NCBI GenBank assembly: GCA_029204225.1
Contig: MU832156.1
Coordinates: 1-64,000, forward strand
DNA from: Diphasiastrum complanatum
Taxonomy: Eukaryota > Streptophyta > Lycopodiopsida > Lycopodiales > Lycopodiaceae
Length of the DNA: 64,000 nucleotides
Reading direction: 5' to 3'
Below, in pieces: positions 1-64,000 of this stretch. Numbering within the stretch: position 1 is the stretch's first letter; every line of letters begins with the position of its first letter. The notes below the pieces were generated by a model, which was not told the DNA's origin, made no database searches, and saw only the letters and a program-made list of their open reading frames with translations. A program made the translations under genes and the position numbers.

Positions 1-1
1 G

Positions 2-325
2 AGGAGGAGGAGACTAGATGGTACACCCCTGACACAGCTGAGCATTGATGAGTGCATATCCCGTCAGAGACAGAGATCCGAGGTACCCATAGGCAGCGAC
101 TCAGATGGAGAGGCCGAGATTCCCGACTCCTTCGTACACCGGCATCAGAGACCATGTCGACGGCCAGAGAGACAGTCAGTTATTAGATCACAGCCCAGAG
201 CGCCACGGCAGCAGAGACGACACCGACAGCCTATCCGGCGACAGAGGTCCAGGGGACATCTAATCACACCCTCACGACATACCATCCACCATTTCTTTCA
301 TGCTGATGGGCATCGTGATATATGA
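2..325 (+). CDS. 3' end of an unrecognised ORF, partial
   Basis: An open frame runs into the window from its left edge and ends at a TGA at 323-325, giving at least 107 codons without a start. The predicted peptide is rich in Arg, Gln, Ser and Pro, with an acidic SDSDGEAE stretch near residue 40 and a basic RQQRRHRQ stretch near residue 75. It looks like a disordered protein tail. A canonical AATAAA follows at 481-486, consistent with a transcript end about 160 bases downstream. I do not recognise a family. It could be the tail of a host gene or of a transposon ORF whose body lies left of the window. Confidence 0.35.
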   Translation, partial: RRRRLDGTPLTQLSIDECISRQRQRSEVPIGSDSDGEAEIPDSFVHRHQRPCRRPERQSVIRSQPRAPRQQRRHRQPIRRQRSRGHLITPSRHTIHHFFHADGHRDI

Positions 326-486
326 TTCCAGGCTATTGGATCCTGACTGGGCCAGCTATCTTTATGCATTGTATTTGCAGTTATTTAGTTTTTATAGATG
401 ATTGAGCTTTAAGCTCCTATGTGCACACTTGACATGTACCTTTTCTTAGTCCTATGTACCTTAGGGTATTCAAGGACATTAATAAA

Positions 487-503
487 ATCTTTCTTTCTTT
501 CTT

Positions 504-573
<70 letters not shown>
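487..573. repeat. (CTTT)n then (CT)n microsatellite
   Basis: A short run of CTTT units passes directly into about 32 CT dinucleotides. The long low-complexity frames on both strands here are artefacts of the repeat. It starts immediately after the AATAAA hexamer at 481-486. Confidence 0.95.
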
Positions 574-575
<2 letters not shown>

Positions 576-1055
576 CCTCCACGCAACCATCATCTCCTCA
601 CTGCTTTCATCTCCATGCAACTCTCACTTCTTTCTAGCTTTCTTTGTGGCTAGATTTACCTTTTTTGTGCATGACACCTTGCATCACTTTTAGCTACTCT
701 AAGCTTCTTTTTCAAGATTTTATTGTTGCTATCCTTTTGCAATAAATCCTCAACAGTTTGAGTTTTGAAAATTTGATTTTTCTTGATCTCAAAATTTTCG
801 CAGTCTGTAAAATCCGTACGGATCCGTACCGTACTGCAAGTACAGGCTGACAACTGCGTAGTTCTCTGTCTTACCTTCGATCTGAATCAATTTTCGGGTC
901 AACCGGACTTTGTATGAAAAAGTTACACTCATTTCCGTAAAACTGCTTGATTAGGGTTTTGCTTCCTCTCTCATCTATCTCCTGCAAATCGTCCTACAGC
1001 TTCATTTCGCCTGCCTCCAGGCTTTGTCTTGCGCACAAAGTGTGCTAAGAAGTTT
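574..1055. other. unassigned spacer
   Basis: This is AT-rich sequence between the microsatellite and the LINE-like ORF1 remnant. I see no convincing coding frame, RNA gene or terminal repeat. The last 100 bases are CT-rich and could be the LINE 5' leader. Confidence 0.4.
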
Positions 1056-1527
1056 ATGTCTACAGGCTCTAGCAAACGTCTTCGTACTTTGGAAATTGCG
1101 TCCACCGTGCCTACCGATTCTGTCAGCACTTGACCGCCACAGGTCACTGCTTCGTCCTCAGTTGCTATGGGAGACACATGCCACACCTACACGCGGCACC
1201 ACTCCCGAGAACATCTCCTCACTAAATGAGTACATTTCTAAGCAATTTGCCACTTTTCTTTCATGACTCAATGAACTTCGTGCAGATTTGCTTATTAGGA
1301 CTGCCACGATTGATGCTCAACAGACTGAAATTGCTTCTCGTCGTGCTGCACTTAGTGCTTTGCAGAGGGACATCATCCCTAATATCTCCCGTGCTGTTGA
1401 GGATACTAAGGCATCCATGAGTAAGCTTCCCCTACTTGAGCGCCAAATACATGACATTGTTGAGTGCACTGCCCGGATTCCCGTTCGTGAACAGCAGCTT
1501 CCATTTACAGAAGGTACCTACTCTTGA
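1056..1527 (+). pseudogene. LINE ORF1-like coiled-coil remnant
   Basis: An ATG at 1056 opens a short Ser/Thr-rich peptide (MSTGSSKRLR...) that stops after about 25 codons. A downstream frame (about 1230-1527, one internal stop) reads a heptad-rich segment with QQTEIASRRAALSALQRD and PLLERQIHDIVE, which looks like a coiled coil. It lies just upstream of a LINE reverse transcriptase fragment on the same strand, the usual place for the ORF1 chaperone of plant LINEs. The frame is broken by stops and frame changes. A host coiled-coil gene fragment is the alternative. Confidence 0.35.
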
Positions 1528-1555
1528 GCAAGAAGTACGTGAGACCAAGAATAGT

Positions 1556-1978
1556 ACGTCTGACATTGACCTCCTTTCAGCCGAGCTCCTCAAACCAATT
1601 GCCAAACTCACCTCCCCTTTCCTAGCCCATTGTTTCAACCGCTCTGTCGCTAATGGTTTTCCCATACCTTGGACCACCAATCTCCTTCACCCCATTCTTC
1701 AAGCAAGCGATGCCATGAATGTCCACAACTATTGCACTATTATGATTGGTCATACCATGGCCAAGTTGTACGCCACTATTCTCCAAATCTTCGTTACGGC
1801 AGAGGCTGATTCACGACTAATGTATGCGACTGGCCAGGCTGGCTTCCGCTGGGGTTATAGCACTCTTGATCATGTCCTCACCGTACGTACTATCATTGAG
1901 GAGGCAAAGCATATGGGCAAGAAGCTATTTGCTTGTTTCGTTGATCTCCCTAAGGCCTTTGATACTGTATTCGGCTGA
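1556..1978 (+). pseudogene. LINE reverse transcriptase fragment, copy 1
   Basis: The open frame contains LINE RT motifs in order: the SDIDLLSAELLKP helix, NGFPIPWTTNLLHP, the HNYCTIMI block, QAGFRWGYSTLDHVLTVRTI and the motif A region FACFVDLPKAFDTV with its catalytic Asp. It ends at a TGA right after motif A, so the YADD box is absent. The same stretch recurs about 1.7 kb downstream (3266-3681) in a fuller copy with high identity. Compared with that copy, endonuclease and upstream RT sequence are missing and ORF1-like sequence is joined directly to RT, so this copy has an internal deletion. Confidence 0.8.
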
Positions 1979-3681
1979 GTACTGATTTGTCTTCTCCCAC
2001 GTGTCCTAGCTGATTTGCTATGTGCAGAATTACTCAAGCATTAAAGCCTATCATGGACACAGACCGAGAGACATGAGTCTTCCACACACCCACTTCCGCA
2101 CATTTCTGGTTTTCAATGGATTTCTGCTCCACGACCTACGCTACAAGGAAGGATACTTCGGGCCTCTGGTGGAGTTGCATGTTTATACTTGGGGCTGGAC
2201 CAGGACTTGTTTGTCGCAGTGTGCTACTTTGCTCCGCACACTTCAATGTTTATGGATTTGGGAGGTGATCCTTTTCAAGCCCTTTCTGACGCTGTTGCTA
2301 GACTCTCTCTACAGGGTTACATATTGCTTGCAGGGGACTTTAACGCACGCACAACCGCTCGCCAGACTGAGTTCTATGCTGACACACTCTCTTCATCCGT
2401 TGGATACCTCTTATGCCCGTTATTCTCAGGACTCATCAGCGACGGTTACGCTGGGGAACAGCTTCCGAGGTTGGCTCAAGCACACGGCCTCATTATCCTT
2501 AAGGATCTTCTTCTGTGGCCATCCTCCTCTGCATATACTTGCCACCCATTTGGTGGCGGTCACAGCGTAGTGGACTATTTCATTGCATCTCCTGCTTCAT
2601 TGCCCCGCATGGCATCCTTCACCATCTCTACCCCGGTGGTCGCTAATCACTCTCTGCTCTACCTCTCCTTCTCCCCAGCGCCAAGTCCACCTTCCCCTCC
2701 ACCTTCCCTCTTTGTTCGACCCACCCGCTATCGTATACCTCCTCATCAATCCCAAGCCTATGTTGCCCACGTCTCTCGTCTTCTGGACCACTTTCCTTCC
2801 TCCTCTGATGTCACTACCCAAGCCTCCTTCCCTCGCTCATGCCATCGCACCCCCTCGCCGCTTCTCTTCTCATCGTCGTACCCATAATAAATGGTATGAC
2901 AATGACTATTCTTTCTTACAGAAATATGTCGAGTTCTTGGAATTCTCCAATTCTACACTTTCTTCTTCCGCGAAAAAACAGCTTCGTTCCCTTCTCCGCA
3001 AAAAGAAAGTGGCCTACTTTTCTTCTCGTTCCTCCTACCTCCTTCGCTTCCTCCACTCTGCTTCCTCGGCTACTTTTTGGAAGATTTTTCTTCATAAGCC
3101 CCTATCCATTGCACCCATCCCTCTTCAATCCTGGGTCAACTATGCAACCAACCTATATACAACTGCTCACCCTTCCATCTCTCTTTCTTCTCGTCCTACC
3201 CACTGTGACCTCTTTGCTCTTGCCATGGTTGAAGCCACCATCTGCAAACTCAAGAACAATCATAGGTCTGACATTGGCCTCCTTTCAACCAAGCTCCTCA
3301 AGCCAGTTGCCCAACTCGCCTCCCCTTTCTTGGCCCGTTGTTTCAACTGCTCTGTTGTTGATGGTTTCCCCATACCTTGGGCCACCAATCTCCTTCACCC
3401 CATTCTTAAAGCAAGCGATGCCATGAATGTCCACAACTATCGCACTATTATGATCGATCATACCATGGCCAAGTTGTACACCACTATTCTCCAGAACTTC
3501 GTTACTGCAGAGGCTGATTCTCGACTATTGTATGCGACTGGCCAGGCTGGCTTCCGCCAGGGTTATAGCACTCTTGATGATATCCTCACCGTACGTACTA
3601 TCATTGAGGAGGGAAAGCATATGGGCAAGAAGGTATTTGCTTGTGTCGTTGATCTCTCTAAGGCTTTTGATATTGTTTCCC
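1557..3681 (+). repeat. direct repeat of an RT segment (1557-1975 and 3266-3681)
   Basis: About 415 bp of LINE RT sequence occurs twice in the same orientation with scattered substitutions and no large indels. Copy 1 runs from the DIDLLS block to motif A; copy 2 covers the same part inside a longer RT. This reflects two LINE insertions or a local duplication. Confidence 0.85.
2100..2887 (+). pseudogene. LINE apurinic-type endonuclease domain, copy 2
   Basis: This frame encodes the C-terminal two thirds of an exonuclease-endonuclease-phosphatase domain, which nicks target DNA for target-primed reverse transcription. Visible motifs are ASGGVACL, the LLAGDFNART block (Mg-binding Asp/Asn), VVDYFIASPASL and NHSLLYLSF. 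The usual final S-D-H is A-N-H, so a catalytic Asp appears to be lost. The N-terminal catalytic Asn/Glu part is not seen. Reading continues past 2830 only after a frame change into the RT frame. The first stop is at 2885-2887. Confidence 0.75.
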
Positions 3682-3990
3682 GTCATCTTTTGATCACCAG
3701 ACTACGTCAGCTTGGCTTTTTCGACTCTATTCTCGCAACAGTGGTTGCTCTGTATGAGAGAGTTCTAGCACATATTTGGATGGGTATTGATTTGCCTTCT
3801 CCCATCCGTAGCACTGTTGGTGTGAAGCAAGGTTGTCCACTATCCCCTCCGCTATTTGCACTTTCTATTGATGATCTTGAGTGCCTCATTCGTGAAGGTG
3901 GAGATGGTTGCCCGCTGGCTCATTTGCTCATTCCCATTTTGTTTTATGCTGATGACATTGTCCTGCTTTCTCCCTCGCCATATTTGTGTT
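2860..3990 (+). pseudogene. LINE reverse transcriptase, copy 2
   Basis: This frame holds most of a non-LTR retrotransposon RT. From N to C: KQLRSLLRKKK and SSATFWKIF, the NYRTIMI block, QAGFRQGYSTLDD, FACVVDLSKAFDIV (motif A), GVKQGCPLSPPLFALSIDDL (motif B) and FYADDIVLLS (motif C with catalytic DD intact). Homology stops about 10 residues after YADD at roughly 3990, where unrelated AT-rich DNA begins; the frame stays open to 4136 by chance. The thumb, any RNase H and the 3' tail are missing. The endonuclease just upstream is in another frame, so this copy cannot make a full ORF2. Confidence 0.85.
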
Positions 3991-3999
3991 GTTTGTATT

Positions 4000-4470
4000 T
4001 AAGTTCCACAAGAAATTTAATGGTGTTTAGAATCATTCGGTTTGGGCTGTTACAACAATTTAAAACTAGTATTGAGTACTTCACACAATATCATAAACTC
4101 AAGAGTTCCTGTTTCATCAAAATTTCAAAAAAATAAAATACAGTACAACATAAATAACTCTCTCAAATTTATTTCAAAGCATGTAATTCAAACTTTGCTA
4201 GAAAGCAAGCAAGCATGTTTCACCTCAATCATAAATAGTATAAGAACACCCTGCATTATCCACATTATTTACGTGGTTGCACTTGGCCATTCACTTGACA
4301 TAAGAGATCTTCAACACAAGCATGATTCATTGGAAACCTGTTTTTCCAAACATGTTTGCTTTCATCTCATGTGCACAATTCCAATGATTGTGCTCTCTAA
4401 AAGAAAAGGAAGAATTCAAACTTGTAAATTCATGATAAAGACCATTTCCACCATCCTGAAGATAGAGCAA
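4000..4470. other. AT-rich spacer, possible intron 1 of the callose synthase-like gene
   Basis: No protein motif is visible. The stretch lies between the truncated LINE and the 5' splice site of the minus-strand callose synthase-like exon. It could be the start of that gene's first coding intron, which the LINEs would then occupy. Confidence 0.35.
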
Positions 4471-4480
4471 TAGGACTTAC

Positions 4481-4661
4481 ATAAATATGCTACACGAGGG
4501 CTCTCTGCTTCAATTTCGTTGGCCACGCGTAGAATAGATGCAATGGATGCAAGAGAAGATGGAACCACTTGACTATCAAAAACCTCAGTTGAAAAGGTTC
4601 CGGTTGTATATGTGCGAGAAAGACGCCTTTGAGGAGGTTCTGGACCCCCAGAGGTTGCCAT
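4481..4661 (-). CDS. callose synthase (glucan synthase-like), first coding exon
   Basis: Callose synthases are large plasma-membrane enzymes that make beta-1,3-glucan from UDP-glucose. On the minus strand an ATG at 4661 opens MATSGGPEPPQRRL, then STEVFDSQVVPSSLASIA and ILRVANEIEAESPRVAYL. This matches the known family N-terminus (…VFDSEVVPSSL…ILRVANEVE…PRVAYLC). The exon ends at 4481 before GTAAGT, a consensus donor at 4480-4475. The Cys codon after AYL would be split by the intron, as is typical here. Only about 60 residues of a protein usually near 1,900 residues are present; the next exon is not visible to the window's left edge, which is occupied by LINEs and spacer. It may be a long-intron gene or a stranded fragment. 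Confidence 0.8.
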
Positions 4662-5930
4662 ATTCTAGATAGAGGCAGCACCTTCTACACAGTCCAAAAT
4701 TTTGTGCTGGCATTACCAAAAGCTGCAAACTGCAAGAAATGTGCTACATAGTCCAAAGGGCACATACATGTATAATAACTACAAAGACGGCTTACCTTGT
4801 GTTCTGTATCACTATATAATGATGCTTTAAGTATATGTTTAACACTAAAGGGATATTTTCGTCACCCTAAGCAAGTTCTCCTTAAAGGTTAGAACAACAG
4901 ATTTTCAGTTTGGATAACATGTTTTATGAATCACCCACCACCTGAACAGATGATATGCACACTTGCAAAGTTCAAATTACAAAGCACTGTGAAGAAAACA
5001 CAGAAATCTTTCCACCCCACAATTATAGTATGCATTTAGCTCACACAGGTCAAAATTTTCGTTTCTGAATATGAAACCAGAATTGATGAAGTAAGTTCTG
5101 AAAAATAAATTTATCAGCGCCATCAAGCAACGTATGTATTTCTGGGATAGTCCAAAAACACAGGAATGAAATAGAGACAGACAAACCGTATAGATTTGGC
5201 TTTAACCAAACAAGATCGTAATGTAGGCAATCACTAGGGGATAGTGAGGTGCTTTCCGGAAAACTTGATCAGAAGTTGCTATAGTCATCTAAAGTGCTTC
5301 CCGTGAGGACAAGCTGAAGAAGGTGCTTCGAAGAACATTGGTCACTAGAAAGCCAGCTTCATCGGCAGCCCGGAGGCCAAGCATAAAGAATGGCCGCGTA
5401 TAGCTTGCTGATAGTTCTGAAGGACTAGCTTTGGTTGGCAGTCTATGTCATACAAGTATACTGGATGGGACATGGACAGAGCCTTATGCAGCTGCAAAGG
5501 TGATAGCAAAACATTCAAACGTTCAAGAAATCAGAACCAAAGAGTGACAAGGTGCGGGAGCTACTAAAGAAGCTCCGTGAGCTCGAGCTTACGAGGAAAA
5601 ACTAAACTTCTATGCATTACTGCTTTGAAATACAAATGTGAAGCAGCAGGAGTACAGGCAGAACTACAGAACATCCAGCATCTACGTCCCATGCTTGTTC
5701 TAGCTGATGATCCAACCCACTTACCCACCACCACTGTCTCAGTCTTCAGAGCTGCAAGGAAAAGAAGTGGGATCTCAAAGCCAAGACTGCAGCACCGTCA
5801 TCGTCGCCTGCTACATCTCAGCTACTGAACTGACAGCTGAAGATAGCAACAACTGAAGAAGAAAGCAAAATGGAGATGGAGTACAGAGAACGAGAACGAG
5901 AACGAGAACGAGAGAGAGAGAAAGGTAAAG
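4662..5930 (-). promoter_or_regulatory. probable 5' leader and upstream region of the callose synthase-like gene
   Basis: Reading on the minus strand there is a CT-rich leader-like stretch (5860-5930) and a possible small leader intron: donor GTAAG at 4795-4791 and acceptor TTTCTTGCAG ending at 4730, about 66 bases, at the low end of plant intron size. The second exon of the leader would run 4729-4662 into the ATG. No strong TATA box is obvious. The assignment rests on position and splice consensus only. Confidence 0.35.
5881..5923. repeat. (GAGAAC)n/(GA)n microsatellite
   Basis: About four GAACGA-type hexamers grade into GA dinucleotides. On the minus strand this is a CT-rich pyrimidine tract of the kind common in plant 5' leaders. 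Confidence 0.85.
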
Positions 5931-6139
5931 CGAATTTGTTGAACGTACATATGTACGGTCGATTTCGTATGTACGGATTTCTTTTTGGTACTTGCTCTGT
6001 TTCAGTTGAGGACCTTGTGTCTGTGGGCGTATATTTGTATTTTGTACGGTTGCTATTCTTTTTAAACATTGAAAATTGAAAAAGCTGAAGAGGGGCTCTC
6101 TTTTTTCATTGAAATTTTTTAAAAAGGTCAAAAAGGTTT

Positions 6140-8095
6140 GGGGGTTACATGACTAAATGCCACGTGGAGCTATGTGGCATAGAGAGGCTCAGGCCTACAA
6201 ACCTAGCCCTTCACTCCTTATGGCAAATGTGACGAGATTGTGCTTAGAAGAAGGTGTAAAGATGTGGATATGAGCCTGTGTTGGCTCAAGCAAGCACTTA
6301 GCTCATGAACCCCACAAAAACCTCCATGTGGTTGACCGACAGAGACACACGCGATCAATAGAGATAGATGGCAAGCCCACATGCACACTATGCATCTTAG
6401 ATGCTCCCCCAATATGAGCGCCCAATTTTGGAAGTGCAAATCTAGTTGAATAAATGCAATTTCTTGAGCCAGCACTACCAGCCTTAACTCGTGTGGTTAT
6501 CAAGGCTTTTCAAGAGATACATATTTGTTTGCATGTTAGTTAAGGACCTAAACTAATTAAATTTTGTCTTGATGTGCACATCCCCCCATTTTTTACATCT
6601 TAACCTAATGCGGTTTCCTCAGTTAAAAAGCTTGACATCTGAAGTTTTTTTGTTCCCAAGTTCAAGACTCCCCTTGGAAACGAAGAAGCATTTTTGACAA
6701 AAAGTATGATGCATGTGGCCACACCATAAGAGAGGCGCATATTTCTCATAACACTTGACCTCTCAACTAATAGCATATTTTTGGTAGCACTTAAACGCTC
6801 CATAGTATGTGGTGTACCATAGTGTAACTTTGCTAACTAGCACTATGGTGGGGCTAGTGGCTAGCCTCAAAGGTACTTCAACTCTACTTTATATAAAGTT
6901 TTCATAGAAGCTTTAGGTCTTCATAACTTCACTTTCTAATTTGTATCAAGAGATTCGTTTGGTAGTTAAATATGTTGGGTTTGGATATATTGTGGAGAGC
7001 ATCACTTGATCCTAGATATTTAGTGTTGACAACATAGCATAACTAGATCTTTAAAGCTATTGTGATGGTTTATTGGAGATCTTTATGTAAACCATCACAA
7101 TAACATAAAGATGGACCTCTACTATGCATTTTTTACTTAAATATCTTGTAAGTTGCAATTGCCTTTTGTTTCTTTTTCCATTTTTCAATGTGTATGACAA
7201 TACTTTTTGTGATTTTATATATCCATCCATGTTTGTTATCCAAGCTACTACGCAAAACTAGATTTGAGCTCAGGTCTTCATTCCCATAGGCAACGCTCTT
7301 GTCAACAATCATCGTATTTTGTTTTGCACCCTTGCTCCAAAAACCTCCTTGAGTCCTTCATAGCAAGTGAGTTGGGTAGAGTTGTTTATAGTGTCTAGAC
7401 CAACAAAGACCAATTACGTAATTGATTTACATTGTTTATTTGTACAAATTCATCTAGTATACGTAATGTGAGGAGCAAAGACAAACCACCTTGGAAATGA
7501 CCTCTATTATATTACATTCATGTAAACTTGTAGATTTTAGAAAATTTCTTGTAACTCAAAATGCTCATTTATAAAATCTTCCAAGTATTTAAATTTGTCA
7601 TTGATTAATGTATATAGCTAGCATGATGATACATCTATATCAAACAAACGAGCTTAACTAGCCTAAAGTATGCCTACCAATATAAAAAAACAAAGAATTC
7701 ATACAATAATAAAAAAAATCCAAAGTTTCATTACCATCAAATATTTTCTCATGGCTTTGTCCATGCCTCCTAGAAAGAAGCGATTGATGTATTGGAGTTT
7801 CCGAATAAAGTGTGTAATAAGATTTTGAATTATCTTATCATACGTAGATATTCTAACAAATAAAACTAGGATAGAAATATTCATAACATTGGGAAGATAG
7901 CAGTTTAATATCTTGCTTTGATAATCTTATTAGATTTTATTTGTAATCAAACTCTAGCTTTATAGTCCTTTAGATATCCTATTGAACATAAATTTTCCTT
8001 CAAAGGAAAACCATATTGTTGTTTTTTTGGAAATCAACATCATTTAAACTTTTCAAGAGATGAAGTATGTATTGGTTTTATTCTCAAAGAATGCT
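6140..8095. other. unassigned intergenic DNA
   Basis: AT-rich sequence with no recognisable coding frame, terminal repeats or RNA gene. Short open frames exist on both strands but lack motifs. Confidence 0.4.
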
Positions 8096-8097
8096 AA

Positions 8098-8300
8098 TTT
8101 TTCCAAGCATTGGTTTTGCACTCTAGAGAATAGACACACCAACTATTTTTGGCACTTTATGAAGTACGTATGGTTTTGAAGTTTTTAACAAATGAAAAAA
8201 TGTGTGTCGATTTTAGCCAATTTTTCCTAGCATTGGTTTTGCACTCTAGAGAGTAGACACACCAACTATTTTTGGTACTTTATGAAGTACGTATGGTTCA
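8098..8300 (+). repeat. two dispersed direct repeats of about 80 bp
   Basis: The segment beginning TTCCAAGCATTGGTTTTGC at about 8101 and ending near GAAGTACGTATGG at 8173 recurs at about 8224-8296 with only a few substitutions. The copies are about 124 bp apart, start to start. Confidence 0.85.
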
Positions 8301-9405
8301 AGTAATCAAGCAATGACCATTTCAGAGTAACTATAAAGGTAGTGACCTCTTGCTAAATTGAAGAGAACTATATGCCATACCTAAATCTACTTAGTGTCGT
8401 GTGTAAATGTAGAGAAGTTTTTCATAATTCAATAGCCCCTAGTGTGAATGCATATATTGCCATGGGTATAGACGAGTCAGTGTACATGTTATATACTTTA
8501 ATTGAACATTGTTCCTTTTGCAATTGTTGGTGTTGTGGTAGAAATAAAGAATGACTACCTTTCATGAGGCTATGTGTCTAATGACTTTGAGGACCGACAC
8601 ATGGTTCGATTGGACGGCAATCCACAATACCTCGTCACTCTTCTAATTGTGTTTCATAGTCTTCCCTATGTAAGAACATGAGCTTATTTTCTTTAATAAG
8701 ATTGCTTAAGTGGCACTCTTGAATTTTATCCATGAAATGCAAGCCCAAGCTCTCAATTGAAGGGCATCAAGGCGTGAGGGTCCATCTATTAAGTCTATTT
8801 TCTTTTTCTTTTTCTTTTTTGGCGCAGGGGGTTGGGTTGGGGGGTGCACACATCATGATTGGATGAAGTGATTTCCTATTGTTTCTGATGTGTATCTAGG
8901 ATCTACTAGTGATATACCTTACATCTTCATAGGGGAGGAATGTGGCAATATGGGATGCCATAGCAAGGAAATGAATTATACATTGAAGTGCATATACTAA
9001 TCCACAACATGGGGGTGGGTGGGTGTGTGTGAGAGAAGTCCATGAACAATTGATTGGGTGGTTTGCCTTATATTGAATATTGTTAGTCATAGGTTGACGA
9101 TTGAGAGAGATCTTACAGTGGTATCAAACTGATTATTATATTGGTTTTCCCAACATGAGCATGCAACATCAATTTTTGAGCTTGTAAGGACATGACATTT
9201 ATATGAGCCTGACATTGATTTGAGATAGATTTTAATGGATAACACGATAGTACAAGACGTATGTGAAAGAAAATTGATGATTTTACGTTGGTTCTATTAA
9301 ATTTTTTATGCTCATCCTTAAAACAAATCGTTCAAGTAATCTTGAAAAACCAAAGGCCGACAGCATATTTTTTAGGCCTTCACATTTTTTCCTTTGAGGT
9401 TTTCT
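8301..9405. other. unassigned intergenic DNA
   Basis: No supported gene. A T/C-rich run with a G-rich run after it (8797-8845) and a TGGTATCAAAC string near 9120 (a poor match to the initiator-tRNA primer site) are the only notable points. Confidence 0.35.
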
Positions 9406-9408
9406 ATG

Positions 9409-9607
9409 CCTTAGAAATCATTTTAAGGCACCTTCGTCTTTTTCGCTCCTTAGCAAAAAATGCGACACACTAGCCAAGTGGCCAAAATACCTTGGAAATC
9501 ATTTTTAAAGGCACCTTCGCCTTTTTCGCTCCTTAGCGAAAAATGCGACACACTGGCCAAGTGGCCAAAATACCTTAGAAATCATTTTTAAGGCACTTTC
9601 GCCTTTT
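9409..9607 (+). repeat. minisatellite, about 82-bp unit, 2.4 copies
   Basis: Units start at CCTTRGAAATC at 9409, 9490 and 9573 (periods 81 and 83). Each complete unit contains an internal inverted repeat, TTTTTCGCT-CCTT-AGCGAAAAA in the second unit (one mismatch in the first), and ends in GGCCAAGTGGCCAAA-type sequence. The third unit is partial. Confidence 0.9.
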
Positions 9608-9805
9608 CCACATTTTTGCTGACCGACTTCACCAATGTATGAGTAACCCTGAAACAACTGGACAAACAAATATCCCAAAGGCGGTTGACAGTTAGCAACT
9701 TTTGTTCATATGCAAAGACTGGCATAAATAGCCTTAAAGGCTTGTAAGATATTTCATCTCTTGTAAATCTCTATATTAGCTGAATCAAGCTCTGTAGGTA
9801 TTACT
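9608..9805 (+). repeat. left part of the copia-3 5' LTR (probable)
   Basis: This stretch contains a TATA-like CATAAATAG at about 9723 and a leader-like tail, and it ends where copia-1 begins. Removing copia-1 joins it to 15872-16128, which ends in a TGGTATCAGAGC primer site. The simplest reading is one LTR split by copia-1. The LTR's own left end could not be placed. Confidence 0.45.
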
Positions 9806-11140
9806 TGTGAAAGATTCAACTAGTTTCATCACATTTTGCAATATTTTCATATTTGGCATATTGAGGCCAAAACTTGTTTTAGACTTAGAGGTTGACTTTT
9901 CTGTTAAAAATTCACAATTCTAGCTTGACTAGTTTTGGTCATATGACTTGTAAATAGTTAGATGGTCATGATGTGGCTTGTCACACGTACCAAATAGCAT
10001 AGGATTCCATTCATAAGGATGTTCTCAAGTAGACCTAAGTGTTAGAACCTTTGGAATGAGTCCAAATTATGCTTAGATACAAGGGAGAAAAAATAGGAGC
10101 TATTTTTGGTAATTTTTGCATTGTTGAGGGATCTCCAAGATTCCAACCCTAACTTGGTAGGGATGAAAGATCCACCAAAATTAGAATTAGGGATAGGTTT
10201 AGGGCTACTCATACCTGCCCGAAACCGTGATGGATCATGTATATATAGGTGATGATATCTCACCAAAATCAATCAAGCAATTTCATGTTTTTTCTCTCAT
10301 AATGGTGCAATTGCTCTCTATGTTCATAATTGTTTGAGTACTTGTGATTACTAATGATTATAGGATTGAATGTAGGTCTGGTGTACAGTACTCAGACTGT
10401 GGGAGGCCGTACTTTCACACGTGTGAAGCCTTCTTCAAGGATTTGGGCCATTTAGTGAGGTTCAAGCATAGATTTTTGATGGATTTTGATGGTTCAACTT
10501 GTGCTAATCTTATGAAATCATAATCTATTGTTTCCCTCATCATTTCAAGTGTTTTAGGATCCTTATTTGCTGTAATTTTTACATTTTCAAAGTTCATTAG
10601 TCTAAATTTCATTTGAATAAACACTTTTTGAAAGTGTGGGAAATACAGAATGCGAGCTTGAGTAGATTCAATTTGAATAAATTGGGTACATTGAATCTAG
10701 ACCCAAAATTAGTAGGGTTAGCATTTTGGTGGGAAAGCCAAGTGGCCAAATAGGGTTTGGACCTGTTATAAAAGGATGTAACTCGTGGAGAGAGTGATCT
10801 TCTCTCTTCTCTGTTTCATTTCATGCTTATACATGGTTCTCTTGGGTTCTACTATCCATTGGTGCACTATCTTGGTGATTGCTTGCAATTGTGTGTAGAA
10901 TGATCTATATTTGTTATTTTTGGATCCACACATGTGAAATACAGTAGCTTGCTGGTTTTGTACGGACAGCAATAGTACATAATCATTTCATTCAAGTTTG
11001 ATCAAGTTCTATTAGTGTTTGCATCTGAAATTGTGTGTAGATGATGATTTTTCTACATTGGTGAGATTGGTAGTGTATTTCTCTTTCTAACCAAAGATCA
11101 TTCAAGTAGATTGGATCTTAAGGATCTAAAATCTTTCACA
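9806..11140 (+). repeat. copia-1 5' LTR
   Basis: 1,335 bp, starting TGTGAAAGA and ending TCTTTCACA directly before the primer site. It matches the 650-bp 3' LTR except for an extra 687 bp (9902-10588) flanked by TTTTC direct repeats at 9897-9901 and 10584-10588. The TTATAAAAGG at about 10764 is a likely TATA box, shared with the 3' LTR. Confidence 0.92.
9902..10588 (+). repeat. 687-bp segment present only in the copia-1 5' LTR
   Basis: Bounded by TTTTC repeats, so a deletion in the 3' LTR by recombination between short repeats explains the difference better than an insertion. I see no transposon ends or coding frame inside. Confidence 0.8.
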
Positions 11141-11152
11141 TGGTATCAGAGC
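11141..11152 (+). promoter_or_regulatory. copia-1 primer binding site, initiator tRNA-Met
   Basis: TGGTATCAGAGC follows the LTR with no spacer. It is complementary to the 3' end of plant initiator tRNA-Met and primes minus-strand DNA synthesis. Confidence 0.95.
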
Positions 11153-11740
11153 TTGTGTTTCAGGTTATGAAGGAGGAAATCAGATCTATCAATGATTTGG
11201 TGAAGATATCAAGTCTAGAGCATGCTAGAGAGGATTTTACACCAAAATCGGATTTTTTGCTTTTGTAGATTGGATCTTTTGTAGATCAAAACACTAAATA
11301 GGTCAATATACTTGTTCAATTCCGATTTTTGAATTCACATACTGGATTTGGCCGATTTTTGGATTATTGGGTCAGCCTAAGTGGTGGCTTATAGATTGCA
11401 TATCAAATTTTCAGCATTTGCATGTAAATTTGTAATAGTCAATTTTTTGTGATTTTGCCAAAACCCTAATTTTGATTGGATCTCTAGATAGTGAGGTTTC
11501 TAGACTTCATTTGAGTGTGTTTCAATCTTAGGAAGTGGCAAAAGTCATTAGATTGAGGATAGATCATAGGTTGATCAAGATTCCATGATTCTATGTGTTG
11601 ATTTGCTTGGATAAGTGCTAGAAGAGAATTTGTGAGATAGTTTCAAATCTTGGTGATTTCTTTTGAAAGCATTTGTTGTTGTTAAAAGGAGTGCTTTGTG
11701 CATTGAAGCAGATTGAAAGAGAAAATTAGGTCATTGCTAC

Positions 11741-12610
11741 ATGGCAACCTCAATTGGAGTCATGTTGGAAGCCAATGATAGACTTACCTCAAGTAACTAT
11801 TCATTGTGGGAAGTGAGGATGGAGTCACTTCTTGAGATGAATGATGTTTTGGATATTGTTGTAGGTTTGGAGGAGAGACCAGCAACACAACAAGATCAAT
11901 TGAGGTATGACAAGAGGGCCAAGAAGGCTCTACACATGATAAAGATGAATGTTACCAATGAACTTCTCAAGGAAGTTGGTAAGTGCACATCATATTTGGA
12001 AGCTTGGAATTCATTGAATAAGCTTTATGAATCCAAGTCTAATTCTAGAGTGTTGACTCTAAGAAGGCAAATCTTTTCTTGTTTGCAAAAGAATGAAGAA
12101 ATTCCAAGTACTTTTGTTTTGAGAATGAAAGCATTGAATGATGAGTTAGCTTGCATAGATGAAAGCATTAAGGAAGGAGAGCTTATTCACGTGATTCTTA
12201 ATGGCTTGTTGGATGCTCATGCTAACATTGTTCAAAGTATTTCTATTCAAAAGACTTTGCCAAGTTTGATGGATCTTCAAGAGATCTTGATCAATGAGGA
12301 ATATAGGCTTCAAGCAAGAGGTGGATCTACATTGACACTTCAAGAGGATGCTATGTTCACAAAGGGGAAATTCAAGGGCAAAACCAAAAGCAAGTGGTCT
12401 AAAGGGCAAGATCAAATGGATGCTTCTTCAAGTGGCAAAAAGAATGATAGATCAAAGCTCAAGTGCTTCTATTGTGGCATCAAAGGACACTTTGCAAGTG
12501 AGTGCTACAAGAAGAAGAGAGATCAAGGAGATAAGCAAGGTAATCTTACTCTTGATGAGAATGGTTTGGATGTTCAAGATGCAAATGATGATGCTTTTGT
12601 GATGTCTTAA
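11741..12610 (+). CDS. copia-1 Gag
   Basis: Gag forms the virus-like particle and packages element RNA. The 289-residue frame starts MATSIGVMLEAND and carries the copia UBN2-type capsid domain: SNYSLWEVRMESLLE near residue 20, KALHMIKMNVTNEL near 70, AWNSLNKLYES near 95, FVLRMKALNDEL near 130 and LNGLLDAHANIV near 155. A zinc knuckle, CFYCGIKGHFASEC (CX2CX4HX4C), lies near residue 245 for RNA binding. The frame ends at TAA (12608-12610). The same frame continues as protease four bases on, so one stop separates gag from pol where copia elements usually have a single fused ORF. That stop may be decay or a readthrough site. Confidence 0.9.
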   Translation: MATSIGVMLEANDRLTSSNYSLWEVRMESLLEMNDVLDIVVGLEERPATQQDQLRYDKRAKKALHMIKMNVTNELLKEVGKCTSYLEAWNSLNKLYESKSNSRVLTLRRQIFSCLQKNEEIPSTFVLRMKALNDELACIDESIKEGELIHVILNGLLDAHANIVQSISIQKTLPSLMDLQEILINEEYRLQARGGSTLTLQEDAMFTKGKFKGKTKSKWSKGQDQMDASSSGKKNDRSKLKCFYCGIKGHFASECYKKKRDQGDKQGNLTLDENGLDVQDANDDAFVMS

Positions 12611-12613
12611 TGT

Positions 12614-13220
12614 ATGCTTGCTAATGATGGAGATCTAGATCCTTGGTGGATTGATAGTGGAGCAAGTTCACACATGACCTTTCACAAAAAGTACTTCACT
12701 TCTTTGTTGGCATATGGAGATGACAAGAGGGTGATCTACACGACCAATGATGGTGAGTGTGCAATCAAAGGGATTGGCACAATTCCTATTTCTTTCTCTA
12801 CAAATAGGAATGTTCATTTGGAGGATGTCTTGTTTATTCCATCTATTACCAAGAATTTGCTTAGTGTGAGTCAAATGCTAAGTAAGGGCCTCAAGGTGGA
12901 GTTTGATGGAGATGCTTGTTTGATCAAAAGGAAGGATGTCTTTATTGGAAAAGATAAAAGGCAAGGGAAGTTGTTCAAACTTGATGCTTGTGTTATTGCT
13001 AACCAAGTTGGATGTGTTGCAAGAGAGCAAATTTCTATTCAAGAGGTTTGGCATAAAAGGATGGGACACCTCAACTTCAAGTCATTGGAGGTAATGGCAA
13101 GGAAGAAGGTTGTGATTAGTCTTCCAAGTTCCTTAAGTAATGACAAGCATGTTTGTGAGTCTTGTGCTTTGGCTAAGTCACATAGACTACCTTATACTAG
13201 ATCTATTCTAGATCTACAAA
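12614..13220 (+). pseudogene. copia-1 protease and integrase N-terminus
   Basis: In frame with Gag after the TAA. WWIDSGASSHMT near the start is the aspartic protease active site (DSG). LEDVLFIPSITKNLLSVSQM follows, then the integrase zinc-binding region (VWHKRMGHLNFKSLEVM … CESCALAKSHRLPY; HHCC). Near 13205-13225 the frame shifts: the expected sequence leading to the first integrase catalytic Asp continues in the frame used from about 13220 on. The stop in the old frame is at 13292-13294. Confidence 0.88.
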
Positions 13221-13221
13221 A

Positions 13222-14190
13222 CCTTTTCAGCTTGTACATTCGGATATTCATGGATTTACTACAATTAGCAATAGTGGAGCTAAGATGTATGTAACATTCA
13301 TTGATGATTTTAGTAGATTTTGTTGGATCTATCTACTAAAGAACAAGGATGAAGTGTATGATGTCTTTGTCAAGTTCAAGAATGCAAGGGAGAACCAATT
13401 TTCCACAAAGATCAAGTGTTTGAGAGGTGACAATGGTGGTGAGTACATATCTAACAAGTTCAAGGCCTTTTGTGATGAGCATGGGATCAAGAGGGAGTAT
13501 ACAACATCAAGGACCCCAAAACAAAATGGAGTGGCTGAAAGGACGAATAGGACTTTATGTGAAAGTGCTAAAGCTATGAGGTTAAGTGCCAATCTTGACA
13601 AACCGTTTTGGGATCAAGCTTTGTTGTGTGCCAATTTCTTGTGCAATAGGTGGCCGAGTGCTATTTTGGATGGAAGGACACCTTTTGAGATGCTATTCAA
13701 GAGGAGGCCGAGTGTCAACTTTCTAAGAACCTTTGGATGCACATGCTATGTCAACATTAATCTTGATGATAGGACCAAGGAGGATCCATCTTCAAGAAGA
13801 GGTATTTTTGTTGGATATAGTGAGGTGAGTAAAGCCTACAAGGTTTACATTCCTTCTACTAACAAAGTGATTGTTGGTAGAGATGTCATTTTTTATGAGA
13901 GGAACATTCCAAAGGTGTCTTCAAGCATGATTGATGGTAGAGTGGATGGATCTAACATTCTTGATGTTGATGAGAAGGATCTTACTTTGGATGGTGGTGA
14001 TAATGGACCTTCATCAAGTCAAAAGCAAAGGAGAACATCAAGAGAAAGACAAGTACCTTCAAGGCTCACATATGATCAAAAGGGTAAGCAAGTAGTTTCT
14101 GGAAATTATGTTGCTTTCCTAACCTCTTTGGATGAGCCTACAAGTGTAGATCAAGCAAGGAAAGAAGAGGAGTGGATCCAAGCAATGGTT
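13222..14190 (+). pseudogene. copia-1 integrase core
   Basis: DDE integrase inserts the cDNA into the host chromosome. Motifs: MYVTFIDDFSRFCWIYLL (first Asp region), KCLRGDNGGEYIS (second Asp), TPKQNGVAERTNRTLCESAKAM (Glu), then the GKR-like tail RTFGCTCYVNI and GIFVGYSEVSKAYKVYI. It closes with the linker EPTSVDQARKEEEWIQAM, which in normal copia elements leads straight into reverse transcriptase. The core residues are present, but the upstream frameshift separates it from the zinc domain. Confidence 0.88.
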
Positions 14191-14990
14191 GCTGTAAAAT
14201 CAAGTATTGGATCTGGAAAACAAAGTTTGTTCAATGACTTTGATGGTCAAGTTGAAGATCAAGAAGTTGATCTCAAAACGCTTCAACTAGTCAAAAGAGA
14301 AGTTGGCAATTTGGAGCTAGTCAAAAGCATCAAAGGAGAGGTAATTGGCAAAGATGTTATGGATATATTTTTACAACATATTGAAGACTCAAGTAAGGTC
14401 AAAGGAGCAGCAAGGAATTGTTGTTCAAGTTTACTTTACTTGTTCTATCTCATGTTTGAGCATTTTCATGTGGATGTGTGCAAATTGTCAAGATATGGTA
14501 AAACTAGCTACATTGGTGAGCATTGTTTTGATGTTGGATTTGTACTAGCATTCTTGGCTGGTTTTGCTGATCGAAATGAAGCTATTGGAGGTTCATTATG
14601 TCACTCATTCATGGTCAAGTCATCAAGTGATGATGGCATCTTGTGGCAAGATGAAGATGGAGGCTCATTCATGGAGTATCATGGTGGATACAAGGCAACG
14701 CAGGACAAAGGAGGAGGAGACATGCAAGCAAAAGTTGATCACTACATTTATTGGTTCTTTGCTTATTTTTCCAGAGATTTCAGAGCTGGAAGCATGGTGG
14801 AATCATTTCATTTACATTCTATTTGATTCTTCATGTTCTAGTCACATTTTGACATGTAAAATTGATGTAAGAAATAGTGAAGCATCCCGAGTGGACACTA
14901 TTCTCTATATCAATTATGGTTGTTTCTATTTTGAGCATTACATGATCATTGAAAGGAGGTCTATTCTTAGGAAGAAGATCATTCTTATGA
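14190..14990 (+). other. unrelated sequence replacing copia-1 reverse transcriptase
   Basis: Right after EEEWIQAM, where RT should start, the frame stays open for about 210 residues to TGA at 14824-14826, but no RT motif appears (no YVDD box, no LDVKTAFL). The peptide has a Lys/Glu-rich first third, then a hydrophobic Cys/Phe/Leu stretch (CCSSLLYLFYLMFEHF) and a Gly/Asp-rich part. A second frame (14564-15226) carries through to the RNase H tail. I recognise no family. It could be captured host sequence or sequence specific to this non-autonomous copia lineage. Confidence 0.6.
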
Positions 14991-15226
14991 TGGATCAAAG
15001 TTCTATTGTCAAAAACTATGCTAGGAGCAAGCATATTGAGATAAAATATCATTTTGTGAGGGAGCGAGTCATTGCAAAGGAGGTGGAGCTTCAACATGTG
15101 TCTTCAAGGGAATGTGTAGCTGATATCTTCACCAAAGCATCGGGAAAAGACTTGTTCATGAAGCATAGGACTTCACTTGGAGTATTATCAAAGTCTATGC
15201 TAAAACTAGTTGAAGAGGGAGTGTGA
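14990..15226 (+). pseudogene. copia-1 RNase H C-terminal tail
   Basis: This frame reads DQSSIVKNYARSKHIEIKYHFVRE, then a VSSRECVADIFTKA block and KHRTSLGVL. These are the conserved last 70 residues of copia RNase H (N..SKHIEIkYHfvRe … vADifTKal … LGv). The rest of RNase H and all of RT are missing upstream. It ends a few bases into the 3' LTR, as copia pol usually does. Confidence 0.88.
15209..15221 (+). promoter_or_regulatory. copia-1 polypurine tract
   Basis: A purine-rich run (GTTGAAGAGGGAG) directly precedes the 3' LTR and would prime plus-strand DNA synthesis. Confidence 0.85.
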
Positions 15227-15871
15227 AAGATTCAACTAGTTTCATCACATTTTGCAATATTTTCATCTTTGGCATATTGAGGCCAAAACTTGTTTCAGAC
15301 TTAGAGGTTGACTTTTCAAAGTTCATTAGTCTAAATTTCATTTGAATAAACACTTTTTGAAAGTGTGGGAAAGATAGAATGCGAGTTTGAGTAGATTCAA
15401 TTTGAATAATTTGGGTACATTGAATCTAGACCCAAAATTAGTAGGGTTAGCATTTTGGTGGGAAAGCCAAGTGGCCAAATAGGGTTTGGACCTGTTATAA
15501 AAGGATGTAACTCGTGGAGAGAGTGATCTTCTCTCTTCTCTATTTCATTTCATGCTTATACATGGTTCTCTTGGGTTCTACTATCCATTGGTGCACTATC
15601 TTGGTGATTGCTTGCAATTCTATGTGTAGAATGATCTATATTTGTTATTTTTGGATCCACACGTGTGAAATACAGTAGCTTGTTGGTTTTGTATGGACAA
15701 AAATAATACATAATCATTTCATTCAAGTTTGATCAAGTTCTATTAGTGTTTGCATCTGAAATTGTGTGTAGATGCTGATTTTTCTACATTGGTGAGATTG
15801 GTAGTGTATTTCTCTTTCTAACCAAAGATCATTCAAGTAGATTGGATCTTAAGGGTCTGAAATCTTTCACA
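15222..15871 (+). repeat. copia-1 3' LTR
   Basis: 650 bp with TGTGAAAGA/TCTTTCACA ends. It is nearly the same as the 5' LTR outside the 687-bp gap at TTTTC (about 15314), with scattered substitutions and a 2-bp insertion. Confidence 0.93.
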
Positions 15872-16128
15872 TTAATTTTCAAAATTTCTCTTTCAATCAG
15901 AGTTATCTTTAGCCAACGTTATCACGCTCAGCAAGCTGAAGTTATTGCTTCAAGTCATTGTACTCACTGTTGATATTTATCGGAGTGCAATTTAGTCTCA
16001 CTACTGCGTCGTTCATTTGCGCAATCTACTTGAATACTTCTGCTGCTAACTGTTGCGTTTCTGTTCCTACAAGCCTATGCTCTGAGCAACCGAGCCTCTG
16101 CTGCACTCACGGCCACCGTTTTACGACA
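15872..16128 (+). repeat. right part of the copia-3 5' LTR
   Basis: Ends GTTTTACGACA at 16128, directly before the primer site. Its left part is 9608-9805, separated by copia-1. Confidence 0.65.
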
Positions 16129-16140
16129 TGGTATCAGAGC
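16129..16140 (+). promoter_or_regulatory. copia-3 primer binding site
   Basis: TGGTATCAGAGC, complementary to initiator tRNA-Met, follows the LTR with no spacer. Confidence 0.93.
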
Positions 16141-16625
16141 AGACATTTCAGTAATCTGCATTTCTACTGCAGATTATCAGTCTTGTTTCTATCAAGACGT
16201 CTTTCTAGGAAACACACAGCCCACAATATTATGACAGTCGTTGTTTCTACCAACGATCTTGTTCAGCCAAAATGGACGAAATCGTTCGCGAACAATTTCG
16301 CAACACACGACACGAAATTGTTTTGCGACACAAAATCTTTCTTGCTCCACGAATGGCCAAGAAGATCAGCCAAGTACCATGGGGTACAAATATTTGATCA
16401 GATATTATGACCTCAACAGAAGTATTCTAGATCGTGGCTAATCTGCCACTCTTGTAATTCGCGATTAGTTGATGTTTAATTTTTTCTAATCTATAAGTTA
16501 CACGACACGACACAAAAAAGTTCGTGAACTATATACTTTCTGTTTGATGCATGATACCAATGCTAGTAAGCAAGACAAGAAGTCAGAAGACGAAAAATAC
16601 ATAATACTCATCCAGTTCATCTCTC

Positions 16626-17255
16626 ATTGACAAACTCGATGGAGATAACTACCACCTCTGGAAATTCAAGATGAATGTTATACTTCTAGCCAAAGAACTG
16701 TGGGACATCATTGATGGCACAAAACTCAAACCAGAAGGTGATGCAGTCGCAATCACCAAGTGGAGACTGAGAGATGGCAAAGCATTTCCCATGATCACCC
16801 TCAACATCAAGGACACTCATATCAGTCACATACGTGCTGCTCAGACAGCTAAGGATGCATGGGACATCCTAGCAACTCTCTATGACATTAGAGACGTTAC
16901 AACCAAGCTCCATCTGAGGAAGAAATTCTTCAACCTCAGAATGTCTGAAGCAGATAGTGTTTCGAGTCACCTCAACACTTTCAAAAATCTTATGGAGCAG
17001 ATGACTGCAACTGGCTCAATCATAGAAGATTTTAATGCACTCATAACTCTATTATCGAGTCTACCTAAAGCCTACGAAAATTGGGTAATGGCAATTTCTA
17101 CTCAAGAGCACCTCACTCTATCAAGAGTAATCTCGCTGCTCCTACAAGAGGAGATCAGAAGATCAGCATCTTCCTCAGGCTCAGGATCGGAAATCCTCAA
17201 GCTCTGTATTCAAAGATTCCGATGCACTCATGACTCTATTATTGAGTCTACCTAA
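16626..17255 (+). pseudogene. copia-3 Gag capsid region
   Basis: The frame reads IDKLDGDNYHLWKFKMNVIL and KELWDIIDG, then KDAWDILATLYDI, KLHLRKKFFNLRM and LLSSLPKAYENWVMAI, the typical copia UBN2 gag domain. The first in-frame ATG is at 16671, inside the domain, so the original start was lost or lies upstream in another frame. After the SSSGSGS region the frame is upset by a tandem duplication and stops at 17253-17255. Confidence 0.85.
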
Positions 17256-17400
17256 AGTCTACGAAAATTTGGTAATGGCAATTTCTACTCAAGCACCTCA
17301 CTCTATCAAGAGTAATCTCGCTGCTCCTACAAGAGGAGATCAGAAGATCAGCATCCTCCTCAGGCTCAGGATCGGGAATCCTCAAGCTCTGTATTCAAAA
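17028..17400 (+). repeat. tandem duplication of about 187 bp inside copia-3 gag
   Basis: Unit 1 is about 17028-17214 and unit 2 about 17215-17400, both spanning GATGCACTCAT-like sequence to GCTCTGTATTCAAA. They differ by a few substitutions and a 2-bp gap, so the second copy is out of frame. Confidence 0.9.
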
Positions 17401-17730
17401 AAATAAAAGTTTAGATCTAAGAGATCTACAAAGTCAGGCTATACTGATAAGAAGAGCAACATGCAGTCTGGACCAAATTTCAGTTCAAGATCAAATTCAA
17501 GCTCTTCATCATTCCAACCTGTGCATAAACTATTTTGCAGATATTGTAAGAGGACTGGTCACGAAATCAAGGACTGCCGAACTTTGAAGTACAACAATGA
17601 AAAGAAGAGGCTGTTCCAACAACAAGCACATAGTGCTACAGCCAGTCACTCAAATCAGCAACAAGAAGAAGAAGAAGATGAAACAGCTTTCATGATCAAA
17701 GTCGGAGAAGAACATGATATCAATTTCTAG
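17401..17730 (+). pseudogene. copia-3 Gag zinc knuckle
   Basis: The frame from about 17461 contains CRYCKRTGHEIKDC, a CX2CX4HX4C RNA-binding knuckle, then a basic/Gln-rich linker and an acidic QQEEEEDETAFM stretch. It ends at a TAG (17728-17730) that sits in frame just before the protease motif YLDSGATQHMT. Confidence 0.85.
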
Positions 17731-18350
17731 TATCTAGACTCTGGAGCAACACAACATATGACTCACCATCGCGACTGGTTCAAAGACTACAAGTTGTTCA
17801 CCCACTCTCGAGTTGTGCAACTTGGAGACAACTCATTACATTTAATCAAAGGTGCAGGAACAGTCAGGATTGAATTCAAAAAGGGTGAAGTCAAGTTGCT
17901 GTCCAACATTCTCCACGTTCTAAATCTGACCAAGAATCTGCTCTCAGTTAGCAAAATCACCGATTCAGGTCGATGGGTCGAATTTGATACAGAAGGCTGC
18001 ACAATCCTTGACAAATCCCGGAAGGTTCTAGCCTACAAAAAAAGAAACAACTATCTTTACAAACTCAGCCACTGCTACTCTTTTAACAGTCAAGCTCTTC
18101 ACACAACCACTTCTGAATCAACTGATATGATGTGGCATTTCAAACTTGGCCATCTTAATTACAAAAGTATTCAACAAATGTCAGCTCAGAGTCTAGTACA
18201 AGACCTGCCTTCAGTTAGGAAGCCATTTTCTCCATGCGAAGACTGTATTATCAGCAAACATGCTAGAAGTCCCTTCAATTCAGACTCAGTTCATACATCC
18301 AAGGGCTTGCTTGACCTTGTACACAACAACATTTGTGGCCCGATACTGCT
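17731..18350 (+). pseudogene. copia-3 protease and integrase zinc domain
   Basis: YLDSGATQHMTHH holds the protease DSG. VKLLSNILHVLNLTKNLLSV is the C-terminal flap region. MMWHFKLGHLNYKSIQQM and CEDCIISKHARSPF form the HHCC integrase zinc domain. Near 18340 the frame changes; the next integrase block continues in the frame of 18333. Confidence 0.87.
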
Positions 18351-19263
18351 TCCACAGGGAAAGCTCTCTATTTCCTAACCTCCATCGATGACTTCTCTCG
18401 AAGGACTGCAACCTACTTTATGAAGAACAAATCCGAAGCATTCAAGTTCTTCAAGCCGTTCAAGGCGTCTGCAGAAAACCTGATCCAAAGGAAGATCAAG
18501 ACTCTACGCACAGATGGAGGGGGAGAGTACATATCCACAAAATTCAAGGAGTTATGCAAGGTCAATTGGATACTTCAACAATACACAACCAGCTACTCAC
18601 CTCAGTCCAATGGTGTAGCTGAGTGGAAGAACCGGACACTCATCGAAAGTGCCAAGAGCATGATGGCCCATGCCTCTCTTCCAAAGAAGTTTTGGACAGA
18701 AGCTGTTACTATAGCTGCCTACTTACAGAATCGATCCATCACCAAAGCCCTAAATGGCAAGACACCTTATGAGGTGTGGACAGGATCAAAACCATCATTC
18801 AAACATATTTGAGTGTTTGGATGCATTGCTTTCTCTCAAATCCCTGAGGATCTAAGAAAAAAGCTAGATGACAAGAGCAGAAAAATGATTTTTATCGGCT
18901 ATTTCCAAAATCATAAAGCATACAAACTCTACAATTTGGATACCGAGAAGGCATTCACCAGTAGAGATGTCATTTTCATGGAAGACCAGTTCCTTGACCA
19001 CAAAGGGAAAGCTGCTGGTAATTCCGAGTCACGGATTTTACAGCCAATCAATTCCAATCTAGAGATTCAACTGCAGAATCTCGACACTGACTCAGAAAAT
19101 GAGTTAGATCCTCAATGAATCAACCCACATCAGAGGACCGAAGTTCAACCCAGGAGGTCGAACAGGTCCAGACAGCCTCCATTTAGATTTATGGATGATC
19201 CGGCCTGGTACTTTGTGCAGGAACCGACCACAGTTTCTGAGGCAATGTCTACCACCATTTTAT
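18351..19263 (+). pseudogene. copia-3 integrase core and RT linker
   Basis: LTSIDDFSRRTATYF, IKTLRTDGGGEYIS and SNGVAEWKNRTLIESAKSM give all three D, D, E positions, though the usual AERKNRT is AEWKNRT. A TGA at 18810-18812 interrupts the frame before VFGCIAFSQIPED and IFIGYFQNHKAYKLY. A later frame reads RRSNRSRQPPFRF and ends at EPTTVSEAMST, the start of the RT module. After that, homology is lost. Confidence 0.87.
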
Positions 19264-20455
19264 GACAGGTTCATGGTTAAATGCATGAAGATTTATGTTT
19301 GGTGATCAAATTGGGTTGAATTTGGTGGAAACAAGCTTCTGCCCAAAAAATTTGGGGCAAACTTTTTTGAAATCAATTTGGTTTTGCACATTTCTGCGCA
19401 GGGTATCTCTTGTTTTATATATGTTTCCATTTAAATTATAGAAGGGATGTCTAAGTTGCAACTACACACTTTGTGGATGATTTCATATGGCTTCTTTACT
19501 CATAGTTCTCAATTATCACACTTGCTACTATATAGATCTCATGCATATGCCTAATCACAATTATTTTGCTTTCACTAGGAATCTGTTGTCATTCATATAG
19601 AGCTCTGAATTGTATTGTACAATACTCAAACCCATACATCACTATTGATGCTAGTGGTTTGGTGTATGTTGGGTCAACAGGCTTCCTTATATATGTACAT
19701 GACCGAAATATGTTTTTTTTTTTGAAAAAAACTCACATTTCAACTTCTGAGCTATAAACCATAAATTTTACCATAAAAAAATGTTCGTGAGCCCTATAGG
19801 CTAGGATAGCAAGCCAACATGCCAGCCTAGGGGGATTAAAGAACAATCATCTCAATTTTCCTTTTCAAAATGTCAAAATACCTTCTCTATCGCATATTTG
19901 AAATTTTTCAACCCTGTCAAACTTATAGTGGACACACAAAAGAAACTATATAATATTCTAATTTCCATGACATTGAAAAAAATGTTGTAGGTGTTTTTTT
20001 TTCTATGATTTTTTTCGAAATGTTTTACGAGCACTTTACTGCCCACAAAAACATTATGCACTACCCAAAAAGTAAACTTTTTCTATGACAATTAGAAAAT
20101 GCATTAGTGGACTTCCGAAAAGTTCTATTTTTTAAAATTAGTATATTAGAGATGCACTTGTATGTCTACGTTACTTGATTATTCAAATGTTGATTGGGGA
20201 GGAAATATAGATGATAGGAAATCTATAATAGGATGAGTCTTTCATCTTGGAAATGTTGTTTTTTTTAGCCTAGCAAGAAACAACAAAGGTTGTGCTTTCT
20301 AGTGCTATTTCCATCTTGTGTGATAGTTACAATAGCATTAATTTGGCAAAGAATCTTTTATTCCATACATGCACAAAACACTTTGAAGTCAAGTACCACT
20401 TTTTATGAGAATCTAATTTTGTGAATAGCTTTGTGGATAGTTTCAATAGATGTAA
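19264..20455. other. unassigned AT-rich DNA
   Basis: No coding motif, terminal repeat or RNA gene was recognised. Confidence 0.4.
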
Positions 20456-20457
20456 TC

Positions 20458-20640
20458 AAGCACAAGTCACCCTTTCAAATCAACAAAATTTTCTTTGCCA
20501 CCAAATGGGATACCTATGCATATAGAGTGATGTCATTTGGATTGTGAATAGTCCAAGCACCTTTTAATGGGTCATGAGCTATGCCTTCAAGCATTTTTTT
20601 GAGTTTGTCATTGTCGACTCCTCCATAACAAATGCAAAAG
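20458..20640 (+). pseudogene. Ty3-gypsy reverse transcriptase scrap
   Basis: A short frame reads ATKWDTYAYRVMSFGL, and shifted frames give SPSTFQWVMSYAFKHFFEF. Together these resemble the gypsy RT block TPWGTYAYRVMPFGL…N.P.TFQ..M…F. Stops and frame changes occur every 10-20 residues. No LTRs are nearby. Confidence 0.65.
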
Positions 20641-21035
20641 TCCATAGTAGCTCGAAGATATCTCATGACTCTGATTAGAGCCTTCGAATGTGTTATACTA
20701 GGATCATATACTGACTCGAGGAATTGACTACAAAAGCTATGTCTGGTCTGGTACAGATCATTGCGTACATAAGAGATTCTATTATCGAATGATAAGGATA
20801 CTCACACATCTGCTCCTTCTCTTCGATTGTTTGGAGACACTAGTCCTTTGACATCTCGATTCTTGGATCCATTAGTGAGAGAGCTAATTTGCAATTCATC
20901 AAATTATACTGATTAAGACATTGTGAATGTATCTTTGCTATATTTCTGTCTCTTTGGATTTGAATACCTAGACAGTAATGAGCTTCGTCTAGATTGGTCA
21001 TGTCGAATTTAGACTTCCTGAGCCCAAATGATTAT
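20640..21035 (-). pseudogene. Ty1-copia RT C-terminal fragment
   Basis: Read on the minus strand: FDMTNLDEAHYCLGIQIQRD, then ALSLMDPRIEMSKD, then EYPYHSIIESLMYAMICTRPDIAFVVNSSSQY. These are the conserved copia RT/RNase H junction blocks (MtDLGeahyfLGi…sLmYamvcTRPDIafaV). One internal stop and at least one frame change are visible. It abuts the gypsy RT scrap on the opposite strand, so two elements have been juxtaposed. Confidence 0.82.
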
Positions 21036-22355
21036 CTCTATTTGATAGTTGATTATTGAAAGTAATGTTTCTATTAATTGAGATAGGATCCCGGGTTGTA
21101 ATAGTATCGGGTACTCATTACTGACTTTTTCAAATCTTTGATATCTTATACGTTGTCTCCTAATAACTTTTTAATCGAAATCATGGAATTTTTTTTAAAA
21201 GGGGAGAGAAGAAAATTATAGGAATAAGACTTTCATGGGATCAACCAGTTGCATAGATTTCTTTTGTGGAATCCAGTATGTGTGCAATGGTGGAACTATC
21301 CAGTGAGAATAGAGGAAATCTCTAGTGATTGTTTTGAATAATCTAGAACTAGAAGAGTTTTGGGGGTTTGAGCTGTTAGATATTTATGATTATGAATAAT
21401 GGTGGTAAAGATTAAGATTCTGTTGATTGGATCAGATGGAATAAAGTTTTAATCTTAACCCAAAGATGTCTGTATAAGTCAGCCTAATCTTGGTTTGTAC
21501 ACTAAGATCTAAAGTAGGTTGATTGGATGAAGAAATTATGATTGTAAAAGTATGATGGTTGGAAAACTTGTGATGTGGAATTATTCACTTCAGTGATTTT
21601 CCAGATATGTTATTTACTCAAGAGAAATAGAATTCTTTAGTAGCTGAGTTACAAGATTCTTAGTGAGATATGTGAGTAACATGTGGATTTTGGAAGAATC
21701 TGCCAGATAAGGATATATGTGTTTATGTACTGGGTCATAGTGAGATTATTCTCATATAGGCACGATTAATCTTGTTTGGATCTACTATGTATTCCTGATT
21801 TATAGGGTTATCTGGTGCACTTAATCTAGTTGATGAACATAGACATATGATCAAGTATTGTGTTTTGACAATTACTTGCAAAGTTAACAAATTTGTTCTG
21901 ATAGATCTATAGGTTAACTTAAGAGTGATTTGGATAAGGATCAAAATGTGGTGTTGTACTAGTACAATCAAGAGTTGCACCTAGACATTTAAGATTTCTA
22001 AATCATGAGCAATTAACTTGAGTAGTTGATTTACTCTTGTGGAAGTTAATTGGTAAAACAGACAGTGTGAAGAAAATTCACCGAAAACCGTTTGTTTTGT
22101 GTATATTGCTTGTAAGACACATAATTTTTGAGTCATTTGGGTTCATCAAAAAATTGTGTGCATAGGATATACTGAATTCTGGGGTGAGTATTTCTTAGTT
22201 GAGGAATAGACTCAATTCATTAGTAATTGTATCCCAGAGTGCTCACTTGGATACCGGATCCGAAGGATTCCAAGAATGATAAACTGAATTATTGGGATTC
22301 AACTAAATTGGTTGGACATATACTCTAGTGTTCCTTAGTGATTAAGTATGGGGTC
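21036..22355. other. unassigned AT-rich DNA
   Basis: No supported gene or element end. It may be the decayed distal part of the minus-strand gypsy element, but I see no pol motifs. Confidence 0.35.
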
Positions 22356-22359
22356 GTCT

Positions 22360-22525
22360 GAATGTCGGATTCCAACGTGCCTTTCAAAAATTGGTTGCCG
22401 CCCATATTTCCCGATTGTCGGACTCTGATTTTCAGATTTTTTACTGGGACGTCGGACTTCGACGTGTCGGATTGCGACGAATTATGAAATTTTCGAACAT
22501 ACGTCAGACACCCATGTCGGAATCT
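22360..22525. repeat. cluster of five GTCGGA motifs
   Basis: Five GTCGGANT-type motifs occur within about 165 bp (about 22364, 22417, 22451, 22466 and 22515), several continuing as TTCGACG or TTGCGACG. The cluster lies at the truncated end of the minus-strand gypsy protease region. Confidence 0.6.
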
Positions 22526-22920
22526 GCGCGATATGTTATTGTTTCATAGGCTAATATTACGTCCAATTGGCCTAGGTTTAGAACATGGAAATTAACTTTC
22601 TCAACATGGCCTTGAAGATCTAGCTCCAATTCCAAAACCATTACATCAAAAACTTCAGTATTTGCACATGACGCAAGCTTAACCACATATCTATGGGGTC
22701 ACTTGGCTTGGTAGGTACATGGAGATTCTGCACAAGTTGAGAATTAATAAAGTATGAGTATTGTCTGAATCAAACAATACATTCACATCTTTCCCTAACA
22801 ACTTGCCCATGACACGAAACAAATTGTGAGGACCAAAAGACAATGTACTGAATTAACATTCACAAATACTATTAATAACATCAATTTTCATCTTACCTGC
22901 TGGCAAATCAATTGTTGTAA
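22500..22920 (-). pseudogene. gypsy-C retropepsin region
   Basis: Minus-strand frames read GKLLGKDVNVLFDSDNTHTLL, where the protease motif DSG/DTG is DSD. Shifted frames then give LASCANTEVFDVMVLELEL and NLGQLDVILAYE, resembling the C-terminal retropepsin strands (…GIDVILGMDWL). With the active-site Gly replaced and several frame changes, it is inactive. Confidence 0.7.
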
Positions 22921-22924
22921 GATT

Positions 22925-23579
22925 TGATGAGGACTTGTTCTTTAACGGACACTCTTTAGCCATATGGCCTGCCTTACCACAATTAAAACATTGTCCTTGT
23001 TTAAAGACGTCTCTGACTGATGACTTAGGTTCAATTTCTTTCCTGATTTCGGTTTCTGATAAGCCATTTCTTCAAGTTCATCAAAATTTTTTGACTTCTT
23101 TTGCGGTCGAAAATTTGTTGAGCCTTTTCCTGCCCCCATTTTCTAGAAGCTACCACCGTCTGATCGTACACTCGTGCGATCCCAATGGCATCTTCCAACG
23201 AGTTCAAAGGATTGCGCTTGCATTTATTTTGAAAGTCCCCTAGCAATTTATTCACAAATTGCCACTCTACATACTTTTTGGAAAAATGCACCACTTTAAT
23301 TAGGAGGTCCATGAACTCTTGGCCGTATGTGTCCAAGTCATGCGACCCCATCTTGAGCTCAACAAAATGCCGATACAAGTCCCTCTCATCCATAGTCATA
23401 AATGCTTTCAGGAAAACCTCCCGAAAACCATCCCAAGTGACTATCTTAGGATCTAGGTCTCGCCACCATGACATGGCTTTACCTTCGAAAAAAATCAGTA
23501 CTGAAGAAATTTTCTTCTCCTCATGCACTCCATGCAGACCAAAATAATCGTTCCACCTGTTAATCCATGATTCCACCAC
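22925..23579 (-). pseudogene. gypsy-C Gag capsid and zinc knuckle
   Basis: The capsid frame (23579-23031) reads WINRWNDYFGLHGVHEEKK, AMSWWRDLD, FREVFLKAFMT and LDTYGQEFMDLL, the plant retrotrans-gag domain with the WW and F..F..AF blocks. In a neighbouring frame a perfect knuckle CFNCGKAGHMAKEC (about 22960-23001) follows, then the linker to protease. A frame change lies between capsid and knuckle near 23040. Confidence 0.88.
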
Positions 23580-23705
23580 TGTCGGCTACTTGAACTTCTT
23601 GTCCGCCGAAAAAACTTATGGGTGAAATTCTAAGTGTGACGAAGATGCCTCATCATGCTTTGATAACAGAAATTTCATTTGCTCGTCCCGCCGCTGCTTG
23701 TTACT

Positions 23706-23843
23706 CTAGTGGATTTGGTGGATTTCTAGCAGTGCTTTGCTTATCACATCCAGAATAGATTGCGGATCACTGTCTGGGCTTCCCACACTTCGTATTGGTG
23801 ATGGCACCCCCTCACCAAACAATTCATGTTCCATGTCGGCCAT
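23706..23843 (-). pseudogene. gypsy-C Gag N-terminus
   Basis: An ATG at 23843 opens MADMEHELFGEGVPSPIRS, ending at TAG (23706-23708). The capsid continues in another frame after about 125 bases. It is the likely original Gag start, about 835 bases downstream of the primer site. Confidence 0.55.
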
Positions 23844-23929
23844 AACTGCCAACACAACAAAAAATTGGAATGAGAAGTGTGAAAATTGTCCGAAACCCCA
23901 CAAAAAAACAACTCCTAGCAAACCGGCAT

Positions 23930-24194
23930 CTAACCGTTTAGTGAAGCCACAATAAAGAAATTAAGCCCAAAAACCATTTTTTCGACTTAGGATTAAAATC
24001 CATCTACAACCCATAAATTTAAAAACCCAAACTTGTCCAACTCACTTCAAAAAATGGGATCTCGACCCCACCCACTCATGGAAAACCCAATAATCCAATA
24101 CGCACCCCACAAAAATGTTTTGCATGCTTAAAAGGTCAAACCCGGCTCCACCCCACCTCCTCATTCCATGAGCTTTCTGGCCCTCGCGATCTGC

Positions 24195-24230
<36 letters not shown>

Positions 24231-24677
24231 ATGCAGGGTGATTACAGGGTGGTTACACGAGGGAGGCGCCCTCGGACGTCACATGCATTCATCAGACTTC
24301 TTCATTTGAAGCGTTGACAGCGGCCAAAAGCTTCCCCAAAAAAAAGTTGGGATCAATGCTTCCCCAACAGGTTTTCCTTACATGCAGGTTCATGACAGGT
24401 TCAAGGGAAAAAGAAACAAAGTTTTATTGTGTTTCGACGGCCAACAGCGCTACTGCTAACAGACCCGTTTCCAACCCAGCAGAGTCATTTCTTTCTCTTC
24501 ATATGTAGTTCTTACTTATTTCCATCCTAAACACAGATTACCATGTTTGCAGGCTTCAGTCATGAAGCAACAGACAACAGAAATCAAGGATTCGCTCATG
24601 CATGCACCGGATTTCCGTCGACACAATTTTAGCACGCTTTGGTCCACACCGAGCTGCTCACAAACTCCGATTGGTTG
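23930..24677 (-). other. gypsy-C untranslated leader
   Basis: Lies between the primer site and the gag start on the minus strand, with no coding frame of note. It contains a (GA)n tract at 24196-24229. Confidence 0.5.
24196..24229. repeat. (GA)17 microsatellite
   Basis: Pure GA dinucleotides. Confidence 0.95.
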
Positions 24678-24689
24678 CTCTAATACCAA
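24678..24689 (-). promoter_or_regulatory. gypsy-C primer binding site, degenerate
   Basis: On the minus strand TGGTATTAGAGC, one mismatch to the initiator tRNA-Met primer site, sits one base inside the LTR end. Confidence 0.8.
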
Positions 24690-24690
24690 T

Positions 24691-25202
24691 AAAACGTCCC
24701 CCAAGACCTCCAATCAGGATTGAGCACCAAAAACACAATAAGGGAGTGCAGTGGGCGAAACCGTCCCAACCAAACCTAGGTCCTCTGATCTAGCCCCCGA
24801 GCACTAGGGTGTATGGCAAATCACAACGACAATAAGCGCTTACCAATCCGACAACATAACGGCCGCAGACTCTCAATGATCCCCATGGAAATGGGTGAGG
24901 GTATATATAGAGAGTAGCACCCACCTCGTCTGCCCATGCACCGAATCCACATGTAAGCATGCTATCAACCCATGCCTAACTCCCATACATGTCCACTGCA
25001 TGTAGGTACCCCTAACCCATAATAATAAAGACCCATGCATAGGCATAGTGCATGTACATCCTATCCCATACTAGGATGCAACACACATGCTTATACTGCA
25101 TGCAGGCATAGTCCATGGTCCTACTCAACCATTATCCAGATTAGGCCTGGCCCTACGTCTAAGACAGCCCCTAATGGTACAAACCCCCATTAGGCCGTAA
25201 CA
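24691..25202 (-). repeat. gypsy-C 5' LTR
   Basis: About 512 bp. On the minus strand it starts TGTTACGGCC at 25202 and runs to GGGGGACGTTTTA just before the primer site. A TATA box (CTCTATATATACCC on the minus strand, about 24901-24914) sits mid-LTR, as expected for the U3/R boundary. Only one LTR is present, so the boundary is inferred from the primer site and TG start. Confidence 0.75.
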
Positions 25203-28200
25203 CTAGAGATCCACTGATCATCTAGTTGTCCTATAATCCATATAGGATATTATCTTTTGTTCCCAAAAATCTAGAGGTCCTTTCATTTGGATGACTGACA
25301 TGCTTATCAAATGGATACCACAGATCCAAATCTGATCCTGTGATTTCAACAGAAGAATTAACACAGTTCAATCTTATATTCTGATCCTTCCAGGTTAGCG
25401 AGAAGCTTCAAAACCCTACTGATGCATCAACTTTAGGGACAAGCTTTTGTCAACTAACAAATCCAATGTAATCCATGTATCAAATTCTACTTCTAACATC
25501 ACAATTGACATTCAAACTGCGGATAAACTCATTGGTTACAAAGATATCAGTTATGAACTCAATTGAATGAATTCCATCCAGGAAATTAATATCCAATATT
25601 AAGCAATTATTTACAAGGATTACAAAATCCTAACTGTGAAATACATTTCCCGATCACACTTACTACCTCTGATGTCCACTATTCTTCCCCCCTTAGAATT
25701 TTCAGTCCCCTGAAAAAAAATTTCAACTAAGGTACAACGAAGATATAAAGACATTAGTAAATGTTAAAAAAATGAATTAGTGTAGGAAAAAAGTTTTAAA
25801 CAATATCATTTCTATCCTATACTTGGGTGGAATCACTGATATACAATCCACCATAGGACTTAACCGGAAATGAAATCAGTTTGTTACTTTTGATCAGTTC
25901 CTAGCAATTACAAATTTTCCAATACAATTGGACTGTTTTTCCTTTATTAACTGGTCCAATTGGCATTAGTCCGTCAATATTAACAAAAAATATCCAAACT
26001 TATAATACAAATTACATGAGTGAAAATCCTACCAATAGGATTTCAATAACTCTTAAATTGTATCCAAACAAGATTTCACTGCTTGGATAAAGAGTCCTGT
26101 CACCACTCATTCTATCTGGCCATTTCATATTGTTTGATGGTTTTAAATTCAATTTTGATGAGTTTCTTGCACAAACGTTCACTTGACCCATTTCTAATTA
26201 GTATCAACTACAAATATACCAGACAAGTAGCAGATTTCAAATTTTAACCAAACTTGAAATTCAACAAAAAAGAAAAATTAAACTTTAACTTTCAATCTGG
26301 GAAGAACTTAGCTTCCAAAGTTTAGTCACCATCAAGCACAATACCACCGAGTACCATCTTGAAAAAGGTAACCCATGAGGAACGAATATCTTGCCGTCAA
26401 TCCTAAATCTATGAACCAAATTCATAGACAACCTGTTAGGATAGCAAAATTTATATCTTCTCACTCATCCTCGGTTATGGTCTAGAGAATCAATATATAA
26501 AATTTACTTATGGTAATCCATTATAAATTGTTTCCATGCATTGTTGGAAAAGTAGCTGACGATGGAATAACCATTACCAATCATAGGCTCTCTTCACATG
26601 CAAAACAGTTCAATAACTCTTTAAATCCCATAAAGGTTTATTTGGATAACCAATTTTAAAACCCCAATGCAATGTCTTTCTCAACCATGCAAAAAGCCAG
26701 AACCCTTACTTTTAGTTCATGCAAAAGGTAAACCAACTTGTAGGTTATGAAAACCCTAAAAGGATTTTCTAATATTAGCCTCTAGAAAGGGTTTAGCCTC
26801 GTTCCAGTATTCCTCCAGCCGCCACAACCACATCTGCCATACTTCATTCTTCCACACCTTGCCATCGATGGAATACTAGACTGTCACACTAGTTCACACA
26901 ACGAGCCATGGTCAAAAATCCATGATGAGCAAAATCAATATGGTAGGATGAAGCTAATGATCATCCAATCACCAATGATTTTCCCATGCAGTCTTCCAAC
27001 GCAGTTATGCAGCTGATTTTAGGAAGAAATGAGGTGCCTGAAGCTTTCAACAGCACTCAATACCAGCGAACAGTCAACGTGCCAACAACGAGTATCTGAC
27101 AGTGAGTATCTGCAAACATTTTCATTAATCAAGCAATGGTTGATTCCTCCAACAGCCTCCAATCTCATAGCACCAACTAGCAACAATCGATGTCACGATG
27201 GCCAACCTAGGGTTTCCAAAGTGCGCTCAAGTTCCATCCAATAGTACCTCCCAACTATGCCCTTTACTGGGAAAACCAATTTGTTTCCAAGCAGCAATGG
27301 ATGGCATCATTGGATGAGCTCACATCTTCCCCCATCAATGCTATTCCATGCCCAAAAAAAGAGGTAATAAGATCGTGCTTTTTCATGCAAAAGATCCACA
27401 AGGAAAAAACTTTGTTCTCACTGGTTTCTACAGCCAGCACAGTTTCTTCCAGTTCGTTAGCAGGCTACAACAACTGTCCACCCACTAGTTCAATAGCAGT
27501 CAAGAGATCAAAGCTTTATCCTCTCACTTGATTTGCCACTTCTGTGAACTGGAATATACTACGTTCCAAAGTTTAGAAGAGGTTGAACACAATCTCTTCC
27601 TCTTTGAGAAAACACAGACAACAAACAACAACCTTAGTCATCAACCAAAAAACCCAGAAGTTCAAACATGGTTACAACTCTCCTACTCTTCCTTACAAGG
27701 TTCTGCATGTCTTATTCCAATCTTTTCCATCAACTTCCTCTTTCATAACTCACAAGTTCATATCAAGCAGGAAGTATACATTTCAAAGATTTTCCAAGGA
27801 ATACAAAAACACACACAGACTAGGACAATATACTTCAACAAGTCTATGGTTCTTAACAACATATCATCAAAGAATAAAAACATAACAGCAGTTTCCCAAT
27901 CAATAATCCACACTTGGCATGTAACATTGGAGGTTTAATAACCTCAGCATGAAAATAGCAAAATCATGATTACTAGTTGATAATTGTCCTATTCTCTGCA
28001 ATTTTTTCCATTCCTCTGTGCAAATAACCAAGTACGGGTCTAACAATTTTCTTCATGATAAATTGAACACACTCAATCTATCAACGAACATAACTAGTTC
28101 TGCATGTTATTTATCTCTAATGACATGGGAAACAAGCTGCTGGATTCATAAACACAAATCATGCTACATCAATAGAAGTCCTCTCAAGGTTACTAAAAAA

Positions 28201-28478
28201 AAATTAGAATTGAATCACTCCAATTAGAGGCAATATTAACAAAAGAATAACCCGGTGGAAGTGCACTATACCACTCTTCTTGCCAATATGCTTGAAACCA
28301 GAATTAGAGGATCCAAAACTCGATTTTCCCATTGAGAGTTCCGCGCACCAATTCGAACATAGTAGCGTTAAAAAAATCGAGGTTTTAATCTTGTTCCCTT
28401 GGGGAATTTCGCAAATTCTACAAATACAAATCCCTAGATTTTCTACACTTAAAAATATTACAAAAGATGAAATTCATC
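25203..28478. other. unassigned region, possibly internal DNA of gypsy-D
   Basis: It lies downstream (minus strand) of the gypsy-D primer site, but no gag or pol motif was found in 3.3 kb on either strand. A purine tract AAGGGGGGAAG occurs on the minus strand near 25690. It may be a non-coding LTR element body interrupted by gypsy-C, or ordinary intergenic DNA. Short open frames carry no motifs. Confidence 0.35.
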
Positions 28479-28496
28479 TCCCCGGCAACGGTGCCA
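28479..28496 (-). promoter_or_regulatory. gypsy-D primer binding site, tRNA-Asp type
   Basis: On the minus strand TGGCACCGTTGCCGGGGA, an 18-base match with one difference to the complement of plant tRNA-Asp 3' end. This is the primer used by many plant Ty3-gypsy (Athila/Tat type) elements. Confidence 0.85.
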
Positions 28497-28501
28497 AATT
28501 A

Positions 28502-29521
28502 TGTGGTGGCCTAGTCATTATAGATTTCCACATAATCAATGAATTATGTAGTATAAAAGGTTTGATCGTTTCCCAAGAGAGAGAATAATCTCTTCTTTTG
28601 TATGATAAGTGTATGTAAGAAGGTGAAGGGAACGTGATGTGTAATATTCACAATGAATACTACAGCGACATAACTGATTATCCAAAGATATTGAGTGAAT
28701 TGACATCCAATAACAATAACGATGAAACGATTTGGTCAAAGTCTGTAATTATAAAGGTTACTTTATCTTTCAAACTCTTAGGATAACAGTAAGCAATCAG
28801 ACCAGACTGCAACTAGCAAATAGATTCATCAAACAAAATCGAATTGGCTAATGATTCCTCTTAATCGAACACAGAGATTAGTTCTTATCACAAGAAGCAA
28901 ACAGTACAGAGCATCAGACAAGTTCGTTATCTGAACACATAGTTCATTCAAAATTCAAAGAATTCTGTTTATAGTTATGCTTAACAGCTTCGCTAATTCC
29001 CTGCACACATTAGTTAGAATTGTCGCTCTCTGGTGACGCCTGAAATCCGAGTTAGAGTAACTGAAATTCCGTAAGAAATGAAAGGTATGTGTGACGCAGA
29101 CAGACAAGTATTGAAAACAGTTACAGATCGTTCAAAGTGTATTTGCTCAATTGATAAGAAGTAATGTTGTAAGAGATGGCAGAGAGAAAGAATGCTCAAG
29201 CTTATAGAAACTAGTTCTCTTCTCTCTATTGATACTCAAATTGTGCATGTGTACAATGGCACGGAGTGTCGACCTTATAGGAACAAACACTGGCCTGAAC
29301 GTCGTTCACCAGCCGTTAAGATGTCAGTTGGGATCCGCTAATGTGTCTCTATAGAACGTCGCAGAAAACGTCGCAAGTTCTAACCTAAAAATGAATTTAC
29401 AAGATGCAAATAGGCCTTTACATAAATTTAGGCACTATAGCATATTTACATGTATAAAAATTAAAAATTTTCACAATATAAAACAATAAGTTTGGATAAT
29501 GTGGGATCATGAGGCTCCACA
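28502..29521 (-). repeat. gypsy-D 5' LTR (probable)
   Basis: Between the primer site and the copia-2 boundary lie about 1,020 bp. On the minus strand it starts TGTGGAGCC at 29521 and ends GGCCACCACA at 28502. The outer TGTGG/CCACA ends are inverted and the spacer to the primer site is 5 bases. Copia-2 gag sequence starts right beyond 29521, so gypsy-D probably inserted into copia-2. No matching 3' LTR was found. Confidence 0.65.
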
Positions 29522-29539
29522 GACCACCTCAATCCAAGA

Positions 29540-29960
29540 GAGCTAGTTTAAGTGATCCTAAATGGGTTGAAGGATGAATTTGACAACTTTGTCCAATCTT
29601 ATGCAATCAAGGAGAATCTTCCAATTTTGGAGGCACTACAAGGAGTTATCATTTCTGAGGAGTGTAGGCAGGAGAACAAGCTCATGAGAATCAATCAACT
29701 TCTTTTGAAGGATGATGGAGAGGTAAAAGCATACTTCACAATGGACAAGCCAAGAGGAAGGGGAAAAGAGCTTCATCAACATTTCAAGAAGTAAAAGTCA
29801 AAGGAGGAGAGTGATGAGGATTTATAACACACAACAACAAGTTGTAAATCCAACAAGAAGTGCTTCTTTTGTGGTAAGAAGGGGCATTTTGCTTCTAATT
29901 GTTTCAAGAAGAAAGAGTTTCTCAAGCAAGCCAATCTAGCCAAAGGTGAGCTCTCATGAT
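29540..29960 (+). pseudogene. copia-2 Gag C-terminal part and zinc knuckle
   Basis: The frame reads VILNGLKDEFDNFVQSYAIK and NLPILEALQGVIISEE, a copia Gag block equivalent to LNGLLDAHANIVQSI in copia-1. It stops at 29792-29794. A knuckle CFFCGKKGHFASNC (29861-29902) follows in another frame. Confidence 0.85.
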
Positions 29961-29994
29961 GTCTATGTGCTTTTTTTCTAGTTTTGAAGTTGAA

Positions 29995-30330
29995 AATTCA
30001 TGGTGGATCGATAGTGGATCTAGTTCTCACATGACTAGTTCAGGAATATCTTTTACTTCTCTTGCACCTTACAATGGTTCTAAAAGTTCATCTTCTTTCC
30101 TATTGATGGTGAATGCAAGATAGAAGCAATTGGTAGTGTACCATTTGTGTTATTCCACTATGATTCTCAAAGATGTACTTTATGTGTCTAATCTCACTAT
30201 GAATCTCATAAGTGTTGGCAAGATGCTAGATGATGGTTTCCAAGTTGTTTTAGAAAAGATACTTTCTTGGTTAAGAAGGATGGTGATGTGGTAGCAACTG
30301 GGACTAGATGTGGTAATCTTTTCAAAAATG
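29995..30330 (+). pseudogene. copia-2 protease
   Basis: SWWIDSGSSSHMT at about 29998-30036 contains the DSG active site. DGECKIEAIGSVPFV follows, then shifted frames with NLMSVG- and DGDVVATGTRCGNLF-type blocks seen at the protease C-terminus and the start of the integrase zinc domain. Frame changes make it inactive. Confidence 0.8.
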
Positions 30331-31669
30331 ATGCTAATCCTTGTGGAAGTGTGGCCAAGAGGAGCTTGGATCATCTCAAGGAGGAGAAGGCAAGTGATCT
30401 ACCTCAACCTATGTTCCAAGATGGTAAGACTCATGAAGATGGTGCTTTGGCAAAAGCACATGGAGAGTTATTGTCAAGGAAATCTACTTCTCATCAATTC
30501 CCTTATCTTGTTCATTTGGATGATTTCATTTCATCATATAGAAGCAAAGATGGTGCTATTTCATGTGACTTTTTACTTGAAGACTTCACTTGGAGGTATC
30601 TCTATCAAAGGTGCTTGACATGAAGATTACAATAGTTGATACTTTGGGGATCTTTAGATCCATATGCTTTGCCAATATTCCTTTTCATATAAAAAATAAG
30701 GAGGATCTAAGCTCAATCAAGAGGATGATGGTAGGATTCTCAAATCTACCAAAAATCCAAGTGTATGATGGAAATTTGCCAAGGCTGGAGGAGTCTTCTC
30801 AACACATGGTTTCAAGGGGATCTTCAAGAGGCAAGGCCGAGTCTTTGTGGCTCACAATACATGGCAAAGAGGGGCATTTTTCAGGTAATATCTACTTCAA
30901 CATATTCACTTTTGCTTCTCTTACATTATTTAATGTACCATCTTGCTTTTATGAGGTTTCTACATCTCATAGTTGGAGTGAGGCAATGCTTTTCTTGTAT
31001 CATGCCTCTTGTATGGACATATTGCTTGTCTTTAATGGCTTAGATATGTTTCCAAATCATTTTGAAAGCAAGGGGTTGGGTCATCAAATGTATGCTCTTG
31101 GATCTAGTACGAGCAAGATTGAGTTTGTTACTCATAGTTTGAAAATTCATGTTTTTTCATCTTGTGAGGCATTTTGTAAACTTCTCTTGAGATTAAGTGA
31201 ATTTTCCTTGAAGGACACTTACATCCTTGAGCAAGTATGTAGCCTCAAGAAGATCAAGATAGTGTTTGATTTCAAGATTAGATCCATCATGGATAACGTT
31301 CATAGTATGTGGACTAGTCAAGCTAGAATGCATAATCTTGATAATCATCACATTTGCTCATTTTATGATCTTGATCTTTACGAGGAATGGAAGCCTCGCA
31401 CTTTATGATGCATCCATCTTCATGCAAGTCTTTCAAGTCAAAGATCATCATCAAGCATGGAGGAAATTCAAAGATATGGTGGCAAAATTGGTGGAATGAT
31501 CATCAAAGAAGGTGGCAAGTGATTTCTACCAAAGAAGTCTTATCGTGGATATGGTGAGGTTGCTGCTATGGAGGATCCTTTGGCTGGTCTTCACTTCACA
31601 TGCATAACAAAGGATCCACTCAACAAGTTTCACAAGATCCTTGATTGATCTAGTACCTTACCAAGCTAG
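30331..31669 (+). other. non-copia sequence in place of copia-2 integrase and RT
   Basis: After the protease C-terminus there are no integrase, RT or RNase H motifs. Two long frames overlap: one to 30623, and one from 30590 to 31408 (272 codons, starting at a TTG or a later ATG). The second reads WLTIHGKEGHFSGNIYFNIF and a Cys/Phe-rich stretch, and ends LYEEWKPRTL. I recognise no family. Sequence continues to the purine tract at 31670. Captured host exons or lineage-specific filler of a non-autonomous copia are both possible. Confidence 0.5.
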
Positions 31670-31680
31670 TTTTTGAGGAG

Positions 31681-32637
31681 TGTGAAAAATTAGCAAAATC
31701 TAGCGTGGCTATTTTGTATTGTCTTATTATGACTAAATCTTACACGTGTGGAGCTCGTTCCCACGTGTGGAAAAAAGTCAAAAATAGCTTAGTCATGTTG
31801 AGTTAGGGGTACATAAAATTTAGAGACATCTATCCAAGTGTAAGTAGGTGATTTGGCCAAATTTGGCATTAGAGACAAAATAGGATTATACACATGTCAA
31901 GTCATAATTAGGCCAAAAGTTAGAAGTGATGTAGCTCGAGTTAGGTTAGGCTACTTACATTTGTCATGATTAGATTTGGTGAGTGACACATCTCCATGTG
32001 TTGTTGAATTTTACAAGAATTGATAATTTAATCTTCAACTTATCAACGTGGAAGCCAAGATTAAGCATCCATTTCTCCCAAGCCGACTTTTCAATTTTGG
32101 CCAATACTGAGCCATCTTCGAACAAATCTCTAATAAGGACATTAGGTGGCACCTTTCAAAATCTGTATTGCTCAAGATCTCCTTTATCAGCCCAGGATCA
32201 GATCATCAACCTCACCTCAGATCCAATCCTGTACACGAACGTGTCTCTTATAAAGAGCTAATCGTAACCTTTAAGGAATTGCCCAAAGCTCAATTTTTCT
32301 GAAATAGACTAAGAAATTCCAAAACAATGTAGCGATTGCAAGGGTTATTGATGAGATTAATACCATAGAGCTTAGACCATATTGTGCAATAAGGGATGAG
32401 GCTGGGCTCTGTGGGTTCGTGAGGTTTATAGATCCTAGTGGAGACTTGTCCTCCTCATTATTGGCTTTCAAGTTTTGGACACGTGTCTACTCTCTCTCTC
32501 ATCAAGCATTTATATATTATGCATAGCCCAAGGGTGTAGCTAATTTTGAATGATTTGAGCTTCTTGTTGGTTGAGTTGTTTGGCTCCACGATGCTTTTGC
32601 AAGTGTCCTTGTAAGTTGGTTTGTTGGGAGATCTTCA
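31681..32637 (+). repeat. copia-2 3' LTR (start clear, end uncertain)
   Basis: Starts TGTGAAAAATTAGC directly after the purine tract. A TTTATATATTATGC TATA-like sequence is at about 32509. A TTCACA at 32632-32637 is the best candidate end by inverted match to the start. There is no second LTR to confirm it. Confidence 0.4.
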
Positions 32638-35460
32638 CAATAGGCTTGTCTCAAAGATTAAGCCAAGTAAGGATAAGCACAAATTATTTGGTATCCTAAA
32701 ATTACAAAAGGCTCATCAAATCAACTATAGTTTTTTATGGTACCATGCCATTTGGATTCTTATAGTGATTCATGGCTTAAAAGTGTACCAGATTTCAACA
32801 ATCGAGAAGGAGACTAGTATCGATGAGTCAGAACTTGGCTCCAACAGATACCAATCACATATCCCCATCCCACCCGAAAGCTAATCACGGGCATCCTATA
32901 TAGACCATATTGGGCCACCTAGAAAGAAACACTGCACCTAGGGTTTTGTCTTGGGAATACTTAGGAGCCACATGATCCACTCACTAGAGTCTTTACATTT
33001 ATTCTATAACAAACCTTTACAACCATTCACAATGTTCATTCTAGAAATGCCAAGTGGGCCAACAAAATAGTAAGTAGCTCCATGCTATATGGACAATTGT
33101 ATGCATGTTTGAAAAGTCCTATGCACAAAACTTGTGACCACCAAGTCCAATACACCATCTCTGCACAGAACCAATATTAGGTATTGATTGCAAACTTTGA
33201 CCAACTACAAACTTTGATTGATTCTAGCTTTTAAACAGTAGCTAGAAAGTACATCATGTAGGTTGTCATTGGAAAGCTCTTGCCACACTTTCTAATGACA
33301 TAATGAAATTGTCTCAATTGAAGCTATGGTTGAAAAGCTATACTTTTCTCAATGAGCCATAAACTATCTTTTACACATAATAGGCGATAGTCAAAAATAA
33401 TGCAGGCATAAACGAGTAAGCATCGAGCAAAAAAATGTTCTATTTTGATAATTTACATTGACAAATTTTGCCATCCTATGTGGTATTCTTTATATAGTTT
33501 TTTTCGATCTGAATTGAATAACCTTTTGCTTACTACCAGCAACCAATAGAGACAAAGACATTTACTAGCTAGGATTAAAGTCACATCGATGGTATGGTAA
33601 GAATCTTTCCACACATGCTACTATGATCAATTGGATATTGTATGGCTCCTCGTAATTATTGGTTTTTATGTTTTGATATTGCATAATTATACATGTCAAG
33701 GGAATAATACAATAAGAGAGTAGAGAAAAATTGACAAATTTGAAGAAAGATGTCCCTTCGAATTTTTTACAACTACTCAGATTACTATTTCATTCCTCTA
33801 TACAACAAATGTATTGTATGGACTTTATTTCAAGTAGCTATAATTTGCAAATGCATCGATTGTCTTTTTCTTTTTTTTGAAGGATGCACAATAACCACAA
33901 AGAAGAGTATTTTGCCAATCTAATTGAAATGCGTACCTTCAACATTTTGAATGTCTCAATATTTAATATATTGGTGTTCTACTTGTTTGTCCAAATAGCA
34001 TTGTCCTATATGTGCTAGTTTCAATTAACTTTTTTCATAAAAACATTGCATATAAATTGAGTTCATATAGAAAATTATACAAAACTAGCTCCTACAATTG
34101 TTCAGGTAAAGTGAATTCATATATGTTTACATCATTATATATCAATCTAATTAGATCAAAATACAGTTTCGACTATAAATGAATGCAAAACATCAATATA
34201 GATAATACCTACACAACCACAATATGTTTATGCATCAATAGTTTGATAGTTGTAAAGTGGTTGAGGATGCACCATATAAACGTTTCATGTGCTTTCAAAC
34301 TACAACATTGTGTGTTTTTCTATCTTTGATACTTTCTATGCATGAGTACAATAACATAGGTACAAGAAGGCATGAATACCACTAGAAGAAAATTGAAATC
34401 CTAATATAGGTCATGTTTGCAACAAAAATCTAGAAATAAGTGACTTTGAGAAAGCAATAATCAGAAATTTGAATGTAAAAGTGTAAAAAAATTTATCACT
34501 AGGCCCCCTATCCTACTTTTTTGTCTGCCCCAAATCCATGAACTTGCACTGAAGTAAATTTGTCAAAAGAAAAATACATCAACATTTTTTCAAATACTAG
34601 AGCTTTTTAGAAAACCACTCTAGGGTTTTGTATTATTGCAATTGCAAGAATTGGTCACTTTGCTTCCTAAACTATTTTCAACATATATGAGGTAAAATCA
34701 TTTCCATTTATCTAAAAGCTATTTATAGTATCACCTCAGTAAGCCATTTCACTTAGCGTAGGCAATATTTTAAACTTTCACGATTCACTCAAGAGTTTTC
34801 TTAAAGCTTGTTGATCTTTCATAACAAAACCACCATAGGTGTATCTTCATGCCTACTAGCCCTTCAAAATATGCAACAATAATTACAAACATGTAACTGA
34901 CTCACCTCAAACCCAAAAATGCTTGCCAAAAATCAATTCCCCATTTCAAATAATACCATTAGATGGGTCAATTTGACTAGAAACCCCACTAAAACTTCTT
35001 TAACATAAATTAGAGCTTTTTTTAAAAACAAAAGGGGCCTACTTAAGGAAATTGGTCATTCAATACACTTTGATTAGCTCATATGCATCAAGTCTATTTA
35101 AGCTAGATTTTATGGTTATTACTAGCAATGCTATGAGCCCGAAATCAAATTACAGTCAAAATTTTATGTCATCTCTCAACATTTTTTTTCATTCCATGAT
35201 AAATAAATTATATTATTTAGAAAATTCAAAAAGAAAAAAACAAACTCTAAAATTTTAAAAACAAATTTTCAAAGTGAACCTTGGAGTAAGTGGGGAGAAA
35301 CAAAATTTGCATAGTGTAGCCATGTGATGGAGCGCATGAACTAACATGGGCCCATTGCACTTCGTGTGCTCAAATGAAGATCATTTTGCAATGCACTTCA
35401 AGTTCTTTCCCTCCTCCCTTACATCAAGATTACCAAAACATATGCTCTTTTTTTAGGCCA
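32638..35460. other. unassigned AT-rich intergenic DNA
   Basis: No coding motif, element end or RNA gene was recognised on either strand. Confidence 0.4.
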
Positions 35461-35499
35461 AAATGGCCTTAATGCTAACATCAATAACAAAAGTCCAGA

Positions 35500-35709
<210 letters not shown>

Positions 35710-35724
35710 AGTTACAAATCTCAT

Positions 35725-35990
35725 ACATCCATTTGTGTAGATTCTATTTCTAAAAGCAAGCTATAAAGAGGCTCGAAATTTTGCCAACGAGTCAAGGTTT
35801 TACATGAGAAAATAAAGGTGTTTTTTTTTCCACCTTGACTAGTACATCCATTTGTGTAGATTCTATTTCTAAAAGAAGACTATACAAAGGCTCGAAATTT
35901 TGCCAACGAGTCAAAGTTTTACATGAGAAAATAAAGGTGTTTTTTTTTACACTTCCCAATGAGTCAAAGTTTCATGTGACGAAATAAAAG
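35725..35990 (+). repeat. tandem duplication, about 119-bp unit
   Basis: ACATCCATTTGTGTAGATTC … GGTGTTTTTTTT occurs at about 35725 and again at about 35844, nearly identical, with a partial third copy (ATGAGTCAAAGTTTC…AATAAAAG) ending near 35990. It starts immediately after the (CT)n tract. Confidence 0.85.
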
Positions 35991-36301
35991 TCCTTTCTTA
36001 TTTGGCAAAGAAAATCTAATTCGTTCCATGCAAGCCTTAGATTTATAATCCTTAGAGTGAATATAAAGCCTATAACCATTCTCTTTCTACTGTAAGTCTA
36101 AAATGGACAAAAAGCTATTCAAGAATCTAGTCGAGTCATTATTTTGATCCATTTTTCATAAAGAAGTCATGTTTTATTATTTTTTGCACCTTTGAAATAT
36201 AGGAAATATTATACGTGAGTTCATTTATTGGAATCTAACAATGCAATCGCTTCTAAGACAACTAACAAGAAGATTGACACTAGATGTGAAAAATTGCGAA
36301 A

Positions 36302-37063
36302 CATTAGGGCCCTTTTGAACTCAAAAAGGGCCTCTTTTTTCACTCACTTAGTGATTTAATCCTTTTTAATTAAATCACTAATCAGTCCTGTGGCATTTAA
36401 ACGATGGGCGTAACATGAGTTAGTGTCTAGTCTAGCAAGGGTTTATGCTATGTTTAGTAGGGTGAAAAGTTTTTGGCCATATATTTAGTAGGGTGAAAAT
36501 ATGAATTGATCATAGGGTGGTCACAATGGCATTTATTGAGTTAACTTTCAAACTTCATGGGCCATTTTGGCCATTGTTGACTTTTCATTTGACGTTTTGA
36601 ATCACCAAATGTTAAAAAGAGAAGTTTTTTAAAGAGTAACGGCCCTTTCAAATACTTGATTTTGAAACAAGAGAATTTCGCAATTTATGTTTGAAAGCTC
36701 AAAACTTCAAAATATTCAAAACCAATATGGTATGAAGTAGAAAGTTAATATATGGTCCCTTGAGCTAGGAGGCTTTTTACAGTTGTCAAAAGGGTCAATA
36801 AAAAAGAAAGGCTTTTTACGTTGTGGTAACTATTGTGTGGGGCCTCCAAAGTCATAAGTGCTGATAGTAGGCTGTTTTAATGTGCGCCATAGAGTTAAAG
36901 TAGGGTTAGTGGCTTTGGAACCAATGTGGGTCGAAGTCAAATGTGTCATTGGCAATGGACCATTGAGCCTTATGCGTTGCCTTTCCATTGGATACACAAA
37001 CATGATTAGAGTGAATTAAAATTAAAAAAAGAGGCCCTTTTTGAGTTCAAAAGGGCCCTAATG
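36302..37063. mobile_element. non-autonomous DNA transposon with 39-bp inverted ends
   Basis: Perfect 39-bp inverted repeats (36302-36340 and 37025-37063) begin CATTAGGGCCCTTTTGAACT and continue into a second inverted GGGCC arm, so each end can also fold on itself. The element is about 752 bp from GGGCCC to GGGCCC. The inside holds another hairpin (TAGTGATTTAAT…TTAAATCACTA) and a twice-used TTTAGTAGGGTGAAAA, with no transposase frame. Flanks next to GGGCCC are TA on both sides, consistent with a TA target, but the family is not certain. Confidence 0.8.
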
Positions 37064-37194
37064 AGAAAATCCATTGTAAATTAAAAAAAACAACCAACAC
37101 TAAAATGGCCAAAACCTGGTTATTTCTTGGTCAAATCCCAAAAAATTACGTCCAAAAAGCCAAAAACTAGATTGGTGTGGAAGAGAGACCTTTG

Positions 37195-37335
37195 GTGCCT
37201 CAAGACCAGGTATGATAAAAGGCCAAGAGGGCAATCCACATCATCAAGATGAATGTCACCAATGAACTTCTTAAGGAAGTTGGTAAGTGCACTTCTTCAT
37301 ATGAAGCATGGCATGCATTGAAGGTGTATAAAAAT
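37195..37335 (+). pseudogene. copia gag fragment (copia-1 family)
   Basis: About 130 bp closely match copia-1 gag around 11904-12035. Shifted frames give the KMNVTNELLKEVGKC block. Both ends are abrupt. Confidence 0.8.
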
Positions 37336-37557
37336 TCAACAAATAATGGATCAAATACATGAATAAACAAAACATAAAACTCAAGAGAATTTCAAGAAAT
37401 GAGAAACACCTACCAAAAAAAAAATTCCTTATTGATTGTGGGTTTAAATGGGATCTAATGCTTTGATGCCACTAATGTCATGTGCCAAATTCCAAAGACA
37501 TACAAAAATATAAGAAATAATGCCCATAAATGACTAATCATTAGCACAATAGCAACG

Positions 37558-37724
37558 CATTACACTAGCCAATAATCATATAAAAAAGAAATGAAGTACA
37601 AACAATCATTAATTATGTGGATAGGGCACAACACAGGTACAATCCATCACACTAGCCAATAATTAGTGCTATATATATAAAAAATGAAGTGCAAACCATC
37701 ATTAAGTATGTGGATAGGGCACAT
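37558..37724 (+). repeat. two direct repeats, about 75 bp, 88-bp period
   Basis: CATYACACTAGCCAATAAT … ATGTGGATAGGGCACA occurs at about 37558-37628 and 37646-37722 with several substitutions and a short indel. Confidence 0.75.
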
Positions 37725-37729
37725 GGGAC

Positions 37730-38438
37730 GTAGATTGACATCCTCATGGTTTCCATTCACAAGGGAACGAATGAGTGAAAAGATAATTTCAATGTCTACA
37801 TTTGGCAGCTTATAGATATATGCAAATCTCAGCTTAACTATTTTGTTAGCTTCACAACTACTAATTGACTCCAATTTAACGGCTTTGAGAGGCCTAGACA
37901 ATAATGTACCATCAATTATTATGATAAATCTATTCATTTGGGCCAACAAAGCTATACAACACCAATCGATAAATATCAATTGTATTTGTGTGACATTCAT
38001 ATTGAATTCAAGAAGAGAAAATCACTTGCTCCATATAAGAATGCTAAAATAGTACATTCAGTGTTTTGTACAATTGATGCAATAATGATCATCAACCCAA
38101 ACTACAGTCGATGATAATCAAGCACAACTCTAAAGGAATAATGAATTACCATTATGAAGGCAATTGTGAAATATTCATGACAAGGCAAATGGGATTAAAA
38201 ATGATAGAAAGAAAGATTTTGATAACATACTGCTACATCACACTATTACAAAGTAAATTTGCTATCAATTTTTGAAAAAAGAATACCTTTAATCTCAACT
38301 ATCCATCCAATTGTTTGTTTCAATTCTCAAGCATATAACCCTCCAATGTCAACAGTCGTGAAAGTTTGAAGAGGCGTTCAAGCAACTTCCACTGGAGCAC
38401 GTGTGGGAAGAAAACCTGCAATATCACATGTCTGGCAC

Positions 38439-38440
<2 letters not shown>
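37730..38440. other. unassigned DNA with one minus-strand open frame
   Basis: A 117-codon minus-strand frame (38000-37647) includes SLIRSLVNGNHEDVNLRPMC. I recognise no family and it has no flanking gene signals. It may be an exon-like remnant. Confidence 0.25.

Positions 38441-38523
<83 letters not shown>
38441..38523. repeat. (CT)41 microsatellite
   Basis: Uninterrupted CT dinucleotides. Confidence 0.97.
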
Positions 38524-38526
<3 letters not shown>

Positions 38527-38819
38527 TTAATTTTGCAAAAGAAACTTTTCAAAGAAACATGGTCATTTTGAAGAACAAATGACCATCTTTAAGCCTGTAT
38601 TTGGCTTGAATTCTTGGATGGGAAGGAAACTATTAAGCTATTCATTTCTACTTTCCAAATCTTCTTCTTTCTTAAGGTGGATCAAGGCTTCAAACCTCGT
38701 TCTATTTTACATATAATAGATATAGCACCTTGTGTTAAACCCATTCTAAGGGATGAAAAACACTCTTAGGGATAGAATGTTGGGAAATTCCGATCAAGAG
38801 AGGTCGGAAGGCACACAAA

Positions 38820-39295
38820 GTCATCAATCTTTTGGTGAAGGATAGAATGTTCCTCACATTCAAAATGCCAAAGAAATTGCATGAGGCATGGCATATTTTC
38901 ATGTTTGTGTTTAAGATTGTTACCACAGCTAGAGTCCTATATTCAAAAAACCAACTTTGTGCTCTCAGAATGGATTTAAATGATTCAATCATTGAACACA
39001 TTATGAAGGTTAAGGACCTTCAAGATCAGCTTCTTGTTGTTGGTAAGAGTGCCACTCATAGGGATGTGGTGCCTATAGTTTTGAATAGCTTGTCAAACAC
39101 TTCCCAAGACTATGTCATTTAACAAATTATGCAGTCTACTCTAAAAGGAAGAGATGAGAAGCAAAATTCTTCCATGAAGAGAAAATTGCGGAATGTGCCT
39201 TCTAGAAGGAAACAATTTTCCAAAGGCCAAAAGAAAGGCGAAGGAAAATTGAAAGACCATCACAAATTATGGAGCAACAAGTAAACAAATTTCAA
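38820..39295 (+). pseudogene. copia gag fragment
   Basis: The frame reads KKLHEAWHIFMFVFK, LCALRMDLNDSIIEHIMKVK and VVPIVLNSLSNTSQDYV, then stops at 39119-39121. After that comes a basic KRKLRNVPSRRKQF tail. This is the middle of a copia UBN2 Gag with its basic tail. No LTR or zinc knuckle remains. Confidence 0.75.
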
Positions 39296-39699
39296 GTCTC
39301 AGATGGACAAAATAAAAATTCTTCATCTACCCCAATGTTAGAAATCAGACTTAATCTATTGAAAGAACAATGGCATTCAAACAAGAGAAGCTTTGATTCA
39401 ATGAATGACTTAAGATTGATTCTTCATCTTGGAAAATAACCAATTATTCCTTGATGTCATATGCGATGAAACTCTTGAATCCAAGAACCAAACATCCTAT
39501 CAAACTTTGATTCTTGTGCCACAGAACATCCTCCTCATCATCTTCATTACCATCAACAAAATTGGAAAATTGAGAGTGAAAATCAAAAGGAGGTCTAGAG
39601 GCATTACCTCTTTCCCTACCTAATGCGTTTGAGGCCCTTAATAAAGAATTTAGCATCAAATAGTGATGGTGTTTGCATTGGGCCACACATATCTGAATG

Positions 39700-40136
39700 T
39701 CTCTAAAAAATTTCTAGATACATGTTTTTGATTTGATTTAAAAGGACCTCTAGCCTGCTTTCCTATAATACTACCTTGGCAGGCTTGATGGTTGCAGTTG
39801 CTACTTCAATAATCAAGGTCAAGAACTAAAGAATGTTTAGACATATTAGCAATAGATGTATGATTCAAATGCCCAAGTATATAGTGCCAAATCAATTCTT
39901 TATTGATCAAGACTGAGCTATTTAAAGCATGGTCAGTCAGAGTAACAATGAGTAAGCCTATATAGATATCCTTGTCTTTTTTCAGGTGCAAGGACTCTAT
40001 TTGCCATATCAAGAATTTTATATGAGTCTGATCCAAACTCTACCCTATGATCTAAATCAGTGATTATGCTGACATACAACAAGTTTGTAGCAATTTGGGA
40101 CATACAAAACTTTTGGAATGAGTTTGGATTCACCAC
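39700..40136 (-). pseudogene. copia-4 protease C-terminus and integrase zinc domain
   Basis: Frames read CMSQIATNLLYVSIITDLDH and VLAPEKRQGYLYRLTHCYS, then WHYILGHLNHTSIANMSKHS and (shifted) CQGSIIGKQARGPF. These correspond to the copia-3 NLLSVSKI, WHFKLGHLNYKSI and CIISKHARSPF blocks. Confidence 0.82.
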
Positions 40137-40205
40137 TCTTCTTCAATCATGTGTGAGCTGTTGTCTCCAAGGTGAACAAATTTCTTTGTACTGTAGGCTA
40201 AATAG

Positions 40206-40442
40206 TCATGGAATCATTCTTGATGGCTTGTCATATGCTGTGTAGCTCCATAATTGCATGTTGATGGACATTATGTGGTTCAACATAAATGCATTCTGCT
40301 CATCTTCATCATTAGGGTTCATTGATGTTTGCGCTACTGCATTGGCTTGCTGGTCCAGTTGCTTCTTCTTCTTGTTGTTGAACTTTAGAATTCTACAATC
40401 CCAGATCTCGTGATTCATTTTCTTGCAGTATATGTAGAACAT
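40206..40442 (-). pseudogene. copia-4 zinc knuckle and linker
   Basis: The frame reads FYIYCKKMNHEIWDCRIL: the first Cys of CX2CX4HX4C is Tyr here, so the knuckle is broken. A Gln-rich linker and acidic DEDEQNAFML follow, as in copia-3. Confidence 0.8.
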
Positions 40443-40651
40443 CTTCTTCTTGTTTTGAGAAGGTTGTTGATTTTGATTCTGTGTGGGCTTTTGTGACTGC
40501 TTCTAATTTGTGTCTGCTTGCTTGACTACCTTCTTCTGTTTTGCTACTTCTTCGAACCTCTCTTGGAGTATAGAGCATGAGAGTCTTCATTGGAGGATGA
40601 GGATGCACCATGCCTTCGAATATCCTCCTGCAGCAGCATAGTTATATGCCA

Positions 40652-40909
40652 TCACCCAGTTCTCATATGATGACGGTAGCAGCAGCATAGCGAAAGATCT
40701 GAGTGGGTCAAAATGACCATCACCCAGTTCTCATTTGATGACGGTAGGCTAGATAATAAGTTCATTACAGCATCGGAGTCCTCAATAATCGAACCAATCG
40801 CCGCCATTTGCTCTAGTAGAGTCTTGAATTGGTCAATGTGATTCTGGATTGAATCACCTTCTGACATTTTGGAAGAGAAGAACTTTCTCCTTATTAAGGA
40901 TCTATGCAA
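40652..40909 (-). pseudogene. copia-4 Gag fragment
   Basis: The minus-strand frame reads RRKFFSSKMSEGDSIQNHID, IIEDSDAVMNLLSSLP and NENWVM, matching copia-3 Gag. A short duplication (40647-40740, CCATCACCCAGTTCTCAT twice) disturbs its end. Confidence 0.85.
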
Positions 40910-41150
40910 TTGATTTCACAAACACACATGAATTCATTATTGTGCGGAAGCAAAAAGGAAAGATCTTGAAGCATTCAACATTCACATTCAATCTATAAAT
41001 CATCAATCTGCAAAGACAGACGTAATAGCAAGACAATGTCTCTTGGAAATAGCTTGATTTTGATTGCAAGAGAGTGTAAACGACATTCAATCTGTTGACA
41101 TGTATATTCATTTCGGCATCTATGTGCCTTATTTATATTTGTACAATTAA

Positions 41151-41740
41151 ATTACAAGGCATAATTAAAAGAATGGATTAGTCCATAATGTCAATTGTGA
41201 GCCTCATGGTGGTTGCACGTCATTGTCTGCCAAAACTGCTCGTATAAGAGATTTCATACGTCGTTGCTCATAGGTCTTTGTTTCTGAGTTACGACTCACT
41301 TAAGAGTTACGAGTTACGAGCAACGATCGTTTTGACTCATAAGAGGAAGCCTTACAAGTTCCTTACGGGTTACTTACAGGCCTGACTTGCAAAAAATTGA
41401 TGAAGTTAAAAGGCTTCAAATCATAAGGACTACATGAATGGAATTGGATTAGCTTGCAGCTTTACGGAGAAGGGGTATATCCAACATCATCACCATCCCT
41501 TGACAATGTGGTACTTCACAACAATTTTGTTTTCCAAATTGAGAACCCATTTAAGTAGTAAAGGTTTTTGTATCATGTCCCAAGAGTGATCTTAATTTTT
41601 TGCCTAGCACTATAATTGGACAACATCTTGCATCCATCTTTCTAAAACAAAACATAGTTACTAGCATCAACCATCTTGTTAACCAATGTGAGGCTTTTCA
41701 CCAATCTTGGAATATGCATACAAGAACAATCAATATGTGA
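41151..41740. other. unassigned DNA
   Basis: Possibly the upstream LTR part of copia-4 (minus strand), containing several GAGTTACGA-type short repeats near 41290-41320. No boundary was found. Confidence 0.3.
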
Positions 41741-41744
41741 AGAC

Positions 41745-42420
41745 TCAAAAAAATGGAAGACTATGCGAACATGACTCATGGGACACCACCTTCTTCACCA
41801 ACTAAGAAACTATCAAGGTGGTATTGGCCAACAATCAAGGACTAGAATTGTTTTGAAGAGGATGAGAGCAGTGACCAGCAAGGAGATCTAAAAGACAACA
41901 ACATCATCAAGACAGACAAAAGACAAACGTTGTCTTTATGACTACTAGTCTGGATTCACTTTCCAGTGAAAGAGGAAGGATGGCAAGATGTCATGCAAAC
42001 AAACCATTATGCAAAAAGACACCATTATGCACGACACCATTATGCAAACAGACACTTGAGAACTCGTGGAATTGCTAGATAGAATAAAACCTATTGGTTG
42101 CAATTGCGTCTAAAAGACCAAATTCCAACAAGATGAAACTATATACAAGCATAAGCCAAAATTGGTTTCCAAAGTGTTTACACAACAAGAAGAGGAGATA
42201 CAAACCAACACTATATATGAGAGATATAGCTTACGTAGAAAGTGTCAATGCATAGATATAGCTCAAGTACTACACCACCAACAATCAAACTACAAACATC
42301 TTCACTAAGGCACTTCGTAAGGACTAGTAATAAAACTTTAGGTAGTTGTTTGTTGCAACTTGAATACAACAAATGGTAAGAGGGGTGCTAAATAAACTTA
42401 TTAAATGTATTTTGTATTTT
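41745..42420 (+). pseudogene. copia-5 fragment: RT N-terminus joined to RNase H tail
   Basis: About 42087-42205 reads KPIGCNCV, a stop, then KTKFQQDETIYKHKPKLVSK, the first RT block of copia elements. Soon after, about 42267-42326 reads YTTNNQTTNIFTKALRKD, the conserved RNase H C-terminal block. The catalytic RT core between them is deleted. Upstream sequence (HGTPPSSPTKKLSRWYW) resembles the integrase-RT linker. Confidence 0.7.
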
Positions 42421-43010
42421 TGTGATAGACGCAATTGAATGTATATGCATTGTAATCCCAACTTTCTAATTATAGCAAGTAGTGCAAGTGGGTCCAGGAG
42501 GCTTGGAACTCAAGTTAGCGGTTGAAACTTCATATTCCATGCATGTAATTTGTGGAGCTAGGCTCGCTAACTAAGAGCCTCCAAGCCTAGTTTGTGATTC
42601 TCAACACACTTTTTGGAGTCTAGCATTTGAGTCAAGGAATGTAGCAAGGATCCTATGAATTACTTGTTCTCCATCACTTCTAGTTAGCTCTCTCCTACTT
42701 TTATGGTTTTTGTGTCTTCTATAGGTGCTAAGAAACTCACAGCTAGGCCTACAATCTTGTTAATGCTTCCTTCCACCTTTAGACCATTTTCTTATGATGC
42801 ATGTATAGTGTATTAAACATGGATGGATTTTCTAAAACATGATTTGTACGTGTCTGTATGAGATGATTTGTCTACTATTCTGTAGGAAGCTCGCACGAAC
42901 ACACACAAACATAAACGAGCGCACATGCACACACATGCACAAGAAATATTAAGGGCACTTTCAAGACATGAATTGAGCACTTGCTATAGGACATTGTTAT
43001 CATTGATGCC
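42421..43010. other. unassigned DNA, possible copia-5 3' LTR
   Basis: It follows the copia-5 RNase H tail, where a 3' LTR would be expected. No second copy exists to define one. An AC-rich stretch lies at 42895-42940. Confidence 0.3.
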
Positions 43011-43013
43011 TAG

Positions 43014-43063
43014 CAAGTGATCCGGAATGCCTTCCTTGGGAGTGATCCGGAATGCCTTCCTTG
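43014..43063 (+). repeat. tandem duplication of 25 bp
   Basis: GTGATCCGGAATGCCTTCCT plus TGGGA occurs twice back to back without a mismatch. Confidence 0.9.
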
Positions 43064-43064
43064 G

Positions 43065-44295
43065 GATTTAACATAACAAAAGTGCAAAGTATTATAAAAA
43101 AAAGATTGTCTAGATCGCAAAAACTTCTAATCCATTTGAATGGTGAGACAAACTTTCCTTACTAGGGTTAAAGATCAATAAAGTGACAGAGGATTCCTTA
43201 TTTTCAATTTTACTAAGGTGTCTTGCCCAAAAATGAAATTCGTCTATTCCTTTGAATAGACTTTCTGGCATACAAACTATAGTACAAGTTAAAAGGAGTT
43301 TCATACTTTATGCACACTTAAATCCTAAACCCTAAATCCCCTTAGAATGAGCTTACTATAAGAGCTCAACTGAATCAATATGCCAAGTATCATATTTGCT
43401 TCCTATCTAGAAGCTAAAGAGCATGTCTCAGCTTTATGAAGACCCAATTTAATTGCACAATTCTGATTTGGGAGGATAATGCCTTCATAAGTTCTAAGGA
43501 ATACCTCAACAAACCACCCCACATGCTCATACTAAAGACGAGTGTTCTTCATGTGTCTCATTGGTTTCCAACCAAACACAAGTACACCAACAGCTTGAAC
43601 TAATTGTTGTGCAATACCAACTTGGCATTTAGGAGTTAATGTAATTGACAAAATTACCTTATTGTCTCAACCAAACTGCAAAACACAGGCCTTATCAGCA
43701 AAGAAGTTGCATTTTGAGACCTGCAAAAAACTACAAAGCCTATGAAAATGCATCTTTTAACACCCACACAGCTGGGATGAATGAAGGATGAACAATTAAA
43801 TGGCGATGATCAAGATAAGATGACCAGCATATAATGAGATTTTTGACCTTTGTTTTGATCTTAATTGGTGGTTTTCTTTCGGTTTCAATTGCAATTAATT
43901 AGATGGAATAGCATCTTCAACATTCCTGGTAATTGATGTTTGTTTAGGCTTTTGGCCTTTGGTGAGTTCCACAACTTAAAACTATCAATGTCACAAAGGC
44001 TAAGAGAACCACGAAAAAGTAGATCATCAATATCATCAAAGCCAGTTCATTGTATGATAGTATACATATCCTTTGGAGATCTAGTTCAACATCCATTTAC
44101 TTACACACAAGCAACAAGAGGATCTTCCTATCAATTTGACATCCATTAAAAAAGGTATGTTTGCCTATTTCTTAAAGGCAGGATTTCCCTGTCTCTAAAC
44201 CTCAAAAACAAATCTGGATGTCAAAGGTATGATTCTTCAGATTTCTTGTGATGTTTTCAAAGTAGAAAACGTAACAGCCAAAAGTTTTGGCATCC
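43065..44295. other. downstream of F-box exon 3, no exon recognised
   Basis: This should hold the last F-box exon if the intron were short, but no matching block was found on the minus strand. A short minus-strand frame (DDIDDLLFRGSLSLCDID, near 44020) follows an in-frame stop and was not assigned. Confidence 0.35.
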
Positions 44296-44299
44296 TTAC

Positions 44300-47200
44300 C
44301 TCCCATTCTTCCTCAATGCGCATCAGCAAATGAAATGTCCTTTCAGTTCCATCCATATTGTCAATAACTGCAAGCCATATTTGTGATGCCAAATCTTGTG
44401 CTGCACTCCCAGATTTTCCACATGCCAAAAATTGATCTGTTTACGTGGTTTATCACAGCAAGAAAACTTGTAAGATCTGAAAGTAAAAAATTTGATAGTA
44501 AAGACGGCCCATTTATATGCATATACGGCATTATAAATATTTACCAAGATGAAAAGAACATCGCTACTACATTTTTGCAGTGGTACAGATAGAAGCTTTC
44601 TAGCTTACAGTCATACTTAAGTAGCCATAGGACTCTTGAAGATATACAGGCGTCTACCACAATTTGCAGTTTCAAAGAAGAACATGACAGTTATACGATT
44701 AAAAGTATGCCTACAATGCTTTAAGAGTCACATCTAGGACATTCCAAAAAGGCATCCTCAGGAAAACCCATTCTGTTAGTGGATGATGACATCTCCCACA
44801 GCAATCGTACTCCTTTCTAAGACTGCTTTCTTCATGTTAAACCCACCCACTTTAAATGCACTGCTTATCAGCTCAAAAAAAGAACGATGCTCTGGAGCAC
44901 AAATTAGAGTTACTGTGATTACGAGCATAACGCAAAGCAACTTCTTTCACTGACAAACAGTGAGTGTGTGTGTGTGTGTGTATGTGTTTCATAGATTCAT
45001 GTTCTGGACATTTCATTCTGTGTATGGCACCTGAATAAAATATTAAAAATTCCATTACATTCGACATCTAGTAACATTTCCCAGCATCTACTATGGCCAT
45101 ATAGTTCATTCCACGTGTTATTTATAATTATGGGGTTTAGGGTTTTGACTTTTATATCCGATCCTTTTCGATACTGTAACAATCGAGCAACAGATATTCA
45201 ACCATGATGCTTCCCGTTCACCACCCAATCATAGATGAATGATGGCTATTCATCAGTAAACAACCACAAGGCATACTAATTTACGCACTTGCACATCTAC
45301 ATGCATACCCTCTATTGTGTCCCTAAAAGACATATTCGGGGTGGCCCTTTGTTTGAGTCAACAGTAATACTAGTAAGGACGCGACCTTAGCTCACCTACT
45401 TTCAAAGGTATGCACTTTTAATGTTTTTGGCTCAAGGCTATGTAAGCATATCAAGCCTTCTTGGAGAACCACTTCCAAGAGGATTGAGAGCTATGGGGTA
45501 GGTCTAGAGCTGATCTGGCTGTGCCTTGGGAGAATCTGCATTTGCATGCCATGATTTGGTTGATTCAAGCTAGGAATCGGTGGGGTTGATGTGTGATTGA
45601 TTTGAAATCTTTGATGCATGGATCTAAGAGCTAAAGCCTGAAGATATGTTGATTGGAGCAAGAACCATGCTTGCTAAAATATTTGCATGCATGATCGAAT
45701 CGTTTAATGGCTTTGGTATGCAAGCCCATAACTTGCTGAAGCAAAGAAATGGAAGTTGCTGGAATAATTACATGCAAAATATTGTAGTTCAATTGATGAT
45801 ATGCTTGAATACTCCATTATTGGCTGACGCTGCATTTTGCTATTTTCATTTTGAGTATATTGATATTTGCATATCATCACAAAGCAATGAATGTGGATCA
45901 GCGGAAGTAGCTATTGATTGCAATCGTGAAAGTATTGAAATGTGAAGCTATTAAGCTTGTGGCCGTCTGTGATGTCGAGACTAGTCATGCTTAATAGATT
46001 GTGGAACTGAGGCATCAGCTATTGTGTTTGCCATGAAAAGGCCCGTCTTTACTCATAGCATTGTCTCAAAGCTTTCATAGTGAATCCTTTCAAGTCAAAA
46101 AGCCCAAACCAAAGAACTTATTTATTTCCTCAGGATGAGGCCTAGTGAGAATCTTATCTCCCGTTCTATTCGTGAAAGCATGCATAGAGACGATATACTG
46201 TCATGAAGCTTAATTCTGCCAGGCTGAACCATCAGAAGATAACTCCACCTGAGGATCCCAGCAGCAACTGTGGCAACTGTATGCAGCACTTTTGCCATTG
46301 TTATGGGTGAGTTTTGACAGCAGGCAGCTTCATTACGATTTGCATTTGGATAGTGTTCACCATGTCAAACATTTGGTAGGCAGCCCATGAGATCTTGCAG
46401 ATAGAAGCAGCCATTATTTGCTACAAAGGACGACTTGTTGACAGCAAATGACCTCAAATGTCTGAGACTACATTGGCCTTTGGGGAAGATACTGGCTGCT
46501 CTAACCAGCACAAGAGCAATTCTGATCACTTATGATCAGCATGAAGAAGCTAGGAACGAGCCATGCAATGAGAGCATGTTGTCTGCGTGCTACAGTTTGA
46601 GGCATAGACATCCTAGGAGGAAGCTTCTCAATGTTATGGAAAAGTACATGAGTGTAGTGGCTGTTGTGGGTAAGGATTAGGGTTTTTCAGACATGGGTCC
46701 CATAGAGAATTAGCCGACCAAAGAACTCGATCTCTCAAAAAGTTTTTCCCAGCGTAAACACACTAGTATTTCTCTCCTGCATCGGTTCCTGCAACATTCT
46801 TTTGATAACCTCAGTGATAATAGGGTTGCTGGTATGAAAGATAGTACTCACATATTAGAACCAAGGGAATAATGAACTAATATGGCAAATTTTAAGTTGC
46901 AACTCAATACTCACCACCTATTATGAGCAACAGTGTCGCAAAACTAGTTGTTGCCTCATCAACTTTTCCTTTGGATCCAAGTCCACTTGTGCAATTGAAG
47001 ACATAACCTATTATAATGTTCCTCTGCCCTTGTACTCAGTAGTGATAGGCAATTGATAGACTTTACCTCTTGAAATACCTTAGGTGGACCTGCACAACAA
47101 GGAGAAACATTTTGTGGAAGTATTTTTTGGATTGGAATTGGGTGCCAAAAACCTTGTGTTGCAATATTTTTAGGAGATTGTTATGATCATTAGTTTGTTG

Positions 47201-48740
47201 TTTGCCGTTACTAATGTGATGCTATCCAAATTTGATTGCCATTCTTTTGGTCTTTTGGTGTTCCATATCAAATAGGTGATTTGTAGTTGAAACGTAGACA
47301 TTTTTCCAAACCCTCCTCCATTTTACTCCCGTAGTTATCCTCATCCCAAACCTCTTGATTTATCCCTTTCATCTTTCATAACCAATATGTCCTTGATTGC
47401 TTTAAAACATAGCACATACACTTCAACAAGAAAGCAATTTCAAATGTAGGCTTTCTATTGACTATTAGCATTCTACAACTTGGCACAAAACAACCTAATA
47501 CTAATGTGTGCTACCAATTGCGAGGCTCAATATTAAAGTTTTTGCAATTAGAATTTAGTGTCATCATTTTTCAAAGTGTGAGTACAAAAGAATTGCATAA
47601 CCTAGTTGGTACGTAAGCTAGTAGCAAACGAATTGACTCCAAATCATCATTTCTCATAGGTCATACTCATACTACTGGCAAGACCACTCTTTTTCATGTA
47701 ATATAGCATGTAAAGCCTGAAGTCAGTTGAAGCGTGACATAGTCTTGTTGACAAGTACACATCTCTTGTAAAAGTGTGTTATGTTCCTAAAAGTAGTAAC
47801 AACTTCCATGAGATTAGCCAAAGTTGTCCTATATGGCTTGAAAACAAAAAAAGTTATTTTACATACCGATAATGGTTCCATGCAATAGATTGTATGTCAA
47901 AGGAGTTGCAGACTCAAGTTGTTCCTTCAAAAAGAGATAGGCATGCCCAGCCACCTCATCTATATCTCCATTGTTCTCCCCAAGATTAAACAGGCATTTG
48001 CTTAAGTGTAGAGCCGTGTAACGCCTAGAAAAATGCAACTACACTATGTTAATAACTCTCCGACCAAATGAGATTGACTCAATGTCAGGCCAAAAAATGC
48101 AATAGGTTATAGCCATTCCTAATATTAGACAAGTCATTAAGATCCAACAATACTAACATCCTCGAAAACCTTATAATGAATACAAAGTTCAACTTGCATA
48201 ACAATAAAGCAACAAACATGAAAATGTGCACCATCGAATCATTCAGCAAGAGAGAGAAACAAGCACCAGATGGCACCACACAATGAAATTGCAAATATTA
48301 AAAAGACAAACGACAATTCCAAACAGCAGTGTGTACTCCTAAATTTTGCAAAGAGAGTGGCCACCAAACGTGCATGTTTGCCTTGTAGAAAATTTGCTAA
48401 TTGTCTTATAGCTGGAAACATAGAATTCTTAGATGAAATCAAAATCTAACCTTTTGCTTGAACCTCGTCCAATAGGGCCAGGCCAACGTTTTCCCCATTC
48501 TACTTTTGGCCATCTGTGTCTAAGAGCACTCTGCCATAGGGCATCACTTTTGAAAATAACAGCCCACCTTTTCCTAACAAGGGCAGCGGCAGACCAATCT
48601 AGATTAGGAACACGAACAAGAATCTCTATCAGAAGATGATCAGGTAGCTTTTCAAAAACATCCTCCACTTCATCACCAAAAGGAAGTTCCAACAATGATG
48701 AGCCACAATCCAAAACTTTGTGGTTGTCATACCCAGCCAT
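44300..48740 (-). CDS. F-box protein gene, exons 1-3 (join of 48740-48451, 48023-47866, 44436-44300)
   Basis: F-box proteins recruit substrates to SCF ubiquitin ligases through SKP1. Exon 1 starts MAGYDNHKVLDCGSS and holds the F-box LPDHLLIEILVRVPNLDWSA near residue 33, then LWQSALRHRWP and WPGPIGRGSSKR. Exon 2 reads RRYTALHLSKC and AGHAYLFLKEQLES, then LLHGTII. Exon 3 reads DQFLACGKSG, AAQDLASQIWLAVIDNMDGT and LMRIEEEWE. Junctions are canonical (AG/GTTAGA, CTAG/GCG, CG/GTATGT, ACAG/ATC, GAG/GTAAGG) and codon phases fit: 290, 158 and 137 nt give 195 residues. I recall these blocks in a plant F-box family but give no symbol. The C-terminal exon was not found, so the gene is partial or broken. 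Confidence 0.88.
44437..47865 (-). other. intron 2 of the F-box gene
   Basis: Begins GTATGT and ends AACAG, 3,429 bp. It is mostly unassigned DNA with plus-strand open frames at 45646-45945 and 46435-46680 that show no known motif. It includes a (TG)n run. Confidence 0.8.
44964..44985. repeat. short (TG)n microsatellite
   Basis: About ten TG dinucleotides with one interruption, inside F-box intron 2. Confidence 0.85.
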
Positions 48741-49600
48741 CCAATGAATGTTTCTTGCAACTAGTTTCGAGCTATTTCACTGCATCCATGAAAGGATAAA
48801 GTTAATAGGTAATGTATGCTTAGTACGATAACATGACAAAAAAGATACATTGCCACTCTTTACTATAGCCTAGTTGTATTCTATCTAATTTTATTTCTCA
48901 ATTGAAATTTTCTAGATTTCATATCAAAAGTGATTCCTTGTAAAGAGCAGCTCTAAATTTAAACAGCATTTCACTATAGCATGTGCCATAGAGCACTTTC
49001 AGAAATTTTACCTATTACTATATCATAAGACATCGAACTTCTCTCAATGTAAAGACATCAACGCTAGTCGATCTTCGATCATTAGCATAGTGCTCTTATC
49101 TGCTCTGCAAAACATGCACATTGAATAAAATTATTAGCAACACACTTGTCCTACTTAACATTTTTTTAAGCATTATGCATTTCCTTACCACCATGTACAA
49201 ATATGATGGGGCAAATTATTTGCAAATACATTGTGAAACCGTACTTTTTTGTAGCTAAGGAAGTGTACTTGGGCCCAAGTCACCAAAAGTAGCTCAAGCT
49301 TATGGTGGCACCTCATACTTTCCCATGCATGTCTTTGAGGATTTTTCCACTTAAGAGGGTTAGGTGACTCCATGCTACTTTCTCTCTCTACAATTCAAGT
49401 TTCAAAATTTCACAATATTGGTGTGAGGAGCTTATCTAATTCATGTGTTTATGATGTTTCTCCATGCTTTCATAGCTAGTTTCTCTTACTTTCATGGTTG
49501 TATTCAATAGTTATGAAAAGAGCCAATTGGACTTATTAGGCTTTTGGTTAAAAGATCTTGTACTTCTTTAGAACATTGTTATGGTGCACATATTCACTCT
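48741..49600. other. F-box 5' leader and upstream region
   Basis: Just upstream of the ATG (minus strand) an acceptor-like TTTCATGGATGCAG sits about 40 bases away, so the leader may be spliced. No TATA box was chosen. The rest is AT-rich, with no other gene seen. Confidence 0.35.
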
Positions 49601-49606
49601 ATAAGC

Positions 49607-49722
49607 TGCTTTGTTGGAAATGTTTCTTGGTTTCCAAGGGGAGGCTCGAACCTGAGACCAAAGGAACTTTGGATGTCAAGCTAACCAATTGAGCCAACCC
49701 CATTGGTGCTTTGTTGGAAATG
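49607..49722 (-). mobile_element. tRNA-derived retroposon with 16-bp target duplication
   Basis: An 84-bp insert (49623-49706) is flanked by the exact direct repeat TGCTTTGTTGGAAATG (49607-49622 and 49707-49722). On the minus strand the insert reads GGGGTTGGCTCAATTGG (A box) … GGTTCGAGCC (B box) … CCTTGGAAACC and ends AAGAAA. The tRNA-like order, perfect long duplication and A-rich end are hallmarks of a SINE or tRNA retropseudogene inserted by LINE machinery. At 84 bp it is little more than the tRNA itself. Nothing shows which tRNA was the source. Confidence 0.82.
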
Positions 49723-50164
49723 GAACTACCAAGAACAAAATCTACTTTATAATCTTATCACCTTCTTAGTGGTACCTTAGTAGGTAGGTCATCTAACAAC
49801 AATGTGGATAATGAAACAAAAATCAGACTAGATATAATGCTTTGCTCCATAGCTTTTGCAATGAGCATGTGGCCAATCATAGAGATTCTATCATCCGTTG
49901 GATCGGCTTGACCACCTTATTGCCTTTGTGATCCCAAGAGAGGTCATGATTAACAAAATTTAAGCAAGTGTTTACCTACACAGGCAAGGGCATCCCAAGA
50001 ATTGCATCTATATCTTGTGATGGTGCCACCATAAAATCCACATGTCCATGGTAATATTTCAATTGCACCCAACTTTCCCAACCACAAGGTATATGAAAGC
50101 ATCAGCATTTACATATGCACCTTAAGCTTCTATCATGGAATTGACTATCTGTAGAAGCGACACA

Positions 50165-50520
50165 ATATGAGTTTGTGGGAAGGACTACATCAAAGGAGGA
50201 CAAAAAGCACATATGGTGATCAATCTCTCTATTAGAGACAACATCATTCCACACATTTGTAATGCTAGCAGGCCAAATGAGGCTTGGGAGATTCTCAAGT
50301 TAATGTTTGAGCATGTGGATTTGCCTAGAGCACATTACCAAGGTCCAAGACCTTATGGACCAGCTTGCAATTGTTGGTGAGACAATCAACAACAGGTGTG
50401 TCATTTCTATTGTCTTTAATAGTTTGTCTCATGCTTTTCAAGATTATCTGATGTCATTCTCAACTAATAGGTTGAAAAGTTCCTATTATAAGATAGACCA
50501 AATTTTGAGTTAAAACATTA
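50165..50520 (+). pseudogene. copia gag fragment
   Basis: Frames read AHMVINLSIRDNIIPHICNA and SRPNEAWEILKLMFEH, then (shifted) HITKVQDLMDQLAIVGETI and VISIVFNSLSHAFQDYLMSF, matching copia Gag and the fragment at 38820-39295. It stops at about 50511. Confidence 0.75.
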
Positions 50521-50550
50521 TTTCAGCATATTTTTTGCAGTCTCCAAACA

Positions 50551-50790
50551 TAGCACGCCGACGTGCTAAGTGAAATAGCTAGAAAAAAATATTTACAGCC
50601 TTCAAAGATAGCACACCGACTTGCTCAGTGTGTAAAAGGAAAAAAAAAATTGGCTGAATCACATGGCTTTTTTTGTTTTTCTAGCTGAATCACTTGGCAC
50701 ACCGGCGTGCTAGGTGATTCAGAATTTCCATTTTTTATTTTTTTATATTTTTATATTTTTTTTCTTTTCTTTAGCACGCCGACATGCCAT
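50551..50790. repeat. cluster of four GCAC-CCG-GTGC palindrome-like motifs
   Basis: The core AGCACGCCGACGTGCT and variants occur at about 50551, 50607, 50695 and 50775, spaced 56-88 bp. The third is the centre of a 38-bp inverted repeat (50685-50722, CTGAATCAC…GTGATTCAG) with 14 of 16 stem bases paired. A/T-rich runs separate the copies. Confidence 0.75.
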
Positions 50791-50799
50791 AATTGGAGG

Positions 50800-51195
50800 C
50801 TAAAAAAAAATCAAAATTTTCTTATTTTGGATTTCATTATGAGATTTTTAACTATGTGCCAAAACACAATTCTTATCAATAAACATTCAAGTAGTGGCAT
50901 AAAAAAGGCCGCACACCATGTGCTATCTTTTTATTGACTCATGGCTAGAAAGAAACTCGCAAAACTCTCACAAAATGCGAAGCCCCAATGGAAAAAATGG
51001 CGCCAAATATCAGCACCCTTGGTATCAAAATGCAAAAGATCGTAGCCTAAAGAGCACAATACCAAATTTAGACAGGAAAAAGGAGCTACAATCTTTATAC
51101 ACTCTTTCTAAATGCTAATATTCTCGAAGTGCAATCCAACCAAACATACACTAGACTTGTCACTTAAGGATGCAAATGTTTGTGGAGAATCATAG
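50800..51195. other. unassigned DNA
   Basis: AT-rich sequence between the palindrome cluster and the gypsy-A LTR, with no motif seen. Confidence 0.35.
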
Positions 51196-51199
51196 TCTC

Positions 51200-51682
51200 T
51201 GTTAGAGTCCAGTTACGACTCTATAATGACCTCGGCACGACCGGTCATCAGAGGGCTTGAGGCCAAGTATTGGAAAGGGCCGGTGACCGATGAGGACATC
51301 TGTCCCAAGTTGGGACCGGTGCGTCCCGAGCAGTGACCCGGTGTGGCCGCCTGACAAGCTGTCAGAGACGCGGTGTGTCTTGACCGTTGGGACCCTAGCC
51401 GTCAGTGACGAGATGCTAGCCGACAAGTAGTCGGGGTGACCAATAGGGTCACAGGTCTTTGGCGGGGCACGGGGGTGGTACCCTATGAGTCACTCAGTGT
51501 TCACAGGTCACAAGGGCCATGCATGCCAAGTGGACTGATCACCCACAGATGGATGCCATGTGCCAGTTGATGGGAATGAATAGCAGGTAGAAGGACTCAA
51601 GGAGGGGGTGCCTATGGTTGGGAGGTTCATTCTACACACCGGCTTCTGGGATTCACGAGCTTAGAGAGACTGGCTTGTGACA
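51200..51682 (+). repeat. gypsy-A 5' LTR
   Basis: 483 bp, TGTTAGAGTC to GGCTTGTGACA, unusually G/C-rich for the window. The right end is fixed by the primer site two bases on. Confidence 0.85.
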
Positions 51683-51684
51683 AT

Positions 51685-51696
51685 TGGTATCAGAGC
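51685..51696 (+). promoter_or_regulatory. gypsy-A primer binding site
   Basis: TGGTATCAGAGC, complementary to initiator tRNA-Met, two bases after the LTR. Confidence 0.95.
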
Positions 51697-52628
51697 CTCG
51701 TTCTAGAGAGAGAAAACGTCGTTCTAGAGAGAGAAAGTGTAGAAATTGTCAGATTTTGCTTGTTTTTGAAGAATTTTGGAGGGAGAAAACATGGGAGACA
51801 GATTGGAGAAGAAAGGTGGGCCTCCAGCGCTGCTGTTCCAACATACAAGGAGCCCACAAAAATCCATTTTGAGGGAGAAAATTTGGGTAAATTTTTTTCA
51901 GATGCTCCATCGCCTTCCTGTAACCAATTTTCGTCGCTGAAAAGGAGGGAAAAGGGTGCAAATTGGAGGGGATTCTGGGCGCACTTTCTACCTGCAGCTC
52001 CAGCGCTGTCCTCAGAACTATCCAACGTTTGTTTAGCTGGGAATTTTGGGCACGTTTCTCTCCTACAGTTGGAGTGCTGTTTTAGCACTGATCTAGCGCC
52101 CAATTTGTAACTGTTCCAGCGCTGATCTGAGGACACAAAAGTATCTAAAACGTGGGAAAAGTTGAAGTGCAGCTCTAGCACTGATATAGCGCCCTCCTAC
52201 AGCCTATCTTATCGTTGGAAAGAGAGGAAAAGACCGTACAATTTCAGTAGACTTGGGGTAGTTCGTTTCTACAGCTCCAGCGTACTTATTTCAGACCTGT
52301 TTTTAGCAAGGGAATTGAGGCACACTTGTTGTAATTAGAACGGTGGCCAGAAAGAAGTTTTTTGAAAGCCTGACCAGCGCTGATCTAAGGACATATCAAT
52401 ACTCCAATTTGTGGGGAACTAGAGCGCTGCTCTAGCTCCGATTTAGCACCCATTTCTGACTGTTCCAGCGCTGATTTCAGAATCTACAAACATCCAAAAT
52501 TGTGGAAGCAGCTGTTCAGACACCATCCGCTGTAGCCTACCGCTTTTCTGAGGGGATTCCTTTGCTTGGATTCCAGGGAGAGCTCATGCAATTTCTAGTT
52601 TGATTTTGTGTTATCTCTGTTTTATTAC
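51697..52628 (+). other. gypsy-A leader with repeated AGCGCT palindromes
   Basis: The untranslated leader carries six exact AGCGCT hexamers (51826, 52002, 52118, 52376, 52423, 52467), mostly inside CCAGCGCTG(A/C)T, plus near matches (TAGCACTGATCTAGCGCC). The same motif occurs once in the gypsy-B leader at 55858. Short palindromes in leaders can act in RNA dimerisation; that role is inference. Confidence 0.7.
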
Positions 52629-53939
52629 ATGATGGAGGAAGATAGAGTTGATATTCCACTAAGTCCACCTGTTGCTCTCCCATCACCACCACCCAGCCCT
52701 GTGCCTAGTTCTGACCGTAATCCGCCTATACTGGCTGCCCGTTCGCCTGCTGGTACTTCCCCTTCTGTGCAAGCTCGCATAGATAGTGTGGAAAAGACCG
52801 TCGCAGAGATGCGAGCGATGATGGTAGCTAGTGGTTATGCATCTTCCTCACAGTTTGCTCCGCCTTATCCGTCTTCTGTTGTTCGTCCTGTGTTACCTCC
52901 ACCTTACCCAAAAGACAAAGATATCAAGCCTACCCGTTTCGCAGGAAACACTCCCCAACGCAATACTGATATAGTAGATCAGTGGTCGCATAAGTGGGAA
53001 GAATATTTTGATTTGAAGCGGTCCCCAACTGATGAGGGTTGGCGGGTTCACAAAGCTGCTTACCATTTTATTGATTTTGCTGACAGGTGGTGGCGCAAGT
53101 TGTTGAAGTCTAATCAGGCTCCATCCACCTGGCTTGAGTTTAAGCGAGCTTTCAGAGATCAGTTTATTCCTCCACATGAGTATGTGCGTGCGACGGATGC
53201 TTGGCTTTTGCATCGTCAGAGGCAGTACATGGTGCATGAATATGCCAATAGGTATCGTGAGACGCTTATCAAGATTCCAAAAGAGATTCCCGAGTGGCTG
53301 GTAGTCCACAAGTTCATATTTGGCCTTCGTGAAGAGTTGAGGCCTTCAGTGCTTAATGAAGGGTGCAAGACCTTAGAAGAGGCAGTTGCTACAGCTCTCA
53401 ACTTTGAAGGTAATGTGCGCACCAAGGCTGAATCTGGAGCGCCAAGCTGGCTTCAGAACAAGGGTTCGCGAAAGTCTGGCCAAGCTGGTGAGAAAGGCTT
53501 TTCGCAGAAGGATCCTATCCAGATGCAGCAGACTTTGAAGCGCAAGGCGGGATCTCCTATGGCTCGTCGTGCTTACGACAAGTCTCCCCTCAGTCCTGAG
53601 CAAAAGGAAAAGGCCAAGAAAGAAGGATTATGTTTTTTCTGTCTTGGCAAGCATCTTTTCAAAGATTGTCCTCGATGTACGGGCAAGAAGCTCCATACTA
53701 TGCAACGTCAAGATGAGGGCAAGGATGTGGATGACTTGTTGGTAAGTGATGATGAGGACACTCGTCGTGTCATGACTATTTCGGTGCGGAAGCTTGTTCC
53801 AGAGGCACCATTTTGTTACTTGTCCACCAAGGCGCGGGAAGCTTATCAGTTTCCAGATAGTGAACTGATACGCATGAGGGGAAAGCTGGAAGGTCATGAC
53901 GTGCTCGTCTTGTTTGACACCGGTTCCTCGCATAAATAG
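52629..53939 (+). CDS. gypsy-A Gag and protease start
   Basis: An ATG at 52629 starts MMEEDRVDIPLSPP; an in-frame GTG at 52608 is less likely. A Pro/Ser-rich N-terminus with a short coiled segment (ARIDSVEKTVAEMRAMM) leads into the retrotrans-gag domain: IVDQWSHKWEEYF near residue 120, FADRWWRKLL near 155, FKRAFRDQFIPP near 180 and IFGLREELRPSV near 235. A knuckle CFFCLGKHLFKDC near 335 is one residue short of CX2CX4HX4C. The frame ends just past the protease active site (LFDTGSSHK, stop), where a deletion joins it to RT sequence. Confidence 0.88.
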   Translation: MMEEDRVDIPLSPPVALPSPPPSPVPSSDRNPPILAARSPAGTSPSVQARIDSVEKTVAEMRAMMVASGYASSSQFAPPYPSSVVRPVLPPPYPKDKDIKPTRFAGNTPQRNTDIVDQWSHKWEEYFDLKRSPTDEGWRVHKAAYHFIDFADRWWRKLLKSNQAPSTWLEFKRAFRDQFIPPHEYVRATDAWLLHRQRQYMVHEYANRYRETLIKIPKEIPEWLVVHKFIFGLREELRPSVLNEGCKTLEEAVATALNFEGNVRTKAESGAPSWLQNKGSRKSGQAGEKGFSQKDPIQMQQTLKRKAGSPMARRAYDKSPLSPEQKEKAKKEGLCFFCLGKHLFKDCPRCTGKKLHTMQRQDEGKDVDDLLVSDDEDTRRVMTISVRKLVPEAPFCYLSTKAREAYQFPDSELIRMRGKLEGHDVLVLFDTGSSHK

Positions 53940-54742
53940 GATGAGCCTATAAGAGGAAGAGGAAGTCAGAAAAATGTTGGAGGAGTATATCAAGTTGGGA
54001 TACATCCGTCCGAGTTATTCACCTTTCGCCTCTCCTATTTTACTTGTTAAGAAAAAAGATGGTAGTTTCCGAATGTGTGTAGATTACAGGGGATTGAATA
54101 AAATCACTGTAAAGCACAGGTATCTGATGTCCAGGATTGATGATCTACTGGATGCGTTGCAAGGTGCAACCATTTTCAATAAGATAGATCTCAAAAGTGG
54201 ATACCATCAAATACAGATTCGAGATGAAACGTCCATAAGACGGCCTTCCAAACCGGTTTCGGTCATTATGAGTTTTTGGTTATGCCATTTGGGTTAACCA
54301 ATGCCCCAGCCACGTTCATGATGCTCATGAACGATGTCTTGCGAGACTATATGGGCAAATTTGTCGTCAATTTATTGACGATATATTGGTTTTTAGTAAA
54401 GCGGTTGAGGAGCATGAGGTTCATCTCAAGACCGTATTGGGCAAGTTACAAGCTTCTGTCTTGTATGCCAATGTTCAGAAGACAGAGTTGTGTAAGACTC
54501 GTGTCGACTATTTGGGTCACGTAGTGACAGCTGAGGGTATTTCGGTTGACCCAGCCAAGGTGGCTGTGGTTAAGAAGTGGCCGAGGCTTGCCGATATACG
54601 CCAATTACAGTCTTTCTTAGGCTTTTGTAAGTTCTATCGGCGGTTTGTTAGGAATTATTCCTGGATGGCTGCTCCTTTAACGGACCAGTTAAAGAAAAAC
54701 AACATTGTGGTTCGATGGGATGCTTAAGCTCAGCAACGTTTT
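53940..54742 (+). pseudogene. gypsy-A reverse transcriptase
   Basis: Starts directly with the pre-RT block RMSL, stop, [20 protein letters not shown], so most of protease and the linker are deleted. RT blocks follow: [34 protein letters not shown] (motif A Asp), [28 protein letters not shown] (motif C DD present) and [16 protein letters not shown], then LQSFLGFCKFYRRFV. Frame changes lie near 54231 and 54358, and a stop is at 54725-54727. RNase H, integrase and the rest are absent. Confidence 0.9.
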
Positions 54743-54826
54743 GAGAGCATCCCATCCGATATGAGGGAGGTCCTGGGTTCGAATCCTAGTCTGTCCATCC
54801 ATATTATGATTTATGGATTTCTAACA
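54738..54826 (+). repeat. TRIM LTR 1, 5'-truncated
   Basis: From the tRNA-like anticodon arm (AGAGCATCCCATCC) to GATTTCTAACA. It matches 55010-55091 with two substitutions. AGAGC at the junction is shared by gypsy-A and the TRIM, a 5-bp microhomology. The B box GGGTTCGAATCC is intact. Confidence 0.9.
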
Positions 54827-54838
54827 TGGTATCAGAGC
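54827..54838 (+). promoter_or_regulatory. TRIM primer binding site, unit 1
   Basis: TGGTATCAGAGC directly after the LTR, complementary to initiator tRNA-Met. Confidence 0.95.
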
Positions 54839-54940
54839 CAAGTTAGACTAACAGTTCATGGTGTCAAAGCCATGGTTAGGTGGCCCAAGTTGTGGGACAG
54901 GTGACAGCTAGGACCCAACCAAGTGTGGCTTGAGGGGGGG
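54827..54940 (+). other. TRIM internal region, unit 1
   Basis: 114 bp with no ORF. It starts with the primer site and ends TTGAGGGGGGG, a polypurine tract. A near copy of the primer site (TGGTGTCAAAGCCA versus TGGTATCAGAGCCA) lies about 30 bases downstream. Confidence 0.9.
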
Positions 54941-55091
54941 TGCTGGAATATCAATCCACACTCTAGAGAGAACTATCAAACAGGGCGGAGGGCGGATAGC
55001 TCAGTGGTAGAGCATCCCATCCGGTATGAGGGAGGTCCTGGGTTCGAATCCTAGTCTGTCCATCCATATTATGATTTATGGATTTCCAACA
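54941..55091 (+). repeat. TRIM LTR 2, complete
   Basis: 151 bp, TGCTGGAATATC to GGATTTCCAACA; its ends are inverted copies with one mismatch. It contains a tRNA-like sequence at 54990-55061. It differs from LTR 3 by a duplicated GGGCGGA, one extra base in the D arm and a few substitutions. Confidence 0.92.
54990..55061 (+). tRNA. tRNA-like cloverleaf inside TRIM LTR 2
   Basis: 72 nt. The acceptor arm GGGCGGA pairs with TCTGTCC over seven positions (two G-T). The D arm is GCTC/GAGC around AGTGGTA. The T arm is CTGGG/CCTAG around TTCGAAT. The anticodon arm TCCCA/TGAGG has one C-A mismatch, and position 33 is C, so the amino acid cannot be assigned. Pol III boxes are TAGCTCAGTGG (A, 54997-55007) and GGGTTCGAATCC (B, 55040-55051). 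It is probably not a working tRNA, but a plausible Pol III promoter. Confidence 0.75.
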
Positions 55092-55207
55092 TGGTATCAG
55101 AGCCAAGTTAGACCTAACAGTTCATGGTGTCAAAGCCATGGTTAGGTGGCCCAAGTTGTGGGACAGGTGACAGCTAGGACCCCAACCAAGAGTGGCTTGA
55201 GGGGGGG
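55092..55207 (+). other. TRIM internal region, unit 2
   Basis: 116 bp, three small differences from unit 1. It starts with the primer site TGGTATCAGAGC (55092-55103) and ends TTGAGGGGGGG. The next two bases, TG, are the start of LTR 3 before the gypsy-B insertion. Confidence 0.92.
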
Positions 55208-55209
55208 TG

Positions 55210-55567
55210 TGTTACGAGCTCATAACCAGTGCCGAACCCTAGAGAACACAGATAGGTCAGATACCACAGTCAGGGTCGTGTCCAGTGTACATGACCAACA
55301 GGGCAAGACAGTGTGAGTAGTGTGCCTCAGCACGGTCCATAGCCATGGCGGGCCTAACACAGCCTAGGGACCCTGTCAGCAGGATAGGGCCCCCAGTTGG
55401 GTCCCGACGTGCAGTCGGCCACGTCAGTGCCACGTGGCCGACACTTGGTAGTAGCATGCTACCAGTCCTCACACTGGGCTAGGAGGGGCTTACTCTATAT
55501 CAGGGAGTAGGCAAGGTTGGGTGGATCAGTTAGTGTTTGCCCTACTGTGGTGTTAGGATCAATTACA
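55210..55567 (+). repeat. gypsy-B 5' LTR
   Basis: 358 bp, TGTTACGAGC to GATCAATTACA. It includes CTCTATATCAG near 55494, a possible TATA region, that is missing from the 3' LTR. Confidence 0.95.
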
Positions 55568-55568
55568 C

Positions 55569-55580
55569 TGGTATCAGAGC
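55569..55580 (+). promoter_or_regulatory. gypsy-B primer binding site
   Basis: TGGTATCAGAGC one base after the LTR; complementary to initiator tRNA-Met. Confidence 0.95.
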
Positions 55581-56289
55581 CATCTCCATCCTAGGGAATT
55601 TAGTTTTCAGCAGTGGAGAAAGTAGCTAGATTGCTTAGAACTTCTTCAAGTTCTCAGAAAGAAATAGAGGAGGAGACTCGCTGTAGGAACAGTCTCCTAC
55701 TGAGGAAATCTTGGTGGATTTACTTGCTTGTCAGATAGAAATTAGTAAAAGTTTCTAGAGCAGGTCCAACGCTGTATTTCCAGCTTTCATCTTTGATTTT
55801 TGCCATCAGATTCGGGAATTAGAACGATATTTTGAAGAGGAAGAGTGGTGCTGATCCAGCGCTGACAGTACCCACATCTTTTCTGATTTCTAGAACCATA
55901 TTTGGTTTTAAATCAAAGTTTTTTTGGAGCAAATAGGTCGCTGTCCAGCCAGCGAGGGTAGAGAGACACCAAAATCAGAAATTGAAATACTTTTTGGGTC
56001 TCAAATCAGAAGCAAACGAGCCAGTTGGGCTGCAATCAGACCAGCGAGCTACTATCCTCAAAGAACCGAGAAATTTGGCACCATTTTGAAGCTTCAAACT
56101 GGCATTTTCCGGGACAGCAGGTCTGAAATCTTGGGGAAAAGAGCTGAAAGGGTTCCTCTTCGTAATTTCTTTGGAAGTACAGTCCTCAGAAACAGCTAAG
56201 TCATCTTTCCTTTCCCTTGTACAATTGTAAATCAGTCTTTTAGACTTTTTTCCTTCAGAAGTTAAGGTAGCTCTCTTTCAGTTCCGAAG
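55581..56289 (+). other. gypsy-B untranslated leader
   Basis: About 700 bp between primer site and gag start. It contains one AGCGCT palindrome (55858) and related CCAGCGA motifs. A 91-codon frame (55924-56199) shows no motif. Confidence 0.6.
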
Positions 56290-57811
56290 ATGACCACTCC
56301 TCAGGGACCTGATCAACCCCCGGAGAGAGGCTGAAACAGAAGCCTTGGCTTACAGAAAAGGGAAGGAACCAATGGAATTGGAAGAACAGGAACAGTTCGC
56401 CGAAGAACTCGACGAACTGGTTACCAAGGAGCAGTTTCTCCAGTTGGTAACAGAAGTGGATGAACTGAAGTTGGCATTAGCCAATTTCAAGTCCAATGTG
56501 GATGACTCGTTCGCTGAACTCAAAAACTTGATTTTGAGTTCCGCGAAAGGAAGCCTTCCCTCCACTTCTCAGTTATCCCCTTCTCCACTTCCATCAGTTT
56601 CGGGTGAGACTTTACGGTCTCACCCCAGTGTTTTTAAAGATTTAAAACCTCCTACTTTTAATGGGGAAGAGAAGGATAGAAATGCAGATATTCTACAAAC
56701 CTTCCTCAACAAATGGAAGAACATTCATGCTCTTAAACAGACCCCTGACCATTTGCAAGCTATTGAGGCCAGTCTTTCCTTAGGGCCTATGGCCTATAAG
56801 TGGTGGTTAAATCTCCAGGAGACTGGGCAGACTCCCCGGTCATGGAAAGCTTTTGAAGAGGCTTTCCTAAGAGAATTTCTACCAGAAAATGAACTGAAAG
56901 TCAAACAAGAACGTTTGTGCTTTGTGTGTATGGGCAAGGGACACACAGTCAGACAGTGTCCCAAGGGGCCTTTCACTAAAAAAGATAAGAAAGATAAAAA
57001 ACAAGTTCATCTTGTTCAGACTGTATGTTTCCCCAGTGACTCGGCAGCTTCCGAGATCAAAGTGTATCATGAAGATCATGAACACTGTTGTCAGCTGACC
57101 TCTGCAATGCTAGCGAGACCCTTCAGCTTTGGGCCGCATGACCTAGTATGTATGCATGGGAAGGTTGGTAACCAGTCAGTAAGAGTCATGGTTGATGATG
57201 GGGCAACCCATAATTTCATCAACTACACCCTGGTTAAAAAGCTTAAACTACCAGAAGTACCTAGTCAGCATAGGTACATAGTTTCATTAGCTAAGGGTGA
57301 AGATAAAAAAATATGGGAAACTATGGTAAGTAAGTTAAATCTTGGTATTCAGGGGTACCAAGATGAAATAAACTTTCAGATAATGCACCTGGATCGAACA
57401 GATATTGTTCTCGAGAGAGATTGGCTCTACAGTTTAGGACCTTCCCTCCACATAAACTATCAGGAGAACACCCTAAGCTTTCAGCATAAAGGCCGAGAGA
57501 TCCAGTTGCATGGGGAGCATGATGTTCCCAACAGTCCTATGGTCTGCAGTTCAAAGCTCTGTCAGCTAATCGAAGACGAAGACCATCAGGTATTCTTATG
57601 TGACTATCAGTTTATTCCTGAAGTTTCTATTTCCAGTTCTATTCAGCAGAAAATCAGTAGATTAGAAACTTTATTGTCTAAATTTAAAGATGTTTTTCCT
57701 GAAGATTTGCCACATGGTTTACCACCTAGCAGAGAGGTAGATCATGTAATAAACCTAGTACCAGGTACAACACCTATTTCTAAACCTCCGTATCGGGTCA
57801 GCAGAGGATGA
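56290..57811 (+). pseudogene. gypsy-B Gag and protease
   Basis: An ATG at 56290 opens MTTPQGPDQPPERG, then a one-base frame change leads to the long frame (56345-57811). That holds an acidic coiled N-terminus (EELDELVTKEQFLQL), a capsid part (LQTFLNKWKNIHAL, MAYKWWLNLQ, EEAFLREFLPENEL) and then, without the capsid C-terminus, a perfect knuckle CFVCMGKGHTVRQC. An internal deletion of gag is the likely cause. Protease follows: VMVDDGATHNFI (usual DSG/DTG is DDG) and DIVLERDWL (usual ILGMDWL). The frame stops at the RT entrance (PPYRVSRG). Confidence 0.9.
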
Positions 57812-59305
57812 AGAAATAACTAGGCAGTTAACAGACTATCTTGGGAAAGGCCAAATTCAGACCAGTAGTTCACCATGGGCCTCACCAGTCCTATTGGTGA
57901 AAAAGAAAGAGGGGTCTATGCGTCTTTGCGTAGATTACAGAGCCCTCAATAAAGTCACAATTAAGAATAAATACCCTATGCCTCGGGCAGACGAGTTGTT
58001 TGATCAACTCGACGGGGCTAAGTTTTTCAGCAAAATAGACCTCAGATCGGGATATCATCAAGTCCGTATAAAATCGGAAGATGTCTCGAAAACAGCTTTT
58101 AGGACTCGTCACGATCATTATGAGTTTAAGGTGATGCCATTTGGGCTCACAAATGCTCCAGCTACCTTTATGCCCTTGATGAACAGTGTCCTCAGACCAT
58201 ACTGGGTAAGTTTGTAGTCATATTTTTTGATGACATCCTCGTTTACAGCAAAACGAGGAAGGAGCATCTAAAACACCTCAGAAAGGTGTTTCGATTGCTC
58301 AGAAAGCATAAGCTCTATGCAAAACAATCCAAGTGTGAATTCTTCGTTGAAGAAGTAGCATATTTGGGTCACATTATCTCTTCAGATGGGATTAAGATGG
58401 ACCCAAATAAGGTTAAAGCCATACTCAGTTGGCTGAGACCTCAGAATATTTTGGAACTTCAGATCTTTCTTGGTCTGGCGGGATATTACAGACAATTTGT
58501 CAAGGAATATGCTCAGATAGCAGTTCCTATGACCAATCTCCTTAAGGGGAAGGGAAAGGAGTTCATTTGGGAGTCCGCACAGCAGGAGAGCTTTGATGCT
58601 CTCAAAACAGCCTTAGCTACAGCACCAGTTTTAAAAGTCGTCGACCCCAATCAGCCATTTGTGGTCGAAATAGATGCTAGCGACTTTGCAGTAGGTGCTG
58701 TGCTAACTCAGGGTGGACGACCAGATGCGTTCGAGAGTAAAAAACTCGAGCCAGCTCAGACTAGGTACAGTGCCTATGAAAAGGAACTCTTTTCTATAGT
58801 ACATGCCCTTAAGACTTGGAGGCATTATTTGTATGGTGCCAACTTTGAGGTCCTGACAGACCATGAGAGTCTCAGATACCTTTGCAATCAACCTGAGCTT
58901 AGAGGTCGGAGAGCTCGTTGGGCAGAGTTGATGCAAGAGTTTGACACGTCTATCAGATATAGGCGTGGAAAATTCAATACAGTAGCAGATGCCCTTAGCA
59001 GAATGCCTATGATAAATGAGCTGAGTTTTACTCAGATTCGTAATGAGTTACTCGAGTCCTTGAGAGGAAAATGCCAGCATGATGCATTCTTCTCTACTAT
59101 CTGGAACTCAGTCCAGAACAGACAGTTACAGACTCCAGAACCAGTTCCCGGGGCTGGTGCCAGTTCATCCAAGAATACGGCAGCTTCCGTTGAGGATGAT
59201 GATGAGTCCGAGTATACGTCGTCAGATGACGTTGAGGATTCTGAGCCTGTATTACCCAAGCAAACCCCAGTGGTTGAGGGTCAGTTGACTCAAGGATTCA
59301 AATGA
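57806..59305 (+). pseudogene. gypsy-B reverse transcriptase and RNase H
   Basis: RT blocks in order: [36 protein letters not shown] (Asp of motif A), [19 protein letters not shown], then after a frame change near 58205 [11 protein letters not shown] (catalytic DD) and [16 protein letters not shown]. RNase H has [15 protein letters not shown] (Asp), [15 protein letters not shown] (Glu), [13 protein letters not shown] (Asp) and [11 protein letters not shown] (Asp), so all four metal-binding positions are present. An acidic spacer ([19 protein letters not shown]) precedes a TGA at 59303-59305, after which the same frame continues into integrase. Confidence 0.93.
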
Positions 59306-60644
59306 AAACAGTATTCCATTCAGGATGAGTACTTGCTCTATAGAGATAGAGTATGTGTCCCCAATTCAGAGGATTATAGGCAGCAGGTCCTATATGAATG
59401 TCATGACAATCCTGGTGCGGGACACCCAGGCATACAGAAGACCTATGAGCTTCTTCGTAGGCAATTTTTCTGGCCCAGTATGAAAAAGGACGTCGAAATG
59501 TCTAGTAAATAAAGCAGAGCGTTTAAAGGCAGGAGGGTTGTTGCATCCCTTAGAAATACTAGCTGGCAAATGGGAGAGTATCTCCATGGATTTTATAGTG
59601 GGCCTGCCTAAAACCCAAAAGGGTAATGACGCTATATGGGTCACAGTTGACCGTCTGACCAAAATGGCTCATTTCATTCCGACCAAAACAACCGTTAGAG
59701 CTCCAGAGTTAGCGAGGTTGTTTGTAGACGGGGTATTAAAATTGTACGGTCTACCTTCCGGCATAGTCAACGACCGGAACAGTAAGTTTACTAGAAATTT
59801 TTGGAGGGCAGTATTCCATCATCTCCATACTAAACTTAATATGAGTACCACCGACCATCCACAGACGGACGGTCAAACAAAAAGGGTAAATCAAGTGCTG
59901 GAGGATATGCTTCGTGCATACGTCAGCAAGAAGCAGACTAATTGGGAGGAGTATCTCTCGATATTAGAGTTTGCTTACAACAGTACCAAACATTCAGCTA
60001 CGGGATACAGCCCATTTATGCTGATGTACGGTTTTCAGCCACGCTCACCCACAGCTATAAGGTTTAAACAAGAAAAAGTTGAAGCAGCCAGAAACTTTTT
60101 AGAGGACCTAAACCAGATGATAGAACATGCTAAGCGTAGCATTAGGCAGTCCCAGGATCGAGCCAGGCACTATGCAGATCCACACAGACGGGATGTGCAG
60201 TTCTCCACTGGTGAGAAAGTCTACTTGAGAGTCCCAGTTGACTCTAAAACCCTCAAATCAGGAGTGTGTGCTAAGTTGTCTCCAAGGTATTGTGGTCCCT
60301 TTACCATTAGTAGGAGACTAGGCGAGGTCACCTATGAACTAGAACTCCCACACAGTAGTAAGGTTTTTCCAGTCTTTCATGTAAGTCGGTTACGAAAAGC
60401 CTTAACCAGATCAGACAATCTGGTAGGGGATAGTGTTCTAGTTCTCCCATTGGATCCTCAGCAACCTCCACATGAACCAGAGGAGATTCTTGATAGTAGA
60501 GAGACGCAGACTCGTCATACTCTATACCGAGAATATCTGGTTAAGTGGAATGATCAGCCTGTTGAGAATGCCACTTGGGAAAGAGGCAGCGTCCTTCGCA
60601 AGATTTTTCCAAACTTTGTCTTAGAGGACCAAGACGGTTCTTAA
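59306..60644 (+). pseudogene. gypsy-B integrase with chromodomain-like tail
   Basis: The zinc domain keeps ECHDNPGAGHPGIQKTY but loses its two Cys: after KKDVEMSS a deletion and frame change jump to NKAERLKAGGLLHP. The core has SMDFIVGLP (first Asp) and GIVNDRNSKFT (second Asp), but the third motif reads TDGQTKRVNQ where TDGQTERVNQ is usual, so the catalytic Glu is Lys. YCGPFTISRR and HSSKVFPVFHVSRL form the GPY/F module. The tail EYLVKWNDQPVENATWE is a chromodomain that in relatives guides insertion to heterochromatin. Stop TAA at 60642. Confidence 0.93.
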
Positions 60645-60655
60645 GGGGGAGGGAG
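60641..60655 (+). promoter_or_regulatory. gypsy-B polypurine tract
   Basis: TTAAGGGGGAGGGAG ends directly at the 3' LTR and overlaps the integrase stop. Confidence 0.92.
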
Positions 60656-60966
60656 TGTTACGAGCTCGTAACCAGTGCCGAACCCTAGAGAACATAGATA
60701 GGTCAGATACCACAGTCAGGGTCGTGTCCAGTGTACATGACCAACAGGGCAAGACAGTGTGAGTAGTGTGCCCCAGCACGGTCCATAGCCATGGCGGGCC
60801 TAACACAGCCTAGGGACCCTGTCAGCAGGATAGGGCCACGTCAGTGCCACGTGGCCGACACTTGGCAGTAGCATGCTACCAGTCCTCACACTGGGCTAGG
60901 AGGGAGTAGGCAAGGTTGGGTGGATCAGTTAGTGTTTGCCCTACTGTGGTGTTAGGATCAATTACA
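60656..60966 (+). repeat. gypsy-B 3' LTR with two deletions
   Basis: 311 bp. Compared with the 5' LTR it lacks about 29 bp (near 55390-55418) and about 18 bp that include CTCTATATCAG. Four substitutions otherwise. Confidence 0.95.
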
Positions 60967-60969
60967 GGG

Positions 60970-61112
60970 TGTTGGAATATCAATCCACACTTTAGAGAGA
61001 ACTATCAAACAGGGCGGATAGCTCAGTGGTAGACATCCCATCTGGTATGAGGGAGGTCCTAGGTACAAATCCTAGTCTGTCCATCCATATTATGATTTAT
61101 GGATTTCCAACA
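60970..61112 (+). repeat. TRIM LTR 3, complete after subtracting gypsy-B
   Basis: 143 bp, TGTTGGAATATC to GGATTTCCAACA, with perfect 8-bp inverted ends TGTTGGAA/TTCCAACA. Its tRNA-like part keeps the A box, but the B box has decayed (AGGTACAAATCC) and the D arm has lost one base (TAGAC). Confidence 0.9.
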
Positions 61113-62410
61113 ATATCAAGACAAAATCAACTTTGGGCCAAATGTCCATTTTACTATTGTCGCGAACATTCACATGTTTGTTCTAGAATATGCTAGGGAG
61201 GTAGAGCAACGGTTGGAGAAGGAAGGCCAAGGCAAACTTTTTTACTTGCCAAGCCATCATACAACGATAGCTCTTTTAGGTAACAACATAGAGTATCCGA
61301 TCAAGCGTTGATCCCAATAAGAGTAGTCACTTATCACTGCACCCTCATGCTTGGCTTCTTGAAAGAATGAGACCACATGAGAATTACAGTTGACTACAAG
61401 TAGGTTTGAAAATCTTTGAGGATACCATTGTTCATTTTGCAAATTTAGCTACGAGACAACAAGTGTTCAATTGACTGAGCAAGAACCTTTATTTTGAAGC
61501 TTTACCAGTATAACACTTGGAGCTTAACTAGAGATAGTATAGAAATGTAATATCAATTCAATCTACATGCAAGTTGCTCAGTTTCTAAATTTCAAGACCC
61601 CTAGTGGTTTATTGTTGGTAAAACTAACCAACTCGTTCCATAGTCCAAGCAACTTATCAAAGTCTTGCACAGGCCAAGGTTGTTAAGGGAGATTCTAGTT
61701 GTTAAATTACATCAACTCTAACATTACGATTTAACTAATCTTGCATTCTAAATGTGTGCTATAAAGATTCATTGTATGGGGTCCTCAATCAGATCATGGA
61801 GAGTTGTCTAACTACCAATTGTGCACTTATTGGAGCTCCTTCCCCGGAAAAATCAACTTTGCCGATGGATGCCTGACCAGAAGTGAGTTGGTGTGCCTCT
61901 CCCACATGCTATAAATTCTAATATGCTTTTGTGTCCTTTTATAGTTACCCTTTTCAACAATACGATTTCAATACTTCTGGCTATGGATGAAGAAAGTGTC
62001 TCTTATCATTGTAGCCATTTGAATCCAGCATGAAGCACACATTCCACTTGTCGACATCTAAAGTTTATAGTACAATCAAGACTGGAGGGTGGCACACAAG
62101 TTTGTTGATACGAGAGGTATCAATCAGCCAAAGTACTGATTACATATGAGGAAAAATAAGCATAATACCACATGAAATTTCATAGTTATATGAAGGTGAT
62201 ATACAAAAACTTGAGAAGACTTGACCTAGAGCATCGAGGCGGAAACAGAAGCGCCAGCACGTACTGTACACAACTGGATGATAGAGCTTTAAGGAAAATG
62301 AGTGAAGCACTGATATGGCGCCTACTCAAAAATTTGTTTCAATAAAATCCAGACTACTGGTTTTAAAACGCGAGACTTGCATTCCATCACAGCCACAAAG
62401 AAACAGAAAT
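61113..62410. other. unassigned DNA
   Basis: No element end, coding motif or RNA gene recognised. A 70-codon frame at 61099-61311 (YAREVEQRLEKEGQGK) shows no family. Confidence 0.35.
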
Positions 62411-62413
62411 CTT

Positions 62414-62974
62414 ACCGAGCAAAGATGCATAATATCGAACTGCAAAACTCATAACGATCCAAATGAATATTAACGAGCGAAGATGAACGATATGGAACTG
62501 TAAAAGTCATAAAGATCCAAATGAAATATCACCGAGCAACGATGAATAATATCGAACTGCAAAACTCATAAAGAACCAATTGAGATATTACCGAGCAAAG
62601 ATGAATAATATCGAACTGCAAAATCCATATGAAATATTACCGAGAACAGACGAATAATATAGAACTGCAAAACTCATAAAGATCCAATTGAAATCTTACC
62701 GAGCAAAGATGAATAACATCGAACTGCAAAACTCATAAAGATCCAATTGAAATCTTACCGAGCAAAGATGAATAACATCGAACTGCAAAACTCATAAAGA
62801 TCCAATTAAGGTATCACCGAGCAAAGATGAATAATACAAAATCCAAATGAAACATTACCGAGCACAGATGAATAATATCGAACTGCAAAACTCCGAAACA
62901 TCCAATTGAAATCTTACCGAGCAAAGATGAATAATATGGAACTGCAAAACTCATTATGATCCAATTTGAAAGGG
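62414..62974 (-). repeat. 59-bp tandem minisatellite with splice-site-like units
   Basis: About ten units. ACCGAGC-type starts lie at 62414, 62472, 62531, 62590, 62639, 62698, 62757, 62816, 62857 and 62916, so the period is 59 with two shortened units (49 and 41). On the minus strand each full unit reads TTTTGCAG (acceptor-like), 24 nt from TTCGATATTATTC to CTTTGCTCG, then GTAAGAT (donor-like). Two neighbouring units (62698, 62757) are identical, suggesting recent expansion. Confidence 0.92.
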
Positions 62975-63042
62975 CAAAAAGAGATGCGCGCTCGAGCAAG
63001 CTCCCAGCCGAATGAAGGAAGAAGAAAGAACAAGGCCTCCAT
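62914..63042 (-). CDS. possible short ORF or first exon at the edge of the minisatellite
   Basis: On the minus strand an ATG at 63042 opens a 42-codon frame (MEALFFLLPSFGWELARARI…) that either stops at TAA (62914-62916) or is spliced at the GTAAGAT overlapping it. The TATA box is only about 20 bases upstream, so transcription may begin downstream of this ATG. No family recognised. Confidence 0.25.
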   Translation of the reverse strand: MEALFFLLPSFGWELARARISFCPFKLDHNEFCSSILFIFAR

Positions 63043-63056
63043 CTCTCTCCCCTCCT

Positions 63057-63067
63057 CTTTATATATA
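63057..63067 (-). promoter_or_regulatory. TATA box, minus strand
   Basis: TATATATAAAG on the minus strand, followed by GA-rich leader-like sequence. It would start a transcript near 63030 that runs straight into the 59-bp repeat. Confidence 0.5.
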
Positions 63068-63069
63068 CC

Positions 63070-63250
63070 AGCAGAGAAGCAGTAGGAAAGACTAAGTTTC
63101 CTTAAACCATAATTAAGGCAACTAACTCTCGGTTTATGAAACTTAAGCTGGTTTATGAAAATTAATTAACTTAATTTAGGTGGATAGCATTTTGTGAGGG
63201 GATTAATTGGGTGTAGTACCTTGACAAGTCAACAATCTATTTGAATGGCA
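63070..63250. other. upstream AT-rich region
   Basis: Contains repeated TTAAGCTGGTTTATGAA / GGTTTATGAAACTTAAG-like short repeats near 63130-63160; no gene. Confidence 0.3.
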
Positions 63251-63251
63251 G

Positions 63252-63560
63252 ATGGAGTTATTAAGACCACGAGGTCTCGGCATTTTCTTTTCGATGGTGC
63301 TTATTCCTCTTCTTCAACTCCACTCACGGTGCAGGCAAGGCCCCACCCACCCTCATCTGTGGAGATTTGAGGGATGTCGATCTTGATGAATGTGTTGATC
63401 TTCATGAATGCATCATGTGATCAAATGGAGTTATTAAGAACGCGAGGTCTCGGCATTTTCTTTTGGATTGCTCAACTCCAATGTGTACGCAAGGCTCCAC
63501 CCTCATCTAGTGATTGAGGAAAATTGATCTTCATGGATGCATCATGATCAAATGCATCAT
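63252..63560 (+). repeat. diverged tandem duplication, about 173-bp period
   Basis: ATGGAGTTATTAAGA..CGAGG TCTCGGCATTTTCTTTT starts at 63252 and 63425; later parts (GCAAGGC…CCACCC…CTCATCT; GATCTTCATGRATGCATCAT) also pair, with indels. Confidence 0.8.
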
Positions 63561-64000
63561 TCTTTCTTCATCATAGGATGAGGATGGGGCCCCTACCTCC
63601 CCTACCAGCACCCTTGGGTGAGTTGAGTAATATGTTGATCCCTTTGTCTTTTTTCAAGTTGGAGTTTATTTTTAGGGCTCATTGTGTTAAGACATTCCCT
63701 ACAATGGCAAGGCTGGTGGGCCAACCTTTGTCCAAGGGTGGTGGAGGCCTTGAAAGGTATATCTTTTGAGTGATAATGACATCGGATGCTCATCAAAAGT
63801 TGATAAAGTACTAAAAGTTAGATGCTAAAATTGGCATGTCACCTGCTAGCTTCAAGGGTTGTGGGTTTTCTACCCAAAATTAGTTGTAGCCATAAATTTG
63901 AAATCTACAAGTTTATAATGGTACTTTACCTCTTCCATGGAAGTGTTGTAGGTTTTTTGTAAGGTTGGTTTGGAAAAAATGTATGCACACTAATCCTCAC
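63561..64000. other. unassigned DNA to the window edge
   Basis: No supported gene. A 63-codon plus-strand frame (63578-63769) has no motif. Confidence 0.35.

Follow-up and report, generated by a model that had tools for sequence, protein, structure and literature searches.

A TRIM with tRNA-like LTR sequence, probably of the Helenus type, in the lycophyte Diphasiastrum complanatum

TRIMs carrying tRNA-derived sequence in their LTRs have been defined as Helenus and were grouped together with Cassandra as 'TRIMp3' (Kojima, 2024; PMC10886601). The only plant in the Helenus set of that study is Selaginella, a lycophyte, and the function of the tRNA-derived part as a Pol III promoter is not validated, as stated by Kojima, who also reports that tRNA gene counts are inflated in rust fungi (PMC10886601). 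The layout of the element described here, which was found in a 64,000-nucleotide stretch of the Diphasiastrum complanatum genome (contig MU832156.1, hereafter the window), is therefore already known, and the suggestion, in a previous sequence-only reading of the window, that a described family of this kind is not known is wrong.

The locus consists of a tandem TRIM in the order LTR (5'-truncated)-interior-LTR-interior-LTR, which is split by a Gypsy element (all features are given for the + strand). The leftmost LTR (54744-54826) shares 97.6% identity with the corresponding segment of the middle one and lacks U3 and the A box, while its B box (54776-54786) and tail are retained. It is followed by interior 1 (54827-54940, 114 bp), starting with the PBS TGGTATCAGAGCC at 54827 and ending with a G7 PPT at 54934-54940, by the complete middle LTR (54941-55091, 151 bp), which exceeds the usual 144 bp and carries a 7-bp duplication, and by interior 2 (55092-55207, 116 bp) with its PBS at 55092 and a G7 PPT at 55201-55207. 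The third LTR (60970-61112, 143 bp), which forms the right end of the array, is 90.7% identical to the middle one. The LTR lengths of 143-151 bp, the interior of about 115 bp and the G7 tract given in the sequence-only reading are thus borne out, as is the primer site, since TGGTATCAGAGC directly adjoins the 3' side of an LTR at 54827 and 55092; with one mismatch at most, this motif occurs at seven places in the window, compared to 0.19 expected. The paired end motifs claimed for the LTRs (TGYTGGAA...TTCCAACA) are present on the middle and the right LTR, the leftmost one being 5'-truncated. All three LTRs share a 7-bp tail hairpin, located at 55062-55083 in the middle LTR with a TTT run at its end (55083-55085). 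With the Gypsy element set aside, the array has the at least three LTRs and at least two interiors that define a TA-TRIM; the 5' end of this copy, where one half of its 5-bp target-site duplication would lie, has been lost.

The interrupting element (55210-60966, 5.76 kb) is a chromodomain Gypsy with protease, RNase H and Chromo domains, whose LTRs (55210-55567 and 60656-60966) differ by four transitions in 311 aligned bases plus two indels, and which is flanked by the 5-bp target-site duplication GGGTG (55205-55209 on the left and 60967-60971 on the right). It is a separate insertion, later than the TRIM array. The element span of 54738-61112 originally proposed does contain the array, but the inserted Gypsy had gone unmentioned, and the array proper accordingly amounts to only about 600 bp. 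As judged from reading the sequence from 54300 onward, the left flank of the array probably represents a part of another Gypsy pol.

The middle LTR contains a tRNA-like unit (54990-55062) with a perfect A box TAGCTCAGTGG at 54997-55007 and a perfect B box GGTTCGAATCC at 55041-55051, which is recognized by ARAGORN and matches the Rfam tRNA family RF00005 with 49.8 bits (E 1.1e-7). The nearly full pairing of its arms noticed earlier is in fact complete, with 7/7 acceptor, 4/4 D and 5/5 T pairs; none of 20,000 mononucleotide shuffles showed all 16 pairs. Its anticodon loop is expanded and was left unaligned by Infernal. The corresponding unit of the right LTR (61012-61083), likewise found by ARAGORN, is decayed (RF00005, 38.5 bits, E 1.4e-4), with an intact A box and a B box mutated to GGTACAAATCC. 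The covariance model thus agrees with the tRNA-like nature of the LTRs, whereas the statement that each LTR carries both boxes holds for the middle LTR but not for the leftmost one, which is without an A box, or the rightmost one with its mutated B box. ARAGORN called tRNA-Thr (GGT) twice in the window. No 5S rRNA was detected, the Rfam scan of the whole window at gathering thresholds yielding tRNA matches only, and the only addition in a lax scan of 54700-61200 was a single plastid family match, which lay below threshold.

A view on the whole genome shows that the tRNA-like part is a family trait. Exact 21-base LTR starts occur 1,338 times (reversed-pattern control, 0), and an intact A box (TAGCTYAGTGG) follows in place in 997 of them (control, 0), which refutes the idea that a tRNA-like sequence was inserted by chance at this single locus, the outcome that had been named as speaking against a family trait. 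Junctions of B box, LTR end and PBS, counted for families 1 and 2 (see below) together, were found 659 times genome-wide (control, 0), and the family-1 PBS continuation stands behind a different LTR end at 22 places. From 1475 first-look candidates for family 1, to which the window copy belongs, 40 were scored, 30 were fetched and 25 were scanned with Rfam, all 25 of which gave at least one tRNA match per element. The 17 full copies measure 403-411 bp, a typical element of about 404 bp being composed of 144-116-144 bp (LTR-interior-LTR), and 40 of 46 LTRs are 144 bp long. The LTR pairs diverge by 0-2.8%. Complete copies with 5-bp duplications exist as envisaged: among 14 distinct ones, nine have duplications matching at 5/5 positions, three at 4/5 and two at 0-1/5; perfect duplications also flank two solo LTRs and an array with five LTRs. 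This array, at locus L025, has four interiors and the duplication TAATA and is a TA-TRIM like that of the window. The exact A box is present in 41 and the exact B box in 42 of the 46 LTRs, which were drawn from the loci nearest to the query and are almost identical to one another. Box conservation as a sign of selection is unsupported, as the tRNA-like part varies by 1.10% vs 0.57% for the upstream part, and LTRs so alike, taken preferentially from the nearest loci, cannot reveal selection on the boxes.

The element is abundant, widely dispersed and non-coding. Two reading frames of the array, used as queries in peptide searches, returned zero candidates, pattern searches of viral contigs gave no matches, and a random 200-kb genome sample, which bounds the density only, contained neither an element copy nor a tRNA. 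A plasmid search returned a single short and unremarkable tRNA-like match.

A second family has a different LTR, in which the tRNA-like part is about 77% identical to that of family 1, while the best match between the LTRs outside this part, U3 included, is not significant (E 0.60). Rfam tRNA matches of up to 57.3 bits were obtained in all 16 LTRs from eight fetched loci, and five of eight copies have 5/5 duplications. Both boxes and 15-16 of the 16 arm pairs are kept across the two families. The motif ACACTCTAG is visible by eye in the LTRs of both families, despite the lack of a significant match.

These data strongly support the view that the element is a TRIM whose LTRs bear tRNA-type sequence, and it is probably a Helenus-type TRIM, present here as a three-LTR tandem later split by Gypsy and driven by Pol III. 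Transcription by Pol III from the tRNA-like LTR part is plausible. TFIIIC and TFIIIB would recruit Pol III to start in the 5' LTR, at the CAA about six bases upstream of the tRNA-like part, and the transcript would read through the interior into the 3' LTR. The primer of reverse transcription would then be a tRNA with a 3' end complementary to TGGTATCAGAGC, presumably initiator tRNA-Met, with Gag, reverse transcriptase and integrase provided by a putative autonomous LTR retrotransposon, and recombination between LTRs may give rise to the tandem arrays. A CAA is found at -6 in 43 of 46 family-1 LTRs, at -13 in the middle LTR of the window, and in only six of the nine family-2 LTRs with a locatable tRNA-like start (of 15 LTRs). 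According to the parts drawn on here of a study on plant tRNA genes, these start at CAA triplets within -10 and end at a T4 terminator, but only 36-45% of angiosperm tRNA genes have a CAA within 10 bases (PMC11700998), so the triplet lends weak support to a Pol III start. TTTT is missing from all 46 family-1 LTRs and from the two window interiors, the first TTTT downstream of the last B box being located in the flank. This absence was rejected as a sign of adaptation to Pol III, because it is not significant given the base composition: when LTR2 and interior 2 were shuffled together 2,000 times, 1,508 of the resulting sequences were TTTT-free. Moreover, the model leaves the 3' end of the RNA unexplained for family 1, which is without a canonical terminator, and 14 of 15 family-2 LTRs contain a TTTT downstream of their tRNA-like part, so that much Pol III transcription should stop before the interior.

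The same terminator data fit an ordinary TRIM transcribed by Pol II, in which a SINE or tRNA was captured as a passenger, now seen as the tRNA-like part, and has been copied along because the copies are young: family-1 LTRs carry no T4, that of family 2 precedes the interior, the copies are too alike to reveal selection, and conservation is no higher in the tRNA-like part than in the rest. A passenger, however, would be expected to decay independently, and it is disfavoured by a tRNA-like part that is the recognizable LTR segment common to two otherwise dissimilar families and has retained the boxes and nearly all arm pairs in both, even if it may have been exchanged recently between them. We consider this explanation unlikely. 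It would be highly improbable that the LTRs are working tRNA-Thr genes dispersed by the element, even though the tRNA-Thr (GGT) calls in the window are joined by nine of ten reported family-1 units at five loci and the Rfam scores of family 2 reach those cited above. The anticodon loop of the better window copy is expanded, both family-2 units at locus L042 are called 'tRNA-???' and one family-1 unit is called Ile, which makes a functional tRNA gene unlikely, and the family-1 unit lies within an LTR without a T4 terminator behind it.

Taken as a Helenus-type TRIM, the element probably adds a second lycophyte order to the plant range of Helenus, which was reported from a single Selaginella family (PMC10886601), and, as far as the searches of this analysis reach, the novelty appears to lie in this order and in the presence of two abundant families in one genome. 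These offer a plant system for asking if an LTR with a tRNA-like part works as a Pol III promoter, the point left open by Kojima. Since the LTRs pass the Rfam tRNA threshold at every scanned family-1 locus, tRNA gene counts may be inflated, and annotators should be warned that the numbers given for such genomes may be too high. It may tentatively be proposed, with rather little confidence, that lycophytes host an old Pol III-driven LTR lineage, in which a durable tRNA-type promoter module persisted while the remaining LTR was replaced; the two families and that of Selaginella would then be branches predating the split of Lycopodiales and Selaginellales, or would derive from repeated capture of the same tRNA or SINE head.

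SINEs rely on the machinery of non-LTR retrotransposons, and the tRNA-derived ones have neither LTRs nor a PBS, whereas the present element has LTR, PBS, PPT and 5-bp duplications. Common to both are the tRNA-type A and B boxes and a probable Pol III promoter (PMC10886601 and general knowledge). Cassandra, in the parts of its description drawn on here, is similarly non-coding, has LTRs that bear a promoter sequence of Pol III type, shares the PBS TGGTATCAGAGC and forms tandem arrays (PMC7215508), but its LTR has 5S rRNA sequence, while the Rfam matches of the window are to tRNA only. TRIM/SMART elements and tandemly arrayed TRIMs share the small size, the order LTR-interior-LTR, and L3I2 and longer arrays; tRNA sequence in the LTR is unmentioned in the portion of the respective report considered here, 'tRNA' being absent from its main text (PMC4717578). 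The closest counterpart, Helenus-1_SMo from Selaginella moellendorffii, also is a TRIM with a PBS, a PPT and a tRNA-derived LTR part in which the A and B boxes are conserved (PMC10886601). It comes from a host of another order than the present one (Lycopodiales), and in length its LTR of 120 bp and interior of 85 bp differ from the 144 and 116 bp found here (PMC10886601). Plant and fungal Helenus elements generate 5-bp duplications, as here, and several families per genome as well as tandem arrays, both seen in D. complanatum, are reported for Helenus of other hosts (PMC10886601). The element therefore shows every Helenus feature that could be tested, namely the TRIM structure, the boxes, PBS and PPT, and the 5-bp target-site duplications.

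The interval 54738..61112, described in the sequence-only reading as a TRIM-like LTR element, harbours a small element (family 1) with three LTRs and two interiors, in order a 5'-truncated LTR (54744-54826), a first interior (54827-54940), the middle LTR (54941-55091), a second interior (55092-55207) and the right LTR (60970-61112). A chromodomain Gypsy element with its own LTRs (55210-60966), which is inserted in the TRIM array before the right LTR, had gone unmentioned in that reading. The Gypsy element is flanked on either side by a GGGTG duplication, contains protease, RNase H and Chromo domains, and shows 4 transitions in 311 aligned bases plus 2 indels between its LTRs. Its integrase-chromodomain ORF is 98% identical to a protein of Diphasiastrum complanatum (P0010) across 57% of the length and 87-90% identical to four further proteins of the species (P0013, P0015-P0017) over 42-59%; nine longer proteins, one of them from the fern Ceratopteris, gave higher scores at 57-63% identity. 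On this single protein search, the host is probably D. complanatum (Lycopodiales) or a close relative. Without the Gypsy element, the array is LTR-interior-LTR-interior-LTR, an arrangement known as "L3I2" among tandemly arrayed TRIMs and reported to be common in plants (PMC4717578). On the left side, within 54300-54744, a Gypsy pol fragment adjoins the truncated LTR at TTTTGAGAGCATC with an apparent microhomology to the LTR of about 8 bases, suggesting illegitimate recombination or a template switch. Elsewhere in the window, a Copia element (about 10584-15872) with ORFs of copia-type gag and integrase is bounded by LTR-like repeats of 96-98% identity (about 10584-11140 and 15313-15872) and carries, at 11141 after an LTR end TTTCACA, the PBS motif also seen in the TRIM; 62407-63014 is a tandem repeat whose period is mostly 59 bp.

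The tRNA-like units proposed for these LTRs were recovered by the Rfam tRNA model at 54990-55062 in the middle LTR (49.8 bits, E 1.1e-7) and at 61012-61083 in the right LTR (38.5 bits, E 1.4e-4). ARAGORN calls the identical two units, and the Rfam scan of the entire window yielded no other match at gathering score. The almost full pairing claimed for the middle LTR proved to be complete in the acceptor (7/7), D (4/4) and T arms (5/5); all 16 pairs formed together in 0 of 20,000 mononucleotide shuffles. A functional tRNA at 54990-55062 is unlikely, because the anticodon loop is expanded in the Rfam model alignment. Of the A and B boxes expected inside each LTR, both are perfect in the middle one (TAGCTCAGTGG and GGTTCGAATCC), but the truncated left LTR no longer includes an A box, and in the right LTR the B box is mutated.

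When the genome assembly (1.74 Gb, 5,176 contigs) was searched with the middle LTR, 1,475 first-look candidates emerged; scoring of 40 of them yielded 41 matches, counting the window itself. The 30 loci cut from the genome represent the best matches and are biased toward young, query-like copies; four of them (L022, L028, L033, L049) repeat the insertion site of another, as judged by eye from identical flanks. Complete copies have the form LTR-interior-LTR and measure 403-411 bp; the loci also include two solo LTRs (L023, L050), a longer array in which four interiors alternate with five LTRs (L025), and copies that are incomplete or rearranged. As sought for this family, 5-bp target duplications are present: of the 17 copies in which neither LTR is incomplete (14 of them distinct), 12 (9 of the distinct ones) have duplications matching at 5/5 positions, three at 4/5 and two at 0 or 1 of 5, and they are likewise 5/5 at L023, L025 and L050. 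Within a copy, the two LTRs show 0-4 differences over 144 positions, and the fetched insertions are therefore fairly young. Four insertion sites occur at two assembly places each (L021/L022, on contig C638 and at C12:55610390; L027/L028; L032/L033; L048/L049), which suggests haplotigs or segmental duplications. At L041, TRIM copies are inverted head-to-head. The solo LTR at L023:1501-1653 is divergent (153 bp, 88% identity to the third LTR of the window), has a GTACC duplication, scores 52.4 bits with the tRNA model, and possibly represents a subfamily.

The alternative that the tRNA-like part occurs at this locus only is contradicted by the genome-wide counts. The exact first 21 LTR bases occur 1,338 times (control 0), and among the first 100 of these places the commonest spacing of close-neighbour LTR starts is 260 bp (19 of 34), equalling one LTR plus one interior. 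The A-box sequence TAGCTYAGTGG follows at the correct distance in 997 of the 1,338 cases (control 0); as a rough estimate, about a few per cent mutation in its 11 bases together with truncation would suffice for the remainder. The combination of B box, LTR end and PBS was matched 659 times (control 0), and 51 listed occurrences were assigned by eye to family 1 (40) and a second family (11). These counts show the tRNA-like LTR part to be a family trait.

This second TRIM (family 2) adjoins a family-1 copy at L042:506-863. Its LTR of 153 bp (TGTTAGAAAG...TTTTCACA) is unlike that of family 1; it has a tRNA-like unit of the family-1 type and a PBS and PPT of its own. Most copies have an interior of about 73 bp, against 58 bp in L042. 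Searching the genome with this element produced 660 first-look candidates, with 73 matches; without the four shortest, the remaining 69 form 30 close neighbour pairs, 28 of them spaced 73-74 bp. Target duplications are 5/5 in five of eight fetched copies (L051-L058) and 3, 0 and 0 in the others. All 16 LTRs of these copies exceed the tRNA threshold (29.7-57.3 bits), and the 15 with intact start contain the A box in 12 and the B box in 13 cases in the form sought. Outside the tRNA-like part, pairwise comparison of the LTRs of both families gave no significant similarity (best E 0.60), and the interiors share short matches only, the best between the family-2 PBS region and an inner part of the family-1 interior (E 0.002), followed by PBS/PBS (E 0.015) and PPT/PPT (E 0.11). 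Identity between the tRNA-like parts is about 77%, with compatible stem changes in the last acceptor pair (A-U vs G-C) and a T-arm pair (G-U vs A-U); one acceptor pair is A-A in both family-2 units compared.

Judging from these sequence features, the tRNA-like part probably serves as a Pol III promoter, although the fetched copies are uninformative on selection for the two boxes. Plant tRNA genes are described to start at CAA triplets up to 10 bases upstream and to stop at runs of at least four T (PMC11700998). CAA is found at -6 in 43 of 46 family-1 LTRs; it is shifted to -13 by a 7-bp duplication in the middle LTR of the window, and the right LTR shows a TATA-like AATAT at -36. In family 2, the tRNA-like start was located in nine of 15 LTRs, with CAA just upstream in six. 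TTTT is absent from all 46 family-1 LTRs and both window interiors, which would allow Pol III to continue from the 5' LTR across the interior and on into the 3' LTR. At the given base composition the lack of TTTT is not improbable, 1,508 of 2,000 shuffles also being without it. In family 2, 14 of the 15 LTRs have TTTT close to their end, ahead of the interior; this would yield a short LTR RNA, and a full-length RNA only if the terminator were leaky. The primer for reverse transcription would be a tRNA (initiator Met) that pairs with TGGTATCAGAGC, and the proteins would come from a putative autonomous element. At 22 genome places, the family-1 PBS and downstream sequence stand behind a different LTR end, e.g. 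at G000:C1:4394068 and at G000:C2:7993749, where a family-1 LTR start follows about 640 bp downstream. These places are leads to an autonomous element or a third family, and such sites may represent a longer relative, a chimera or the autonomous partner.

The sequence-only reading knew of no described family of this layout, but this kind of element was described in 2024 as Helenus, i.e. TRIMs whose LTR includes tRNA-derived sequence and that have a PBS and a PPT, those of plants and fungi showing 5-bp duplications, and the name "TRIMp3" was proposed for Pol III-type TRIMs (Kojima, 2024; PMC10886601). The sole plant in the Helenus list of that paper is Selaginella moellendorffii, with an LTR of 120 bp and an interior of 85 bp; a 2026 meeting report cites Helenus again, apparently without new hosts (PMC12859917). 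In the open-licence literature, mostly at title and abstract level, TRIMs bearing tRNA sequence did not turn up for Lycopodiaceae. Family 1 is a new member of the Helenus kind, showing every Helenus feature tested: a short non-coding LTR structure, tRNA-derived LTR sequence with A and B boxes, a PBS and PPT, and 5-bp duplications. Helenus-type elements are therefore probably now represented in a second lycophyte order.
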